Below are positions 1 to 64,000 of a stretch of 64,000 nucleotides of DNA, in pieces (within the stretch, counting starts at the first letter, position 1; every line of letters begins with the position of its first letter). The position numbers and the translations under genes were made by a program. The DNA is from Acheta domesticus (lineage: Eukaryota > Arthropoda > Insecta > Orthoptera > Gryllidae), in NCBI GenBank assembly GCA_031308135.1, contig JAHLJT010009436.1, positions 139,956,303 to 140,020,302 of the forward strand, in the 5' to 3' direction. A model generated the notes under the pieces. The model made no database searches, had not been told where the DNA came from, and worked only from the letters and a program-made list of their open reading frames with translations.

Positions 1-665
1 TTCACAATTTTTTAAAACCAAATTTTAAACAGGTCCTTTAATGTGAAGCACATGCAATTCGATCATTTCACTTAACAGAAACTCTGTAACCAACTTGTTA
101 CGAACTAACTCGTTGGCAACCCCTCTTGTCCTTGTGCCATCCCGTTGCACGGTGCGGCGATCGGTGAGTTGTTAGGTGCCCGGATGTGCCGTTGTTATAT
201 TGTTGTACGCGGAAAATCGTTTGTTGAAACTTGCATTTGTTTTTCCTGGATGTAACTTTCATTTATTCCACTGCATTTTTTAAGTTGTCAAAAAAATAGA
301 ATACTGAAATTTCCACAGCTTTTTAAAACAAAATTGTAAACAAGTGCTTTTCATTAAAGCACAAACGATTCGATCATTTCATTTATACTGCGATTTTCGT
401 AACTTTGTCCCTGACAGGAATCAGCTGTTCACGGATTAATCCAATAGGGAGCTTGAACTTCACCATAGTGACGTCACTGTCGCGAAATATAAGCTCCCGA
501 TTGGTTGGCAGCGAAACAGCTGATTCCTGTCAGGGACAAAGTTACGAAAATCGCAGTATCACAGAAACTCTGTAACTAACTTGTAACGAGCTCTTTGGCA
601 ACACCTCTTGCCCTTGCGCCATTCCGCCGCGGGGCGCGGCGATCGCTGGGTGGGCGGATGCGGCG
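1..665 (+). repeat. Imperfect direct duplication, second copy interrupted by a MITE
   Basis: Bases 1 to about 185 and about 312 to 665 are diverged copies of one sequence. Both run through a T/A-rich start, CGATCATTTCA, ACAGAAACTCTGTAAC, TTGGCAAC, CCTCTTG and GGCGCGGCGATCG-like blocks in the same order. The second copy is interrupted at the CATTTCATTTA site by a 169-bp inverted-repeat element, so the first copy shows what the unfilled site looked like. The copies are too diverged to be very recent. No coding function is apparent. Confidence 0.7.
388..556. mobile_element. MITE family A, copy 1 (TA-flanked)
   Basis: A 169-bp non-coding element with perfect terminal inverted repeats of over 40 bp, beginning CTGCGATTTTCGTAACTTTG and ending with the reverse complement. 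It is flanked by TA at 386-387 and 557-558, as expected for Tc1/mariner-type insertion (inference from the flanks; no transposase is present). The core holds GTGACGTCAC and AAGCTCCCGATTGG. A second copy of identical length lies at 12034-12202. Shorter relatives lie at 12660, 28360 and 61710. Confidence 0.75.
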
Positions 666-865
666 CCAGGGGCACAATGGCCGCGCCAGGAAGCCGTCCG
701 CCACGCCCTTCGCCCCGTCAGGCAGCGCGCCTACGCGCAAGTGATGGGGCTTGGCGCAACTTCGCCGTGTTCTGGGCGGGCTCCGCTCAAAGGATTTTGC
801 GCCGCGAAATCCGATTGTGGAATTCTTTGGTTTATCTCAGATGTGTTAAACTTCGTATGCCGTAT
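561..865. other. GC-rich intergenic sequence
   Basis: After the duplication the sequence stays GC-rich and CpG-rich to about 800, then becomes mixed. A 103-codon frame across it has no recognisable domain and lacks a convincing ATG. I see no gene here. Confidence 0.5.
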
Positions 866-873
866 GTAGAATG
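866..873. repeat. hAT target-site duplication, left copy
   Basis: GTAGAATG directly precedes the CAGTGGCGTGC terminus and is repeated exactly at 4085-4092. Eight bases is the standard hAT duplication length. Confidence 0.9.
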
Positions 874-3800
874 CAGTGGCGTGCATTCAACCCCAGCAAC
901 CCCAGCACTGCTGGGGTAAGCAATAATGAGAATTAAATGAATCTTGAGAACAATGTACCCTATGTCATGTGATCAAAATATTGCACCCACTGTATACTCT
1001 ACTGCGATCTTTCGGTCGGCCCATTGCTCTTCCTCAAGAGCGTTGTAAGGGCCCTCTCGGCTCTGCCCCAGCTCTGTCATCGTCGCTGGGAAAGACTGCT
1101 GCGCGCGCATCTACTTCACTGGGCCCGGGGCACGCGACGGGCAGGGGGGAACCGTGCCGATACTATGCTCCTGTTCAGCTAGCTGGGGATTGATGACGTT
1201 TCTCCCCTTCCCTTTGCTTCGTGGCCAGGCGTCTCCTGGCGAACGTGATTGCAGTACTCCCCGCTAGAGGGCAGATGAGAGCAACCCAGTCACATTACTG
1301 CCAGTGCTACCACGAAGCAAAATTATTTTAAATGACATATTTCGTTAATATAAATTACCGTACCCTTTGTCGAGAAGTTTGTAACTTATAAAATTATTAT
1401 AGAGCATATATTTCTCTCTTGCGTTAATAACAGTGAACAAAAATTTAAGTAGAGATTTTATTAATATTTCTGAGTAAGGTAGTTCTTACTCACGTGATCA
1501 AAACCCAAAAATCCCCGAATTTTTGAGTAGCCCAGGTTACTCTTCTTAGAGAATCAGTGTGCGTGGCAGAGCAGTGTGTGACGTAGTGGTGTTCCATTGC
1601 AGTGACGTATTGTCGTGTTTTCTCGTATTTCGTGAAGATTTGTAGTAATTACGCTCTGTATTAATACGTGATTTGTGAAATCTAACAGGTATTCTGGAAC
1701 TATTGTGTGTAGTATGTCTTCCAGTGAGTGTGTAATTGATGATATTTTGAGGAGACCTTTTTCAACGAGGCAGTTCCATGAGAAGAAGCAGGTGATTGAA
1801 AACGGTAGGCCAACACCAGCCTTAGCACAATTACAGCAGATAACAAAAAAATTTACGAGACATTTCACTTGTTCTGCCTACGAAAAATATCAATGGCTAG
1901 CTGGCAGTGAAAGACTGAATTGTTTGTTTTGTTGGTCTTGTTTGCTCTTTGGTCAAGATCAGAATACCTCATGGACAAAATCGGGATATAAAATTTAGGA
2001 AGTTTCACAAAAGCAGCAACTGCACACGAACTATCAGTAGGACACATCAGAGCTTCGTATCTTTTGGCATCATTCGGGCATGCTCGTATTGAAACGCAAT
2101 TGGACCAGCAACTTCAAACTGAAATATCTCTTCACCATAAGAAAGTGCGACAAAATCGCGAGCTTCTCAAAAGGTTCATAAACGCCGTATGTTTCTTAAG
2201 TAAACAGGAATTAGCATTCAGAGGACATGACGAATCTAGATTGTCACTTAATCGTGGTAATTATGTGGAACTACTGCACTACACAGCAGAGTATGATTCT
2301 CTCCTGAGGACTCATTTGGAAACTTCGACAGTATTCCGCGGGTTATCCAATCGGATACAAAATGATCTCATAGATTCCATATCTCATTCACTGTTGCAAG
2401 AAATTAAATCTGAAATAGCGAATGCTAATTTTGTCTCTGTGTTGGTAGATGAAACAACAGATGTTTCCAACACTGCTCAGTTTTCAATTGTGTTCCGATA
2501 TGTTTACGGTGGTGAAACAAAAGAACGGTTTATCGGATTTCGTGATGTAAGTGCAAACCGAAGCGCCGCGGCGATAGCAGAGCTTATAAGAGAGTACTTG
2601 ACAGAATTTGACTGTAATAACAAGCTTATAGCTCAGTCGTACGACGGCGCAGCGTCCATGTCTGGAAATGTGAACGGCGTCCAGGCCCTCATAAAACAGA
2701 CTCATCCTCAGGCAGTTTATATTCATTGCTACGCGCATGTATTGAATTTAGTACTTTCACGTAGTGTTAATAACATCAGAGAATGTAAAATTTTCTTTAG
2801 TAATTTGAGTGGTATTGCTGCCTTCTTCTCGCGGTCACCAAAACGAGCAAAATTTCTTGACAATTTTCTACAAAGACGATTGCCATCTGTTTGCCCAACT
2901 AGATGGAACTATACAGAGCGACTTGTCAACACTGTGTATATGCACAGAAATGATCTTCAGAATGTATTCACTACTATGCTCAATAACCAAGACGAGGTTG
3001 AAAATGATATATTGGCTCCTGTTAGTGGTTATTTGTCAATTTTATCTGACTTTTTGTTTTGCTTTTTGTTGAGAACTTTTGATAAAATCTTTTCGTTCTC
3101 GGGAATATTGTACAACATTCTCCAAACAAAAGCACATGACATCGGTTACTGTAGACAAAAAATTAAAGAAACACGAAGAAATATAGCTGATATGAGAAGC
3201 GAGTATGAAAGTGTACATTCTGAAACCATAAGAGAAGTTGGCGAAGAATCTAGGAGAGTCAATGTAAATTACAAGCGACTATATTACGAAATCTTTGATA
3301 ATGTGGACAAGCAGTTGGAGATTAGATTTCAAGACTATGGAAATTTGCAGTTCTTGGAATTAATATCAAAAGATATTAGCAAGTATAACACATACAGGAA
3401 ACAATTTCCCCAGAAGGAATTTTCTAGCTTGCTTGGAGCTTATGGGAGTAATTTTGATGAAGTAAGATTACGCAATGAACTTACTGTATTTTATTGCACC
3501 GAAGAGTTTCAAGAGAAAAGCCCATATGAACTACTGAAAACTTTGAATTCCATGTCGCTATCCACATGCTTTCCACAACTTACACGCCTTGTATCACTGA
3601 TTTGTTCTATTCCTGTATCAACAGCATCTGTAGAAAGATCGTTTTCGGCTCTGAAAAGAATAAAAACTTATGCTCGAAACAGAACAAGTGAAAAGAGATT
3701 AACCAATTTAGCCTTACTCTCTATCGAAACATCTCTACTGGAGGACATAAGACACACACATTCATTTTTCGAAAAAACTATGCAGCATTTTGCTAGTCAT

Positions 3801-4084
3801 GAAAGAAGAATAGATTTTACATTTCGTTGATTGCAGCATCATTTGCAGAAAGCAGACTTCATTTTCCTGTTCTGTAAGTTACGATAATTTACTTTTTCTT
3901 GCATGAAAATATATCTTGTGTAAGAGTGATATATTGAATGTTGGAATTTTTTATTTTTTAAATATTGTTTCACGGTTGTGTTAAAAAATCTCCTGTTGCG
4001 CGACTACTTTGTATGCGTTTGAGTGGGGGAATCTGGTTGGCCGCGAGCAGCTGGGGTATACCAAGTAATCACCGCACGCCCCTG
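874..4084 (+). mobile_element. Complete hAT-superfamily DNA transposon
   Basis: The element is 3211 bp. Its left end reads CAGTGGCGTGC and its right end is the inverse of CAGGGGCGTGC, giving 10 of 11 matching terminal bases. It is bounded by perfect 8-bp duplications (GTAGAATG). Inside is one + strand transposase gene, frameshifted once, with about 840 bp of 5' and 250 bp of 3' non-coding sequence. Undamaged termini and target duplications suggest a fairly recent insertion. The frameshift means this copy probably cannot make its own transposase, although it could still be mobilised in trans. Confidence 0.9.
1714..3830 (+). pseudogene. hAT transposase, ZMYM1/DUF4371 type, single frameshift
   Basis: The likely start is the ATG at 1714 (MSSSECVIDDILRRPFS). 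The N-terminal part carries a TTF-type zinc finger pattern (C-x2-C-x2-C in LNCLFCWSC) and runs to a stop at 1996. The rest continues in another frame from about 1992 (NLGSFTKAATAHELS) without a stop to 3830, so one base appears to be missing in the A-run near 1990. Expected hAT landmarks are present: VLVDETTD and YDGAASMSG with the two catalytic Asp, the conserved CPTRW block, and the C-terminal STASVERSFSALKRIKT dimerisation segment with the catalytic Glu. The second part is about 610 codons with no further break. Such proteins cut and paste elements with matching termini. A sequencing error at the A-run could also explain the break. Confidence 0.88.
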
Positions 4085-4092
4085 GTAGAATG
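4085..4092. repeat. hAT target-site duplication, right copy
   Basis: GTAGAATG, identical to 866-873, immediately follows the element's terminal CCCCTG. Confidence 0.9.
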
Positions 4093-5898
4093 TTTTGATG
4101 TGTTCATTTCTTCCGGAATAGGTGGGCAAACTATAAACCAAAGTCACAATATGAAGCTTTCCAGGTAGTAAGGGCGAACTTGACAATTCGTTAATAAAAA
4201 AATCAACATTGTGAAGTACATCAGTGACGCGTTACCCAAAGGTACATTAGGTGGAGTTCGCCTCTCTTTTTCATAGAAAATTCCCAGATAAATATATTTT
4301 TTGAGTTCGTCTTCCCTAGCTGGAACGTTTCCTATAAACATTACATTTTGTAAGTTGTAAAAGAAATAATATACGCCAAAACTTCATAATTAAACATATG
4401 CATTCATTTTAAAAAAGCGATTTCTTCATTTCTTTCAACAGAATCTGCTTAAACGTCTTCAGTCATTCGAATTCATTAGTTTCAAATTTCCTTCGTTACC
4501 CTTCACCTTCGAAACACATGTGGCAACGTGAACAATACGCTGAAATAGTAGGCAACTCGAAATTTTCATGCCCCCCGTCAGATTTGAGGTTGTATTGTAT
4601 CTACAAATGTAGATTTATGGAATTAATGGAACAGGAAATCCCCGGAAACGGACTGAGCACTGCTCATTAAACAACAGTGATCAAAACCATTAAGATCCCA
4701 GCAGGAAGTTGTACCGAATGCACGTGTAATGGAGCGACCAAAGCCAGCGACGTCGTCCCGAACAGCCGGCGGGCAGAGGCGGCGACAGTATTCCATTATC
4801 TTCCGGGCCGAATCCCGAACTTCCCCTCGCAGGGCCGTGTGCGGTTGCCGCTGAGCCCAATGATTGCCGCTCGGGAGGGCGCGTTCCCCGGGGGCCTTTG
4901 CATATTCGAGGAGGCTCGCGTCAAAAGAGTAAGGCGCTTCCGCGGAGACCAGCTACAAAGCGGTTGCGTCGCAGACCGCGCGCGCCCCCTCCAAATCTTC
5001 TGTCAAGGGCTCCGCGAGGATTGCTTCCCCCTCGGAAGATTCACGGAAAAGTGGGGTCTCAAATCATGGCGACAGGAACTAAAAATGTGCTTAATACCTG
5101 ATTACCATTTTTATTAGCATATGTCTGGAGTTGCGCGTACACATAATGAAGCTGAAGCTCAAGCCGTCATCTAGTTTTCCCCGTCCGAATTGTTCGTTGA
5201 GATATCGCGGTCTCAACATATCAAGGCTCTATTAGACGTGAAGCAAATTTTACCTGTGATCATTTTGAAATTTTGGAGTTATCTAATTAAGATATACTAA
5301 ATATTAATATAGAAACCTGCCACTTTATTAATAGGAGTTTTGCTATAAATCTGATTTGAAAAACGTTTTAATACGTGGTAGATGAGACAATGGAGAGAGG
5401 TCGAACATGTCAATACATAATTTTCACAAAAATGTCATGTAGAACGTTGGCAACTATTTGGCCGATCTCTGTCGTTGTCAGACAATGTGGAAAGTAATGA
5501 CAATCAAGACTGCGCAGCAGAATCACAAGAAAACCAGCAGCAAACACTCGAAACTCTACAAGAATGGACCTGAATTGGAATCCGGGTAAAATATTAAAGA
5601 ATTTTACTAAGAATTGTTTTGCCAGTGGGCGTCTCCGTCAGTAACGCATTACAATACCTAAAGCAGTGATTTACAAGAAATGAAGTTTAATGGAGCAAGG
5701 AGGTTAATGTTATCTGATTTAATTCAGCCGATAACTGGGCAAGGAAAGACCATTACATGCTGTGACAGCTTTCCTCCTCCACCAACGCTTTCCTCCCTCG
5801 CTTTCATTCCTGTCTTCTATGTGGGAAAACTTTCACCCAAATTGCGTACGTATTTCTCATTGAATGAGCTCCTACTATGCACTAATGTAATAAAATTT
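4093..5898. other. Intergenic; GC-rich patch at 4730-5080
   Basis: The stretch is AT-rich apart from a CpG-rich patch at about 4730-5080. A 146-codon open frame crosses that patch. It has no recognisable domain, no repeated motif and no clear splice context, so I do not call a gene. The patch could be an unmethylated island or part of an unrecognised transcript. Confidence 0.4.
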
Positions 5899-5975
5899 TG
5901 AAAGTGGCTAGGCGGAAGAGCAGGCCAAATGGCCTGGGCCTCGCCACAAATAGACATTTATTTATTTATTTATTA
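5899..5975 (+). mobile_element. Probable LINE 3' end with (TTTA)n tail
   Basis: GGCCAAATGGCCTGGGCCTC and ACAAATAGACATTTATTT run into repeated TTTA units. This arrangement is typical of the 3' ends of insect non-LTR retrotransposons with short-repeat tails. No coding sequence remains next to it, so the family is uncertain. Confidence 0.4.
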
Positions 5976-8100
5976 CAAAAGCTGGGGTAGGTAGGAATGT
6001 CTTCGCGACGATAGTGCCGGTAGTGCCGACGATAGTGCCGCTGGGGCTCCTCGGGGTGGCGGCGCGGTGGCAGCGCGGGCGAGCGCCGCGAAATTATGTA
6101 AGGGCTGTGGCTGGGCGGCGGCGCCGCGCACCTGTCGATTGGCGCCGCCGGTTCTTGAAGGGCTTCGATCGATGATGACGCCTGTTATTACGAGAGGCCC
6201 TGAGGGGCAGACGCCTCCGCGGCGCTTGGGGCGTCTCGCTGGAAGTGTGCGAGAGCCTTTCGCTATTCTCTAGCGCTTGGAGCTTTAGAATAATTATTTT
6301 CTACATCCAATAAGTACTCGATTGGAAATTTGTGAGGTTAGCATAGTTTGGTTTACTCTTGTGTGACAATATTGTGAATGATTCAACAAACTGGTTTTAC
6401 AATTTGATGTATCTTATCAAGTAAAATAATGTTGTTGCCTGCCATTGTGTTCTAATTTAGATGATAAAAATTTTATTTTCATTTTGGGGACTACACGATA
6501 GTTTCCTTCACCAACGACATTTTTAAATGACAATTTTTGTCTAAAATAGGAGCACGGCTACAATCACAAGGCGAAAACATGCTCTACCTCAAACGTGTTA
6601 AATCTCCAAATAGTGACGCAATTTGTCGCGATAAACATTTGATTGGATTTTGATTTGCGACAATATGATTCGTCAAGAACGCAAAAAATCGCTCTAATTT
6701 AGTGTTCGTCTCTATTATTTTTACTGTAAAAACCACACGCCTCTTTTGTCAAGTTAATTCCTTGATTAGATGTTTTCAAACTGATCCACTTAAAGTTACA
6801 GTCTCGGAAAAATGAGTTAGAAATACTTTCAAATGTGTCACGGTCACTTGGAGTCCGATGAAAACGAACCTTGAAATTAGACTGAGAATGTGACTAAATC
6901 TATGCAGGGTCTAATGACAAGTCGTTTCTTTACCGAGATTTTGAACCTTTTTGCTACATTTTAAAATTATCAATTTAACCGAAGAAAACCATTTAATCAA
7001 ACACGTTTTGTGTCTGTTTAAAGAACAATGTGATTTACTTACATTCTCCAGTTCGAGATTTAAGAAATAGCGTCAAGCAATGTTTCTCCCAAATATGAAG
7101 AAGGCGAAGACGAGCTAATGCATATGAAAGAAGGCACCATCGGCAGAGCTGCCTCCATGTTAAGAACTTAATCTTCATCGTCTCCGTCCTGTACAAGGAG
7201 AGGCCGCTGCAAGACGTGAGCGCCCATTGCTAGGCGGCGAGGCCGCTGCTCACTGCGCATGCGCGCCTGTGCTAATGAACGAATGTACGGACTGACAACA
7301 GTTGAAGTGAAAATGTACCTTATGGACGCTGTTTTCTGAACCACATTTATATTGTACTTAATCCTAGGAATGTCAAGTGTCCTTTGCATTACCAGGTGGT
7401 TGCTCTGGAGCCCACCGCGGAAATTTTGATTTAATGGCTTTTTTGATAAATTGATACATTTCTATAACTATTAATATTCAGGTATATTCATTAAAAAAAC
7501 ATTCAATGTCTTGCTTTGCAAATGAAAAAATCGATATTTGTGTTTAAAAATCTCCCGTCAACATTTGTATTTAGTGACAAAAACCTACTATATGTCAAAA
7601 AAGTCCTGTATCTTCATAACAAAGTAATGTAATATGTGTTCTGATGTTCGGTTTTCGAGTAGTAGTTACGATGTTTTACCCATACCCCAAAATTCAAATT
7701 ATAACACGTGGTCAATTGCATTTTATTTTTAACAAAAAGCACATTAGAAACAATATTACTGATTTTCAGCTTTCTAAAAGAAATTGAAACCTATACACCT
7801 ATTACGTGTCTAGTTATATAATCATACCGTTACAGAATACTGAGAACGTTCCGGTTCCAATTTGCTAAACGCAGTGAAATTAAAAACTAGAGATTAAAAG
7901 GAGAATGGATAGCCGAAAAATATTTCAAGCCTTGCAAATTACTCTATTTTCGTGAAAAGGGGATAATTCGGAAACAAGAATGGATATCACGAATACGAAA
8001 CATCAGCTAATTAGTAGGATTAACTTCTGAGCTTCGCTGAGGAGAACACTTCGTCAGAATTAAGTTTGAAAATTTCAGCGGCCGAATTCATCCCACAGAA
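5976..8100. other. Intergenic; GC-rich at 6000-6270, otherwise AT-rich
   Basis: The start holds short repeats of GATAGTGCCG within a CpG-rich patch to about 6270. A smaller GC-rich patch lies at 7190-7265. The rest is AT-rich with no long frame, RNA gene or transposon end that I can support. Confidence 0.4.
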
Positions 8101-9060
8101 GCCGTCACTTTCTTGAAGGAGTCGGCCCTCCGAGGAGGAAGGCGGCGGCGGCGGCGCCGTCAGTTGTCGCGGGCGCGCGGGGGCGGAAGGGGAATCCGGC
8201 AGGCGCTACGTTTGATCCCTCCGCCCCCGCCCCTCCCCACCCCCACCGCGCCTCCGTCTCTCTTCCCTTCCGGTGCCGCCACCCGCGCGTCGACCTGCCG
8301 GCGGTGGCGACCCGCGCCGACCCGTCCCTCACCCCCGCCCCTCCCTCGCCCCGCCCTTCCCAACTTCCGCTCTCAACTCCTTCCCTCGCTCCAGCCTGGC
8401 CCTCGTCTCCTTCTTTACCCTCCTACTTCGTCCTTACCATAGTCCCCGCCACCGCCACCGCTCTCCACCAACCTCGTCACCTCTCTCACTTCAGCCCCGC
8501 GTTGCTCCCGCCGTTTCCTCGTCCTTGCTCACCCCCGCCCTCGCCCATTCCTTTACCCTCACTGACCCTTCACTGACCCTGCTCACCCCGCCCCTCCCTC
8601 GTACCCGGTTCTTCGCCCTTACCACCCCCACCCTGCCCTATTCCGCGGTCTTCCATCTTCCTTGCTCCATCCCGTCCCATTCCCGCATCCGCCCCTTCAC
8701 CCGTCCCTTTCTCGTCCTCCACCCCCTTCCTTTTCCCTTGTCTTCGTTATTCCCATCACCCAGTCCCTCCCCTCATCCTCCCTCGACATCCTCCTTGCTC
8801 CAAGCCCACCCCGCCACCGCCTGTTCCCCATTCTTGCCCTCGCCTTCGCATCCGTCCGCTCGTCCGCCTCGCCCCGCTCCCGAATGTCTCTTCTCTCGGC
8901 TGGCGCTGCCGCCCGCGACTCGCCTTGCGCGGATGCCCGTCCCCGCCCGTTGCCTCGTGGCGCCACCGCCGCCGCCACCGCGTGCTCTGCGAGGATAAGG
9001 CGCTCCTTTGTGTGTTCAGGGGCTGAATAAACGTCCTGCAAGGCATAAACACAACGCGCG
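8101..9060. other. CpG-rich, strongly pyrimidine-biased island
   Basis: From about 8216 to 8880 the + strand is almost continuously C and T. It is flanked by CpG-rich sequence at 8130-8200 and 8880-9010. Several overlapping frames stay open through it, but their predicted products are Pro/Ser/Arg low-complexity, as expected from composition alone. It lies 2.6 kb upstream of the LRR gene and could be a distal promoter island. No TATA or splice donor could be tied to it. Confidence 0.45.
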
Positions 9061-10689
9061 CGTCCTCAGACAGATAATTGGTCCTTTCGTCGGCGTCTGC
9101 TGTTTGCTCCCGATATGTTTATCGCTCTCTGAATTGTTTCCGAATTGACTTTCCCGCCAGAGAGGGTTCGGGATCTGAGGCGGCGCGGTCGTTCACCCCG
9201 GAGGGTTGGCGGGGGAGTAAACGAGAGTCGGAAATACTAGTGGTTGACTCGGGGATGGTAGATTTTCATGAGAGAATTCTCTTAGGTCGTTAGTTTCTTA
9301 AAAACAAATAATATATTTGGGGGAAACGCTTTTTTTACAACTTTTTGTACACAGAATTGCTATAACCACAGATTTCAAGAGAGAATAGTTAAATTATCTG
9401 TTGATATTACGAAGATCTTCTTAATAGTTTTTATGATAGCATTTATACATACTAAAATAATTAATGGGTTCCAATAATACTATCAAACTCAGATAATCGA
9501 TATAATTGTGTTACTATCGCATGTGGTGTTATGGATATGGGGGATTTGCATGCGAGCGATACAACACTCTGCTGCACTGCTTGACAAGAGCAAGGTGTTG
9601 GGCTGTATCCAATGTACAATAAGAATCGCGTGGACGGAAGTTGTTTCACGGCTGCATGAAACAGCTGATCCGAGACGAAATGGCAAGCAGCAGATTACTT
9701 TGCATTGTTGGCGCTTCCTCCACTCCAATGTAGGGAATTGAAACGTCAATCACGATCTCACCCAGGAGCATACGAATCGCGCAGCGACTGAAAATCATTA
9801 CAGTAAAAGGCGCCGCCAAATCTCTATGCCATCTCTGCGTCCTGTCAAACAAATGCTGATTATTTCCAAGAATACTCGTCTTTAAGGACATTATCATGTT
9901 AAACACGCTTCTCAACATGTCATGTTATCTAGGTTCTCAGAATCCTCAAAAATAAGCTTCAGATAACAGGGAATTTCTTTCTGATATAAGCAGAAGGCTA
10001 TTATGCCGTAATCCTGATCGGTTTCTAGAATCTTATCTGAAGGAAATATCGTATGACTGTTATATCATCAGATGATTTCGTGCAAGACACATTCATAAAT
10101 GCTCTATACAAATACCAATTTTGAAATGTGAATACTTTTTCCTGGTTCCAAATGTTAATACATTTTCCTGGTTCCAGGCCCTTAAATTTTATTTTAAAAT
10201 GTATCAAATTTTCTACATTAATTTGTGATGTATGCATGCATAGTATGTGATACTACCGAACAAATTGGCCACGATGACTTTTGACTTAACTGACTTAGCC
10301 CATATTTAAGTATTTTAATTAATCAAAATCGCGATGAATTAATTTAACTAGAAAATGTGTTTATTAGAATTTCTAGTATTTCTTTTTATGCCTTGATTCG
10401 AATGTCAAGTGACAGTTACATTTCGGTAACTTACTGGTTATAAACGAATTCGATTCTTTTGGACAATGTGACTCCGTTACTATGTACACTTCTTGCTCCT
10501 TATCTGGTAGTACGGAATCGTAACATCTCTAGAAGAATTTAAACATGATTTCAAGTTTACAGAAGCTGCGAACATAACTTTGTTCGCAGAACTTTTTGTA
10601 AGTTTTTTAGTAGTGGAAAAAGAAAGAAAAGATGTGTGGGTTTTGACTTCCAAACGTGCAATTTCTTTCATTCTCATAACACAAAAAGT
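9061..10689. other. AT-rich intergenic sequence
   Basis: A short GC-rich shoulder ends near 9240. Beyond it I see only short spurious frames and no repeat or RNA gene that I can support. Confidence 0.4.
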
Positions 10690-10818
10690 GCTTCGGCACT
10701 AATTGCATTGTAGGTGAACGGCAACCGTAGGTAATTTGCAGCCTCCTCGATGCAGGCAACGGCTACTGCAACTGAATGCGCCACACGGGGACAGGCCAAT
10801 AAATTATTATTATTATTC
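10690..10818 (+). mobile_element. Probable retroelement 3' end with (ATT)n tail
   Basis: A GC-balanced segment (AGGTGAACGGCAACC through GGGGACAGGCCAATAAATT) ends in repeated ATT units. It looks like the 3' end of a non-LTR element or SINE on the + strand. The microsatellite is shared with the start of the antisense LINE fragment next to it, so the two cannot be cleanly separated. Confidence 0.35.
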
Positions 10819-11502
10819 CTCTGTATCACGATTAAAGATGTTATGAGTCGGCTGAATATATAAATCTACTCCAGGTTGCAACCAGCCACCTTGGGATCTA
10901 GGAACAATCGGTGCCTCTACATTACTTTGCGCAAAATGTGAGCTGTTCCAAATAAAGTTATTTCTTGCACTTCCGAGTCCTTTGAATGACCTGGAAGTTG
11001 AGCCAAGTTCTTACATAAATTTTTCGGAACAGTGCTCCGATAACTATCGGTACGGCCTGTGCATTTACGCTCCACATTTGGCTGATCTCGATTTCCACTC
11101 TTGTATTTAAGACGTTTCTATGCCTCCTTCGTAACGAGGTCACCGGTTTTGGAGAGTGTTCGTACCACTTGGGGCTTGTGTTTGGAACTTTGAGGGCAGT
11201 ACAGATCTGCGTGTGGAGGTAACTACACGCCCTGCCGTGTCCTTTCGAGTATTCGATCTTTGCTAGAATTGGACAAGCTGAGACGATATGATCAATTATT
11301 TGTATTTGTTCCTGGCAAATGCGGCATTTATCATCCTGAGAAATTTTGAGAACCGCTTTATCATTATGTTATGTTCTCAACACCTGATTTTCAGCAGTTA
11401 TTAGAACTGCTTCCGATTGTGGCTTCATTCTTCCCCTTTTAAGCCACATAAATGATTGATCTTTATGGATCTGCACCTTGTCCATTCTTTTTAGACATTG
11501 TT
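10803..11502 (-). pseudogene. 5'-truncated LINE fragment, reverse transcriptase C-terminal region
   Basis: On the - strand, coding sequence from about 11500 down to 10958 encodes the end of a non-LTR retrotransposon protein. It includes a C-x2-C-x11-H-x4-C knuckle (CRICQEQIQIIDHIVSAC), a WYEH segment and the terminal AVPIVIGALF block seen in R2-like LINE ORFs. One internal stop follows ENQVLRT. The 3' untranslated part then runs to (AAT)n at about 10803. The upstream coding part, including the catalytic reverse transcriptase domain, is absent: the fragment ends at the TTA microsatellite at 11502. This looks like a dead, 5'-truncated insertion. Confidence 0.7.
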
Positions 11503-11529
11503 TATTATTATTATTATTATTATTATTAT
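11502..11529. repeat. (TTA)n microsatellite
   Basis: About nine consecutive TTA units sit at the 5' truncation point of the antisense LINE fragment. They may be the tail of an older retroelement. Confidence 0.85.
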
Positions 11530-11583
11530 AAATATATCTTGGTAAAAAGTAAATATTGAAGGCAATGCAGTAATTTCCACTCC

Positions 11584-11644
11584 TATATAAGTGTAAAGAT
11601 TTCCCCTACGTCATCCCTTGAGTTGACGTCCCGCCCCATTGGTG
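11584..11644 (+). promoter_or_regulatory. Candidate core promoter of the LRR transmembrane gene
   Basis: TATATAA at 11584-11590 lies about 29 bases before the A of a TCAT initiator-like site at 11611. Just downstream are TGACGTC (CRE-like, 11624), CCGCCCC and an inverted CCAAT (ATTGG), which would fall in the transcribed region. This would give a 5' leader of roughly 90 bases to the ATG at 11700. The alternative is that GTTGCAG at 11676-11682, preceded by TCTAAC, is a splice acceptor and the true promoter is further upstream. Confidence 0.4.
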
Positions 11645-11699
11645 GTTGCTGTTGTCTAACGTGCGACGTGCGCGTGTTGCAGGAGCGCCCCTAACAGCG

Positions 11700-14600
11700 A
11701 TGGGTGCGGTGCGAGCCGCGCTGCAGCTGCCGCTGCTGCTGTGCGCGCTGCTGGCGCTGGCGGCGGCGGCGCCCACGGAGGCCCCCGCGGCGGGGGCGTG
11801 CCCGCGCGGGTGCCGGTGCTTCGGGGCCGCGGACGGGGCCGCCGCCAACTGCAGCTCGGCCGCCGCCGCGCTCGCCCTGGGCGCGCGCGTGCGCGTGCTG
11901 CGCCTGTCGCGCTACGACGACCACCTCAGCGTCAAGGAGGGCGCCTTCCGCGCGCTCTCCGGCCTGCGCGAGCTGCACCTCGACCACCTCGGCCTCGTCA
12001 AGGTAATACTCTTACGACCCTTCGACGCGGATACTGCGATTTTCGTAACTTTGTCCCTGACAGGAATCAGCTGTTTCGCTGCCATCCAATCGGGAGCTTA
12101 TATTTTGCGATAGTGATGTCACTATGGTGACGTTTAAGCTCCCGATTGGATGAAACCGTGAACAGCTGACTTCTGTCAGGGACAAAGTTACGATAATCGC
12201 AGTATAAACACACGTCCCTTTGACGTCGGTTCTCCGAGTTAAACAGGGAGGCCACTTGCTTGGAAACAGGGAAAATTCGGGAATTTCATTGCTCTGGAAA
12301 AGTTGAAGAAAAATCAGAGAATTTTTTGAAGAATCGATGGAAGTCAGAAGTTTTTCAGATGTTTTCAAAACTAGATTTTATTCCTCAAAAATTGCTATTT
12401 TATTTTTGCTCAATTTTTATTTGTTAATATTTATTTGTTATTTTTTATTAGAATGTTTGATGTTCAATTTTTGTTGATTAGTTCTTTCTCGTCTCAAAAT
12501 TAGAGAACTGACTAATTCGCTTTAATATAGTCACCAACCAACTGGCAAATTAAAATGACAAATTAAAGTGACAAATTAAAAATCGTATCAGGAGAAAATG
12601 TTTCAAAACCTATTTGAAAACCAGAAATGAAGAAATTTTTGTGAGGAAATTAGTGGCCCCCTTTAAATAACTTTTATTTGGCGTACGATCAGCTGCGATG
12701 CAGGTATCCAATGGGGAGCATCAACACCATAACTTAAGTCGTAAGAAAGCTTCCGTTTGGATATCCTCGTCCCAGCTCATCGTTTGTCAAAAGTCATTCT
12801 AATTTAATCGAAGTATAATCGCGAGTCTCCGAACGTAAGACGTCAAGGGAGTTTGCTGTGCGCGGCCGGATGCCATGTTCAGAGAGCAGTCGAAGCAGGG
12901 CATTAAGATTGCTATCTGCTAGCGCGGTGAAGCTGAGTTTCCTCCCCTTCACCTATATCGGAATACTACTTCACCAGTCCTAGGCTAAGAATCATTATCA
13001 TGAGCTGTTTTGAATTATGCAAAATGACACGTGTTTAACGTGATAACGTAGATAATCGCATTAAGAACTTTGATATTTTTTACATTTCAACATCACACAT
13101 GGTAATTGTTTTAGTTCTTTCAGTCATTTAAATCGCGATAATTTGTGAATAATTTAAAATGTTATTAAACTATTTGTTGTTAATAATGAAGTAAATAAGT
13201 TGGACACAATTATACGATTGTAAAAATTGCATTTGATCTTTCAAAATATTAGTAAGTGCACATTCCCTTTTGGAGTATCATTGTCGTCCCGTCTCCAGGT
13301 AAATTTTGTAAATTTTCCTTTATTACCTTATGCTCTAAAAGGTAGTTTTATAGTCTATGCCCCTCACCCATCTTGCAGCTTTTGCAGATGTTCCTTTTTA
13401 CTTTCAATCGGTGACATCGTTTACATTCCATTCTAAATTGTAATTTATTTTTCGAGCTCTTGTATCTATCGTAAATCTTCGTGAATTAATTACAATAGGG
13501 GCTATCTGCAATCGGTTGTCTTTAATACATGCATTCTCACACTTGTACATTATATATATTTTTCTAAAATCTGGAAAATAACTCACCCGTCTGAACCAAT
13601 CGTTTGACTACTAAGTGTATCTTTCCATTCGTTTTATCTTCACATTTCATGTTATCATTTCATTATCATTACATTATTAATACAATCACAACCAATGTAA
13701 CAAGGATTGCCCCTCTTGTAGGTGTACCCGGGCGCGTTCCGCGGCCTGAACCAGCTGGAGACGCTGGACCTGTCGCACAACGCGCTGAGCGCCGGGGACG
13801 AGGTGTCGCGCGCGCTGCGCGACCTGCCCGCGCTGCGCAGGCTCTCGCTGCGCGGCAACAACTTCGGCGCCGCCCACGGCGTCGCGCCGGCGCTCGCCTC
13901 CCGCACGCTCAAGTTCGTCGACCTCGGCCGCTGCAAGCTGCGCGCCCTCCCGCCCACCGTCTTCGCCGGCCTCTCGCACGTCCGCCACATCGTGCTCGAC
14001 GGCAACTTCATTCGCGAGTTCGTCGCGGCTGCCTTCCCGAGAAGCGTCGTCTCCCTCGACTTGAGCCACAACGACATCGACCGCGTCTCCAGGGCCGAAC
14101 TCAACAAGCTCGAGAACGTGGATTCGATAGAGTTGGCGGAGAATCCCATCCACTGTACCTGCGAGCTTCTGAAGATATCGTTTGAATACAATATGAACAA
14201 AGCTGTCGTGTGCGCCTATCCCAAGCAACTCATGGGGAAAGATTTGCTGAAAATTAAGAAACATCAAGTATGTGCGGGTCATAAGAAAGCTAAGCGAGAG
14301 GCAGGGAATGAGTTGGACGATGAAGCACTGTCTGCTGAAGAACTCGACAACGGTGACGATCTGGCAACCAACCACCAAGAAGACGATCCAGAGGACGCCG
14401 TTGATGCCGTAAACAGTCCCGTAGAAGAAGCGGACGCAGAGGACACCGAAGGTGCCGCCAACGCTGCTGATACTGAGGAAGACGAGGAAGAAACACCGGA
14501 ACAGACTCCCGACAAACTTGACAGTGAGCCGAAAGGACCCGCTGTCGAAAACGCTGGTGATGAGGCAGAAGAAACGGAACCTGAGGCTCCAGCTGTGTCC

Positions 14601-17600
14601 GCAGAAGAAAAGAATGAACCTGATGAGGAGCCTGAAGATATTGATGGTGTTGCCGAGGAAGGGAAGTCTTCAAAAGAGACTGAAAAAGTTGCGTTGGAAG
14701 ACGAAGTTAACGAAGAGGAAGGAGAAGTGGCAGATCACGCTGCTTCGCATGCCAAATCGGACACGCCACCTGATGAAGCCGACGACACTGAAGAGGAGCC
14801 GGAGGAAGCCCCTGAATCACCAGCAGATGGGGAAGGGGCAGAACCTGTGGATGATAATGATGAAAATGTCGAAAATACCCACGTTGGTGCAGCCATACGA
14901 AATGATGACGATGCGGAGAACGAGGACGCTGAAGATGAGAACGCTCAAGAAACGTCAAATGTGGACCCTGTCGTAGCTTCCGACGAAGAAGAAAATGCTG
15001 ACGAACAGGAGACTCCTGTGGAGAACGATGACGAAGTTGCTGAGGAAGATCCTCCAGAAAGTCTGCCAGCTTCTGCTTACAATCACTTGAAAACGGAAGA
15101 CGAAAACGTTAGTCAAGATAAAGCGACTGATGGTGAAAATAAGGCCGATAACAATGAAGAAAACGCGCCTGAAAAGTTAAATTCAGATGAAGACTACTCT
15201 GCCCCAGAAGTTGCTGATCCTCCGCTGGAGGAACCAACAGATTCACTTGAGGATGCAGACTACTCCGCGCCAGAAGTTGCTGATCCTCCCAAGAAGGAAG
15301 TGGGTAACGATGATGATGCAGAACCCGGTAAAGAAACTGCTGAAGAAGAAAATGATCAGGAACACTCTATGCCCGAAGTAGCTGAGAAACCAGACAGCAT
15401 TCCCGATGACGATGGTGAAGAAACTAATACTGGAAACTCACAAGGAGCTCCGGAGGAAACCGAACCCAAAACAGAGGATGCAGACAATGCTGACGGAGAT
15501 GGCCTGGACGACGACAAGACAGAGAACGAGGACGAAGATGCCCTCAACACAGTGAACAATGAGGATGACACTCTCCCAGGTGTTGCTCTTTCAAGGACTA
15601 ACGATAACGAAGGAGAAGCTGACAATACCGGACACGGGCCAGGCAATGAAGAAACCGATGATGAAGTGGAAAACGTGCCGAGCAATGATAATGTTGTGCA
15701 TTCAAGCGGCGTGGGGGCTCGAGTGGAATCAGGAGATCCCAAAGTGGGTGACGCAGACGATGACGATGATGAAGATGGTAACAAAAATATTCTCGCCGCT
15801 GGTGTTAACATAGAGGATGAAAATAAAGAAGAAACTGGAGACCACGACTCTAAACCGGATAATGAAGATGACACAGATGTCGATGGCAACACCGGTGTCG
15901 ATACTGTCGAAAACGAAGCGCAAGAAAATCCTGAAGTAGAAAATGAAGATGCGAAGAACAGCGACGTTCTAGTAGCTGCCGGTTTGGACAATGATTCTGA
16001 AGAAGAGGAAGGCGATGAGAAAGTGGAAGAAAGTGATAATTTGGGAACTGGACTTGTGGGTGCTGCAGATGATACTAAAAACACAGAGGATGAGAAAACA
16101 CTTGAAGACGAGTTGGAAGAAGACCGAGCTCATGCGACGTTAGGTCACGAAGATATTGATGAAGAAATCAGTGGTGCTGATCACACAAACGATGCTGTTA
16201 AGAATGAACCAAGCGAAGAGAAACTTGAAGACGAACATGAAGGGCCTATTGTAATTCCGCCGCTGACCAGCGACAAAGAAAATGAAGATGATAATGTTGA
16301 CACTGAAGATGATGGTTTGGAAAGAGAAAATGGTATATTAGATGAAAATGAAAATAAGGATACAGGCCACGCACAGATTGAAGGCACTGAAGATACAGAT
16401 GGCGAAGAACCAAAAGAATACGAGGAAGTGAATGAAGGAGATGAGCAAGAAAGAAAATCGCCGGGAGGCGCTCTGTCAGTTGCGCCCACTGATAATGAGG
16501 ACAGCGAGGAAGAAGGCAGTGGGAATGTGTTGGACGCCTTGGATGATACTGCAGTTGACACTCCCAAAAACGAAGACGACTGGGCTGAAGACACCGAAAC
16601 TGACAACGAAAATGAGAATGAAGCAGTTCCACCTTTGGGCAATGCCGACTCGAAGGAGGTGGCAGGCACTTCCGGTGAGGGAGTGGACGAGGCCGCGGAG
16701 GTTGATCCAAGCGAAGAGCCGCCACGTGTCATCGCCGCCGCCGACAACGCCACAGACGAAGAAGAAGAACAACCCGGTTCGGGTGCCGGGGCCGTGGTCC
16801 CTGCTGGCGTGCCACTCGATCGAGATGAAGAGCCCGCTTCCAACGAAGAAGACGAAGGCTCTGGTCAGGAGTTACCGTTTGGTCACGTGCCTGCCATCAC
16901 CGGAGACGATACTGACAAGGCAGACGACGACGACGAAGAAGGCTCTGGCAAGGGGGTGTTCATTCCGGTCGTCCCTGGCCGGGACCGTGTAGAAGACACC
17001 GACGTGGAGGTCGACGAGGGTATGGACGACTTGGACGATACCGATAAGGCAACTACAGTAGCTCCCGTGGTTGCGCCGGAGGACGAAATCATTCCCAGAA
17101 TCCACATGCCCCCGCAGGCCGCGCCTCCGAGCGTGCGGGATGAAGAACCGCTTCCACCTGTCGAGGAAGAGCCTGTTGAGGAAGAGCCCTCGGAGGAACA
17201 AGAGATACCCGAGGAAGGAGGAGCGCCCGTCCCCGACGAAGAACCGGAGGACGTTCAGGGACGTGACAGAAGCGATTCGGGTCGCGCGCTGCTTCCTATA
17301 CACCCTGCCAGCGCCGACGACGTGGACGATGCTGACGCAGAAGCTCCCGATCAGACCGCCAACGCCGGAGAAGACGGAGATCTGAACGTGGACGTCGCAC
17401 CCGGAATGGACGACGCCAAGAAGGGCAACATAGCTGAAGCCGACGGGGATCGTACGGACGGTTCTGAAGCTCTGAACAAGGAAGCTGCTATGTCCATGAA
17501 CACCATCGCATCGTACGTGGTGCTGGGCGCAATTATGGTGATCGTCGTCTTCCTTCTGGGCTACGCCGTGTGCCGCAGCCGTCGTCAGAAGAGCCCCAGC

Positions 17601-18233
17601 GCCCGCGATAAGGACCCGGAAAACCCCGACCGTGAGCTCCACGAAGTGAACAAGCCCCTGATCAACAACCACCACCCGGCTGGTCCGGAGAAGCAGCCGC
17701 TGGACGAGACGCAGCAGCCGCTCATGACCAAAGAGCAAGAGGCGTCGCTCACCGTCGACCCGGAGAAGAAGCCCCTGACGGAGGACACGACGGACGCGGC
17801 CAACCACAAGCCCAAGCAGAACGGCAGCGTGCCCGAGGTGGTGGTGGTGGAGAAGCAGGCGGCCCCGGTGGCCAACGGCAAGGCGGCCTCCCCGGCGGCG
17901 GAGCGCGCCCCGTCGCCCGCCGCCCCGGCGCCCGCGCCGTCGCCCACGGCCGCCGCCCCGCCGCCCACCACGCCCATGGCGCCCGCCGCCGCCGCCCCCG
18001 CCTCGCCCGCCGCCGCCGCGGACGGCCACGCCGCCGCCAACGGCAACGCCCTGCCGCTCGCCAACGGAGGCTCCGTGTCGCCCGGCGCCGCCCCGCCGCC
18101 GGCCTCGTCGCCCGCCGCACCGCCCGTGTCGCCGGGCGCCGTGCGCGTGGTCGCCAAGGAGTTGCCCGACTCGGTGGCCAAGCGGCCGGTCATCATCATG
18201 AACCGCGGGGCGGATCCGCAGCAGCAGGTGTGA
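11700..18233 (+). CDS. wdp: Windpipe-like LRR transmembrane proteoglycan (two coding exons)
   Basis: Coding exons are 11700-12002 and 13722-18233. Both splice sites are canonical and in phase 0 (AAG|GTAATA; TTGTAG|GTG), giving about 1604 residues. A hydrophobic signal peptide spans residues 1-24. An LRRNT cysteine cluster (C34, C38, C40, C51) and about seven leucine-rich repeats follow (for example LETLDLSHNALS, SVVSLDLSHNDI). The LRRCT has C246, C248, C265 and C285. Residues 290-1357 form an Asp/Glu-rich stalk, with Ser-Gly dipeptides in acidic or Gly context at 1034, 1085, 1121, 1148, 1176 and 1287. A transmembrane helix (about 1366-1386) precedes CRSRR and a Pro/Ala-rich tail carrying four PL motifs. 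Drosophila windpipe is a chondroitin sulfate proteoglycan with the same plan (LRRs, GAG sites, one TM) that restrains growth signalling, but it is much shorter. Orthology is inferred from architecture; another LRR membrane protein is possible. Exon 1 and both ends of exon 2 are far more GC-rich than the acidic part. Confidence 0.72.
12034..12202. mobile_element. MITE family A, copy 2, in intron 1
   Basis: It is 169 bp like copy 1, with the same termini (CTGCGATTTTCG... and inverse) and flanking TA at 12032-12033 and 12203-12204. The core is related but in a partly different arrangement (GTGATGTCACTATGGTGACG). The transcribed hairpin would sit very near the 5' splice site of the windpipe-like gene. 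Confidence 0.75.
12660..12816. mobile_element. Degenerate relative of the MITE family, in intron 1
   Basis: It ends AATTTAATCGAAGTA like the copy at 28360-28501. It retains GATCAGCTG near one end and CAGCTC near the other, and a core resembling TCCAATGGGGAGC and the inverse. The left boundary is uncertain. It is more diverged than the other members. Confidence 0.5.
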
Positions 18234-18995
18234 GCAGCCACGCCCCTCGCGGCCGGCGACAACGCCGCCTCGCCGCCGCCGCCGCCGCCGCCGCAGCCGC
18301 CGCCCAGCAGCCGACGCGTCGCCGCGGCCGCGCGCTTAGATGTGGTTTCATATATTCCTTGAACGTCGTGACCGAAGCCAAATCGTAGGCATAAGGAAAC
18401 ATCGACCAAATTCCAGTCCCAAGCAGAAGTAACCTTAGCTACATATCAGATATGTGATAAGGGTGTTTCCTTGTGCGCATAGACGTTTAGTGTGGATGAG
18501 CTAGTCACGGCCCTCATATCGAACCGTTTGTATATTTTTATAACGGCGCCTTGGTTTTTTTCTAATTTAGTAATCACATTTTTGCAGTGAGAATTATTAT
18601 ATTAGCATTCCTTGGCAGAAATTTTTCCACAACAAACAAGACAAAAAAATAATTGGCCTGATTTTTTTTTTCGCGGGAGGGGGGCCAACAGGGTAGGATC
18701 GTGTGATAGGTTAGCTTGTTGACTCTTCTTTACATTCACATTTTACATAAAATATTTTTCTATTCCAAAATTTGGAGGATAATCCACGACGGAATCCACG
18801 TTATCCCTTACGTTAGTGCTCGGTGGAGGAGCTTGGCTGCCGCCACGGAGGGACGCCGCGCGGTCGGCTGAAGGCGTTGGCTGCTCGTCGCCGCTTGTAT
18901 ACGATTTGAAACGCCCGCCCTTCTGGCACTGGTCGAGGACAGGATGTGGGGCGTATGACACGCCGCACCCCGTGCTGCCATCGGAGGTGTGGGTA

Positions 18996-19550
18996 CACTT
19001 CGCTCCGCTCCGCTCCGCTTCAGGGCCGCTCGGCTACGGTCGCGAGTGTTCGGCTGAGCTCGGTTCCGTTCGGTTCCTTCCGCTCTGATTTTCTAGCGTA
19101 AGACACTAAAGCAAGTTGGTGCTACTTTGCGGTGTGTATGTGTGTAATTGTGCCATACTTTTCGTCATATCTCGACACCCGTCAGTGTATTCTCGTGGTC
19201 GTCATTCCATTAGATGTTTCGCCTTAATGTTTCATATCAATAAATTGTGATGAAGTTTGGGAAGTTAAAATTTGATATCGATAAGGACGTGTTCTTATTT
19301 TTATTAACATTTCTCTCACTTCTAGATAGTTCGTCCAATATGTTGTGTTTTTAAGAAATGTAGAGAATATTACGATAACATTTTATGTACTTGCCCAGTT
19401 GCATAGTCTTCCTTCAAAAGTATATCTAAGCAGATAGCTCGTGAGTAGGTCGCTGTCCATGCGACTTATGATCGAATCGCGTCTAACTGCGATACGGAAG
19501 GGAATCGGAGCTGAGTAGAGTGGAGTGGAGCGGAGCGGAGCGCACTAGAG
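18996..19550. repeat. Inverted pentamer repeats, CGCTC and GAGCG
   Basis: TTCGCTCCGCTCCGCTCCGC near 19000 is echoed in opposite orientation by GGAGTGGAGCGGAGCGGAGC near 19525, with partly similar flanks inside. This could be a diverged inverted-repeat transposon of about 550 bp or two independent simple repeats. No target duplication is evident. A third, short GGAGCGGAGCGGAGC lies near 22788. Confidence 0.35.
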
Positions 19551-19685
19551 AAATAAGTCTCACGGAGTTACGCTAAGACTCTGGTATAATAAACCCGTTT
19601 TATTTCGCGTTGCACTGTTTTGTACCCGCACGCCTTTGTCATGTCGCGGGATGCTGTGCCATGCGACCCAGCAGTTCCTAATAAA

Positions 19686-19864
19686 GGCTACATTCACTGC
19701 AGAAAGTTGCATGCGACTGTTGCTAGTAGTACGCAACATAACATGTAAATGCACTCCTGGTTAAAAGGCTTCACAACAATTACGAGGTGCTTGCAACCTT
19801 GCGATTGGTTGCTACAACGAGCGAACGCGACTGTTTCATGCAACACCTTGTGGAGAATGTAGCC
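19686..19864. mobile_element. Possible MITE with GGCTACATTC termini
   Basis: GGCTACATTC at the left is matched by GAATGTAGCC at the right, and GTTGCATGCGACTG by an imperfect inverse (CGCGACTGTTTCATGCAAC). The span is about 179 bp. No target-site duplication is clear, so the superfamily is undetermined. Confidence 0.45.
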
Positions 19865-20537
19865 ATCGCGCCGCGCCGCCAACTACATCGCACGGCGCGG
19901 CGCTGCCGTTGATGATCGCACGGCCAGAACACCGAGGCCCCTGGCGAAGGCCCGACGCGACGGAGTGAATATATTGCTTGTATTTATTTTTGTAGTGTTG
20001 TATATGTTTATGAGGTTGGTAAACCAATGCTGTGAATAACGTGCGCTTTGTAAATTTGTAAGTCTTCGGAGTTCGAACTGGTGCAAGTTTTAGGAGCCGC
20101 CTCTCGAATGCAAGATTTTTCGAAGAGCTTTTCATATTTATTTCTACTCGAAACTTGCTACGTTTGGCTTGTTGCAAGAAGTATATTTATTCTACAACTA
20201 TTGTTCAATGGACATCCATAGAAATACATAGTTGTTTGTATATGCACAACGTTTTGCAATGTGAATGAATAACGACAAGTATCTCATTTTGTGAGTTGCT
20301 TCGTGCTAGTACAGAAGTTACTACGTTCAGATTTGTGACGACTGATTTTTCTAGTGATTAGTTTAAAGACAATGGACGTGTACATAGGGTTAATGGTTAA
20401 GATAGGACTGAAGTGAATCAGCTGATACGCTGGAAAAAAGGTTTTGCTTTATGTGTTGTGTTTAGTTGTGAATGAGAAGTTTAATTGTTCCTTTAGAGTT
20501 ATTCTATTTTCAGTTATGAGTCACTAGCAATACACTT

Positions 20538-20714
20538 CGTCCGGAGAGGAATGCTTTATGTAGTTGGTGGCGTGCGTCGGTGTTGCGAAGATTTCATATG
20601 GCTCTGCTTGAACAGTCTTTGTGCATACAGACCGCATTCATCACTAAACTATACGCCAGCTTTTGTCGCAGTTCAGTTGCGGGTTGTATTTAAACAAAAT
20701 TTCCTCTCCGGACG
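20538..20714. mobile_element. Small inverted-repeat element (CGTCCGGAGAGGAA termini)
   Basis: A perfect 14-bp sequence at 20538-20551 recurs inverted at 20701-20714, bounding 177 bp with no coding content. A non-autonomous DNA transposon is the simplest reading. No matching flanking duplication is visible. Confidence 0.45.
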
Positions 20715-21215
20715 TGTTTTCCAGCTCTCTTCCAGTGTATTAAAAAGCTCAAGATGAGAGAATGTTGTGAGTGTATGGATTTTTGTTGGTGTGAATGACT
20801 TCAATAAAAAAAATATAATGTACTTTCACTGTCGTAGATGTTTCAAATTGTACTGTCTCTCGGCCGTCCAACTTTCACCCTACTGCCCTTGTTCACGAGA
20901 CGACTGCGGATAATTGTGTAGATAACTTTGGATAAGCGCCCGCCTAACTAGAATCCTTTCCAGTCAGTGGGAGAAAGAGGAAATACGAGAGCCAGAGGAC
21001 CAACGCGCAGTTTAGTGGACTGTCCGCGAGACAGATTTGTATGTACCTTCCTCCAGCCTGTGTCCTTTGTCGTCCTTCATAATATTCTATGGACATATTT
21101 CGCTTTTACATACTATTTCTTTTTATATTGTAATATTAAATATCCATGTAAGCTAGTAGGTTTCAAAGATGTATATGGAACAATATAATTGTTTTTCAAA
21201 TAAATACTTTTCCAT

Positions 21216-22363
21216 TGTAGATTTTATGTCCGATTATTAAAACCTATGTATTATCCCCTGTCTCTCCTTTTTTAATAGTTGACATAACTACTAACTATTT
21301 AATAGTTGACATAGCAAACTAAAAACTAATCTAAAATAAATGTTATCTTCATAGATAAGTCGGATAAAACATATTAATGACAAGTTAGCTCAGAAAAAAT
21401 CGGAAATAATTTAATTCCATAAATATTCATGATTGTTCTTCCCCTTCACACCTATTCTTGAGGTGATAGCCTTAATGTGAGTGCAATTCCTAGTACTTCA
21501 GAAAACTCCACATATAATTATCGAACTTTCGGTGGATTTTTTAGTTTAATAACGTATCTAAAATATTATAACCCAGCAGTAAATGAATAAGCAATGACAT
21601 TTTTACGATTCCGAAAAAACAATACAAGTTTCATGAAAAAAAAAGTTTTTTCTTTGTCCGAATACCGACTGAAGTAGAATCATCTTTGTATGAATTTGTA
21701 AATGAGTCAAATAAGCTGGCTGTAGATCAAAGGTATATCACTACAGAATTTTTATCCCCTGTTTAATTAGAAGAGTGGTACTTATCCGTCCAGACGTGAA
21801 TATATTACAAGAGTGTTAAATATAACATTGTTCGTGAATGTTCGATACATTTCCTAAAACCTGACTTAGATAATTCGATGACGAAGTGTAAGGAGAGTGG
21901 TAGTAGAACGTACTACGTATCATACGATGAAATACTCCAAATACCAGAGAACTGTTAAAGGCAATTCAGAATAATTCAAAACATGTGAGCAGCCTCGATA
22001 TACTTCTTGTTAAAATTACAGAAATGTGAAGATAGGCCTTAATGAGGACTTTATTAACTAAACTTTTTTTAAATTTTTATATTGTTTAACCACATGAAAG
22101 AGCATTCAGAAGTTAGAATGAAAATTTGAAATTCTTCACTGATTTCCTATTAGATTCGTAAACTTGAACATGTTCAAATATAGTATACAAATTACATGAT
22201 TTTTGTCATTAAGAGCAGTTAATAAACAGAAGTTGATCTAATATTTTACTTGGTCGTAATATTTCATCGACATAATAGTTATGCATTTATCAAATTCTCG
22301 ACCGGCAGAAAAAATTCAATTGCAAAATCGCTGATGGATTTGCGATTGAGGAACCTTCTGTCA
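21216..22363. other. AT-rich intergenic sequence
   Basis: TAATAGTTGACATA occurs twice at about 21276-21312. Otherwise I see no frame, RNA gene or repeat that I can support. Confidence 0.4.
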
Positions 22364-22371
22364 CGAAAAAC

Positions 22372-22547
22372 CAGAGGCGTATCTAGGTATTCAGGCGACC
22401 ATGGCAAACACAGAATTTGCGCCCCTGTGAGGATACTTCAAATTAGGGTTGTTGTTATTTCGTTTAGCAGGTGCACTCTAAATAGCGCCCCTTGTGAGTG
22501 GCGCCCATGGCACGTGCCATGTCTACCATACCGTAGATACGCCACTG
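22372..22547. mobile_element. hAT-type MITE with perfect 8-bp target duplication
   Basis: The termini CAGAGGCGTATCTAGG and the inverse of CAGTGGCGTATCTACGG match at 14 of 16 bases. They bound 176 bp of non-coding sequence. CGAAAAAC flanks both ends exactly (22364-22371 and 22548-22555). The CAG-GGCG terminus resembles, but is not the same as, that of the autonomous hAT at 874. A different source transposase is therefore likely. Confidence 0.85.
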
Positions 22548-22555
22548 CGAAAAAC

Positions 22556-22979
22556 TGCGTGTAAAACATCCACAAAAAATAAAAGCTTAAAAAGGCCGAG
22601 TAGTCTCGTCGAACACTAGCCTACAACAATGCTCGCCCTTCCCTTGAACCACATAGCCTGCGGGCGTGAAACCGTACAAGGCGAGAACAACATCCCGCCC
22701 CTTTTGGCACCATTCACGCGACGTCCCTCATTGATTCGCAGCCCGTTGCTTTGTCAGCGGGCGAGCGGACTCCACCTACGGCAGGCGCGGAGCGGAGCGG
22801 AGCCGCGGGCGTGATGAGATAGATGGAACGAGCGCTCCACAAGACGGTCAAGGGCGCCCCGCCGCGGCCGGGCCGCGCGAATTACCCTGCCGTTGCGTCA
22901 CGGCCCTTGGCCTCGCGCGGCCGACCGCGGTGACACCGACGCGTCGCCGCGAACATGCTGCACCTTTCGCTTGTGCTAC
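22556..22979. other. GC-rich spacer between inverted hAT MITEs
   Basis: Mixed sequence to 22740, then strongly CpG-rich to about 22970. No gene signals are seen. Confidence 0.4.
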
Positions 22980-22987
22980 CCAGAGGC

Positions 22988-23164
22988 AGAGCTCTAGTAT
23001 CTACGGTATGGCAGACATGGCACGTTGCATGGGCGCCACTCACAAAGGGCGCTATTTAGAGTATACCCGCTAAAACAAATAACAATAACTCTAATTTGAA
23101 CTATCCTGACGGGCGCAAATTTTATGCTTGCCATGGGCGCCTGAATACCTAGATATGCCTCTGT
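22988..23164. mobile_element. Second hAT MITE copy, inverted relative to 22372
   Basis: The reverse complement follows the 22372 copy over nearly its full length (for example TATCTAGGTATTCAGGCG, CTCTAAATAGCGCCC, GTGAGTGGCGCCCATG). The proximal end carries a short substitution (AGAGCTCTA) where the terminus should be. CCAGAGGC flanks both sides (22980-22987, 23165-23172) but resembles the terminus itself, so the boundaries are uncertain. Confidence 0.65.
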
Positions 23165-23253
23165 CCAGAGGCGGCTCGTGTTTAGGTTGCGCAACCACGG
23201 AAAATCGAAAAAGATATTTTAATACCTTGGGAATACACATTTTCCTTTCAATA

Positions 23254-23390
23254 GAGAGATTTTGCCAGCTCGAACGTTAAGCACTATCGATCTTCTGCTC
23301 ATGCGCAGTTCAAGTTTGGCATCACTGTAGTGCGTCTGCGCAAGCGCAGAAGATCGATAATGCTTAACGTTCGAGCTGGCACAAACTCCC
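23254..23390. mobile_element. TA-flanked palindromic MITE
   Basis: Inverted arms of about 50 bp share GCCAGCTCGAACGTTAAGCA and GATCGATAGTG-like and AGAAGATCGAT-like blocks. Flanking TA at 23252-23253 and 23391-23392 suggests Tc1/mariner-type mobilisation. The element is 137 bp and non-coding. Confidence 0.65.
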
Positions 23391-23392
23391 TA

Positions 23393-26300
23393 GTGACATT
23401 CAGTATTCATGATATTGCAGCAATAACGATGTATATGAAATCATTTTGAAACCAAAGAGCGTCCAACTGACGGTCTCTCCGGCGTCTGGTGCCCTCCTAG
23501 CTATTGTACCACGCTCTTGGCTCTATTACTGCGTTTACTGCATTTACTCTTTGGTCCTATGCTTAACGGGCGTCAACATGGGGTCTTTGGTGTCGCAAAG
23601 ACGTGGGTGGGTCTTGTCGCCGAGCGCTGTGCGGCGTCCGAGGGGAACACCAATATTCTGACTTCGTCTGACTGCAACATAATTTTACGAATTTCGTAAG
23701 TTATTGAAAATAAACAAGTTCAGTCAATAATTGACGGTATTCACTACCCTGTTTATGATTTGAAGAATTTGTTTTCAGTTGATATTAGGTTTGTTGATTC
23801 AAAACGTACATTTGATGAGTTTCTTGTGTAAAGTTGGCCATTCTGGAAGGAAGTCCCTTCCTGTCTCATGGTGCGTACTTCTTCACGGCCTAGCGACAAC
23901 CAATTTGCAAGCAGTCAGTGGGCTTTGTTGTGAATACGAATGTGTGTAGATCTTTCATTATCATAATATATTCAAGGTAGTGAAATTTTCGAAATAAAAT
24001 AATTTTATTTTCATAAAATGTGTCCAATCAATTGTGCTTGTTGCTAAGTGCTGTATTGCGATCATGGTTTTTTGGAAACAGTGTTCTTTTGTGTTCTGCA
24101 TGACTTCTATTACCGTCAATTGTCTAGATAGGTAACTAATACAAAAACTGTGCCCGCTGGAAGTCAATGCGAAAACTATGAGCGCGGGTGTTGAATACAC
24201 GTGACACAGACCCTAAGCATAACAATTTTTTATTGATATTTCAATACAAAATTTTATTAAACTTAGTTTCAATTAATTTACATGAATTTCTAACATTTTA
24301 TCATACTATATTATTGTTCTGAATTTTGTAAATTACATTTCCCTCACTCCAAGGAGCTACAACCGTCAGTTTGTTGGGGCAACAGCTGCCCACTGATATT
24401 GTCTTACGCGGTTGCAGAGAGCTAATGGCCAATCGTGAATAAATTACTCGTAAGAAACCTTTTGCGTGTCAGACTAAATAATTGTCTCTTTGATGCGGTT
24501 TGCGATCTGTTGACTGAGTAAAATTATATTTATTTTCTACAAAATCGTCCAAACTATTTCGAATTGTAAATTCAAGTTAATCCAAAATTTTGCAGTATAT
24601 AATGTTGGAAAGTAGCGACCTGCATAAAGCGTTCTCGTTGAAGCTTTCGACTCTTACAAGCTTTCAGGCTCTTACACATGGATAAATTAGTAATTACAAA
24701 GTAGTTATAATTTAAACAACTTTTTCCATTTTTGTAAAAAGTTCATTGCTTGCCAATGGTGTCAGTTTACGCGAATATGCCTCTGCTTACACTAACTGAA
24801 GAATTTCCACCTGCTACTTACACGCAATATTTGATATATTTATCAATGTCACTGCTCTTAGTGTCAAATTCAGTTCATCGTTCTGCCATGATTTTTTGAT
24901 AATAGATTCCCAGATAGTGAAATGCAATTTTTGAATAATGAAAGTTTGTTCACATTATAAACCCTTGTACGTCAATCTTAGACCATTGTTATGGAAATAA
25001 TAGGCGAAAATTAAGTGGAATATTTGCAAGAAAATTGAAATACTTGAAAAATACGTGAAATCGTTTACAACAAACTGTTTGAACATATTTATTGAAATGG
25101 AAAAAGATAATTTGAAATTGTTCTATTACTGAATATATACAATACTTATGTACCAAAATGAGCCGTGAAGTAACGAAAACACGCCATGCAGTAGAATTAT
25201 ATTTATGCGAGACATCTCGCGCTTGGAATTTCGGAAAGCTTTAAAGGCATGCAGTCACGGAAGTTAATCGACTTTTCGAGCAGGTTATATCCCCTATAAA
25301 CCACCTTCAAGTGGACTATTAGAATTCGGGGAAAGCAGGAAAGGTTGAAACGACCTACACGGCACCATACAAAGCGAGTGAGAACCTTCCCGTTTAATCG
25401 GTCAAGTATAAGTGTCCTTTCCCAGAAGACCCGGACGACTATCACGCCACGACGAGCTGGAAATATGGCGTCCCCGGCTGCTTAGCCATGCGGCAAGCCG
25501 GTTCTTTTCTTAAGGTTAGGAGGTTCGTCATAGCTCAGTGTCATAACGAGAACGAGAACAGCCTGCCACACCTCCCGGCGAAACAAATAAGAGTATGTTT
25601 CAAGGCGACAGGCGAGCCGGGATCGAAGTACTCAGAAGAGAGGGGAGAGGAGCGAGGAAGACTCGGGTGTGGTGTTGGTACCTGACTCTGAATCCGATTG
25701 CTGAGCGCTCCTTTATTGGTTTCAGGGCCAAGAATGACGCAATCGTCATGAGTAGGTAAATTATTTTTAGTTTTTACTGATACATTATTGCTCGATATAC
25801 ACTGCACAATTTACCTGGATCGAGAGGATAGTGGTTACGAGAGAAATATGAAGCCAGGTGAAGGATTCTACATGTTCTCGTATGGATGGGAACATGAAGA
25901 GGCAAACCGAATCAAGTTAACATTAGTTAATTATAAAGTAATGAATCATTGAAATTAAGTAAAAAATTAAATCTAGTAAGTGCCACTGGTGTTAACTGGC
26001 TTTAATGACCTCTGGCGACAAAAAGGCTTCGATCGTTTAACCCTCATAACGTCCTTTGTGCATAAATATTTTTTGTAGTAAATGTGACATATTCAGCTCT
26101 GTGGTGCATGATCTCTCACAAGAGAAATGGGAAAATTCAGCCCCTCCAGATTTCTGAAGGTTAATTAAAGTTCCAGTGTTAGTCGTGCATACGTTGTTAA
26201 ACCTGTTATCAAACTGGATTTAGAAACCAAACCTGTCTACACGTAAGCTTTTATTTCCGGAAGATGAACTATGTTTATCATCACTTATATCGCATATCAC

Positions 26301-27394
26301 AAGAAGTTTATCTTCTTGAATATTCTATCCTTCGAATTACAACTTGAGTAAACTTAATATCTTGGAACATCATTTCGTATTAACAGCTCAAAATGCTCTA
26401 GTATTTGTAGTTACATAAACGATACCATTACGCTAAGAAATTGAGGTTCTTAAAGAACTCTATAACCAGGTGCAGAAACATGCCCAGGTAATTTCGGATC
26501 CAGTGAAATATTTGCTCAATAGACACACTTCTGTACCGATTTCAAACTCAGACGGCGGTGAGGAAGAAAAAATTTAGGAAAGATTTCCAAGTGAGTTTAT
26601 ATCTTACGCCACATTTCACGAAAGACGTGCAATATCTTTTCAAGTTTCGATGCTGTTCGTCGTATTCTCAGAAGGAAAGTTCTCGCTTGCCGTTTGCGCT
26701 GGCTGGTTTAACAGAAGCACATAAGCCACGGGTGCTGCGCTAACTGATTTTAAAGCGATATTAACATTCTTATTGTTTAATGACAACTTGGTAAGTGACA
26801 CTGTAACTGTCGCTGATAAATCGAGAGTCTACTGCATTTTGTAAATACGGAGAAAACGGATGTATTGATTACAATCAAGATAATTATCTTTATCCACCGT
26901 TTATTTCGACAAGTATTTGACATCGTAAATATCCTTTTTAGTTTTGCAACAACTTTCTACTGACATTATTACTCTTAGATATTATTTTACCTACTTTTTT
27001 TCATAGTTTCAACTATTCAGTTTCAAATAAATTAGAAAAGTACTTTGAAAAGTCAGTCATTTCGTTGTTATTAGCCTAGTGTGGTGCCTCCGGCTGGTAA
27101 TTTCGTGTTATAAAGTTCCTTTCTCACAGAAGAATCGAATGAACTACTTATTCATCTCCTCTTTAGGTCCATAAGTCACCCAAACAGCATTTTAGTTGGT
27201 TGAAAAACTAAATAAAAACACCTTTCTGAAAAGAAATTTCTTAGAATCCCTGAAAAAATGATCAGTTCCTCACAGGAAGGTCAAGACACTTCGAATGATA
27301 CTTCATTTGTCTCGACTGACGGACCGGAACTGGTCTAACGGTGGGTAACGGATGTACGCAGATAGTCGATTTCTAAACAAGGAGTTTTTCCACA
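23393..27394. other. AT-rich intergenic sequence
   Basis: Four kilobases with no frame of convincing length, no RNA gene and no clear transposon boundary. Slightly GC-richer segments lie at 23470-23650 and 25480-25700. Each carries only short frames without recognisable domains. Confidence 0.4.
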
Positions 27395-27555
27395 TACTAA
27401 CCACCCAACCACACACACCACAAACTCACACACCACATACATACACACACCCACACCACATACATACATACACACACACCACATACATACACTCATCACA
27501 TACATACACACCACATCCGCACACACCACGTACACACACACCACATACACACAAA
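27395..27555. repeat. (CACACACCACATACATA)n simple repeat
   Basis: Irregular CA- and ACAT-rich repeats with recurring ACACCACATACATACA units. The open frames here on both strands are by-products of the repeat. Confidence 0.85.
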
Positions 27556-27639
27556 AGAGCAAAATGCTTATTTGTTCATTCGGTGGAGACCACCCGTTTC
27601 AGCAGTGCCGTAGATTGACTCAGTCCTGCGTTTACAACG

Positions 27640-28060
27640 ACCGCGGTTCGCAGCCCGGGCGAGGCAGAGGCACGACGTGGCGCGGGGCCGGGCGCTGAGT
27701 CATGCGGGTGGGGAGCCTGCGGGGAAGCGGGTCAGCTCACCGCTGCTCAGCCTCGCCTCAGCCTCCCCCGCAGCGCCACCGCCACCGCCACGGCCACCGC
27801 CGCCGAAGCCCCGACCAGCCATATTTGCACAACGGATGGCCAGCCGCACCTTGTGGCGAGGCGCCGCTGCCGCCGTCGTCTGCAGGCGAACGAATCGCGC
27901 GGTCGCCACGAAATGTTATTGGGTCGGGGATTTGGCAACCGTTGCAGCGAGGGTGGAATATATGAGTTCCTGGACCTGAGATTGGAAACACTTTTGAGAT
28001 TAGGGTTCGGGGCACGTGACCTTGCGCTACCGAAGGAGCTAGCGAGATATCTGCCTTGAG
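27640..28060. other. CpG-rich island, no gene identified
   Basis: GC-rich sequence with a short CCACCGCCA repeat near 27778. Overlapping frames on both strands give only low-complexity Arg/Pro/Ala products. A promoter-associated island is possible but no transcript can be supported. Confidence 0.4.
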
Positions 28061-28359
28061 GCTCGCAGAGAAAGAGTTGTCGCAACACAAATTGTTAACA
28101 AAACAGGAAATATTAATGCAGATAACGTGTTTTATTATTCGTTACTTAGCCCTCGACAAAAGAAATGTAATGGCATTCGAAAGATCAAATGTAGAAGATG
28201 ATGGTTAATGTTATTTAATTATCATTAACAATTCCAAGAAATTTATCATAGTTTAATCTCAACTGTGTTTCAAAGATATTTAGAAGAGGAATCGCCTACC
28301 CTACCCGTTACCAGAGAAGTCATCTCACTCGTTCCGGAGGACTTAAACAGTTTGTTATA

Positions 28360-28501
28360 CTTTGATTTAACCATAAGAGTCCTTTGATGTAAATCAGCTG
28401 ATACGGTGTCATCAAAGCGGGATCTTAGTGACGTTTAAGCTCCCGATTGGATGACACCATAACAGCTGAACAAACGTCAACGGACTCAAATTAAATCGAA
28501 G
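28360..28501. mobile_element. MITE family A, shorter subtype
   Basis: 142 bp between TA at 28358-28359 and 28502-28503. The termini are CTTTGATTTAA and the inverse CTTCGATTTAA, followed by GAGTCC and CAGCTG blocks. The core AGTGACGTTTAAGCTCCCGA ties it to the copies at 388 and 12034. Confidence 0.7.
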
Positions 28502-28503
28502 TA

Positions 28504-29849
28504 TAATGATTTATTAAATAAGACCAACGGACGTTTTTGTAATTTTGCGTACAACAAACAAATAATTTCTCAAAAGTTGGATACAAGAAAAGGAAATTCT
28601 AACGCAGTTGGCGCGTTTCAGTGTTGATTGTAGGGTTTCTGCTGCCTTTGTAGTATCCATTGTGAATGACACGATGACTTTCTTCAGGAGCACTGACATA
28701 TCCAAGAAAACTTCTTTCCACTTGAGAAGAATTAAACAAGTCTATGACGATCGAAACCTTTACTTGAATTTTTAAGGACGTAATTACTAACAACACATTT
28801 GATCATCTGCGTTCAAGATGGGGTTCAAGTTGTCTCGAACTAGAAGTGTTATCTCGCTAGCTCCTTCATTTTCCTTTACCAACAATACCTGCAAAAGTCA
28901 TTGTATGTTTTAGTTGTGTTCTTTTTACTCAAATAAAATATGACTAAATTATCTCTTCTGCACAGTTAGAAACACCTGCTACGTATGTATTCTTATTGAT
29001 CGTCTCCTTAAATGAAATTGTGTAGTGAAAACACAGAGTGAAGTGTGAAATTGAGTAGTAAAAACACTATTCACTAATATATTATACTTTCCAAAAATAG
29101 TTTTCAACACGACGTACTCATAAAGTTACTGAATTACAATCTTATATTTTAAAGTCTTTGAATAAAAAGTAAGCCGGAGATGTGTAAAGTCCGCGAGCCA
29201 TCGAGTGTGTCTTTGTGACCCGTGGGTATCAAAAGGTTGCCGACCCGTGGTTCAGAGCGTCCAAGAATGTACTGGCAAGATAGTACAACATTGAGTAAAT
29301 TTCTAAGGGTAAGATCAACTCAGAGAAAGACACTTTCTCGCGGCTGATCCTGTGGTCGATGTACCCATTGAACCCCAAGTCAACTGGAATCCGGATATCG
29401 CCTGAAGGACCGAAGTTTAAATACCGAAGCGAGAAAAACTTTCTTCTGCCGATCGTTCAGAAAAGCCTCTTGTGCCAACGAACCTGTTTAGCCTACATAG
29501 ATCTCAAAAGGTCAATCTTGGAAAAAGAAGAATTAAATCTCGGTTTTTGAATCTGAAGATTGATCGCCATTTTTCCTTCCAACATGGAAACTAAGCAAAT
29601 GTTGCGTTTTGCTTGGAAGGACTTACACAGGAAATATTTACTCAGGATTATGTTAACGATGATTTTGAATACTTCTTTCAATAAACACATAATTGTTCGA
29701 GAATTTGGCATCATAGGGAACTAGAGCGACAAGAATCGATGTCGGATCATCAACAGGGTTGCCAGAATGGCTGGGAGAGCATCTTCCCCAACTGTCGTGA
29801 AACAACTACGCAAATAGATTGCACTACTGGATCTACAACAACGCATACT
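28504..29849. other. AT-rich intergenic sequence
   Basis: No frame, RNA or repeat that I can support. Confidence 0.4.
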
Positions 29850-30450
29850 TACTCGCATTGTTTCTAAATTTGCATTTTCGAAAATTTAGAGTTCAGCGAA
29901 AATGAGATCTACGTCATTCTTTTAAGCGTCCCTTGTTCTATCTGTGCAAAAATGTTGAAGAAAAAATTTAGAACTGTTTTTGAGAAAATTATTTTTATAA
30001 CTTGCAGCAACTTCAAGTAGAAATTACGTGAAAACAAATCGTTTTTTACAAAAAATGTACATGACATTCTTTAAAGACTAATGTTTTTGCCCTTACTTCG
30101 GAAGGAGAAAATATTGTAATCGTGCGCAGGAAAACTGCGAATTTTTTGAGAGAAAATCATTTATCGCCAAGCCCTGGTAGTGAAAAAGTGGATAAATATT
30201 GTTCCTATATATAGTAAATTACTTCCTCGAACATGTTGTGTAGTCAGAATCCACGTTTTGTGGGTCCTTGACACCGAAAAATCGTTTGACATGTCCGTTT
30301 GTGGTCAATGCTAGCGCCAAAACCATTCAGCCGGTTTTCTCCAGAATTAATATTCTTCTGTCCATTTAAAGGAACTCGTGGCCCTCTGAGTTTGAAACGG
30401 ATATTTTGATTTTCCGGAGTACTTTACGTGAAGTCTCAATTACATTTTCA
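29850..30450. repeat. Dispersed repeat related to the core of the foldback element
   Basis: Blocks here recur, diverged, within 44670-44900 and 46620-47590. One is TTGAAGAAAAAATTT, then GTTTTTGAGAAAAT. Another is CAGAATCCA, TTTTGTG and CCTTGACACCGAAAAA, then a GCGCC...CCA...TTC run. No frame survives. The original element type is not recognisable. Confidence 0.5.
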
Positions 30451-33400
30451 AAATTGTCTTTTACGAAGTAAGGTAAGAAAGTACAAGGGAAAATCATACT
30501 ATTTAGGAAAATAAAATGTTATTACTTAAGGCTAGGAGGCCCCTTTCAAAATGTTCATGGGGGCCACGGACCTCAAAGTACGTTGGCCTAGGCTCAACAT
30601 GTGCTGTCTAATGTGTGATATGGTCCTGTAGTGATAATTGTAAAAGACGGCTCGACAAACATTTCTCGAATGGCGAGAGACTGGACGATCACGAGCGATA
30701 CATTGCTTACCTAAGCAATTGGCATTGCAGTATAACGCTTGCAATTGTATTACAATGCTAGTTTAATGAACTAGAGGGCAAAATATCAACTCTTACTTTC
30801 TTTAAATATTGACAAGTTTGCATTTGTACATTCCAACGATACGCAATATTCTAAGTACCTCTTTCCTCAGTGAACATTTGTCGGCCATTATCGAAGACAG
30901 ACGCACCTCTCGGAATACGAGAACAACACCATAAGCTGCACACTCTTCTTATGTAAGAATGTGTATCTAGATCTAAGATTTTTTATTGTTTTACTGCGAA
31001 GAAATTTAACACGAATTAGTTTGTAATTGCGGACATCTCTCACTTTTGTACCAGGATTCATCTGCAGCTCCATTCAAAAGCTTCATGCAGTAAAAACTAA
31101 GGCATAGATTCGCATTTCCGTTTTGAAGTAAGCTGTGTCAACACTGTACAGCTTTGAAAGGTACGACCTCAGAAGAAACGTGTAATCCCAGTTTAGAGCT
31201 CACAACCCATCAGAATTGGTTCGAGTAACATACCTGGTAAATCATCCTAATTCTCATGCATCGGCGCCGTATAAGTCAGAATTATTATTCATACTTTGTA
31301 ATCGAGGTCATGAGTTAGAATGGTCATAAGAACGGGACAATATGAAAAAGGCAGGATCGACCGCTATTCATAATACAAATAAGTAGATTACACAAATATA
31401 TAACGACAAAGACAACGATGGATATGGGATCAACGTACACTAAAAAATGAACAAGAGAAAAAAAAATTTCTTAAAATAAATCACGTGGACGGAATTACGT
31501 TTTGCTTGCTACTAATCACTAGAGAGCGGATTTCACACTTGCTATTTTTGTTCTGTTGCTCAGAACCATAGGCTGTCGATATATTAATTCGTTTCAGTAT
31601 CAATGCATTCACAGAATAGATTTTTTGGTGCCCATTTTCGACTATTTTGGAAACGAGTGCCTATTGTGGGATAAATGCATATTTTCGCCTTGTTTTCGCT
31701 TTTCGAGGACGTTTTCCATTTGAATTTATAGTTTCCACAATCGTAACTTTAAACTCACGCAACGTAACAATGTACCTAGGTTTGAAACATCAATTGCTGC
31801 CCAACCGCTTCTTTTAAACGCAAATTTCCATTAAAAAGTTGGTGTAATTTAATAAATGTCTAGAAAATCCTAACGCACTTGCTTTGCATGTCACTAATAT
31901 AATTTGTACTTTCTTTTGACAAAAACGAAGCTGTCGCTATACCTGAAACAAAAAACGACTTAATATCTCTAAATTTTGCAGAAAATCTGTCTTATATCAC
32001 TACTCATTTCAGTAAAATCCTTGGTATTTTAGAGGCATCCCTCTTCTGGATGCAGTAATTACAATTTGAAATCTTTAAACTGATTTAAGCCAAGGACAAG
32101 GCAACTTCGGTAACGGAGAAGTGGCAAAATTTGAAAAAAATACTGCAACGTAATCCGGGTTGGACCACGATAGAGTTCAATATTGGCAAAATTGAGATAA
32201 CTAATTTTGAACCCATGGAACTGTCTTCTATGAAATATGCACCTATGTGTTCATGTAGGTAGAAAGGTCGTTTTCAAGCTACAAAAATATTTAGAATGAT
32301 AGGAGATCACAGTTTCCTTAAGCACATCTGGAACAGTATTTGATAATACACTGCATACAGTAGTTGGTAATACACTATTTCTTTGATACTTTTCAAGATG
32401 TTTGTTTGACACTTTCGTTTTAGCAGATACATATACTACTTACTCTTAAAATTTAGTTGGTTGAAACAGTGGTCATCTACATGAGATTTACATGAACAAT
32501 TAATTATTTACGATAGTTAACGCGTGTATCTCATTTGGCTCCATCCCTTCGTAGTAACTTGTTTCCGTAATAAAAAGTAAAATTAGCAAACGTCAATAGT
32601 GATTTATTTTTACTTATATATGCCTTTTCTGAGTTTACATTCTATTTAAGTGCCTATTTGTGAGAATTTGGAGTGCCTTTTTGCCTGCCTATTTTCCTTT
32701 TTATAGTGACTATCGATCGGCTCTCCACTCATCACTTAAGAATAACTACAAATCAGTTCCCAAGCACGTCTACTATAGTATTCCTACATTGTTCCCAAGC
32801 ACACTACTACATTTTGAACGTCTTTTTTTGTTCTCTACCATGGTAAGTTCTAGTCAATTGAATTAATTCTCCGCAGACACATATCTGCAAGGCTTACAAA
32901 ATAATCATTCATTTATCATTCTACTGCATTTCACCATTAAGCCACCATTGCGCCATTAATAATTATTCTCGCACCACTCCCTCAATGCATCTTTCATACA
33001 TTCATTCATTTCCGTTTACATTCATTAATTCACTCTCATAATTATTTTCTTTAAATAAAGAGAACTTTGATATATACAAGGGAGGGAGCAAGACAACATT
33101 CACGCGAGGATTGTCTGAGCCATGCCGACATACTGTCCATTAGGAGAAACAATGACGTAAGTGTAAATTTTTCTTAAAATTACGATACTACGATATTCCC
33201 AAAAGTCAATTATCTGGAGGAACACAGAATAGTAACTCTTCCCTCATTTACATGTGAGGGCGGATATGACATTGATGCATTGTCGCTTATCGACGTCCCT
33301 AACGCTCGAACGTAAGAGTGCACAGTTGCGCGCGTTATTTCGCGAAGTGTGCGTGCGTGGGTATGTGTACGCAAGCGCTACGTTGACGTAAAAGTAAATA

Positions 33401-33529
33401 TGGCATTTAATGTAAGACTGCATTGCGAACAACGGACACTAAGAAAGAGGATTTAGAAATGACACAAGTGTACAGTTCTAAAAACATTATTTCCGAAATG
33501 AAAGACGACTTGCTTAAATTACTGATAAC
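30451..33529. other. AT-rich intergenic sequence
   Basis: Three kilobases with only short, unremarkable frames and no repeat boundary that I can support. Confidence 0.4.
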
Positions 33530-33531
33530 TA

Positions 33532-33660
33532 CAGTAAACCCTGATTAGCACGAACTCGCTTAACACGAGTTTCGCCGTAACACGAACAAAACTTAGGTCC
33601 CGGCAAGGGATTACGGTAATACGGACATTCATAATACGCGGATAACACGAATTTTTAAAA
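33532..33660 (+). mobile_element. One end of a possible pogo/Tigger-like element
   Basis: TA then CAGTAAACCCTGATTAGCAC, followed by repeated AACACGAAC, AACACGAG and GATAACACGAAT motifs, resembles the termini of pogo-type transposons. No matching inverted end was found downstream, so this is probably a fragment. Confidence 0.35.
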
Positions 33661-34535
33661 CGTGAACTCCGATTATTACTCCGATTATTTCCGATTATTT
33701 AGGCGCAATGTCGTTAAAAAATTAAAACTTATTTAAGAAGCTAAAAGCCACGTTTTATTCCTTTGTGCGAAGCTCTTCGGGTAAATTGACTTAAATCCGA
33801 AAAAAAAACTTCAATTACGATTTTCAGCATATTTTTTTTCCCCTCGGTGACAATTTTGCATATCTTATTCCGCCATCCCCTTTAATAATGAATTTGTTTT
33901 TAATTACATTCGTTTATCTCGAAGAGTGAGGAAGTAACGAAAAGATATGCAGAAATAATACATTTGACATTTTCTCCACTCAATGCTTTCAAAGTGATAG
34001 TTTTCACACACACACACAAACACACACACAAAACCACACAACCTAAATTCACACACATTAACTCAAAATATGGATGATAATATTGAGTTTGATGTGAAAT
34101 GTATTCCTCATTTTCTACCAAACAATATTGCTTATTATTTTATACTCAAAGAGTGCCTTCAAGATCACGAGCTGGCGAGGAGAGGACACTCATGCAACCT
34201 GCAGCTTCAGTACAAAACATAAGTCGTAACGAAACTTATTTTCTAGCACTACGTCATAAAATAAAAAAATAAAAAAACAGATTCATCGTTAAATTTGTAT
34301 TTTTTTAAGAAATCAAAACGAAGACATTTGATAGTATTTTAGAACAGTATTAAGTTCAAGTAATTTAAGCAAATCGTCTTTATTTCGAACAGAATAATGT
34401 ATTTTCATGTACACTTGTTTCTGATTCCACTTTCTTAGCGTGTTTTTTTAAATAGTCATAAATTAAATGCCATATTTACTTTTACGTCAATATAACTCGC
34501 ACACGCACCACACAACTCATGACCTTCAAGAGACC
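33661..34535. other. AT-rich intergenic sequence with short (CA)n
   Basis: A short CACACA run lies at about 34005-34035. Otherwise I see no supported feature. Confidence 0.4.
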
Positions 34536-34837
34536 CTACATTTAAATCGGAGTATAAATGAGTTGTTTTTTCTCAACAATTCGCGAATTTACACCAGATG
34601 CTTCACACTACATTTCAATCGGAGTATAAATGAGTGGGTTTTTTTTCTGAAAAAATTGCAAATTTACACCCAATGCTTCACACTACATTTAAATCGGAGT
34701 ATAAATGAGTTGTTTTTTGTTTTTTTTCTAAAAAATTCGCGAATTTACACCCGATGCATCACACTACATTTAAATCGGAGTATAAATGAGTTGGGTTTTT
34801 TTTTCAACAATGCGCGAATTTACACCCGATGCTTCCC
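34536..34837 (+). repeat. Four-copy tandem array, unit about 72-81 bp
   Basis: Units start at 34536, 34608, 34683 and 34764. Each contains CTACATTTAAATCGGAGTAT, AAATGAGT, a T-run, GCGAATTTACACCC and GATGCTTCACA. Length differences come mostly from the T-run. The ATTTAAATCGGAGTATAA part resembles the terminus of the MITE at 28360 (AATTAAATCGAAGTATAA). A 190-codon frame here only reflects the repeats. Confidence 0.85.
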
Positions 34838-35240
34838 CAATGGGGCGCTCCCTCATAGTTCTGGCTTGGACCGCGAGGGCGCGCGGGGGGCGGCGGCGGC
34901 GGCGGCGGCGGCCGAGTTCCGCGCGTTCGTCGACGCGCGTGGGAATGCGCGCATAAAACCCGCTGGCCGCCCCTCGCGATGCGCCGCGCCGCGCACCTGC
35001 TCCGCACAGGCAGGAAGTGTTTACTCGCACGTCACGTAGCCCCGCAGGAAATGTTTGCCTGCAGCAGAGCGCGCGCCAGTCGCATACCTTCGAGGGCAGT
35101 TCTGTTTGCGGCGGGCGGGATTGGAGGAGATGGCGCGCGCGCGCAAGTTTCATCTGAAGGACGCCGCGAGGGACGAGTCTGCGAAAGATACTGTGAAACG
35201 TTGTCATGGATGGAATGAAGTTTTTTTTCCACGGAACTAG
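34838..35240. other. CpG-rich island, possible promoter
   Basis: A sharply bounded GC- and CpG-rich segment with a (GGC)n run at 34890-34912 and CATAAAA at about 34951. Frames on both strands look compositional. It could be the promoter or first exon of an unseen gene, but no splice donor or conserved peptide supports this. Confidence 0.35.
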
Positions 35241-35542
35241 TTATGAGAGTGAGAAGGTGTTGTAGGAAAAAGCGTCAAATGGAACTTGTTGCGTTTGTGG
35301 TCAGAAGCGAACGATCTCGGACGCCGCGATGCAGAGGGTCCACGTGGGACCACTCCCGTTGCCAAAAGGAAATCAAGAGCTTTAAACAAAAGCACATATG
35401 TATATTACAAATTATACTTAACTGTATATAAACAATTTTTAATAAGTAATACTTAATTTTACAAATTAGAATAAAGAGGTATCAAATAATTGGATATTAA
35501 TGTTTGATACAGCGCCTTTCAGCGGCGCGTAAACCCCAAATC

Positions 35543-35580
35543 GTTTTGAGGAGGCATTCTCAGATTTTCCTCCTCAAAAC
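35543..35580. other. Perfect 12-bp stem-loop
   Basis: GTTTTGAGGAGG, a 14-base loop, then CCTCCTCAAAAC. Two direct copies of TAATAGTATATTTG (35582 and 35606) follow immediately. It could be a transposon end, the terminus of a Helitron-like element or a transcribed hairpin. None can be shown from this copy. Confidence 0.6.
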
Positions 35581-35626
35581 GTAATAGTATATTTGCCACA
35601 AACGATAATAGTATATTTGTCACAGC

Positions 35627-36611
35627 GCTGCTACGGCCAGAAGGGGAGCTTTTTTATAGCATGAGGGGTGGCGTTCCTCCTGTAAACTGCCACCTCTTGT
35701 CAGCTATTTGAATTGGAACAGCTCTAGGCACCCAAATGCGCATGTCATAACCAACCCAAGAGACAAGATGTAAGAGACAGGGAGTAATCTCATCTCAAAC
35801 CGTGGCAGCACCGTGGGATGGCGGAAACCGGGGCGAAAGAGCAAATCGAACCGAGGACACGTGGAATGAAAAATGTCTCTCCCTCCTTTTTCCAACCTTG
35901 AAGTGACGAACAATTCGATTACTATACTAAGTATATTGATGTTCAATCAGTGAAGAAGAGTTGCTTAAAGAAAGTGTTTTTTTCTTCATCTCCCTTCACT
36001 ACTTCATTTGGGTGATGGCAGATCAGCTGTGCTTGACTGTTCTGAGTTTGTTTTCTAGAATTGTTAATTTTTAATTGTGTTAAAGTTAACAATTTAAAAA
36101 TATTTTGGATGATTGAGAAGTCCGTACTAAAAATGTCGTACAGAAACGACGTTTAACTCTGGCAGTACAGGAGCTTAATGCAGCATCAGTACAATGTAAG
36201 AGAATTTATATAATCACTTCCAGTCAAAAACAAACTTTGTTAGATCAGTTCTCAGAGTTCTTGCAAACGGCGCAGCAAACTTCTTTGGTCTTTTGGGGCA
36301 AGATAATGTCAGACGGTCATGTCGTGTCGTTACGTTGTAATCAAGGTCCAGAGCCGGATTAAGTAAGAGCGGACGGCGTGGGGGCTCCAGTGTCCCCGAA
36401 GTCAGGCGGTCCGCTTAAAAACCGACATAAAATGAAAAGAAATCAGAATTAATGGTGCTACAAAATAGCGCAGACTTTCTCTGGCTAGATACATCCACTT
36501 TATATTATATCGTGTCTCCCTTTTCGGCTGTGACCTTCTGTGTGACTACATAAGGGTATGTGGCTACTACAGTAAGTAGCGCTCCCCTGCGGGAAAATCC
36601 ATGGAGGATCT
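35627..36611. other. Intergenic sequence
   Basis: No supported gene. CAGAGCCGGATTAAG near 36350 resembles a hAT-like end but has no partner. Confidence 0.35.
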
Positions 36612-37640
36612 CTAGCAAGTCCATCAAGTAGTGGATTTCAAGCAAGTCGATCAAATGTAGAAACGCAAGTCTATCAAGTGTAGAAACCCAAGCAAGTCAA
36701 TTAAGGGTAGAAGCTGGGGATGGGCCCTTGATACTTTCGATACCTCGATACCTGGGTGGTACCGATAACTTCCTTGGTGTTCGATACTTCCGGAAACAGA
36801 CTCGGTACTTTTTTCATACTTCCAATTTTTTATGCCGTTCCTCATCCCTTCTGATTTACAGAATAATTGTCTTTTTCACATTCATCTCTCTTCTGTTTTT
36901 CTTCTGTCAGCAACAAGAAAGTGTCAGTGTCCCGATTCACATACAGTCGTTGAATATGCAACGCTGCAACGTCCAGGCGCTGTGCCCCACTTTTTATCGC
37001 ACTGACACCTGTTATCTCTTGCATGGAATGTGGTCTCTTTATAGGAATATTCTGAAGAGTGACCACGAAACATCATGCTGCATACACGAAACTCTAGGAC
37101 AAGAGGAAAGCTAGGACTTAATTCCTCCTGATGTAAATGTATTATCTTACTAGAAAAAACCAATTTAAGAAAAAGTGTTGTTCGATACCTGTGCATTCCA
37201 TCAGTTACAGTGTTTGAGGAGAAACTTTTCAGCCCAGCTGGATTGATTTTTGACAAAAAAAGAAATAGAATGGACCCAGAAAGAGTTAGTTATTAACCCA
37301 GAAGTTAACCCAGAGAGTTAGAATTTTAGTTTTTCTCAATAACAACCTTTAAAACCTGTAAAAAATCTCAAAATTCTCAATGTTCATCTCAATAGTTTTT
37401 AAATATTAAAATAATAAAAGCATATTTGTATGAAGGGCAAAATATATCTTTCCAATTTTTATTGAACCGCTTTCGTTGTTGTCTTTAAAGTAGTATGGTA
37501 TGGAGTATCGATGTTCTCAGACAGGTAACGGTATCGAATATCGAGAAATTCAGTTATCGATCCATCACTAGTAATAATCCAAGCAAGTCAATCAAGTGGA
37601 GGATAAATAGAAAGTCGATAAAATGGAGGATCGGATCAAT
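36612..37640 (+). repeat. AAGCAAGTCNATCAAG minisatellite split by an insertion
   Basis: Degenerate units (CAAGCAAGTCGATCAA, GCAAGTCTATCAAGTG, CAAGCAAGTCAATTAAG) at 36612-36714 resume at about 37579-37640 (CAAGCAAGTCAATCAAGTGG). The 0.86 kb between them looks like an inserted transposon. Confidence 0.6.
36715..37570. mobile_element. Probable non-autonomous hAT-like element
   Basis: The ends read TGGGGATGGGCCC and the inverse of TAGTGATGGATCGATAAC. Both are followed by repeated CGATAC/TATCGATA subterminal motifs, a pattern common in insect hAT elements with AGNGATGGG termini. Flanks GTAGAAGC and GTAATAAT do not match, so no target duplication is preserved. A 128-codon frame inside has no recognisable domain. 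Confidence 0.5.
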
Positions 37641-39235
37641 CGGACTATCGACATTTAATGGTACAAACGGGCTGTGAATTATTGTGCACATTTTATGCTT
37701 GTAATTCTCTAGAGATTTAAATTCATAACCGAAATTGCATTACAATAAATAAATTTTGCAATGTACGATGGATTCAATATTTCAAATGAGATAAAATTAC
37801 ATTTCGCTGGTGTAATATTTTTTTTTCCGAGTGAATACGTATAACAGTGTCAAGTAATGTTTTTGGCGTTGAAGGTGGTTAACTACCGTTTTTAAGTTTT
37901 TTTTTAAAAACACTTGGCTTTCCAAGGATATCTTTTCTTTTTGTAACTGAAGATTTTTGGACGAGAAGGAGTCCACTAAAATAATAAAAGAATGGAGTTA
38001 GTCTTCGATTTTTGAAGGATGTGAAAGTTCCGACTTCCGACTACAGGATTTTATGTACCTATGGTCAGTGTGTGTCCTTAAATACACCATGAACATATTG
38101 CTGTAAATTTGTTTGTGAGTATTTGAGAGCATTTGATAAAATATAAACAAGAAACAAAGCTACGCAATAAAACCTGTCCATAACATTCCTAAAATTTCAT
38201 CCAAAAAAATTTTAAATTGTATTCAATAGTTTGTCAGGTGGTTTCAGAATTTTCATTATTTTAGAAATTATGACAATAATTTCAGTATCAGTAAGTCTTC
38301 AGGGAATGGAAAGAATCTACATTTTTAGCTTGATCAAATCACATTCGTTTCGAAATGAACAAAAATTAGAATGAGAGATGATAATGAAGGGTGTTTTGGC
38401 CAAATTATTTATAATGAAACCCAGACGTGCTTTATCCCATTTTTCTAATCAATGAAGTCAACACTTGACCTTTAATTGAAGATAGAAGTACAATAAGCAT
38501 TAGTTTATGCATCAGTGTCTCAAGCATTAGGAGATAATTTTTTCAAAAACAATATCACATTCTAACTCCAAAAATTACAAAATTTCATATGGGTCAACGT
38601 GTATTTTCTGTTCAAATCAACACGTTAACAAATAAGCTGTAGAATTAATTTAATGCTTACCTCAATGTAGATTTCTACTCTGCGCATCGCAAATGTGATC
38701 GTTGTTGCACACACTTCACGATAACCAGAGCTAGCCCTAAACTACCGCCATACCTAAAAAACAGCTGTAAGAAAGGACAGCTCGAGGCAACTACACGCAC
38801 GTGTTCTTATCAGACAAGACTAGAGAAATCAGGGCTGGCCATGACACTTCCCATGTTGGAAAGACAATGCTGCGCTCTGAATAGCAAATGAGGCACTACA
38901 TGCTCCTGTGTATAAGTGAAATGAAGGCTGACTCTGCCGCTTGGCTGGCGTAACGCAAGATATTACAAGAAGAGGCCAGCACTGAGTCTGTGAATCGCAC
39001 TTTCGTTGACAATTAAGTACGATACTGAAAATTGGTATAGTCTGCACAATGTCGTTTTATCATAGGTCAGAAATAAATGAATTCAATTAAAATTATTAAG
39101 ATAGATCGCAAAATATCCTGATTCATGAAATCAAGAAGGAAGTTTTTTTAAAATTAATTTCAACGTAGGCATTATGATTTATCAATATTTATGTGGAAGT
39201 TATTGCACATTTTATTACTGTATGAATTTGGGATT
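37641..39235. other. AT-rich intergenic sequence
   Basis: No frame, RNA gene or repeat that I can support. Confidence 0.4.
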
Positions 39236-39511
39236 TCGGGGCCGATTGTCTGTCTGTGCCGGCTAGCTAACGATGTCCCTATACCTGGGCCTGGTTTATT
39301 TCCCACGCTTAGTGGGTAAGAGAGACATGTGATGAACATGACGTATTCCTTTCACCGTAACTAGCAAACTGCGCCTGTCTGAGCTTTTTCTTCGTCACAC
39401 AGCTATGGAAACTGAGACGATTTTAAAGGAAAGCTACAACACTATTTTTGCCTCGACTCGGAATCGAACCCGGGATCACACTAAGGGAAGCTAGTACTCT
39501 GTCCACGAGCC
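39236..39511 (-). mobile_element. tRNA-derived SINE, minus strand
   Basis: The head at 39450-39511 reads on the - strand as a degenerate tRNA with a B box (GGGTTCGATTCC) and an A-box-like GTGGACAGAGTACTAGC. About 215 bp of unrelated body follow toward lower coordinates. The cloverleaf is too degraded for a working tRNA gene. Confidence 0.5.
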
Positions 39512-39815
39512 TTTTTAGAAACGTAAATTTTATTATTGTGAAATTTAATTCCCCAAAAGCATAAATAATACACGAAAAAAGACTGACTCATTTTGTAAGT
39601 TATATTTCTTAATAGCAGTCAGCTCAGCTAATGGCAAGCACACATGCCAAATCAGATTTCTCGAGAATCCAAAACTGCTTTGTCGACGTATTCTTCAAAT
39701 CATTTTCAGCTAGAAGTGTTCTACAGTGATTCGTGTCGATTCGACATACCCATTAAATTGTTCCCAATAATATCGTTACAAACTTTCAGCATTGTGTAAT
39801 TGTACAATATAAGCA

Positions 39816-39824
39816 CTATGAATA
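39816..39824. repeat. Foldback target-site duplication, left copy
   Basis: CTATGAATA directly before the terminus AGGTGCGTGAAG, repeated exactly at 52244-52252. Confidence 0.85.
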
Positions 39825-42695
39825 AGGTGCGTGAAGTTGGCACCCCCACTTTGTCGAAAATTCAAATGACATACGCCAAAGTTTTGCCCAAGTTTTGCCC
39901 AAGTTTGCCCAACCAATAAAAAGTTTTGCCCAAGTCACACAACGCCAGAAATCGAAAATCAAATTTTGGACTTTAAAGTGACTAGCACCCCCACTTTGTC
40001 GAAAATTAAAATGACATACGCCAAAGTTTTGCCCAAGTTTTGCCCAAGTTTGCCCAACCTTTAAAAAGTTTTGCCCAAGTCAAATAAAGCCGCAAATCGC
40101 AAATCAAAATTTCGGACTTAAACGTCCTGGAGCACTCCCACAAAGCTATTTCCAACTTTCGAACATGCCATCGGTTTGCCCACGATGAGACCAAGTACAT
40201 CGAGTCATAAAACAGTTTTGCCCAAGCCACACAACGCCGGAAATAGCGAAAATCGCAAATCAAATTTTCGACTTTAAAGTGACTAGCACCCCCTCTTGCG
40301 AATTTCAAAGTTTTGAACGAACCATCGTGTAGAAGAGTTTTGCCCATTTTTGAATCAATTTGTAAAAAGTTTTGCCCAAGTCAAACAAAGTCGTAAATTG
40401 CAAATCAAAATTTCGGACTTAACACTCCTGAAGCTCCCCCACAAGGCAATTTCGAAATTACGAACACATCACGGTTTTGCAGACGACGAACCCAAGCAAA
40501 TCGAGCCATAAAAAAGTTTTGCCCACCTCACAAAAAGTCGGAAATCGCAAATAAAATTTTCGGACTTGAACTTCCTAGAGCTCTCCCCAAAAAAATTTCA
40601 AAATTTCGAACATACCATGGTATCGCTCACGATTCATTCAAAGTCATTGAGCCTTCAATAAGATTTGCCCAAGTCACACCACGCCAAAAATCGCGAAAAT
40701 AGCAAATCATATTTTGGACTTCAAAGCGACTTGCACCCCAATTCCGAATTTCAAAGGGGTGAAGGTACCATCGTGTAGAAGAGTTTTGTACATTTACGAA
40801 TCAATTTGTAAAAGGTTTTGTCCAAGTCACAGAACGCGAGAAATCGCAAATCAATATTTTGGACTTAAACCCACTGTAGCTTTCCCACAACTGTTTTTCG
40901 AAATTTTGAACATACCACCGGTTTGCCCATCATGAGCCCATCTTCATCGAGCCAAAAACAAGTTTTGCCCAAGTCACAGAAAGCCAGGAATCGCAAATCA
41001 AAATTTCGGACTAAAACCTCCTATAGGTCTCCCAAACCGAAAATTCAAAATTTCGAACATCGTTTGCCCACGATCGGCCCAAGTCCATCGAGCCTTAAAA
41101 AAGTTTTGCCCTAGTCACACAACGCCAGCAATCGAAAATCAAGTTTTGGACTTTAAAGTGACTAGCACCCCCACTTTGTCGAAAATTAAAATGACATACG
41201 CCAAAGTTTTGCCCAAGTTTTGCCCAGGTTTGCCCAACCTTTAAAAAGTTTTGCCCAAGTCACACAACGCCGGAAATCGAAAATCAAATTTTGGACTTTA
41301 AAGCGACCAACACCCCCACTTGCGATTTTCAAGTTTTTGAACATACCATCCTGTAGAAGAGTTAACCCCATTTTTAAATCAATTTGTAAAAAGTTTTGCC
41401 CAAGTCACAGAACGCGAGAAATCGCAAATCAAGATTTTGGACTTAAACCCACTGTAGCTTTCCCACAACTGTTTTTCGAAATTTAAAACATACCACCGGT
41501 TTGCCCATCATGAGCCTATCTTCATCGAGCCATAAACAAGTTTTGCCCAAGTCACAGAAAGTCAGGAATCGCAAATCAAAATTTCGGACTAAAACCTCCT
41601 ATAGGTCTCCCAAAAAGAAAATTCAAAATTTCGAACATGTCATCGTTTTGCCCACGATCGGCCCAAGTCCATCGAGCCTTAAAAAAGTTTTGCCCAAGTC
41701 ACACAACGCCGGAAATCGAAAATCAAATTTTGGACTTTAAAGTGACTAGCACCCCCACTTTGTCGAAAATTAAAATAACATACGCCAAAGTTTTGCCCAA
41801 GTTTTGCCCAGGTTTGCCCAACCTTTAAAAAGTTTTGCCCAAGTCACACAACGCCGGAAATCGAAAATCAAATTTTGGACTTTAAAGTGACTAGCACCCC
41901 CACTTTGTCGAAAATTAAAATGACATACGCCAAAGTTTTGCCCAAGTTTTGCCCAGGTTTGCCCAACCTTTAAAAAGTTTTGCCCAAGTCACACAACGCC
42001 GGAAATCGAAAATCAAATTTTGGACTTTAAAGCGACCAACACCCCCACTTGCGATTTTCAAGGTTTTGAACATACCATCCTGTAGAAGAGTTTACCCCAT
42101 TTTTAAATCAATTTGTAAAAAGTTTTGCCCGAGTCAAATAAAACCGCAAATCGCAAATCAAAATTTCGGTCTAAAACCTCCTGTACGTCTCCCGAACTAA
42201 AATTTCAAAATTTCGAACATGTCATCGTTTTGTCCATGATCAGCCCAAGTTCATCGAGCCTTAAAAAAGTTTTGCCCAAGTCAGGCAACGCCGGAAATCC
42301 AAAATCAAATGTTGGACTTTAAATTGACTAGCACCCCCACATTGTCGAAAATGCAAATGACGTACGCCAAAGTTTTGCTCATGTTTTGCCCAAGTTTGCC
42401 CAACCTTTAAAAAGTTTTGCCCAAGTCAAATAAAGCCGCAAATCGCAAATCAAAATTTTTGACTTAAACTTTCTGTAGCTCTCCCTCAAGTGTTTTTCGA
42501 AATTTGGGACGTAGCATCGTTTTGCCCACGATGAAACAAAGTTTATTGAGCTAGAAAAACTATTTGCCCACGTCACAAAAGCCGGAAATCGGAAATCAAA
42601 CTTTCAGTATCTAACTTCCTTTAGCTTTGCCCCAATAATTTCGACATTTTGAACACACCATCTTTTAACCAAATCTTGCCGAAATTTACCCAATT
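39825..42695 (+). repeat. Left inverted arm of the foldback element
   Basis: About 20 monomers of 135-146 bp. They share TTTTGCCCAAGTCA, AATCGCAAATCAAA-like or AATCGAAAATCAAA-like and GGACTTTAAAGTGACTAGC blocks. At 41700-41990 two monomers repeat at exactly 145 bp. A longer period of about 585 bp is visible between 41115 and 41700. Identity to the right arm is highest in the outer 1.3 kb. Short open frames recur because the monomer lacks stops in some frames. They are not genes. Confidence 0.85.
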
Positions 42696-42997
42696 TTAAA
42701 GGAACATATTTTATTAAGCGGAAACTTCATGTTGATTGTTGTTTTGAAAAATGAAAAAAAATGTATTTGCAGGACGACGCAAAAAAATATGTACTCTATT
42801 ATAGGAGAAATTTTAAACAGAAAATTTGGAATTATTTTTCAAGATAAGTTGATATGTCGCGGCTTTATTGACAGTACAACGATTACTCAAAATATCCATT
42901 GGATATCAGAGACTCCCGAATTCCGTGACTAACAATTTTGGAGAAAACCATCTGATCGGTTTAAGTGCTAGCGTACTACACAGACGTACTACATATA

Positions 42998-43344
42998 CAG
43001 GGTGAGTCACGTAACTTTAGCACCTCCTGTAACTTTTGAACGGTTGACGTTATTGCAATGCAGTTTTCACAGAAGTGCATGAGGGAAAGGGGCTAATTGA
43101 TACGTGCATTAATTTCTATTTTATCACTTGTATTTTACGAGATTTTTTAGGTAACTTTGTTTTTTCAAATGGAACTATACATATTTTTTCAGTCTACCAT
43201 GACGAGCGTAAAAAGTGATAAAAGAGAAATCAATACACATATCAATTAGCCCCATTCCCTCATTCACTTCCGTGAAAACTGCATTGCAATATCTTCAACC
43301 ATTCAAAAGTTAGAGGAGGTGCTAAAGTTACGTGACTCACCCTG
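42998..43344. mobile_element. Palindromic DNA transposon with about 145-bp inverted repeats
   Basis: CAGGGTGAGTCACGTAACTT at the left is mirrored at the right, and similarity continues through ATTGCAATGCAGTTTTCAC and GGGGCTAATTGATA to about 145 bp. TA flanks both ends (42996-42997, 43345-43346). The centre is only about 60 bp and non-coding. Target preference suggests Tc1/mariner-type mobilisation. Confidence 0.7.
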
Positions 43345-43346
43345 TA

Positions 43347-43460
43347 TATGGACGGACTGACCGACGGATGGACAGACGGACCACTAGATGGTGCGATAGA
43401 CGGTCCGACGGACGGAAAGATGGATGGTCGGGCAGATGGACGGATAGACAGCGGACGCGT
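43347..43460 (+). repeat. Degenerate (GACG)n/(GATG)n simple repeat
   Basis: Runs of GGACGGACTGACC, GACGGATGGACAG and similar tetranucleotides start immediately at the end of the palindromic element. Confidence 0.75.
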
Positions 43461-44189
43461 ACGGAAAGTTTTCGCGATATTGGTTTTTTGGTATCAAGGA
43501 ACAACAAAATATGGATTCTGACATTATAACAAGTTGTAGCCAGTAAATTACTATAATTAAAAACAAGATTCATCCATTTTTTCAATACCAGGACCCCGCC
43601 AGTAATTAATAATAAAATAAGAAATAAATTGATAATAAAATATTTGTAATCATTTCCATCGTTTTTCGTTTACTTTCTTGCACATTTACTTATGTATACG
43701 ATGTAAAGCAAATAGTATAGACGTCTTAATGCGTTCAAAATTAGCAATATACATAATTTAGAGGAAGTTATGTGATGCCGGAGAAAATATATTTTCAAAT
43801 TCCTACAGAACAACATGTTTCGGAGTCTCCTGATCCCGTTAATGTCGCTTTATTGAAATCATTTTTCCGTCCATCACTCTGCCAGGGTTATGGTACGTCC
43901 CTTCGTCAGTGAACAACACTAACCTAAAGAATTCGTCGGATTTTTCCGAAATAAATACTCAAAAGTCAATTTGGTCCGACGCGAATCCATCCAATTTTTA
44001 AATTAATTAATTGTATTTTGATGGTACTTCACATTGATCCTCTGGGATGATCTTCTTAATAAAATGATATGTCATTTTCATGTTTTATTTTGTTTAATCA
44101 GCATTTGGACAAATGTAATATTTAACGAAAATCTCACATGTAGTTAATATTTACAATAAGGACTAATAATTAAATTTGTTCAAAGAATT

Positions 44190-44272
44190 GGTCGGCCCGA
44201 CCGGGATTCGAACCCGGGTCTTCTGGTTTAAGCTCAGTTGCGCTGATCACTAAGTTACCGAGTGAACCAACC
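44190..44272 (-). ncRNA. tRNA-like sequence flanked by inverted repeats
   Basis: On the - strand a perfect T-arm (CCGGG, loop TTCGAAT, CCCGG) and an A-box-like TAACTTAGTGATCAGCGC sit at tRNA spacing, with a GGTTGG/CCGACC outer pairing. The D and anticodon arms are irregular, so a functional tRNA is unlikely and a SINE head more likely. TGTTCAAAGGGTTGG and its near-perfect inverse (44177-44191, 44267-44281) flank the unit. Confidence 0.45.
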
Positions 44273-44323
44273 CTTTGAACAGTGTTCATGGGCACACTAT
44301 CGCACCTTGTATGTATAAAGATG

Positions 44324-44327
<4 letters not shown>

Positions 44328-44378
<51 letters not shown>
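44328..44378. repeat. (TA)n microsatellite
   Basis: About 25 uninterrupted TA units. Confidence 0.95.
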
Positions 44379-44382
<4 letters not shown>

Positions 44383-44669
44383 ATAAGGTCGTTTTTTATA
44401 GATGATTTTATTAGCAAGTGCAGGAACTTCAAATGATTCTCTATGAAGTGCCTTGGGAACTCAAAACTTTAATGGGATAATTAACTAAAACTTTTGCGTT
44501 TTCAGAAACGCTCATACGTCGTTCCCTTAAACGCCTACAAGTTTTTCACCGAAAATTAACTCATAAAACCAGATTATACCCCAGTAGAATATTAATTTGT
44601 AAGTCATATTTCAATTATACTGTTCAGGAGCCGTTTGTATATCCAGTTGCTACATATAGCAAACAACTC

Positions 44670-44900
44670 TAACATAGCCAGAATCCATTTTTTGTGAGTT
44701 CTTGACACCGAAAAACCAATTGACGGCAAAAAGTCCGCCTGTCCTTCCCTGTCTGTTCGTGCCCCCGTGAACACCACTAGCGCCTAAGCCATAGGTTCGA
44801 TTTTTTCCGAAATGGAGATTCCCCGATCAATCTGGCTGAACTCGAAGCTTTGCGATTTTGAAAAGCATTCTTCAAAAGTTGTGGTATACTTTACTTGATG
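44670..44900. repeat. Dispersed repeat shared with 30230-30440
   Basis: CAGAATCCA, TTGACACCGAAAAA, a CTAGCGCC block and ATACTTTACTTGATG-like sequence follow the same order as around 30240-30430. The copies are strongly diverged and no frame survives. Confidence 0.5.
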
Positions 44901-45091
44901 CTCCATGGATATTTTCTAAATTTTCTTCAAAACAGCTTCAATTTATTTTCTTTAAATGCTTTATCTTCAGCCACTGTTTAGTTTGCACGCGAGATTAAGT
45001 TTCTGTAACGCTTTGTTCGATGTAAAGTGTAGTGTCGTAAGTTTTACTTTGCGCGCCTGCTGGTGTCATAAAGTTGTCAAATTTTGTGAAA

Positions 45092-45255
45092 AATGTCCAG
45101 GGAAAGTATTTATGTGACTGAAATTCAGCGTATTCATTAAGAACTGTCGGATGATCAACATGATCATGAATTGGATAGAGATAGTGACCTGAGTGTTGAC
45201 AATATAGAACAACATCAGCATGATAGTGCATCGGAACAAGAGCTTTCATTTATTT
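45092..45255 (+). pseudogene. piggyBac-like transposase N-terminal remnant
   Basis: From the ATG at 45092 the peptide begins MSRESIYVTEIQRIH, then a stop, then ELSDDQHDHELDRDSDLSVD. This is the acidic N-terminal pattern of piggyBac-type transposases before the catalytic domain. The rest is missing. GGGTTAA at about 45467, preceded by GCGCCCGCTCAA, fits a piggyBac right end at a TTAA target. The left end was not found. It is probably an internally deleted element. Confidence 0.45.
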
Positions 45256-46619
45256 TTCATTGTTTCTATATTTTCATTGTGTCTCTTTAATCCTTAAATA
45301 ACATATGTAATCTATAGAATATATGTTCTATATCATTCAAAGATATTACACAGCGAGATAAGATTGCGTAGTTCTACAATTTCTTGATTTTATTCTAGAG
45401 TCAACGAATGTCGTAACATTTACGACATGCGCCTGCTGGTGAGAAACTTTTGCGCGCGCCCGCTCAAGGGTTAAACATGGCTGAAATTAATTTTGGAAAG
45501 AAAAAAATTATTTTATTATATAAAATAATTTTTCACAATGTAAAATGCATGTGTGTGCACCCCAGCAATAAAAATTACAGAAACTGTAAAAAAGGACTAA
45601 ACAGAACAAAGCACATTATAATGCAAACCTTGCCTATCTGAAGCTAATTAAAATAATTAAATTATCTAAATTATAACTGAAACAAATTATACCCTACATA
45701 TAAGAAACAAAAGCCTATTGCGTATTATACAATAAATAATCAGCTAATTAACATTGTAGTGAGATATATCGACACTAAATACCAAATGGTGTTGCAGACG
45801 AACTGATACACCTGCCTGAGATGGATTTGGAAAATTGAACACTATATCGTCTTTATCTATACCATACATTGTCATTTACCATGACAAACCTTTCGCTCGT
45901 GGTATTTAATTTCTTTAAATTTTTTTCCTAAAAAATACTTCCCATTTTAACTCCAAAAACCTCTGCAATATGTTTAACAGTTTTTTACTGCACAGTTTTG
46001 TGAGAATGAAATCACCTTGGCTTCTAGATATCTTCTACAAATTTCTAAAATAATAAAAAATAATCAATATATAACCTGAAGGCGAGTCACCGTAAGATCA
46101 GTTGTACTTTGGCCAAGGGTACAACAGTACATGTTGGTAAAAGGCACAACATACCCTCTCATAAGAACGTATCATCAGAAGAAACATATTATAAGAAGGA
46201 CAAACAATTGTTTAGGGAAATAAATTATAAAAAATAAGTAATTAATTTTCCAACTGGTTTTACTTGGTTGTGCCCATTACTACATTATATTACACGTATA
46301 ATGACTTCTGTACGCGTAACTGCATTCATCTTTTAAACAATAGCAGTAAAAAATACTGTTGAAGTAAACTAGTGCTGCTACAGAATGGCACAGACTTTCC
46401 CGTATTAGTTTTCTATTTCCTTGGGTCTTAGATATTCGGAATTGCCACAAAACCCTTTCTTGCCAGCTATGATCTATTACCACCAAAAGTACATTTGTTT
46501 GTCATTTTCTTAATTTTTCGGTTTCCTATTGGTAGAACGGAAATATTAATTTTAGAATATTAAAGAACACAAAAACCTAGTCCTAAATGGCAATTTTCTT
46601 TTAAAAATTATATACCGTT

Positions 46620-47590
46620 TAAGAGAAAATGGCGTTTTAGCGCTCCTAAAAATGCGAAATTTGAAGCTCATTTTTACAGAATATCTTTGAGTTTTCAAAA
46701 TACTTTATTTGAAGTTATTTGAAGCACTTACACTAACAAATATAATAATGTTTACAAATTGCTAGTAATGTGCATATTAAAGAAGTGAGAGATCTTTCAA
46801 AAAAATTACAATTATGTAATTTTTGAAAAAACAAAAAATAACTCAAAATAAACTTTACGCTATACTAAAGAGTGTAATTCGCACTATCCGTTACAAAAGT
46901 TACAAGAAACAATTTGCAGCCATATATGAGAAAATGGCGTTTGAGCGTTTCTGAAAATGCGAAATTTTGAGCTACTTTTCACTGAAAAAGGTTGTGTTTT
47001 CGAGAAACTTTCCTTGACATTATTTAAAGCACATGTACTCATAAGTATAATAATGTGAACAAATCGCCTCTAACGTAAATATTATCGACGTGAGAAACAT
47101 GTGAAACAATTTACATTTTCGTAATTTTTGAAAAAAACAACCGATACAACAATATGGCTTTTATGTCATCTGATAGAGTACATTTACCATTATCCTTACC
47201 AAAAGTTTGAAGAAAAAATTTGGAGCAGTTTTTGAGAAAATCTTGGTTTTGTAATTTTTTTAAAATTGCACATGTTGCATTCAATATTGCGCGAAAAATA
47301 CTAAAATTTTAAAGAACATTTACATGACCTTAAAGAAAGAACTCACTATGAAGAACAAATTGTATTTGAAGGAAAAATCTCTATCTTCAATTTTGTAGTT
47401 CCAGAAAGACGCCGTAAAAATTTTAAACTTTTACAATTTTCAAAAATTCAGTTATCCGAGAAAATCGGACCTACGCCATGTAAATAAGAGTATTTTACTC
47501 TATTCATACAAGAAATTTAAAGAAAAAATTTGGAGCCGTTTTCGAGAAAATTTTGAAAATTTGAATTTTTGAATTTACAAACCGAAGCGT
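46620..47590. repeat. About 300-bp imperfect tandem repeats
   Basis: GAGAAAATGGCGTTT at about 46625 and 46928 begins two aligned units with conserved TATAATAATGT and TAATTTTTGAAAAAA blocks. Related, more diverged units follow at about 47230 and 47520 (AGAAAAAATTTGGAGC, then GAGAAAAT). A single diverged unit lies at about 29940. Confidence 0.6.
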
Positions 47591-48145
47591 TCATTCATAA
47601 ACGACTTCTTCCAAAGCAGTCATAGGAATGATTATCTATAATACTTAATAATCTGAAGGGAATATTGTGAAACTGAATGGTTTTCGGTAAAATCAGTTAC
47701 ATTTTGCTAAATCAAAGTTTTTCAGGCATAGAAATAAATAAACAAGCTATAGGGTGTTTCGTGTGTGTAGCGTCCCTTACTGTACAATCGGAGAAAAGGT
47801 TCGATTTGGCTCTATTCTTCGCTGCAGTATGAAGCTGTGAGTGAAAACTGAACATGAAATTAATGCATTATTCTTGCCGTTTATTAAATAAATGTAAACC
47901 TGAAATGTTGCTGCCAGGACACTTATTAGTATTCTCAAAAATAAGAAAGCAATACTTCTCCAAAATGAATATTTTTCAATTGATCTGGCCGAGTCCAGAA
48001 CCTGCGATTTTGAGACAAATAATTTGATGGGGATGCTTGATTCGAACTCCACACACATTTTCAGAAAATACAAACAAATTTCTCCAAATGTTTGCATTAT
48101 TTTTTTTCTCAAATGAAGTGAAAAACGGTTGATAAAATCTCAGGT

Positions 48146-51100
48146 CTTATTTCGTTGCGATTCCTGACTTTCTGTGACTTGGGCAAAACATTTTTATGGC
48201 TCGATGTACATGGGCTCATGGTGGGCACACCGGTGGTATGTTCGAAATTTCATAAAACACTTTTGGGAAAGCTACAGAAAGTTTAAGTCCGAAATGTTGA
48301 TTTGCGATTTCTCGCGTTGTGGGACTTGGGCAAAACTGTTTTATGACTCGATGCACTTGGTCTCATCGTGGGCAAAACGATGGCTTGTTCGAAAGTTGGA
48401 AATAGCTTTGTGGGAGAGCTCCAGGACGTTTAAGTCCAAAATTTTGATTTGCGATTTGCGGCTTTATTTGACTTGGGCAAAACTTTTTAAAGGTTGGGCA
48501 AACCTGGGCAAAACTTGGGCAAAACTTTGGCGTATGTCATTTTAATTTTCGACAAAGTGGGGGTGCTAGTCACTTTAAAGTCCAAAATTTGATTTTCGAT
48601 TTCTGGCGTTGTGTGACTTGGGCAAATCTTTTTTAAGGCTCGATGGACTTGGGCCGATCGTGGGCAAAACGATGACATGTTCGAAATTTTGAAATTTTAG
48701 TTTGGGAGACGTACAGGAGGTTTTAGACCGAAATTTTGATTTGCGATTTGCGGTTTTATTTGACTTGGGCAAAACTTTTTACAAATTGATTTAAAAATGG
48801 GGTAAACTCTTCTACAGGATGGTATGTTCAAAAACTTGAAAATCGCAAGTGGGGGTGTTGGTCGCTTTAAAGTCCAAAATTTGATTTTCGATTTCCGGCG
48901 TTGTGTGACTTGGGCAAAACTTTTTAAAGGTTGGGCAAACCTGGGCAAAACTTGGGCAAAACTTTGGCGTATGTCATTTTAATTTTCGACAAAGTGGGGG
49001 TGCTAGTCACTTTAAAGTCCAAAATTTGATTTTCGATTGCTGGCGTTGTGTGACTAGGGCAAAACTTTTTTAAGGCTCGATGGACTTGGGCCGATCGTGG
49101 GCAAAACGATGACATGTTCGAAATTTTGAATTTTCTGTTTGGGAGACCTATAGGAGGTTTTAGTCCGAAATTTTGATTTGCGATTCCTGACTTTCTGTGA
49201 CTTGGGCAAAACTTGTTTATGGCTCGATGAAGATGGGCTCATGATGGGCAAACCGGTGGTATGTTCAAAATTTCGAAAAACAGTTGTGGGAAAGCTACAG
49301 TGGGTTTAAGTCCCAAATCTTGATTTGCGATTTCTCGCGTTCTGTGACTTGGGCAAAACTTTTTACAAATTGATTTAAAAATGGGGTAAACTCTTCTACA
49401 GGATGGTATGTTCAAAAACTTGAAAATCGCAAGTGGGGGTGTTGGTCGCTTTAAAGTCCAAAATTTGATTTTCGATTTCCGGCGTTGTGTGACTTGGGCA
49501 AAACTTTTTAAAGGTTGGGCAAACCTGGGCAAAACTTGGGCAAAACTTTGGCGTATGTCATTTTAATTTTCGACAAAGTGGGGGTGCTAGTCACTTTAAA
49601 GTCCAAAATTTGATTTTCGATTGCTGGCGTTGTGTGACTAGGGCAAAACTTTTTTAAGGCTCGATGGACTTGGGCCGATCGTGGGCAAAACGATGACATG
49701 TTCGAAATTTTGAATTTTCTGTTTGGGAGACCTATAGGAGGTTTTAGTCCGAAATTTTGATTTGCGATTCCTGACTTTTTGTGACTTGGGCAAAACTTGT
49801 TTATGGCTCGATGAAGATGGGCTCATGATGGGCAAACCGGTAGTATGTTCAAAATTTCGAAAAACAGTTGTGGGAAAGCTACAGTGGGTTTAAGTCCAAA
49901 ATCTTGATTTGCGATTTCTCGCCTTCTGTGACTTGGGCAAAACTTTTTACAAATTGATTTAAAAATGGGGTTAACTCTTCTACAGGATGGTATGTTCAAA
50001 AACTTGAAAATCGCAAGTGGGGGTGTTGGTCGCTTTAAAGTCCAAAATTTGATATTCGATTTCCGGCGTTGTGTGACTTGGGCAAAACTATTTTAAAGGT
50101 TGGGCAAACCTGGGCAAAACTTGGGCAAAACTTTGGCGTATGTCATTTTAATTTTCAACAGAGTGGGGGTGCTAGTCACTTTAAAGTCCAAAACTTGATT
50201 TTCGATTTCCGGCGTTGTGTGACTTGGGCAAAACTTTTTAAAGGTTGGGCAAACCTGGGCAAAACTTGGGCAAAACTTTGGCGTATGTTATTTTAATTTT
50301 CGACAAAGTGGGGGTGCTAGTCACTTTAAAGTCCAAAATTTAATTTTCGATTTCCGGCGTTGTGTGACTTGGGCAAAACTTTTTAAAGGTTGGGCAAACC
50401 TGGGCAAAACTTGGGCAAAACTTTGGCGTATGTCATTTTAATTTTCGACAGAGTGGGGGTGCTGGTCACTTTAAAGTCGAAAACTTGATTTTCGATTTCC
50501 AGCGTTGTGTGACTTGGGCAAAACTTTTTAAAGGTTGGGCAAACCTGGGCAAAACTTGGGCAAAACTTTGGCGTATGTCATTTTAATTTTCGACAGAGTG
50601 GGGGTGCTAGTCACTTTAAAGTCCAAAACTTGATTTTCGATTTCCAGCGTTGTGTGACTTGGGCAAAACTTTTTAAAGGTTGGGCAAACCTGGGCAAAAC
50701 TTGGGCAAAACTTTGGCGTATGTCATTTTAATTTTCGACAAAGTGGGGGTGCTAGTCACTTTAAAGTCCAAAATTTAATTTTCGATTTCCGGCGTTGTGT
50801 GACTTGGGCAAAACTTTTTAAAGGTTGGGCAAACCTGGGCAAAACTTGGGCAAAACTTTGGCGTATGTTATTTTAATTTTCGACAAAGTGGGGGTGCTAG
50901 TCACTTTAAAGTCCAAAATTTGATTTTCGATTGCTGGCGTTGTGTGACTTGGGCAAAACTTTTTTAAGGCTCGATGGACTTGGGCCGATTGTGGGCAAAA
51001 CGATGACATGTTCGAAATTTTGAATTTTCTGTTTGGGAGACCTATAGGAGGTTTTAGTCCGAAATTTTGATTTGCGATTCCTGACTTTCTGTGACTTGGG

Positions 51101-52243
51101 CAAAACTTGTTTATGGCTCGATGAAGATGGGCTCATGATGGGCAAACCGGTGGTATGTTCAAAATTTCGAAAAACAGTTGTGGGAAATCTACAGTAGGTT
51201 TAAGTCCAAAATATTGATTTGCGATTTCTCGCGTTCTGTGACTTGGACAAAACCTTTTACAAATTGATTCGTAAATGTACAAAACTCTTCTACACGATGG
51301 TACCTTCACCCCTTTGAAATTCGGAATTGGGGTGCAAGTCGCTTTAAAGTCCAAAATATGATTTGCTATTTTCGCGATTTTTGGCGTGGTGTGACTTGGG
51401 CAAATCTTATTGAAGGCTCAATGACTTTGAATCAATCGTGAGCGATACCATGGTATGTTCGAAATTTTGAAATTTTTTTTGGGAGAGCTCTAGGAAGTTT
51501 AAGTCCGAAAATTTTATTTGCGATTTCCGACTTTTTGTGAGGTGGGCAAAACTTTTTTATGGCTCGATTTGCTTGGGTTCGTCGTCTGCAAAACTGTGAT
51601 GTGTTCGTAATTTCAAAATTGCCTTGTGGGGGAGCTTCAGGAGTGTTAAGTCCGAAATTTTGATTTGCAATTTACGACTTTGTTTGACTTGGGCAAAACT
51701 TTTTACAAATTGATTCAAAAATGGGCAAAACTCTTCTACACGATGGTTTGTTCAAAACTTTGAAATTCGCAAGAGGGGGTGCTAGTCACTTTAAAGTCGA
51801 AAATTTGATTTGCGATTTTCGCTATTTCCGGCGTTGTGTGGTTTGGGCAAAACTGTTTTATGACTCGATGTACTTGGTCTCATCGTGGGCAAACTGATGG
51901 CATGTTCGAAAGTTGGAAATAGCTTTGTGGGAGTGCTCCAGGACGTTTAAGTCCGAAATTTTGATTTGCGATTTGCGGCTTTATTTGACTTGGGCAAAAC
52001 TTTTTAAAGGTTGGGCAAACTTGGGCAAAACTTGGGCAAAACTTTGGCGTGTGTCATTTTAATTTTCGACAAAGTGGGGGTGCTAGTCACTTTAAAGTCC
52101 AAAATTTGATTTTCGATTTCTGGCGTTGTGTGACTTGGGCAAAACTTTTTATTGGTTGGGCAAACTTGGGCAAAACTTGGGCAAAACTTTGGCGTATGCC
52201 ATTTGAATTTTCGACAAAGTGGGGGTGCCAACTTCACGCACCT
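48146..52243 (-). repeat. Right inverted arm of the foldback element
   Basis: About 28 monomers in the orientation opposite to the left arm. Seven successive monomer starts from 50065 to 50936 are spaced 146, 145, 145, 145, 145 and 145 bp. A 584-bp higher-order unit repeats at 49037 and 49621. The outer 1.3 kb parallels the left arm block for block. The extra length of this arm is explained by added 145-bp and 584-bp units. Confidence 0.85.
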
Positions 52244-52252
52244 CTATGAATA
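52244..52252. repeat. Foldback target-site duplication, right copy
   Basis: CTATGAATA, identical to 39816-39824, directly after the terminus CTTCACGCACCT. Confidence 0.85.
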
Positions 52253-54029
52253 GTCTAAGAAGTATAGTCTAAAGAACTTCATATTTCTCCTAGAGTCAGA
52301 ATGACATTGTTTATGAATTTCACACCATTTTCACGTTCCTCGCTCTGCTTCGCAAAATTAATGTTTTACGCCAAAAAAAGCTTAAACATGTTCCTGTCTC
52401 ATCTAGCGCAAGCAACCCCAATTTCGCAGTCGGGCGGGGACGCAGTAAAGCAGGAGACGCAACTTCTGCACGGCGTACTGTCGGGCGGGGGAGGGGAGGG
52501 GGCGAGCAAGCTGGCACATGTCGGAGCAGTCACGAGCGGCAACGCGAGCGGAATGGGTCAAGGCGAGGAGGGGGAGGTTTACGGGGCACGGAAGGGAGGG
52601 GAGAGAGGCAAGGAGAAGTGTAGGAGGAGGCGTGCATTTGGTGACATTGAAAGAGACTCAGGGGCGGTGGCGAGAGCAGATGCGGGAACGAAAGCGTTTA
52701 AGGAGAAATGCCAGATGGGGGTTGAGGGGAGATTGGCGGGGCGATTCGCGGGGATAGAAAACGAAAAAGCAGGGTGCTCAGAAAACGTGGCGGGGGCGGA
52801 CCTAGCTGGGATTGATTGATTACTAGTGATTCCGGGCGCGTCACCTGCTAGGGTCATTGGTCCCGAAGGTGTAGTGCATGATTTGTGCTCGGGAGGTGGT
52901 GGTGATCTTGCCCAGCTGGATGGCGAGATCCGGCACCGACCTACCGTCGGCTAGCGGGGTTTTCCCCAAGCAGGTATCTCACCAGCGGGGCACCGTCCCA
53001 GCCGGAACAAGTTCTAAGCTCCCGACCGGTCTCCCGGCATGTGTGGTAGTGTGGTGCATGTAAGTGTAAATGTGGTTGAGGAGAAGGATAGGACAAGGGA
53101 GGGAACAATGGGAAGGAAAGATCGCGCGCGGTCCGTGGCCCGTTTGTTAGAGATCGGCTGCGGCATTCGCTTGGCGTTAATCGGAGACACCTAGCTGGGG
53201 ATGGGCAGGAGTGGGGTTGAGGCGAAGGAAAGGGCAGGGGCCGAAGAACGTAAAACTATTCCAGGGCAGCGATAGAGGGAGAGAGGGAGAGGTAAATAGG
53301 GAGAAGAAGACGCAGAGCAAGGCGCAGTTGAGCGGAGAAAGTGGGTTCGAAGGGAGTGGGGGCTTTGTGAGGAGTGCAGAAGGCACAGGATGTGGGAGCG
53401 GGGCCGCAAGTGCGCTGCCGTCATTCTGTCTAAAAGGGCTCCTGTTTTACGAGTCGGCGGCGGCGACGGTGGCGGCTGGAACTACCGGCGAAAGCGCCAG
53501 TGCGGGCCAGAGGCGCTGGGAGTAGCCAGGTGCTGCAGCACCAGTTCTGGGCAGCGCAAGAGCCTGAATGGTGGTCTGCCGAGTGTTGCAGCTGTTCGTT
53601 ACGACGTTTTTTATTCATGAGACCCAAAAATCTTCATATATCCTCGATTCTGTTCAACAATAGCTTTTATTCGTATTTGACGGAAAAGTTTTGATTTACA
53701 TTTTTAGACGTAGATTATTCGCCATGTTAGTGGTTAATTAATACAGAGAGAGTTATGACAAAATGCACTTATTACATTTTTGAATGGTTCCATTTAATTC
53801 TCCACGTATTTACATGTTTTTGTGCATTTCATCGTATCTTTGAGCACTAAATGATTACTCAGATTCTTGCTATTCACCAAAATTCTTTATACTTGTTTGA
53901 TACCCCTTTATCGCATGTACTTCTCAGTGTTTGCAACATTTCTTTTCATGCTTTCACGTCACAAAAGAATAAAACCGTACGTGATATTTTTGCGTGAGCC
54001 AAACTTTTCAACTCTGCTTCAATTTCTGA
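52253..54029. other. GC-rich, purine-biased region then AT-rich; no gene identified
   Basis: About 52430-53580 is GC-rich with G/A-rich runs on the + strand (GGGGGAGGGGAGGGGGCGAG, GAGGGAGAGAGGGAGAGG). Open frames of up to 172 codons cover it, but the products are Gly/Arg/Glu low-complexity and no domain is seen. From 53600 it is AT-rich without features. Confidence 0.4.
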
Positions 54030-54830
54030 ATTCGCAACACGAACATCCTGCGAATACCGATACTTCTGCTACCATCGGCGCCACCCCAATCACACACCCA
54101 ACTCGCTACCGCAAAACCCATTCGCCCAAACCTCCAAGACACATTCACTCACACCGCCACACGTTCATCCACCTACACTGGTAGAGGACCACCCACATCA
54201 CCATTCGACCCTTCCGCTCACACAGCCATAGAGCCCCACCACCCACACTGCCACACGACCCATACACCCACTCACCACCCGTCCCATCCAACCACACATC
54301 CACATAACCCATCCACTCACACCGCCACACGACTCATCCAACCACAGAACTACATCACCCATCCTCCACAACAACACACGTTCTATCCACCCACACCGCC
54401 ATACGACCCATCCTCCCACACAGCCACATGACCCATCCACCCACATCACCGGATGACCCTTCGACCTAAACCGCCATACGACCCATCCACCCATAGAGCC
54501 ACATGACCCATCCACCCACAGCGCCACAGGATCCATCCACCCACATCGCCATATGACCCGCACACTCACACCGCCATACGACACCCCCACCCACACCGCC
54601 ACACGTCACATCCACTCTCACCGCCACACGGTCCATCCACCTACACCAATAGGCGACCACCCACACCGCCATTCGACCCCTCCGCCCAGATAGCCACAGG
54701 ACCCAACCACCCACACTGCCACACAATCCATCCACCCAACCGACCCGTCGACCCCCCGCCTGGCGACCCTCCAATCCACCCACCCACATCAGACCCACAT
54801 CACACCCACCCACGTTGCCACCACCGTCGC
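54030..54830. repeat. Degenerate C-rich minisatellite (CCATCCACCCACACCGCCA)
   Basis: Irregular units of roughly 25-35 bp built from CGACCCATCCACCCACA and CCGCCA blocks. Long - strand frames rich in Trp, Gly and Val come from the repeat and are not believed. Confidence 0.8.
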
Positions 54831-54944
54831 TTTCCTTTCGCCCTGTTGCCTCCGGCGCCACCGCTTATTCTTGGCGCGGCGCGGCGTCGATCGAAATGCG
54901 AGTTACGGGCGAGGGCGGCTTGATTGGCGCGCTCGTAATGGGCG

Positions 54945-55245
54945 CGGCACGTGCGGCGGCGGCGGTGGCGGCGGCGACGGCGGTGGTGGCGGTGGCGGAG
55001 GCGAAGGCGGAGGTGGCAGAGGCGGAGGCAGCGGTGGCGACGGCGGCTGTGGCGGAGGCGAAGGTGGAGGCGGAGGCGAAGGCGAAGGCGAAGGCGGAGG
55101 CGGAGGCGCGGCGGCGGAGGCGGAGGCGGCGGCGGCGGAGGCGGAGGCAGCGGCGGCGGAGGCGGAGGCAGGGTGGCGGAGGCGGAGGTGGCGGAGGTGG
55201 AGGCGGTGGCGGAGGCGGCGGCGGCGGCGGCGGAGGCTGCTGCGT
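54945..55245. repeat. (GGC/GGA)n triplet and hexamer repeat
   Basis: About 300 bp of GGCGGAGGC-type purine- and G-rich repeats on the + strand, open in several frames on both strands. It has G-quadruplex-forming potential. Confidence 0.9.
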
Positions 55246-56219
55246 GATCAGAAGTCCATGCCCCTCCCGCGAAGAGGACCAAGATCGGGGCGAATGTTTG
55301 CGTTGCGGGTTTGTGGAGCGTGGTCGAATTACTGTGCAGGTTGGGTGTGGGCAGTTTGTTTCCTATTGCTGGAAACGAGTCGCACGTTTGTGATTAAGTC
55401 TTTACTTATTTGTAGGTATTTAATCACTCGTTTTTCTATAAAAATATCCATGTATCTCAGTGATCACATTCTTTATCCACCAATGTCTCGAGATTTTATT
55501 TGACAGTTGAAATAATTTAATATCCGCGAACATCAAATAAAGGCAATAGATTTATCAGTAACAGTCTTATTGAGTATTTGGTTGAAAATAGCTATTTTTT
55601 CACTGATGCAAATCACTTCAAAAATTGTAAAATTGCCATTTACATACTATTGGATTTTGTCGGGTAATGTGCAACGTCATTTATTAAACTATCAATTAAA
55701 CATCATTCTTGCGATATGGTGAATTGTTTTTATCCCTCCCCACCGGGCGCAAGATGAATGTTTAATGTGCAGTCATACCACCGACGTAGTTTTAATTCAA
55801 GCCTTCCTAAGGGCGTGTAATTCGTATTCCTAACCTATTGAGGCATCACAATTGAGCCATCATCAAAATGAAGAAATAATTGAACCACTCGCATATTTTC
55901 CCATTCTGTGCCAAAAGCAAGTTGTGAAAAGCCCATTTTCACCAAGTCATGGATGTTGTCCATTCATAGTTGGAACGAGAATCCATAACCAAACCTCCAT
56001 GTATATAATCATTCGTATCAATAATTAATTCTTAATTGATGTGGCATAAAGTATTTGAAAGGCTGCAATTTCGTTTAGAATGAAAAACATTACTTCGAAA
56101 AATCTGAATGAAATGAACCAATTAACACATGACAATAGAAACGCCAATAAACTAATTGTTTTCTCTTTCGCGCTGTGTGCTTCCCACCTGCCAGCTTGAA
56201 CAATACAATTCTACCTTCC
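55246..56219. other. AT-rich intergenic sequence
   Basis: No frame, RNA gene or repeat that I can support. Confidence 0.4.
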
Positions 56220-56619
56220 GAAGCCGCGAAATCAGAGGGAGCTTCCGAATGCAAAGAATCCCTGCGGCGCGGCGCGGCACCCCGCCCTGGCTCCCCCACA
56301 CGGCGGGGGGGGGAGGGGGGCCCGGTGGCGCGTGATGGGTGTTTGATGTGCGGTAATTACTCCCCCCTCAATCTCAAGCTCGCAGGTCGGGGGTTTGTTT
56401 GAAGGGACACCGAGAGTGGAGAGGATGTCGAGAGCGCCGGGGCTGGGGCGCTGGGGACAGGCGGGTCAGGAGGGGACAGGCGCGGTGCTTGAGGCGGCGG
56501 GGCCCGTGAGTGCGTTAGGGTGAGAATGGCGGCGACGCTCAAGAAGCCGGGAAGAGAGTGGGAACGAGGAAGTGAAGAAGAATATCGAATGAAGAGGAAA
56601 GGGGAGAAAGTCAATTGTG
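56220..56619. other. GC-rich, purine-biased segment
   Basis: CpG-rich around 56265-56330 with a G-run, then G/A-rich to 56615. No gene signals are seen. Confidence 0.4.
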
Positions 56620-56925
56620 GAGACCGGCTCAGTGTAGCTCAGAATCTGCGTTCCGTTGTCTCTGCAGCGACTCTGACCGGGAAGCTCTAGGGTTCGATTC
56701 CTGATGGCGGATTTTACGCACGAGCTACATAGTTGGGTCGAAGTCAGCCGCTGTCTAGAGGAGAATTATAGCGGCTCGCTCCTCTCTTCGTTAGTTTCCT
56801 GTGGTTTCTCTGTTCTATACCAGGCGAATGCCGGAGTGGTACCATAACAAAAGGGCCACGGACGCGCCCAATCTTTCCTTCCTCTTCCTTGTCCTGTCCT
56901 CTCCCCTTATTTACAAACATTTACA
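56620..56925 (+). mobile_element. tRNA-derived SINE, plus strand
   Basis: An A-box-like TGTAGCTCAGAATCTGCG near 56634 and a perfect B box GGTTCGATTCC at 56691 lie at tRNA spacing. A body follows containing AGGCGAATGCCGGAGTGGTA and AAAGGGCCACGGACGCG, resembling a body sequence I associate with insect tRNA SINEs. The cloverleaf is degenerate. The 3' boundary is approximate. Confidence 0.6.
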
Positions 56926-57920
56926 CCCAGGGATTGTCACGGCTTGGGGCGGTGTCTCGCTGGTGGGAGATACCTGGAAGGGGAAATTTCCCGCCAGCAA
57001 ACGTGTTAAGTTCTCATCAGTAAGAGGAACATCGCCACCTGCAGCGATAAAACATTCTCTATTCCAACGGGACCAAAAGCCACAACAGTTGACTCGCCCG
57101 GAAACATCAATCAATCGTGGTGAGGAGAATTAAGAGTGAAGTAAGTGGAATAAGGTACATTTTATGCGAGAAGAGGTGGCAAAGGCGTAAAAGGGGATAA
57201 TCGATTCAGAAAAGAACATATAATTCGTTCTGGCGGTAACTGGAGATACAAGAAAACAGGGATACGAGTAATGTGATGTTCGCGAAAACAGCAAAACGTC
57301 GATCCATAGTTTTCCGAAAGCTTTGATTAGAATAACGTTGATGAGTTTATGACTATGAAAAAAGTTGATAAGAATAAGTTATAATTTATTCTTTCATTAA
57401 TAATATTTTGTATTATTTCATTAATAATTATTTATGACACAACAGGGCAATAAGAAGGAAAGAAGAATATAACACGAGAAATATTTGGTGAGAGATAGCT
57501 CTGGTAGCGTCTGCAAACACGAGATAAGACACGAGATGCAGACACAAGAAGCTGCTCCGCAGCTTCTCAAAACAATCCTCCACTCCTATTGTTCATATTA
57601 TATTACGAGCACAATACAGGAAATAAGATGTGTAAGTCTTCATTCCAAAACACAATACACTTTCCAAGTTCGCCCTCTGGAAATAACAATAAGCTCAGAC
57701 CACATAAAACATTCGTCTTCCAGCAAGAACAAGTTATACAAGAAAAGGGTGCTTCACATAATCGGCGTTCGGTTAGTAACGATTTACTGCTCGTGCAGCT
57801 GATGCGCTCGACGTATGTTCTCTTCCTTTTTGATGCGTCCAAAAGGCGGACACGCGGTAGGTAGGGCGACCATCAAATGTTCGTAGCTCGGCAAATAGCA
57901 AGCAACCACCCACTCGCGAT
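56926..57920. other. Intergenic sequence with a small hairpin
   Basis: A 9-bp stem with a 3-base loop lies at 57547-57567 (AGAAGCTGC, loop, GCAGCTTCT). Otherwise I see no supported feature. Confidence 0.4.
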
Positions 57921-57949
57921 TCGGGGAGTAGTTGTTCGCTACTCCCCGA
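57921..57949. other. 11-bp perfect hairpin next to a purine tract
   Basis: TCGGGGAGTAG, a 7-base loop, CTACTCCCCGA. It lies 13 bases before the start of the GAAA repeat and may be a slippage or replication-pause structure, or a transposon end. Confidence 0.55.
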
Positions 57950-57962
57950 TTACAAAATATGT

Positions 57963-58290
57963 GTGATAGCGAAAGAAGAAAAGAAAAGAAGGAAAAGAAA
58001 GAAGGGAAGAAGGAAGGAAATAAAGGAGGAAAGAAAAAAGGAAAGAAAGGAAGAAGGAAATAAGGAAAGGAAGGAAGAAGGAAAGAAAGAGAAGGAAAGA
58101 AAGAAAGAAGGAAAGAAAGAGAGAAGAAAAGGAAGAGAAGGAAAGAAAGAAAGAAGGAAAGAAAGAAGGAAAGAAAGAACGAAGGAAAGAAAGAAGGAAA
58201 GAAAGAAGGAAAGAAAGAAAGAAAGAAGGAAAGAAAGAAAGAAGGAAAGAAAGAAAGAAGGAAAGAAAGAAAGAAGGAAAGAACGGAAAG
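57963..58290. repeat. (GAAA/GAAG)n polypurine tract
   Basis: About 325 bp almost entirely purine on the + strand, becoming regular GAAAGAAAGAAG toward the right. The Lys/Glu/Arg frame through it is a by-product. Confidence 0.95.
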
Positions 58291-58369
58291 TGAAAAATTA
58301 TTGATACGCTTGGGAAAACATGATACAAGCCCTCAGCTGCCCCTCGAAGGGCGAATGTGTCAAGCGTCG

Positions 58370-58860
58370 CGTGTTACGGGGGCGGCGAGCGCGGTGGTTT
58401 GCAGGACGTGTTTTTCCGCCCGAGGCGCTTGCGGTGGCGGCGGCGCGACGCGGCAGGTAGAGGCGGGCGAGGCGCAGCTGCTCGCTGGCGGGAGCCCCTC
58501 CCCCCGCCTCGTCTCCCGCGCTTTCAGAGGGCGCCCCCCGCAGCCCGCCCCCGCGCTTTGTGCGCGAGCGGGACGGGGCGGGGCAGGGCAGGGCGGGTCG
58601 GGAAAGCCCCCACCCCTCGCGCACGCGCTGAAAAAGTCATTAAAGTCGCGGCGCGGTGGCAGCGAGCGGCAGCGGCGCGGGCACGCGCGGGGGGGGGGGA
58701 GGGAGAGCGAGGCGGGGCAGGGACGTGGCGAAGGGCGGGGAGGAGAGCGAAGCGACGTTGGAAAGGCGGGGCCGCCCTTTCCGCCCCGCAGACGCTGGTC
58801 GTGTTCCTCCCGGCTGACACGTCCGCGGAAGAACGAGGGCTGCAGCGGCGCGGATAGGCA
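58370..58860. other. CpG-rich island, no gene identified
   Basis: Very GC-rich, with a G-run at about 58690-58700 and overlapping low-complexity frames on both strands. It may be a promoter island. No TATA, splice donor or conserved peptide could be assigned. Confidence 0.4.
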
Positions 58861-60690
58861 CCGTTGACGTGAGCGACTTGAAAAAAAAGGGGAAATTATT
58901 CTCATGGAATCCAAAAACTCTCGAGGCGCAGATTGTTCGTAATAATCAGAATTGATTGTGAATATTAGTGTATTTGAATGGCACATCTTATCGTAACCTC
59001 GGAATAATTTTCAGAGATTTATAGGAGGGGTTTAGCATTGTATTTATCCCTTTAAAAAGTGTTTCTCGATGTCACCATTTGACCATTTGACTAATTGCAA
59101 TATGTTTTCTCCTACAGGAACATATTAAGATATGCAAGCAAAAAGAGTAGGAAATTCTAGAAATGTAGTTGGTTTTTAGCTTCTGGAACAGTTATTCTTG
59201 ACAGCTAAGTAGATAGAGCAATTTAAAAGAAAATTAGCATTGGTAAAACATGTCTCGATCAAAATATTTTTTTTTATATTTGTTGAAAACCTTGTAAACC
59301 CCAAAAACATCCTTGAAATCTCCTGCCATACCATGAAGAAAAACGGATTTCATTTACCGTCTCAAATAATCCGTCTCAACCTAGACGATCGGTTTCAAGG
59401 AATTTCTATTTAGACCATTTGTGCGTGTGAGAATGTGATGTGCGAGAATGGAGAAAAAAATCCAATATCTTATTCGTTGTTTTATTGGGTTACTTGCTTT
59501 TAATTGCTGGAAGGGCGAACAAATTGTTCGCAGACATTGTCTTAGCATTTCAATATAATTATGATAACGTTCAGACCTCGTAATATTTGGATAAAACAGG
59601 AAACAGTTCGTAAGATATGAATACAGAAAGTTAAAGCAATGTGTCATTACGAAACTAGGAATAGTAACTTATTACACCTAAATATAAACCATCGATAATG
59701 CTAGTACTCTTGAAATCGTTCAATCCATATCAATTGTCTGTATTTTTCTGGAAAAGCTTGTTGTTGCAAATCAAATGTTCCGTATATTTCTGAGGAAAAC
59801 TTATTGTGTCGTGTAATACGCAATATCTTGTAGTATGCATATTATAACATGTTTATGTTTAGTAATGTATTTCTACATCGCTTACTTTCAGACATAACTA
59901 TCTATTTGAGGAGATTGGTTTGATATTTGTGTTCTAGTTCATATATTTGTCTAAATTGTAGTGTCTGTATCTCACAAGATCTGTTCTTACCTCTCCCTCT
60001 TCCTGAAGTAGTTCTCCCCTATTCCTTTAGTTTATAAACGTTAGAACATCATTGCAAGTTTACTCTTACTTAGCGCCTAAGTGATCCAATAAAGTTTTAT
60101 AGTTATAAGCTTTATAATAATGTAATACAATTATTTAATAATAATTAATGTTATATAACTATTAACCCACTTTCAAAACAAAAGATCATATTTCTGTTAA
60201 GCATTATTCATAATTTTGCAAAACTTTATGAAAATAACCATGAATATAACAACGCATTGCGAAAAAGGAAGTTACTAGAAACTAGTTCTTGAAGAAAGTC
60301 TCCAGAGAGTCGTAGTTGCACACCAGTTTTCTTCCAAGCTCGCATAAAGGAACTGAGATTAGAAGACAAGTGCACTAGTTATCGTTTCGCGGAGTCCCCA
60401 GAAGTTCTTAAAGTATTACCTTGTTATAAAACTTACTCTGTATACTGGGGCTCCACTTTAAATTCAGCGCACACGTGCAGACTGCGATATATCTACAGCA
60501 GCGACCAACAAGAAACGGTGAAAACGACCCTCCCGGGAGAACACGGACTCGCTAATTCATCTCAAATAATTCCTGCTGGACAGTGCATCGTCGGAGTAGT
60601 TCGTTTCCTCTTCTGTATCATCTCAGAGGCCACGTCTAGTCTATCTTTTATTTCATCCCCGTTTCATTTTTTTTCTCTCCCCTCGTCCTC
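58861..60690. other. AT-rich intergenic sequence
   Basis: No supported gene or repeat. Confidence 0.4.
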
Positions 60691-61440
60691 TGCCCTTTCG
60701 CCTCCCGCGGTGTTGAAATTTCTTCGATCTCCGACTTCCGCAGTTCACTGTTCCGCTGCTTTCCGCCTCCACTCCATTTCCCGGCACCCTTGTGAGCGGC
60801 CGCCTCGTCGCCGGGGGCGCCGGGGGCGCCGGGGGCGAGGGCGAGGGAGAGGGCGAGGGCGGGGAATTCCGGACGTCCTCACGAGTCGTCGCCTCCGCCG
60901 CCGGAGTTCTTTCTCAGCCGCGAGACGACCTCTCCTCCCCCTCTCCCTGCCCCCCCGGCAGCACCCCTGCGTCGACGCTGCCACCGCCGTAACTGTCATC
61001 ACCATTACCACCTCCTTGGCTGCACCACTTTCCTCGCCTTTGGTCGCCTCCGCTGCCCCTGGGCGCTCGCAGCCCTGTTTTCCCACTGTGCTTGCCGCTC
61101 TCTTGGCGCAGCAGCTGTAGCCGCTCTCGTCTCCAGCGTCCTTCTCTTTGCTTTTGCCGGCTGTCCTCGCTGTCATTGATCCCGCTGATCCCGTCATAAC
61201 TTTTCTAAACTCATCAATGTGTTGTTGCCAATCGGCCTTGTTCTACTTTCTCCATTTGCATCTCCTTTCTCCACCATTCTCATTCCTATGCCGGTTCTTG
61301 GTTTCAGCTCTACGCTATCGTATCGCCATCGCATTACCCCTCTTATTTTTTTGCATTTCATCCATCGGCTGATGAACTTCCACCGAACTTGTTTTATGCG
61401 TCTTCGCTGTGGACTTCGGAGCCACCATCTATTTCGCTAG
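60691..61440. other. GC-rich then pyrimidine-rich segment
   Basis: CpG-rich at 60790-60980 with GGCGAGGGCGAGG repeats, then C/T-rich to about 61400. The long frames are compositional and no domain is seen. Confidence 0.4.
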
Positions 61441-61709
61441 TGCACCCCTCATAATCCCTGTCATAAAGCTTTAGTTAACAGATTAGATATGTTTCTGTAA
61501 ATTAACGTGTGAAAGAGATCATTGAAATTCAACAGTATTAACGTTACCGGTGTATCTTGATCTCATATATTTAGCGATAGAGACCAGATGTAGAACACTA
61601 GTTCACTGCCAAAACTACGATACGCTCTGTTCTCTATTTCAGCTCCTCAACAGTCTTCGATGTAGTCGCAGAGACCGTTCTCTAGGCATACCGACTCCTC
61701 TCTGTCCTT

Positions 61710-61868
61710 CGCTTAAAACTTAAACCAGTCCGTTGACACGTCGCCACCTGACCCAATCAGGAGCTTGAACACCATAGTGACGTCACTATGGTGACATCCA
61801 AGCTCCCGATTGGATGACAGCGTCACAGCTGATCAAGCGTCAATGGGCTTAATATTTTAATTAAAGTA
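61710..61868. mobile_element. MITE family A, diverged copy
   Basis: The core TAGTGACGTCACTATGGTGA, the AAGCTCCCGATTGGATGACA block, CAGCTGATCAAGCGTCAATG and flanking TTAAA runs match the copies at 388 and 28360. The ends are eroded, so boundaries are approximate. Confidence 0.6.
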
Positions 61869-62089
61869 CAGTCTCATAGACCTCTCTCTATTCCTCAGAA
61901 CTCACCTTCTCAAACCTCTTCCTTTATCACCATTGTCGCGCCGCCGTCGTGTCTCTATAACGGTCTCCGCCTTTACCACCGTCACCACCGGCTCAGCATC
62001 TGCTTTCTTCCGATGCCTCAGTCGGCTCCCCTGGTCCCCCAGCGTCGCCGCCAGGTCTGTCACCTCCTACGGCGCGTGGGCTCTGGGCT

Positions 62090-62600
62090 CTTCGGAGCCC
62101 CATTTACGCGGCCACAATGGGCCCCGCGGCGGCGGCGCCGCCGCCGCCGCCGCCGCCATTACCACCGGCTCCACCGCCACTGCCTCCACCGCCGCTGCCG
62201 CCGCCTCCGCCACCGCCGCCGCCGCCGCCGCCATCACCACCGCCTCCATCGCCCCCGTCCCCGTCCCCGCCTCCACCGCCGCTGCCGCCGCCCCCGCTGC
62301 CGCGCCCGCCACCACCGCCGCTGCCGCCGCCACCGCCGCCTCCACCGCCGCTGCCGCCGCCACCGCCGCCTCCACCGCCGCTGCCGCCGCCACCGCCGCC
62401 TCCACCGTCGCCGCCACCGCCGCTCAAAGCACCGCTGTCCCCGCGCGCGCCTGATCAATTTTTCATCGCGCCCGGCGCGGCGCGGCGCTGCGCGGCGCAG
62501 TGTGGTGTGGTGTGGCGAGGCGAGGTGCGGCTCGGAGCGGGCGCGCCGACCGCTTCAGAGGACTCACGCCGCCTCGCTTGCATGTGGCTCCCCGAGTACG
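62090..62600. repeat. (CCG/CCA/CCT)n triplet tract and GC-rich flank
   Basis: At 62130-62430 the + strand is C-rich triplets with a repeating CCGCCGCTGCCGCCGCCACC unit, open in all + frames and several - frames. GGCGCGGCGCGG-type repeats follow at about 62475-62530. The predicted poly-Pro, poly-Ala and poly-Arg products are by-products. Confidence 0.85.
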
Positions 62601-64000
62601 CGCTGGGAACTGGATTTCAAAACTTTCAAGGACAATGCCTGGGTGAAAAAGTGCGCGCACGTTGCTTTGTTGACACCAAATTAGGATGAAATGAAATGTT
62701 TTAATTTTCTTGCAGTATGATTGTTGATTACTGATTTGGTAAGTTACGAATTACTAGTTTGTTCGTGATTCATACATTACGTGCGTGGTTATTAATGGTA
62801 TAAGATCAGTAAATTAGTAACTTCCTAATACAAATATTTAAAGTGTTATAACTTTTAATAGAGAAATAAAACAAGTGCAATTTCTTTGCGAATAAACGGA
62901 ATTTAAATCAATGCATAGGATTGTTACCGAGATGATTACAGTACGGATCTACTATGCCTGAAGGCTTGTTGGTTATCCGCTGTAGGTATAGATTGTGTGT
63001 TACTTGGTTTTCGAGTATGTTATTTCGGGACAATATCATGTGAAACAACACAAGCAGAATCCGGCAGTTGTTGTCGTACCAAATTCTAACAAGTAGCGTA
63101 ACGAGAATGGATAAAAAAATATTTCTGGTTTTTTGATTCCGTTGATGTAAAGGGTTTTTGGAGTTTCTACAATGGAGCAAAGAGTGTGAAGTTGACCATG
63201 TGAAAAACATCGATTTTATGAATTTAATACGGCAAAACGCAGCGTTGTAGATGATTATCGCGAAAGCAATACGCAAAGGAAACTAGTCGTTTGAATATGA
63301 ATTAAAAATAAATCGTAATCATTGGAATATGCGGAATCAGCAATCTTCTCCTTTGCTTTAATTACATTTGGGATCAGTTTTTCACGGAAAGTGTGATTTC
63401 ATTGCACAATTGTGGCGTGTTCACATTCCAAAGGAGCAGTATTGGAGAACCAATTTTCAACGTCAGTTGTGGGGGATTCTAGGTGGATCCAATGAATTGA
63501 GAAGTTAGACTGAGTAATTAACAGCTTAATCCTCTTCTGTCACTGTGTCGATGGATTTGTATTCCGTAAACGGAACAGGAATTTTGGATAGAATCTTTTA
63601 TTGATTCGATTGACATCATCATTCTTTAGAGACAAGGCAGCACGCTAGCAATGCCAATCGTGATTCCGGAAGTCGATAGCGATGTTCCGGAAAAACTTTC
63701 AAGATCTTCAATTGATGACTGAAATTGACAGACGTTCGGGGAGAACGAAATCTCTAGTATTGCGGGATTAACCGGTTATCTGCCGTCGCCTATATACAAA
63801 AGTTACTTTGGCAAATGTTTGTGCAGAATCGTCTCTAAGTACATGTACTCACACATTGCTTGACACTGTAATTTTCTTCATGTGTCTCAATAGAGCCGAA
63901 TTCTTCAGGCATGTGGTCTGCTCGTCTGCTGTTGTTCTTGGAGCGACGCGCAAAGTTTGACGGAAGTCATCGCCGAGGAGTATTCCGCTCTTTGAATGTC
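62601..64000. other. AT-rich sequence to the window end
   Basis: No frame, RNA gene or repeat that I can support. A gene continuing beyond the window cannot be excluded. Confidence 0.4.

What the first reader, a model, noticed from the sequence alone, without database searches (positions are those of the whole stretch)
39816..52252. A 12.4 kb foldback element with kilobase-scale satellite arms and an intact 9-bp target duplication
Seen directly: CTATGAATA flanks both ends, the first 20 bases of each terminus are identical and inverted, and both arms are arrays of the same TTTTGCCCAAGT-rich monomer in opposite orientation. Known: Drosophila FB elements have 9-bp duplications and tandem-repeat inverted arms and are linked to MULE (NOF) transposases. 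Inferred: this is an FB-like, non-autonomous element, possibly an undescribed family. Its arms are long enough to form giant hairpins and to promote rearrangements.
Basis: partly seen in the sequence, partly recalled or inferred. Interest (0 to 1): 0.9.

Follow-up and report, generated by a model that had tools for sequence, protein, structure and literature searches.

The report
Mirror-armed jumping gene with satellite ends
This is a 12.4-kb copy of a mobile DNA element whose two ends are kilobase-long mirror-image satellite arrays; sister copies sit elsewhere in the same genome, most of those examined with 9-letter insertion scars, and two longer ones carry a broken gene for a predicted transposase joined to a predicted ubiquitin/SUMO-protease domain, an enzyme that likely moves the whole family.

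The parts
39816..39824 (+). Left 9-bp target-site duplication CTATGAATA
39825..42666 (+). Left arm: array of ~145-bp monomers, forward
39825..39847 (+). Terminal 23 nt, exact in 112 places of the host assembly
39825..41060 (+). Outer left arm, 99% complementary to 51008-52243
42667..48154 (.). Interior; no frame of 130 codons or more; large parts 96-99% alike in most other copies that have an interior (L014 only about 89%)
42998..43344 (.). Nested palindromic MITE-like insert in the interior, absent from L031
44949..44963 (.). Junction where L031 has 7.9 kb more; the junction is shared by 8 of 25 copies
48155..52243 (-). Right arm: array of the same monomer, reversed
51008..52243 (-). Outer right arm, partner of 39825-41060
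52221..52243 (-). Right terminal 23 nt
52244..52252 (+). Right 9-bp target-site duplication CTATGAATA

Best explanation
The window holds a 12,419-bp foldback DNA transposon copy without a transposase reading frame, likely moved in trans by a predicted DDE-type transposase from longer relatives, whose C-terminal domain is predicted to fold like a USP-type ubiquitin/SUMO protease. Shown by sequence: the element, its arms, its 9-bp duplication, its siblings, two empty sites of siblings, and two longer siblings with the (frame-broken) gene between the same kind of termini. Inferred: the enzyme binds the ends (the repeated monomer probably offering many binding sites), joins both ends, and inserts with a 9-bp stagger. 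Inferred: the two arms of a copy are kept alike by gene conversion or by copying one arm from the other through a hairpin or cruciform. Inferred and least certain: the USP domain removes ubiquitin or SUMO from the transposase or from host silencing factors.
Against: No intact transposase of this very family was seen; both best copies are frame-broken and L031 has a 100-N gap in the gene. The intact 1,082-aa ORF (L045) is a relative, 39% identical over the piece tested, whose own termini I could not read. It and all other proteins scanned lack any Pfam transposase hit. The RNase H reading rests on conserved residues and the order of strands and helices in a model (pLDDT 79.6, pTM 0.51), not on a fold match, as the USP domain filled the rows shown. 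No empty site for the window copy. Arm homogenisation is incomplete: private variants lie in both arms 68 times but in one arm 109 times, and in the window copy 1 against 10; four of 24 pairs were dropped as out of register. Of the 100 listed termini, 42 have no exact partner within 30 kb (by eye), so the copies examined favour young, complete ones.
Confidence: 0.84

Rival explanations
1. The inverted arms are an assembly or chimeric-read artefact.
For: Two fetched copies have no matching flanks (L028, L038), and four carry N gaps (L020, L025, L031, L036).
Against: 22 of 25 copies have a perfect 9-bp duplication immediately outside the same termini, all 22 different; two sites without insert were read.
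Confidence: 0.02
2. A satellite DNA that spread by recombination, with the transposon structure secondary.
For: Arms are arrays of a ~145-bp monomer with higher-order periods; papers link such arms to satellites (PMC4079207 and PMC10218199, passages).
Against: Discrete termini with 9-bp duplications in 22 of 25 copies and a transposase-like gene inside two copies.
Confidence: 0.04
3. The element is mobilised by an unrelated transposase (for example hAT or P type), and the gene found inside L031 and the C3525 copy is captured cargo.
For: Both family copies of the gene are frame-broken, while termini are near-identical and young-looking; the window also holds a hAT-like ORF at 2064-3830.
Against: Pieces of the gene lie within about 4 to 25 kb of an exact family terminus at four further places (C6096, C1707:62.8 Mb, C4318, C4617); DDE-type residues are conserved in 27 to 30 rows of the alignment; hAT makes 8-bp duplications (recalled).
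Confidence: 0.09

Closest known systems
Rehavkus (Rehavkus-1_TC of Tribolium; Repbase)
   Same: 9-bp duplications; satellite monomers (164 bp there, ~145 bp here) in the inverted termini of a ~10-kb transposon (passages of PMC10218199 and PMC6446971)
   Different: Rehavkus transposase is reported to have a PHD finger; no PHD model matched in the proteins that I scanned. No USP domain is mentioned in the passages I read. Repbase sequences could not be compared, and the host of this window is not identified.
FB / FB-NOF of Drosophila
   Different: NOF is listed as 4,347 bp with a 308-bp TIR (table passage of PMC10299278); here arms run to kilobases. NOF protein sequence not at hand, so homology is untested.
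Tetris (D. virilis)
   Same: Non-autonomous foldback, 8-10 bp duplications, tandem repeats in arms (passages of PMC4079207)
   Different: No transposase is known for Tetris (same passages); here longer siblings carry a candidate.
Tm1 (Meloidogyne), Phantom-type
   Same: Foldback-like TIRs, 8-10 bp (mostly 9) duplications in 45 of 53, coding and non-coding copies (passages of PMC3169594)
   Different: Tm1 transposase has FLYWCH and MULE Pfam domains; neither was matched here.
Galileo (P superfamily)
   Same: Foldback-like long TIRs with internal repeats (starts of abstracts, passage)
   Different: THAP domain and P-type transposase; not matched here.

Membership tests
Foldback (FB) elements, structural class | Long inverted arms made of tandem repeats | tested here: met
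Foldback (FB) elements, structural class | 9-bp target-site duplication | tested here: met
   22 of 25 paired copies; empty sites
Drosophila FB-NOF | Sequence homology of the encoded protein to NOF | not tested
Rehavkus | 9-bp TSD and satellite repeats in the inverted termini | tested here: met
   compared with passages
Rehavkus | PHD finger in the transposase | tested here: not met
   no PHD model among the Pfam hits of 14 of 31 homologues (P0001-P0008, P0011, P0012, P0015, P0017, P0018, P0021; E up to 1 for six of them, 0.1 for eight) and two L044 pieces
Rehavkus | Transposase clusters with Repbase Rehavkus sequences | not testable with these tools
   Repbase is not held
MULE / Mutator | Pfam MULE transposase domain | tested here: not met
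   no MULE model among the Pfam hits, same 14 of 31 homologues; a remote relation is not excluded
MULE / Mutator | 8-11 bp TSD | tested here: met
   range from a PMC6446971 passage
DDE transposases with a D-x2-H motif (hAT, MULE, P and others; signature recalled) | Conserved D, D, D-x2-H and E in RNase H strand order | tested here: met
   residues; order of strands and helices in the model:
DDE transposases with a D-x2-H motif (hAT, MULE, P and others; signature recalled) | Structural match to a solved DDE transposase | tested here: inconclusive
   rows shown are filled by the USP domain
Phantom | FLYWCH zinc finger | tested here: not met
   same 14 of 31 homologues
Galileo / P superfamily | THAP domain | tested here: not met
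   same 14 of 31 homologues
USP-type peptidase (C19/C98) | Cys box, His box, paired CxxC, USP fold | tested here: met
   Cys in 21 of 21 and His in 17 of 18 rows with a residue there, of 30 rows; paired CxxC in most covering rows (by eye)
USP-type peptidase (C19/C98) | Isopeptidase activity | not testable with these tools
   needs an assay

The most novel reading that the evidence does not exclude
This is the first seen lineage of cut-and-paste transposons whose transposase is fused to a USP/USPL1-type isopeptidase, so that jumping is coupled to stripping ubiquitin or SUMO from the transpososome or from host silencing proteins, and whose satellite arms are rewritten from one another so that each copy keeps two near-identical ends.
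Probability: 0.3. Interest if true: 0.8.

Novelty: new variant of a known kind. Interest (0 to 1): 0.62.

Why it matters
How the Drosophila foldback element NOF-FB moves is called 'not currently known' in a 2022 review (PMC8834629, passage). Here one genome offers near-identical foldback copies with scars, empty sites, longer copies with a gene, and an unbroken relative of that gene, so the link between arms, enzyme and 9-bp insertion can be tested. A transposase with a built-in USP-like domain would tie transposition directly to the ubiquitin/SUMO system. The arm data are a clear case of concerted evolution inside single elements.

Tried and rejected
Rfam and tRNA scans of the window: nothing. 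Pfam on the 1,082-aa ORF: nothing at E 1. P0017 is listed with precomputed Pfam domains PF26216 and PF26217, but my own Pfam scan of it gave nothing at E 0.1; I do not know what these two are and leave it unexplained. First structure model from 5 sequences: pLDDT 43, unusable. Viral contigs with the 30-sequence profile: 37 pattern matches, none confirmed. Empty site of the window copy in the same assembly: none with up to 3 mismatches in 36 nt. Flank of L045: it holds a palindromic repeat common in the genome; no terminus recognised. L012's related site aligned only piecewise, the target being itself a palindrome; I do not count it as a clean empty site. No transposase is among the 50 rows shown; one domain filled the list, so this says nothing about the DDE part. 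Literature: searches listed no paper that I recognised as reporting a transposase-USP fusion (I saw listings, starts of abstracts and passages; most subscription papers and Repbase are not held).

Considered and set aside on anatomy, without a test of their own: MITE (too long, though L022 is 1,166 bp), Helitron or Polinton (duplication and termini do not fit), retroelement (gag-like and non-LTR frames in L034 and L040 look like nested inserts).

Full report
What is there. CTATGAATA lies at 39816-39824 and again at 52244-52252. Between them, 39825-52243 is 12,419 bp. The left arm (39825-42666) and right arm (48155-52243) are arrays of one ~145-bp monomer in opposite orientation, with ~290- and ~440-bp higher-order periods. 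The outermost 1,236 bp are 99% complementary.

It is a family. The host assembly (2.33 Gb, 6,511 contigs, unnamed; I did not identify the organism) holds the exact 23-nt terminus 112 times, 52 forward and 60 reverse, against 0 for the backward pattern. The listing shows 100 of the 112 places; 58 of these 100 form 29 facing pairs within 30 kb and 42 have no exact partner so near (by eye). With two pairs on C6162 known and the window that makes 31 pairs, of which I fetched 25, the window included. Of these 25, 22 have a perfect 9-bp direct repeat just outside both termini, none of the 22 extending further, all 22 different; L009 has 7 bp, L028 and L038 none. Sizes run from 1,166 to 26,350 bp. 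Because pairs were chosen by exact termini, young complete copies are favoured. The 22 duplications begin with C or G in 18 and have T fourth in 14, without a fixed motif.

Empty sites. Joined flanks of the 22 copies were searched at once (40 of 6,155 candidates scored, so misses mean little). For L022 and L017 the best hits were read: each aligns to the joined flanks over 391 bp at 98%, with the 9 bp once. L022's partner is about 11.6 kb away on the same contig, so it is a duplicated neighbour; L017 lies on a 34-kb contig and its partner on a large one, which would fit an allele, but that is inference. L010 sits in a repeat, and the one other copy read runs across the junction at 92%. The window copy has no such site here.

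Missing gene and longer siblings. No frame in the window element reaches 130 codons. Twenty of the 25 copies were given to the interior comparison; large parts are shared at 96-99%, L014 only at about 89%. Against the 23-kb copy L031 (duplication GAATAGTAG), the window interior matches at 98% on both sides of a 7.9-kb stretch that it lacks. The same junction is in 8 of the 25 copies (WIN, L023, L025 twice, L034, L036, L038, L040, L042, at 94-100% over 135 bp), so these likely derive from one deletion event (that it is a deletion, not an insertion in L031, is inferred). That stretch of L031 holds two long minus-strand frames, 288 and 359 codons, the latter with a 100-N gap. A copy in C3525, 98% in protein and 97.9-99.4% in the DNA compared, lies between a left end matching 21 of 23 terminal bases and an exact right end, with 8 of 9 duplicated bases, 21.2 kb in all. 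Both copies are out of frame, at different places. Pieces at 57-98% protein identity were seen at five further places (C6096:92.4 Mb, C1707:62.8 Mb, C4318, C4617, C2935:66.4 Mb); the first four have an exact family terminus about 4 to 25 kb away, the fifth has none near. Only the places were compared there.

The protein. A relative at C392 is an unbroken 1,082-aa frame from its first Met, 39% identical over the piece tested. Pfam finds nothing in it at E 1. Two searches of 5.8 billion proteins gave 5 and 27 hits, 30 proteins in all; the only one with an organism's name is from Chilo suppressalis. In the 30 aligned, two D residues and a third D are in 30 of 30 rows, H two residues on in 29, W in 28, and E in 27 of 28. 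The family's own broken copy in L044 keeps IDATG, DFS, RVDIAH and the E of GCEGYF (by eye). A second model (P0002, 30 sequences, pLDDT 79.6, pTM 0.51) orders strands and helices as in RNase H transposases: three strands, the first with D350, a helix, a short strand with D419 just behind it, helices, a strand then D463-x2-H466, and a late helix with E635. That this motif set is that of hAT/MULE/P enzymes is recalled, not taken from a call.

Arms evolve together. Over the first kilobase an element's own two arms are on average 99.26% alike, against 98.14% when right arms are dealt at random; 0 of 10,000 shuffles reach the observed value (20 of 24 pairs, four dropped as out of register). Left-left, right-right and left-right identities between elements are about the same (97.9, 98.2, 98.1%). 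Among all 24 pairs, 12 left arms have their own partner as best match of 47. Against full homogenisation: variants private to one element lie in both arms 68 times but in one arm 109 times, and the window copy has 1 and 10, with 5 of 46 other arms closer than its own partner at 98.9%. So arms of a copy are homogenised in part or from time to time. Gene conversion or templating through a hairpin would do it; assembly collapse of one arm onto the other cannot be excluded. Between elements, bases 1-400 are 98.8-99.0% alike and bases 701-1000 97.0-97.3%, as expected if termini are bound, though the choice by exact 23-mer adds to this.

Known kinds. Passages read: Rehavkus-1_TC of Tribolium is 9.5 kb with 164-bp satellite monomers in its inverted termini (PMC10218199); Rehavkus has 9-bp duplications, a PHD finger and insect and annelid hosts and is described in Repbase only (PMC6446971). 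Tetris and Tm1 are foldback elements with about 9-bp duplications (PMC4079207, PMC3169594). A 2026 survey of 322 arthropod MULEs gives 1,193 bp as its longest TIR and 1,136 aa as its longest transposase (PMC13359780, passages); the arms here are longer. The present family works like these. I do not file it as Rehavkus, because no PHD model matched, nor as MULE, because no MULE model matched, in the 14 of 31 homologues scanned; FB in the structural sense is met. No report of a transposase-USP fusion was recognised in searches, which cannot see Repbase or most subscription papers.

Verdict. A real, recently mobile foldback family; the window copy is ordinary within it. The surprise is the predicted enzyme, and the useful fact is that one genome holds all the parts.

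Noticed in passing
window 2064-3830 (+): 588-aa hAT-like reading frame (Pfam DUF4371 E 2.2e-25 and hAT dimerisation E 2.1e-14), apart from the foldback element.
   Followed up: partly
window 13722-18233 (+): 1,503-codon frame with leucine-rich repeats at its start and a very long Glu/Asp-rich part; looks like a host gene.
   Followed up: no
window 42998-43344: Nested near-perfect palindrome (fold z -22) with ends TACAGGGTGAGTCACGTAA, MITE-like, inserted into the element's interior.
   Followed up: partly
window 44190-44280: tRNA-like B-box sequence (GGGATTCGAACCCGGG) in the interior, perhaps a SINE head; ARAGORN reports no tRNA.
   Followed up: no
L025+L026+L027 (C5655:38614279-38636731): 22-kb composite: two foldback units in tandem with a 1.1-kb spacer that is nearly all a 1,000-N gap, and one 9-bp duplication around the whole.
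   Followed up: no
L028+L029+L030 (C1707:60850522-60877271): 26-kb copy whose interior is itself a palindrome of 5.6-kb halves and whose flanks do not match; looks rearranged.
   Followed up: no
L034+L035 and L040+L041: Copies with a 554-codon gag-like frame and a 910-codon non-LTR-like frame inside (by eye), probably nested retroelements.
   Followed up: no
C6096:92351511-92443637: Facing termini 92 kb apart with several pieces of the transposase gene between them, some open.
   Followed up: no
fold search, BFVD O92526: Best viral match of the model is an uncharacterised bracovirus protein (Bracoviriform inaniti, E 2.2e-10 over 623 columns, low TM-scores), a hint that a relative sits in a wasp virus.
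   Followed up: no
C3525:40579353, C4002:40035, C2357:78025779: Relatives at about 30% identity in open frames of about 1,050 codons, the third with one stop: other families of the same enzyme in this genome.
   Followed up: no
L001 and L010: Copies on C6162 and on the small contig C508 share the duplication CAAGGGTTT and the flank behind it: alleles or a duplicated locus.
   Followed up: no
P0017 (Chilo suppressalis): Listed with Pfam PF26216 and PF26217, which my scan did not reproduce at E 0.1.
   Followed up: partly
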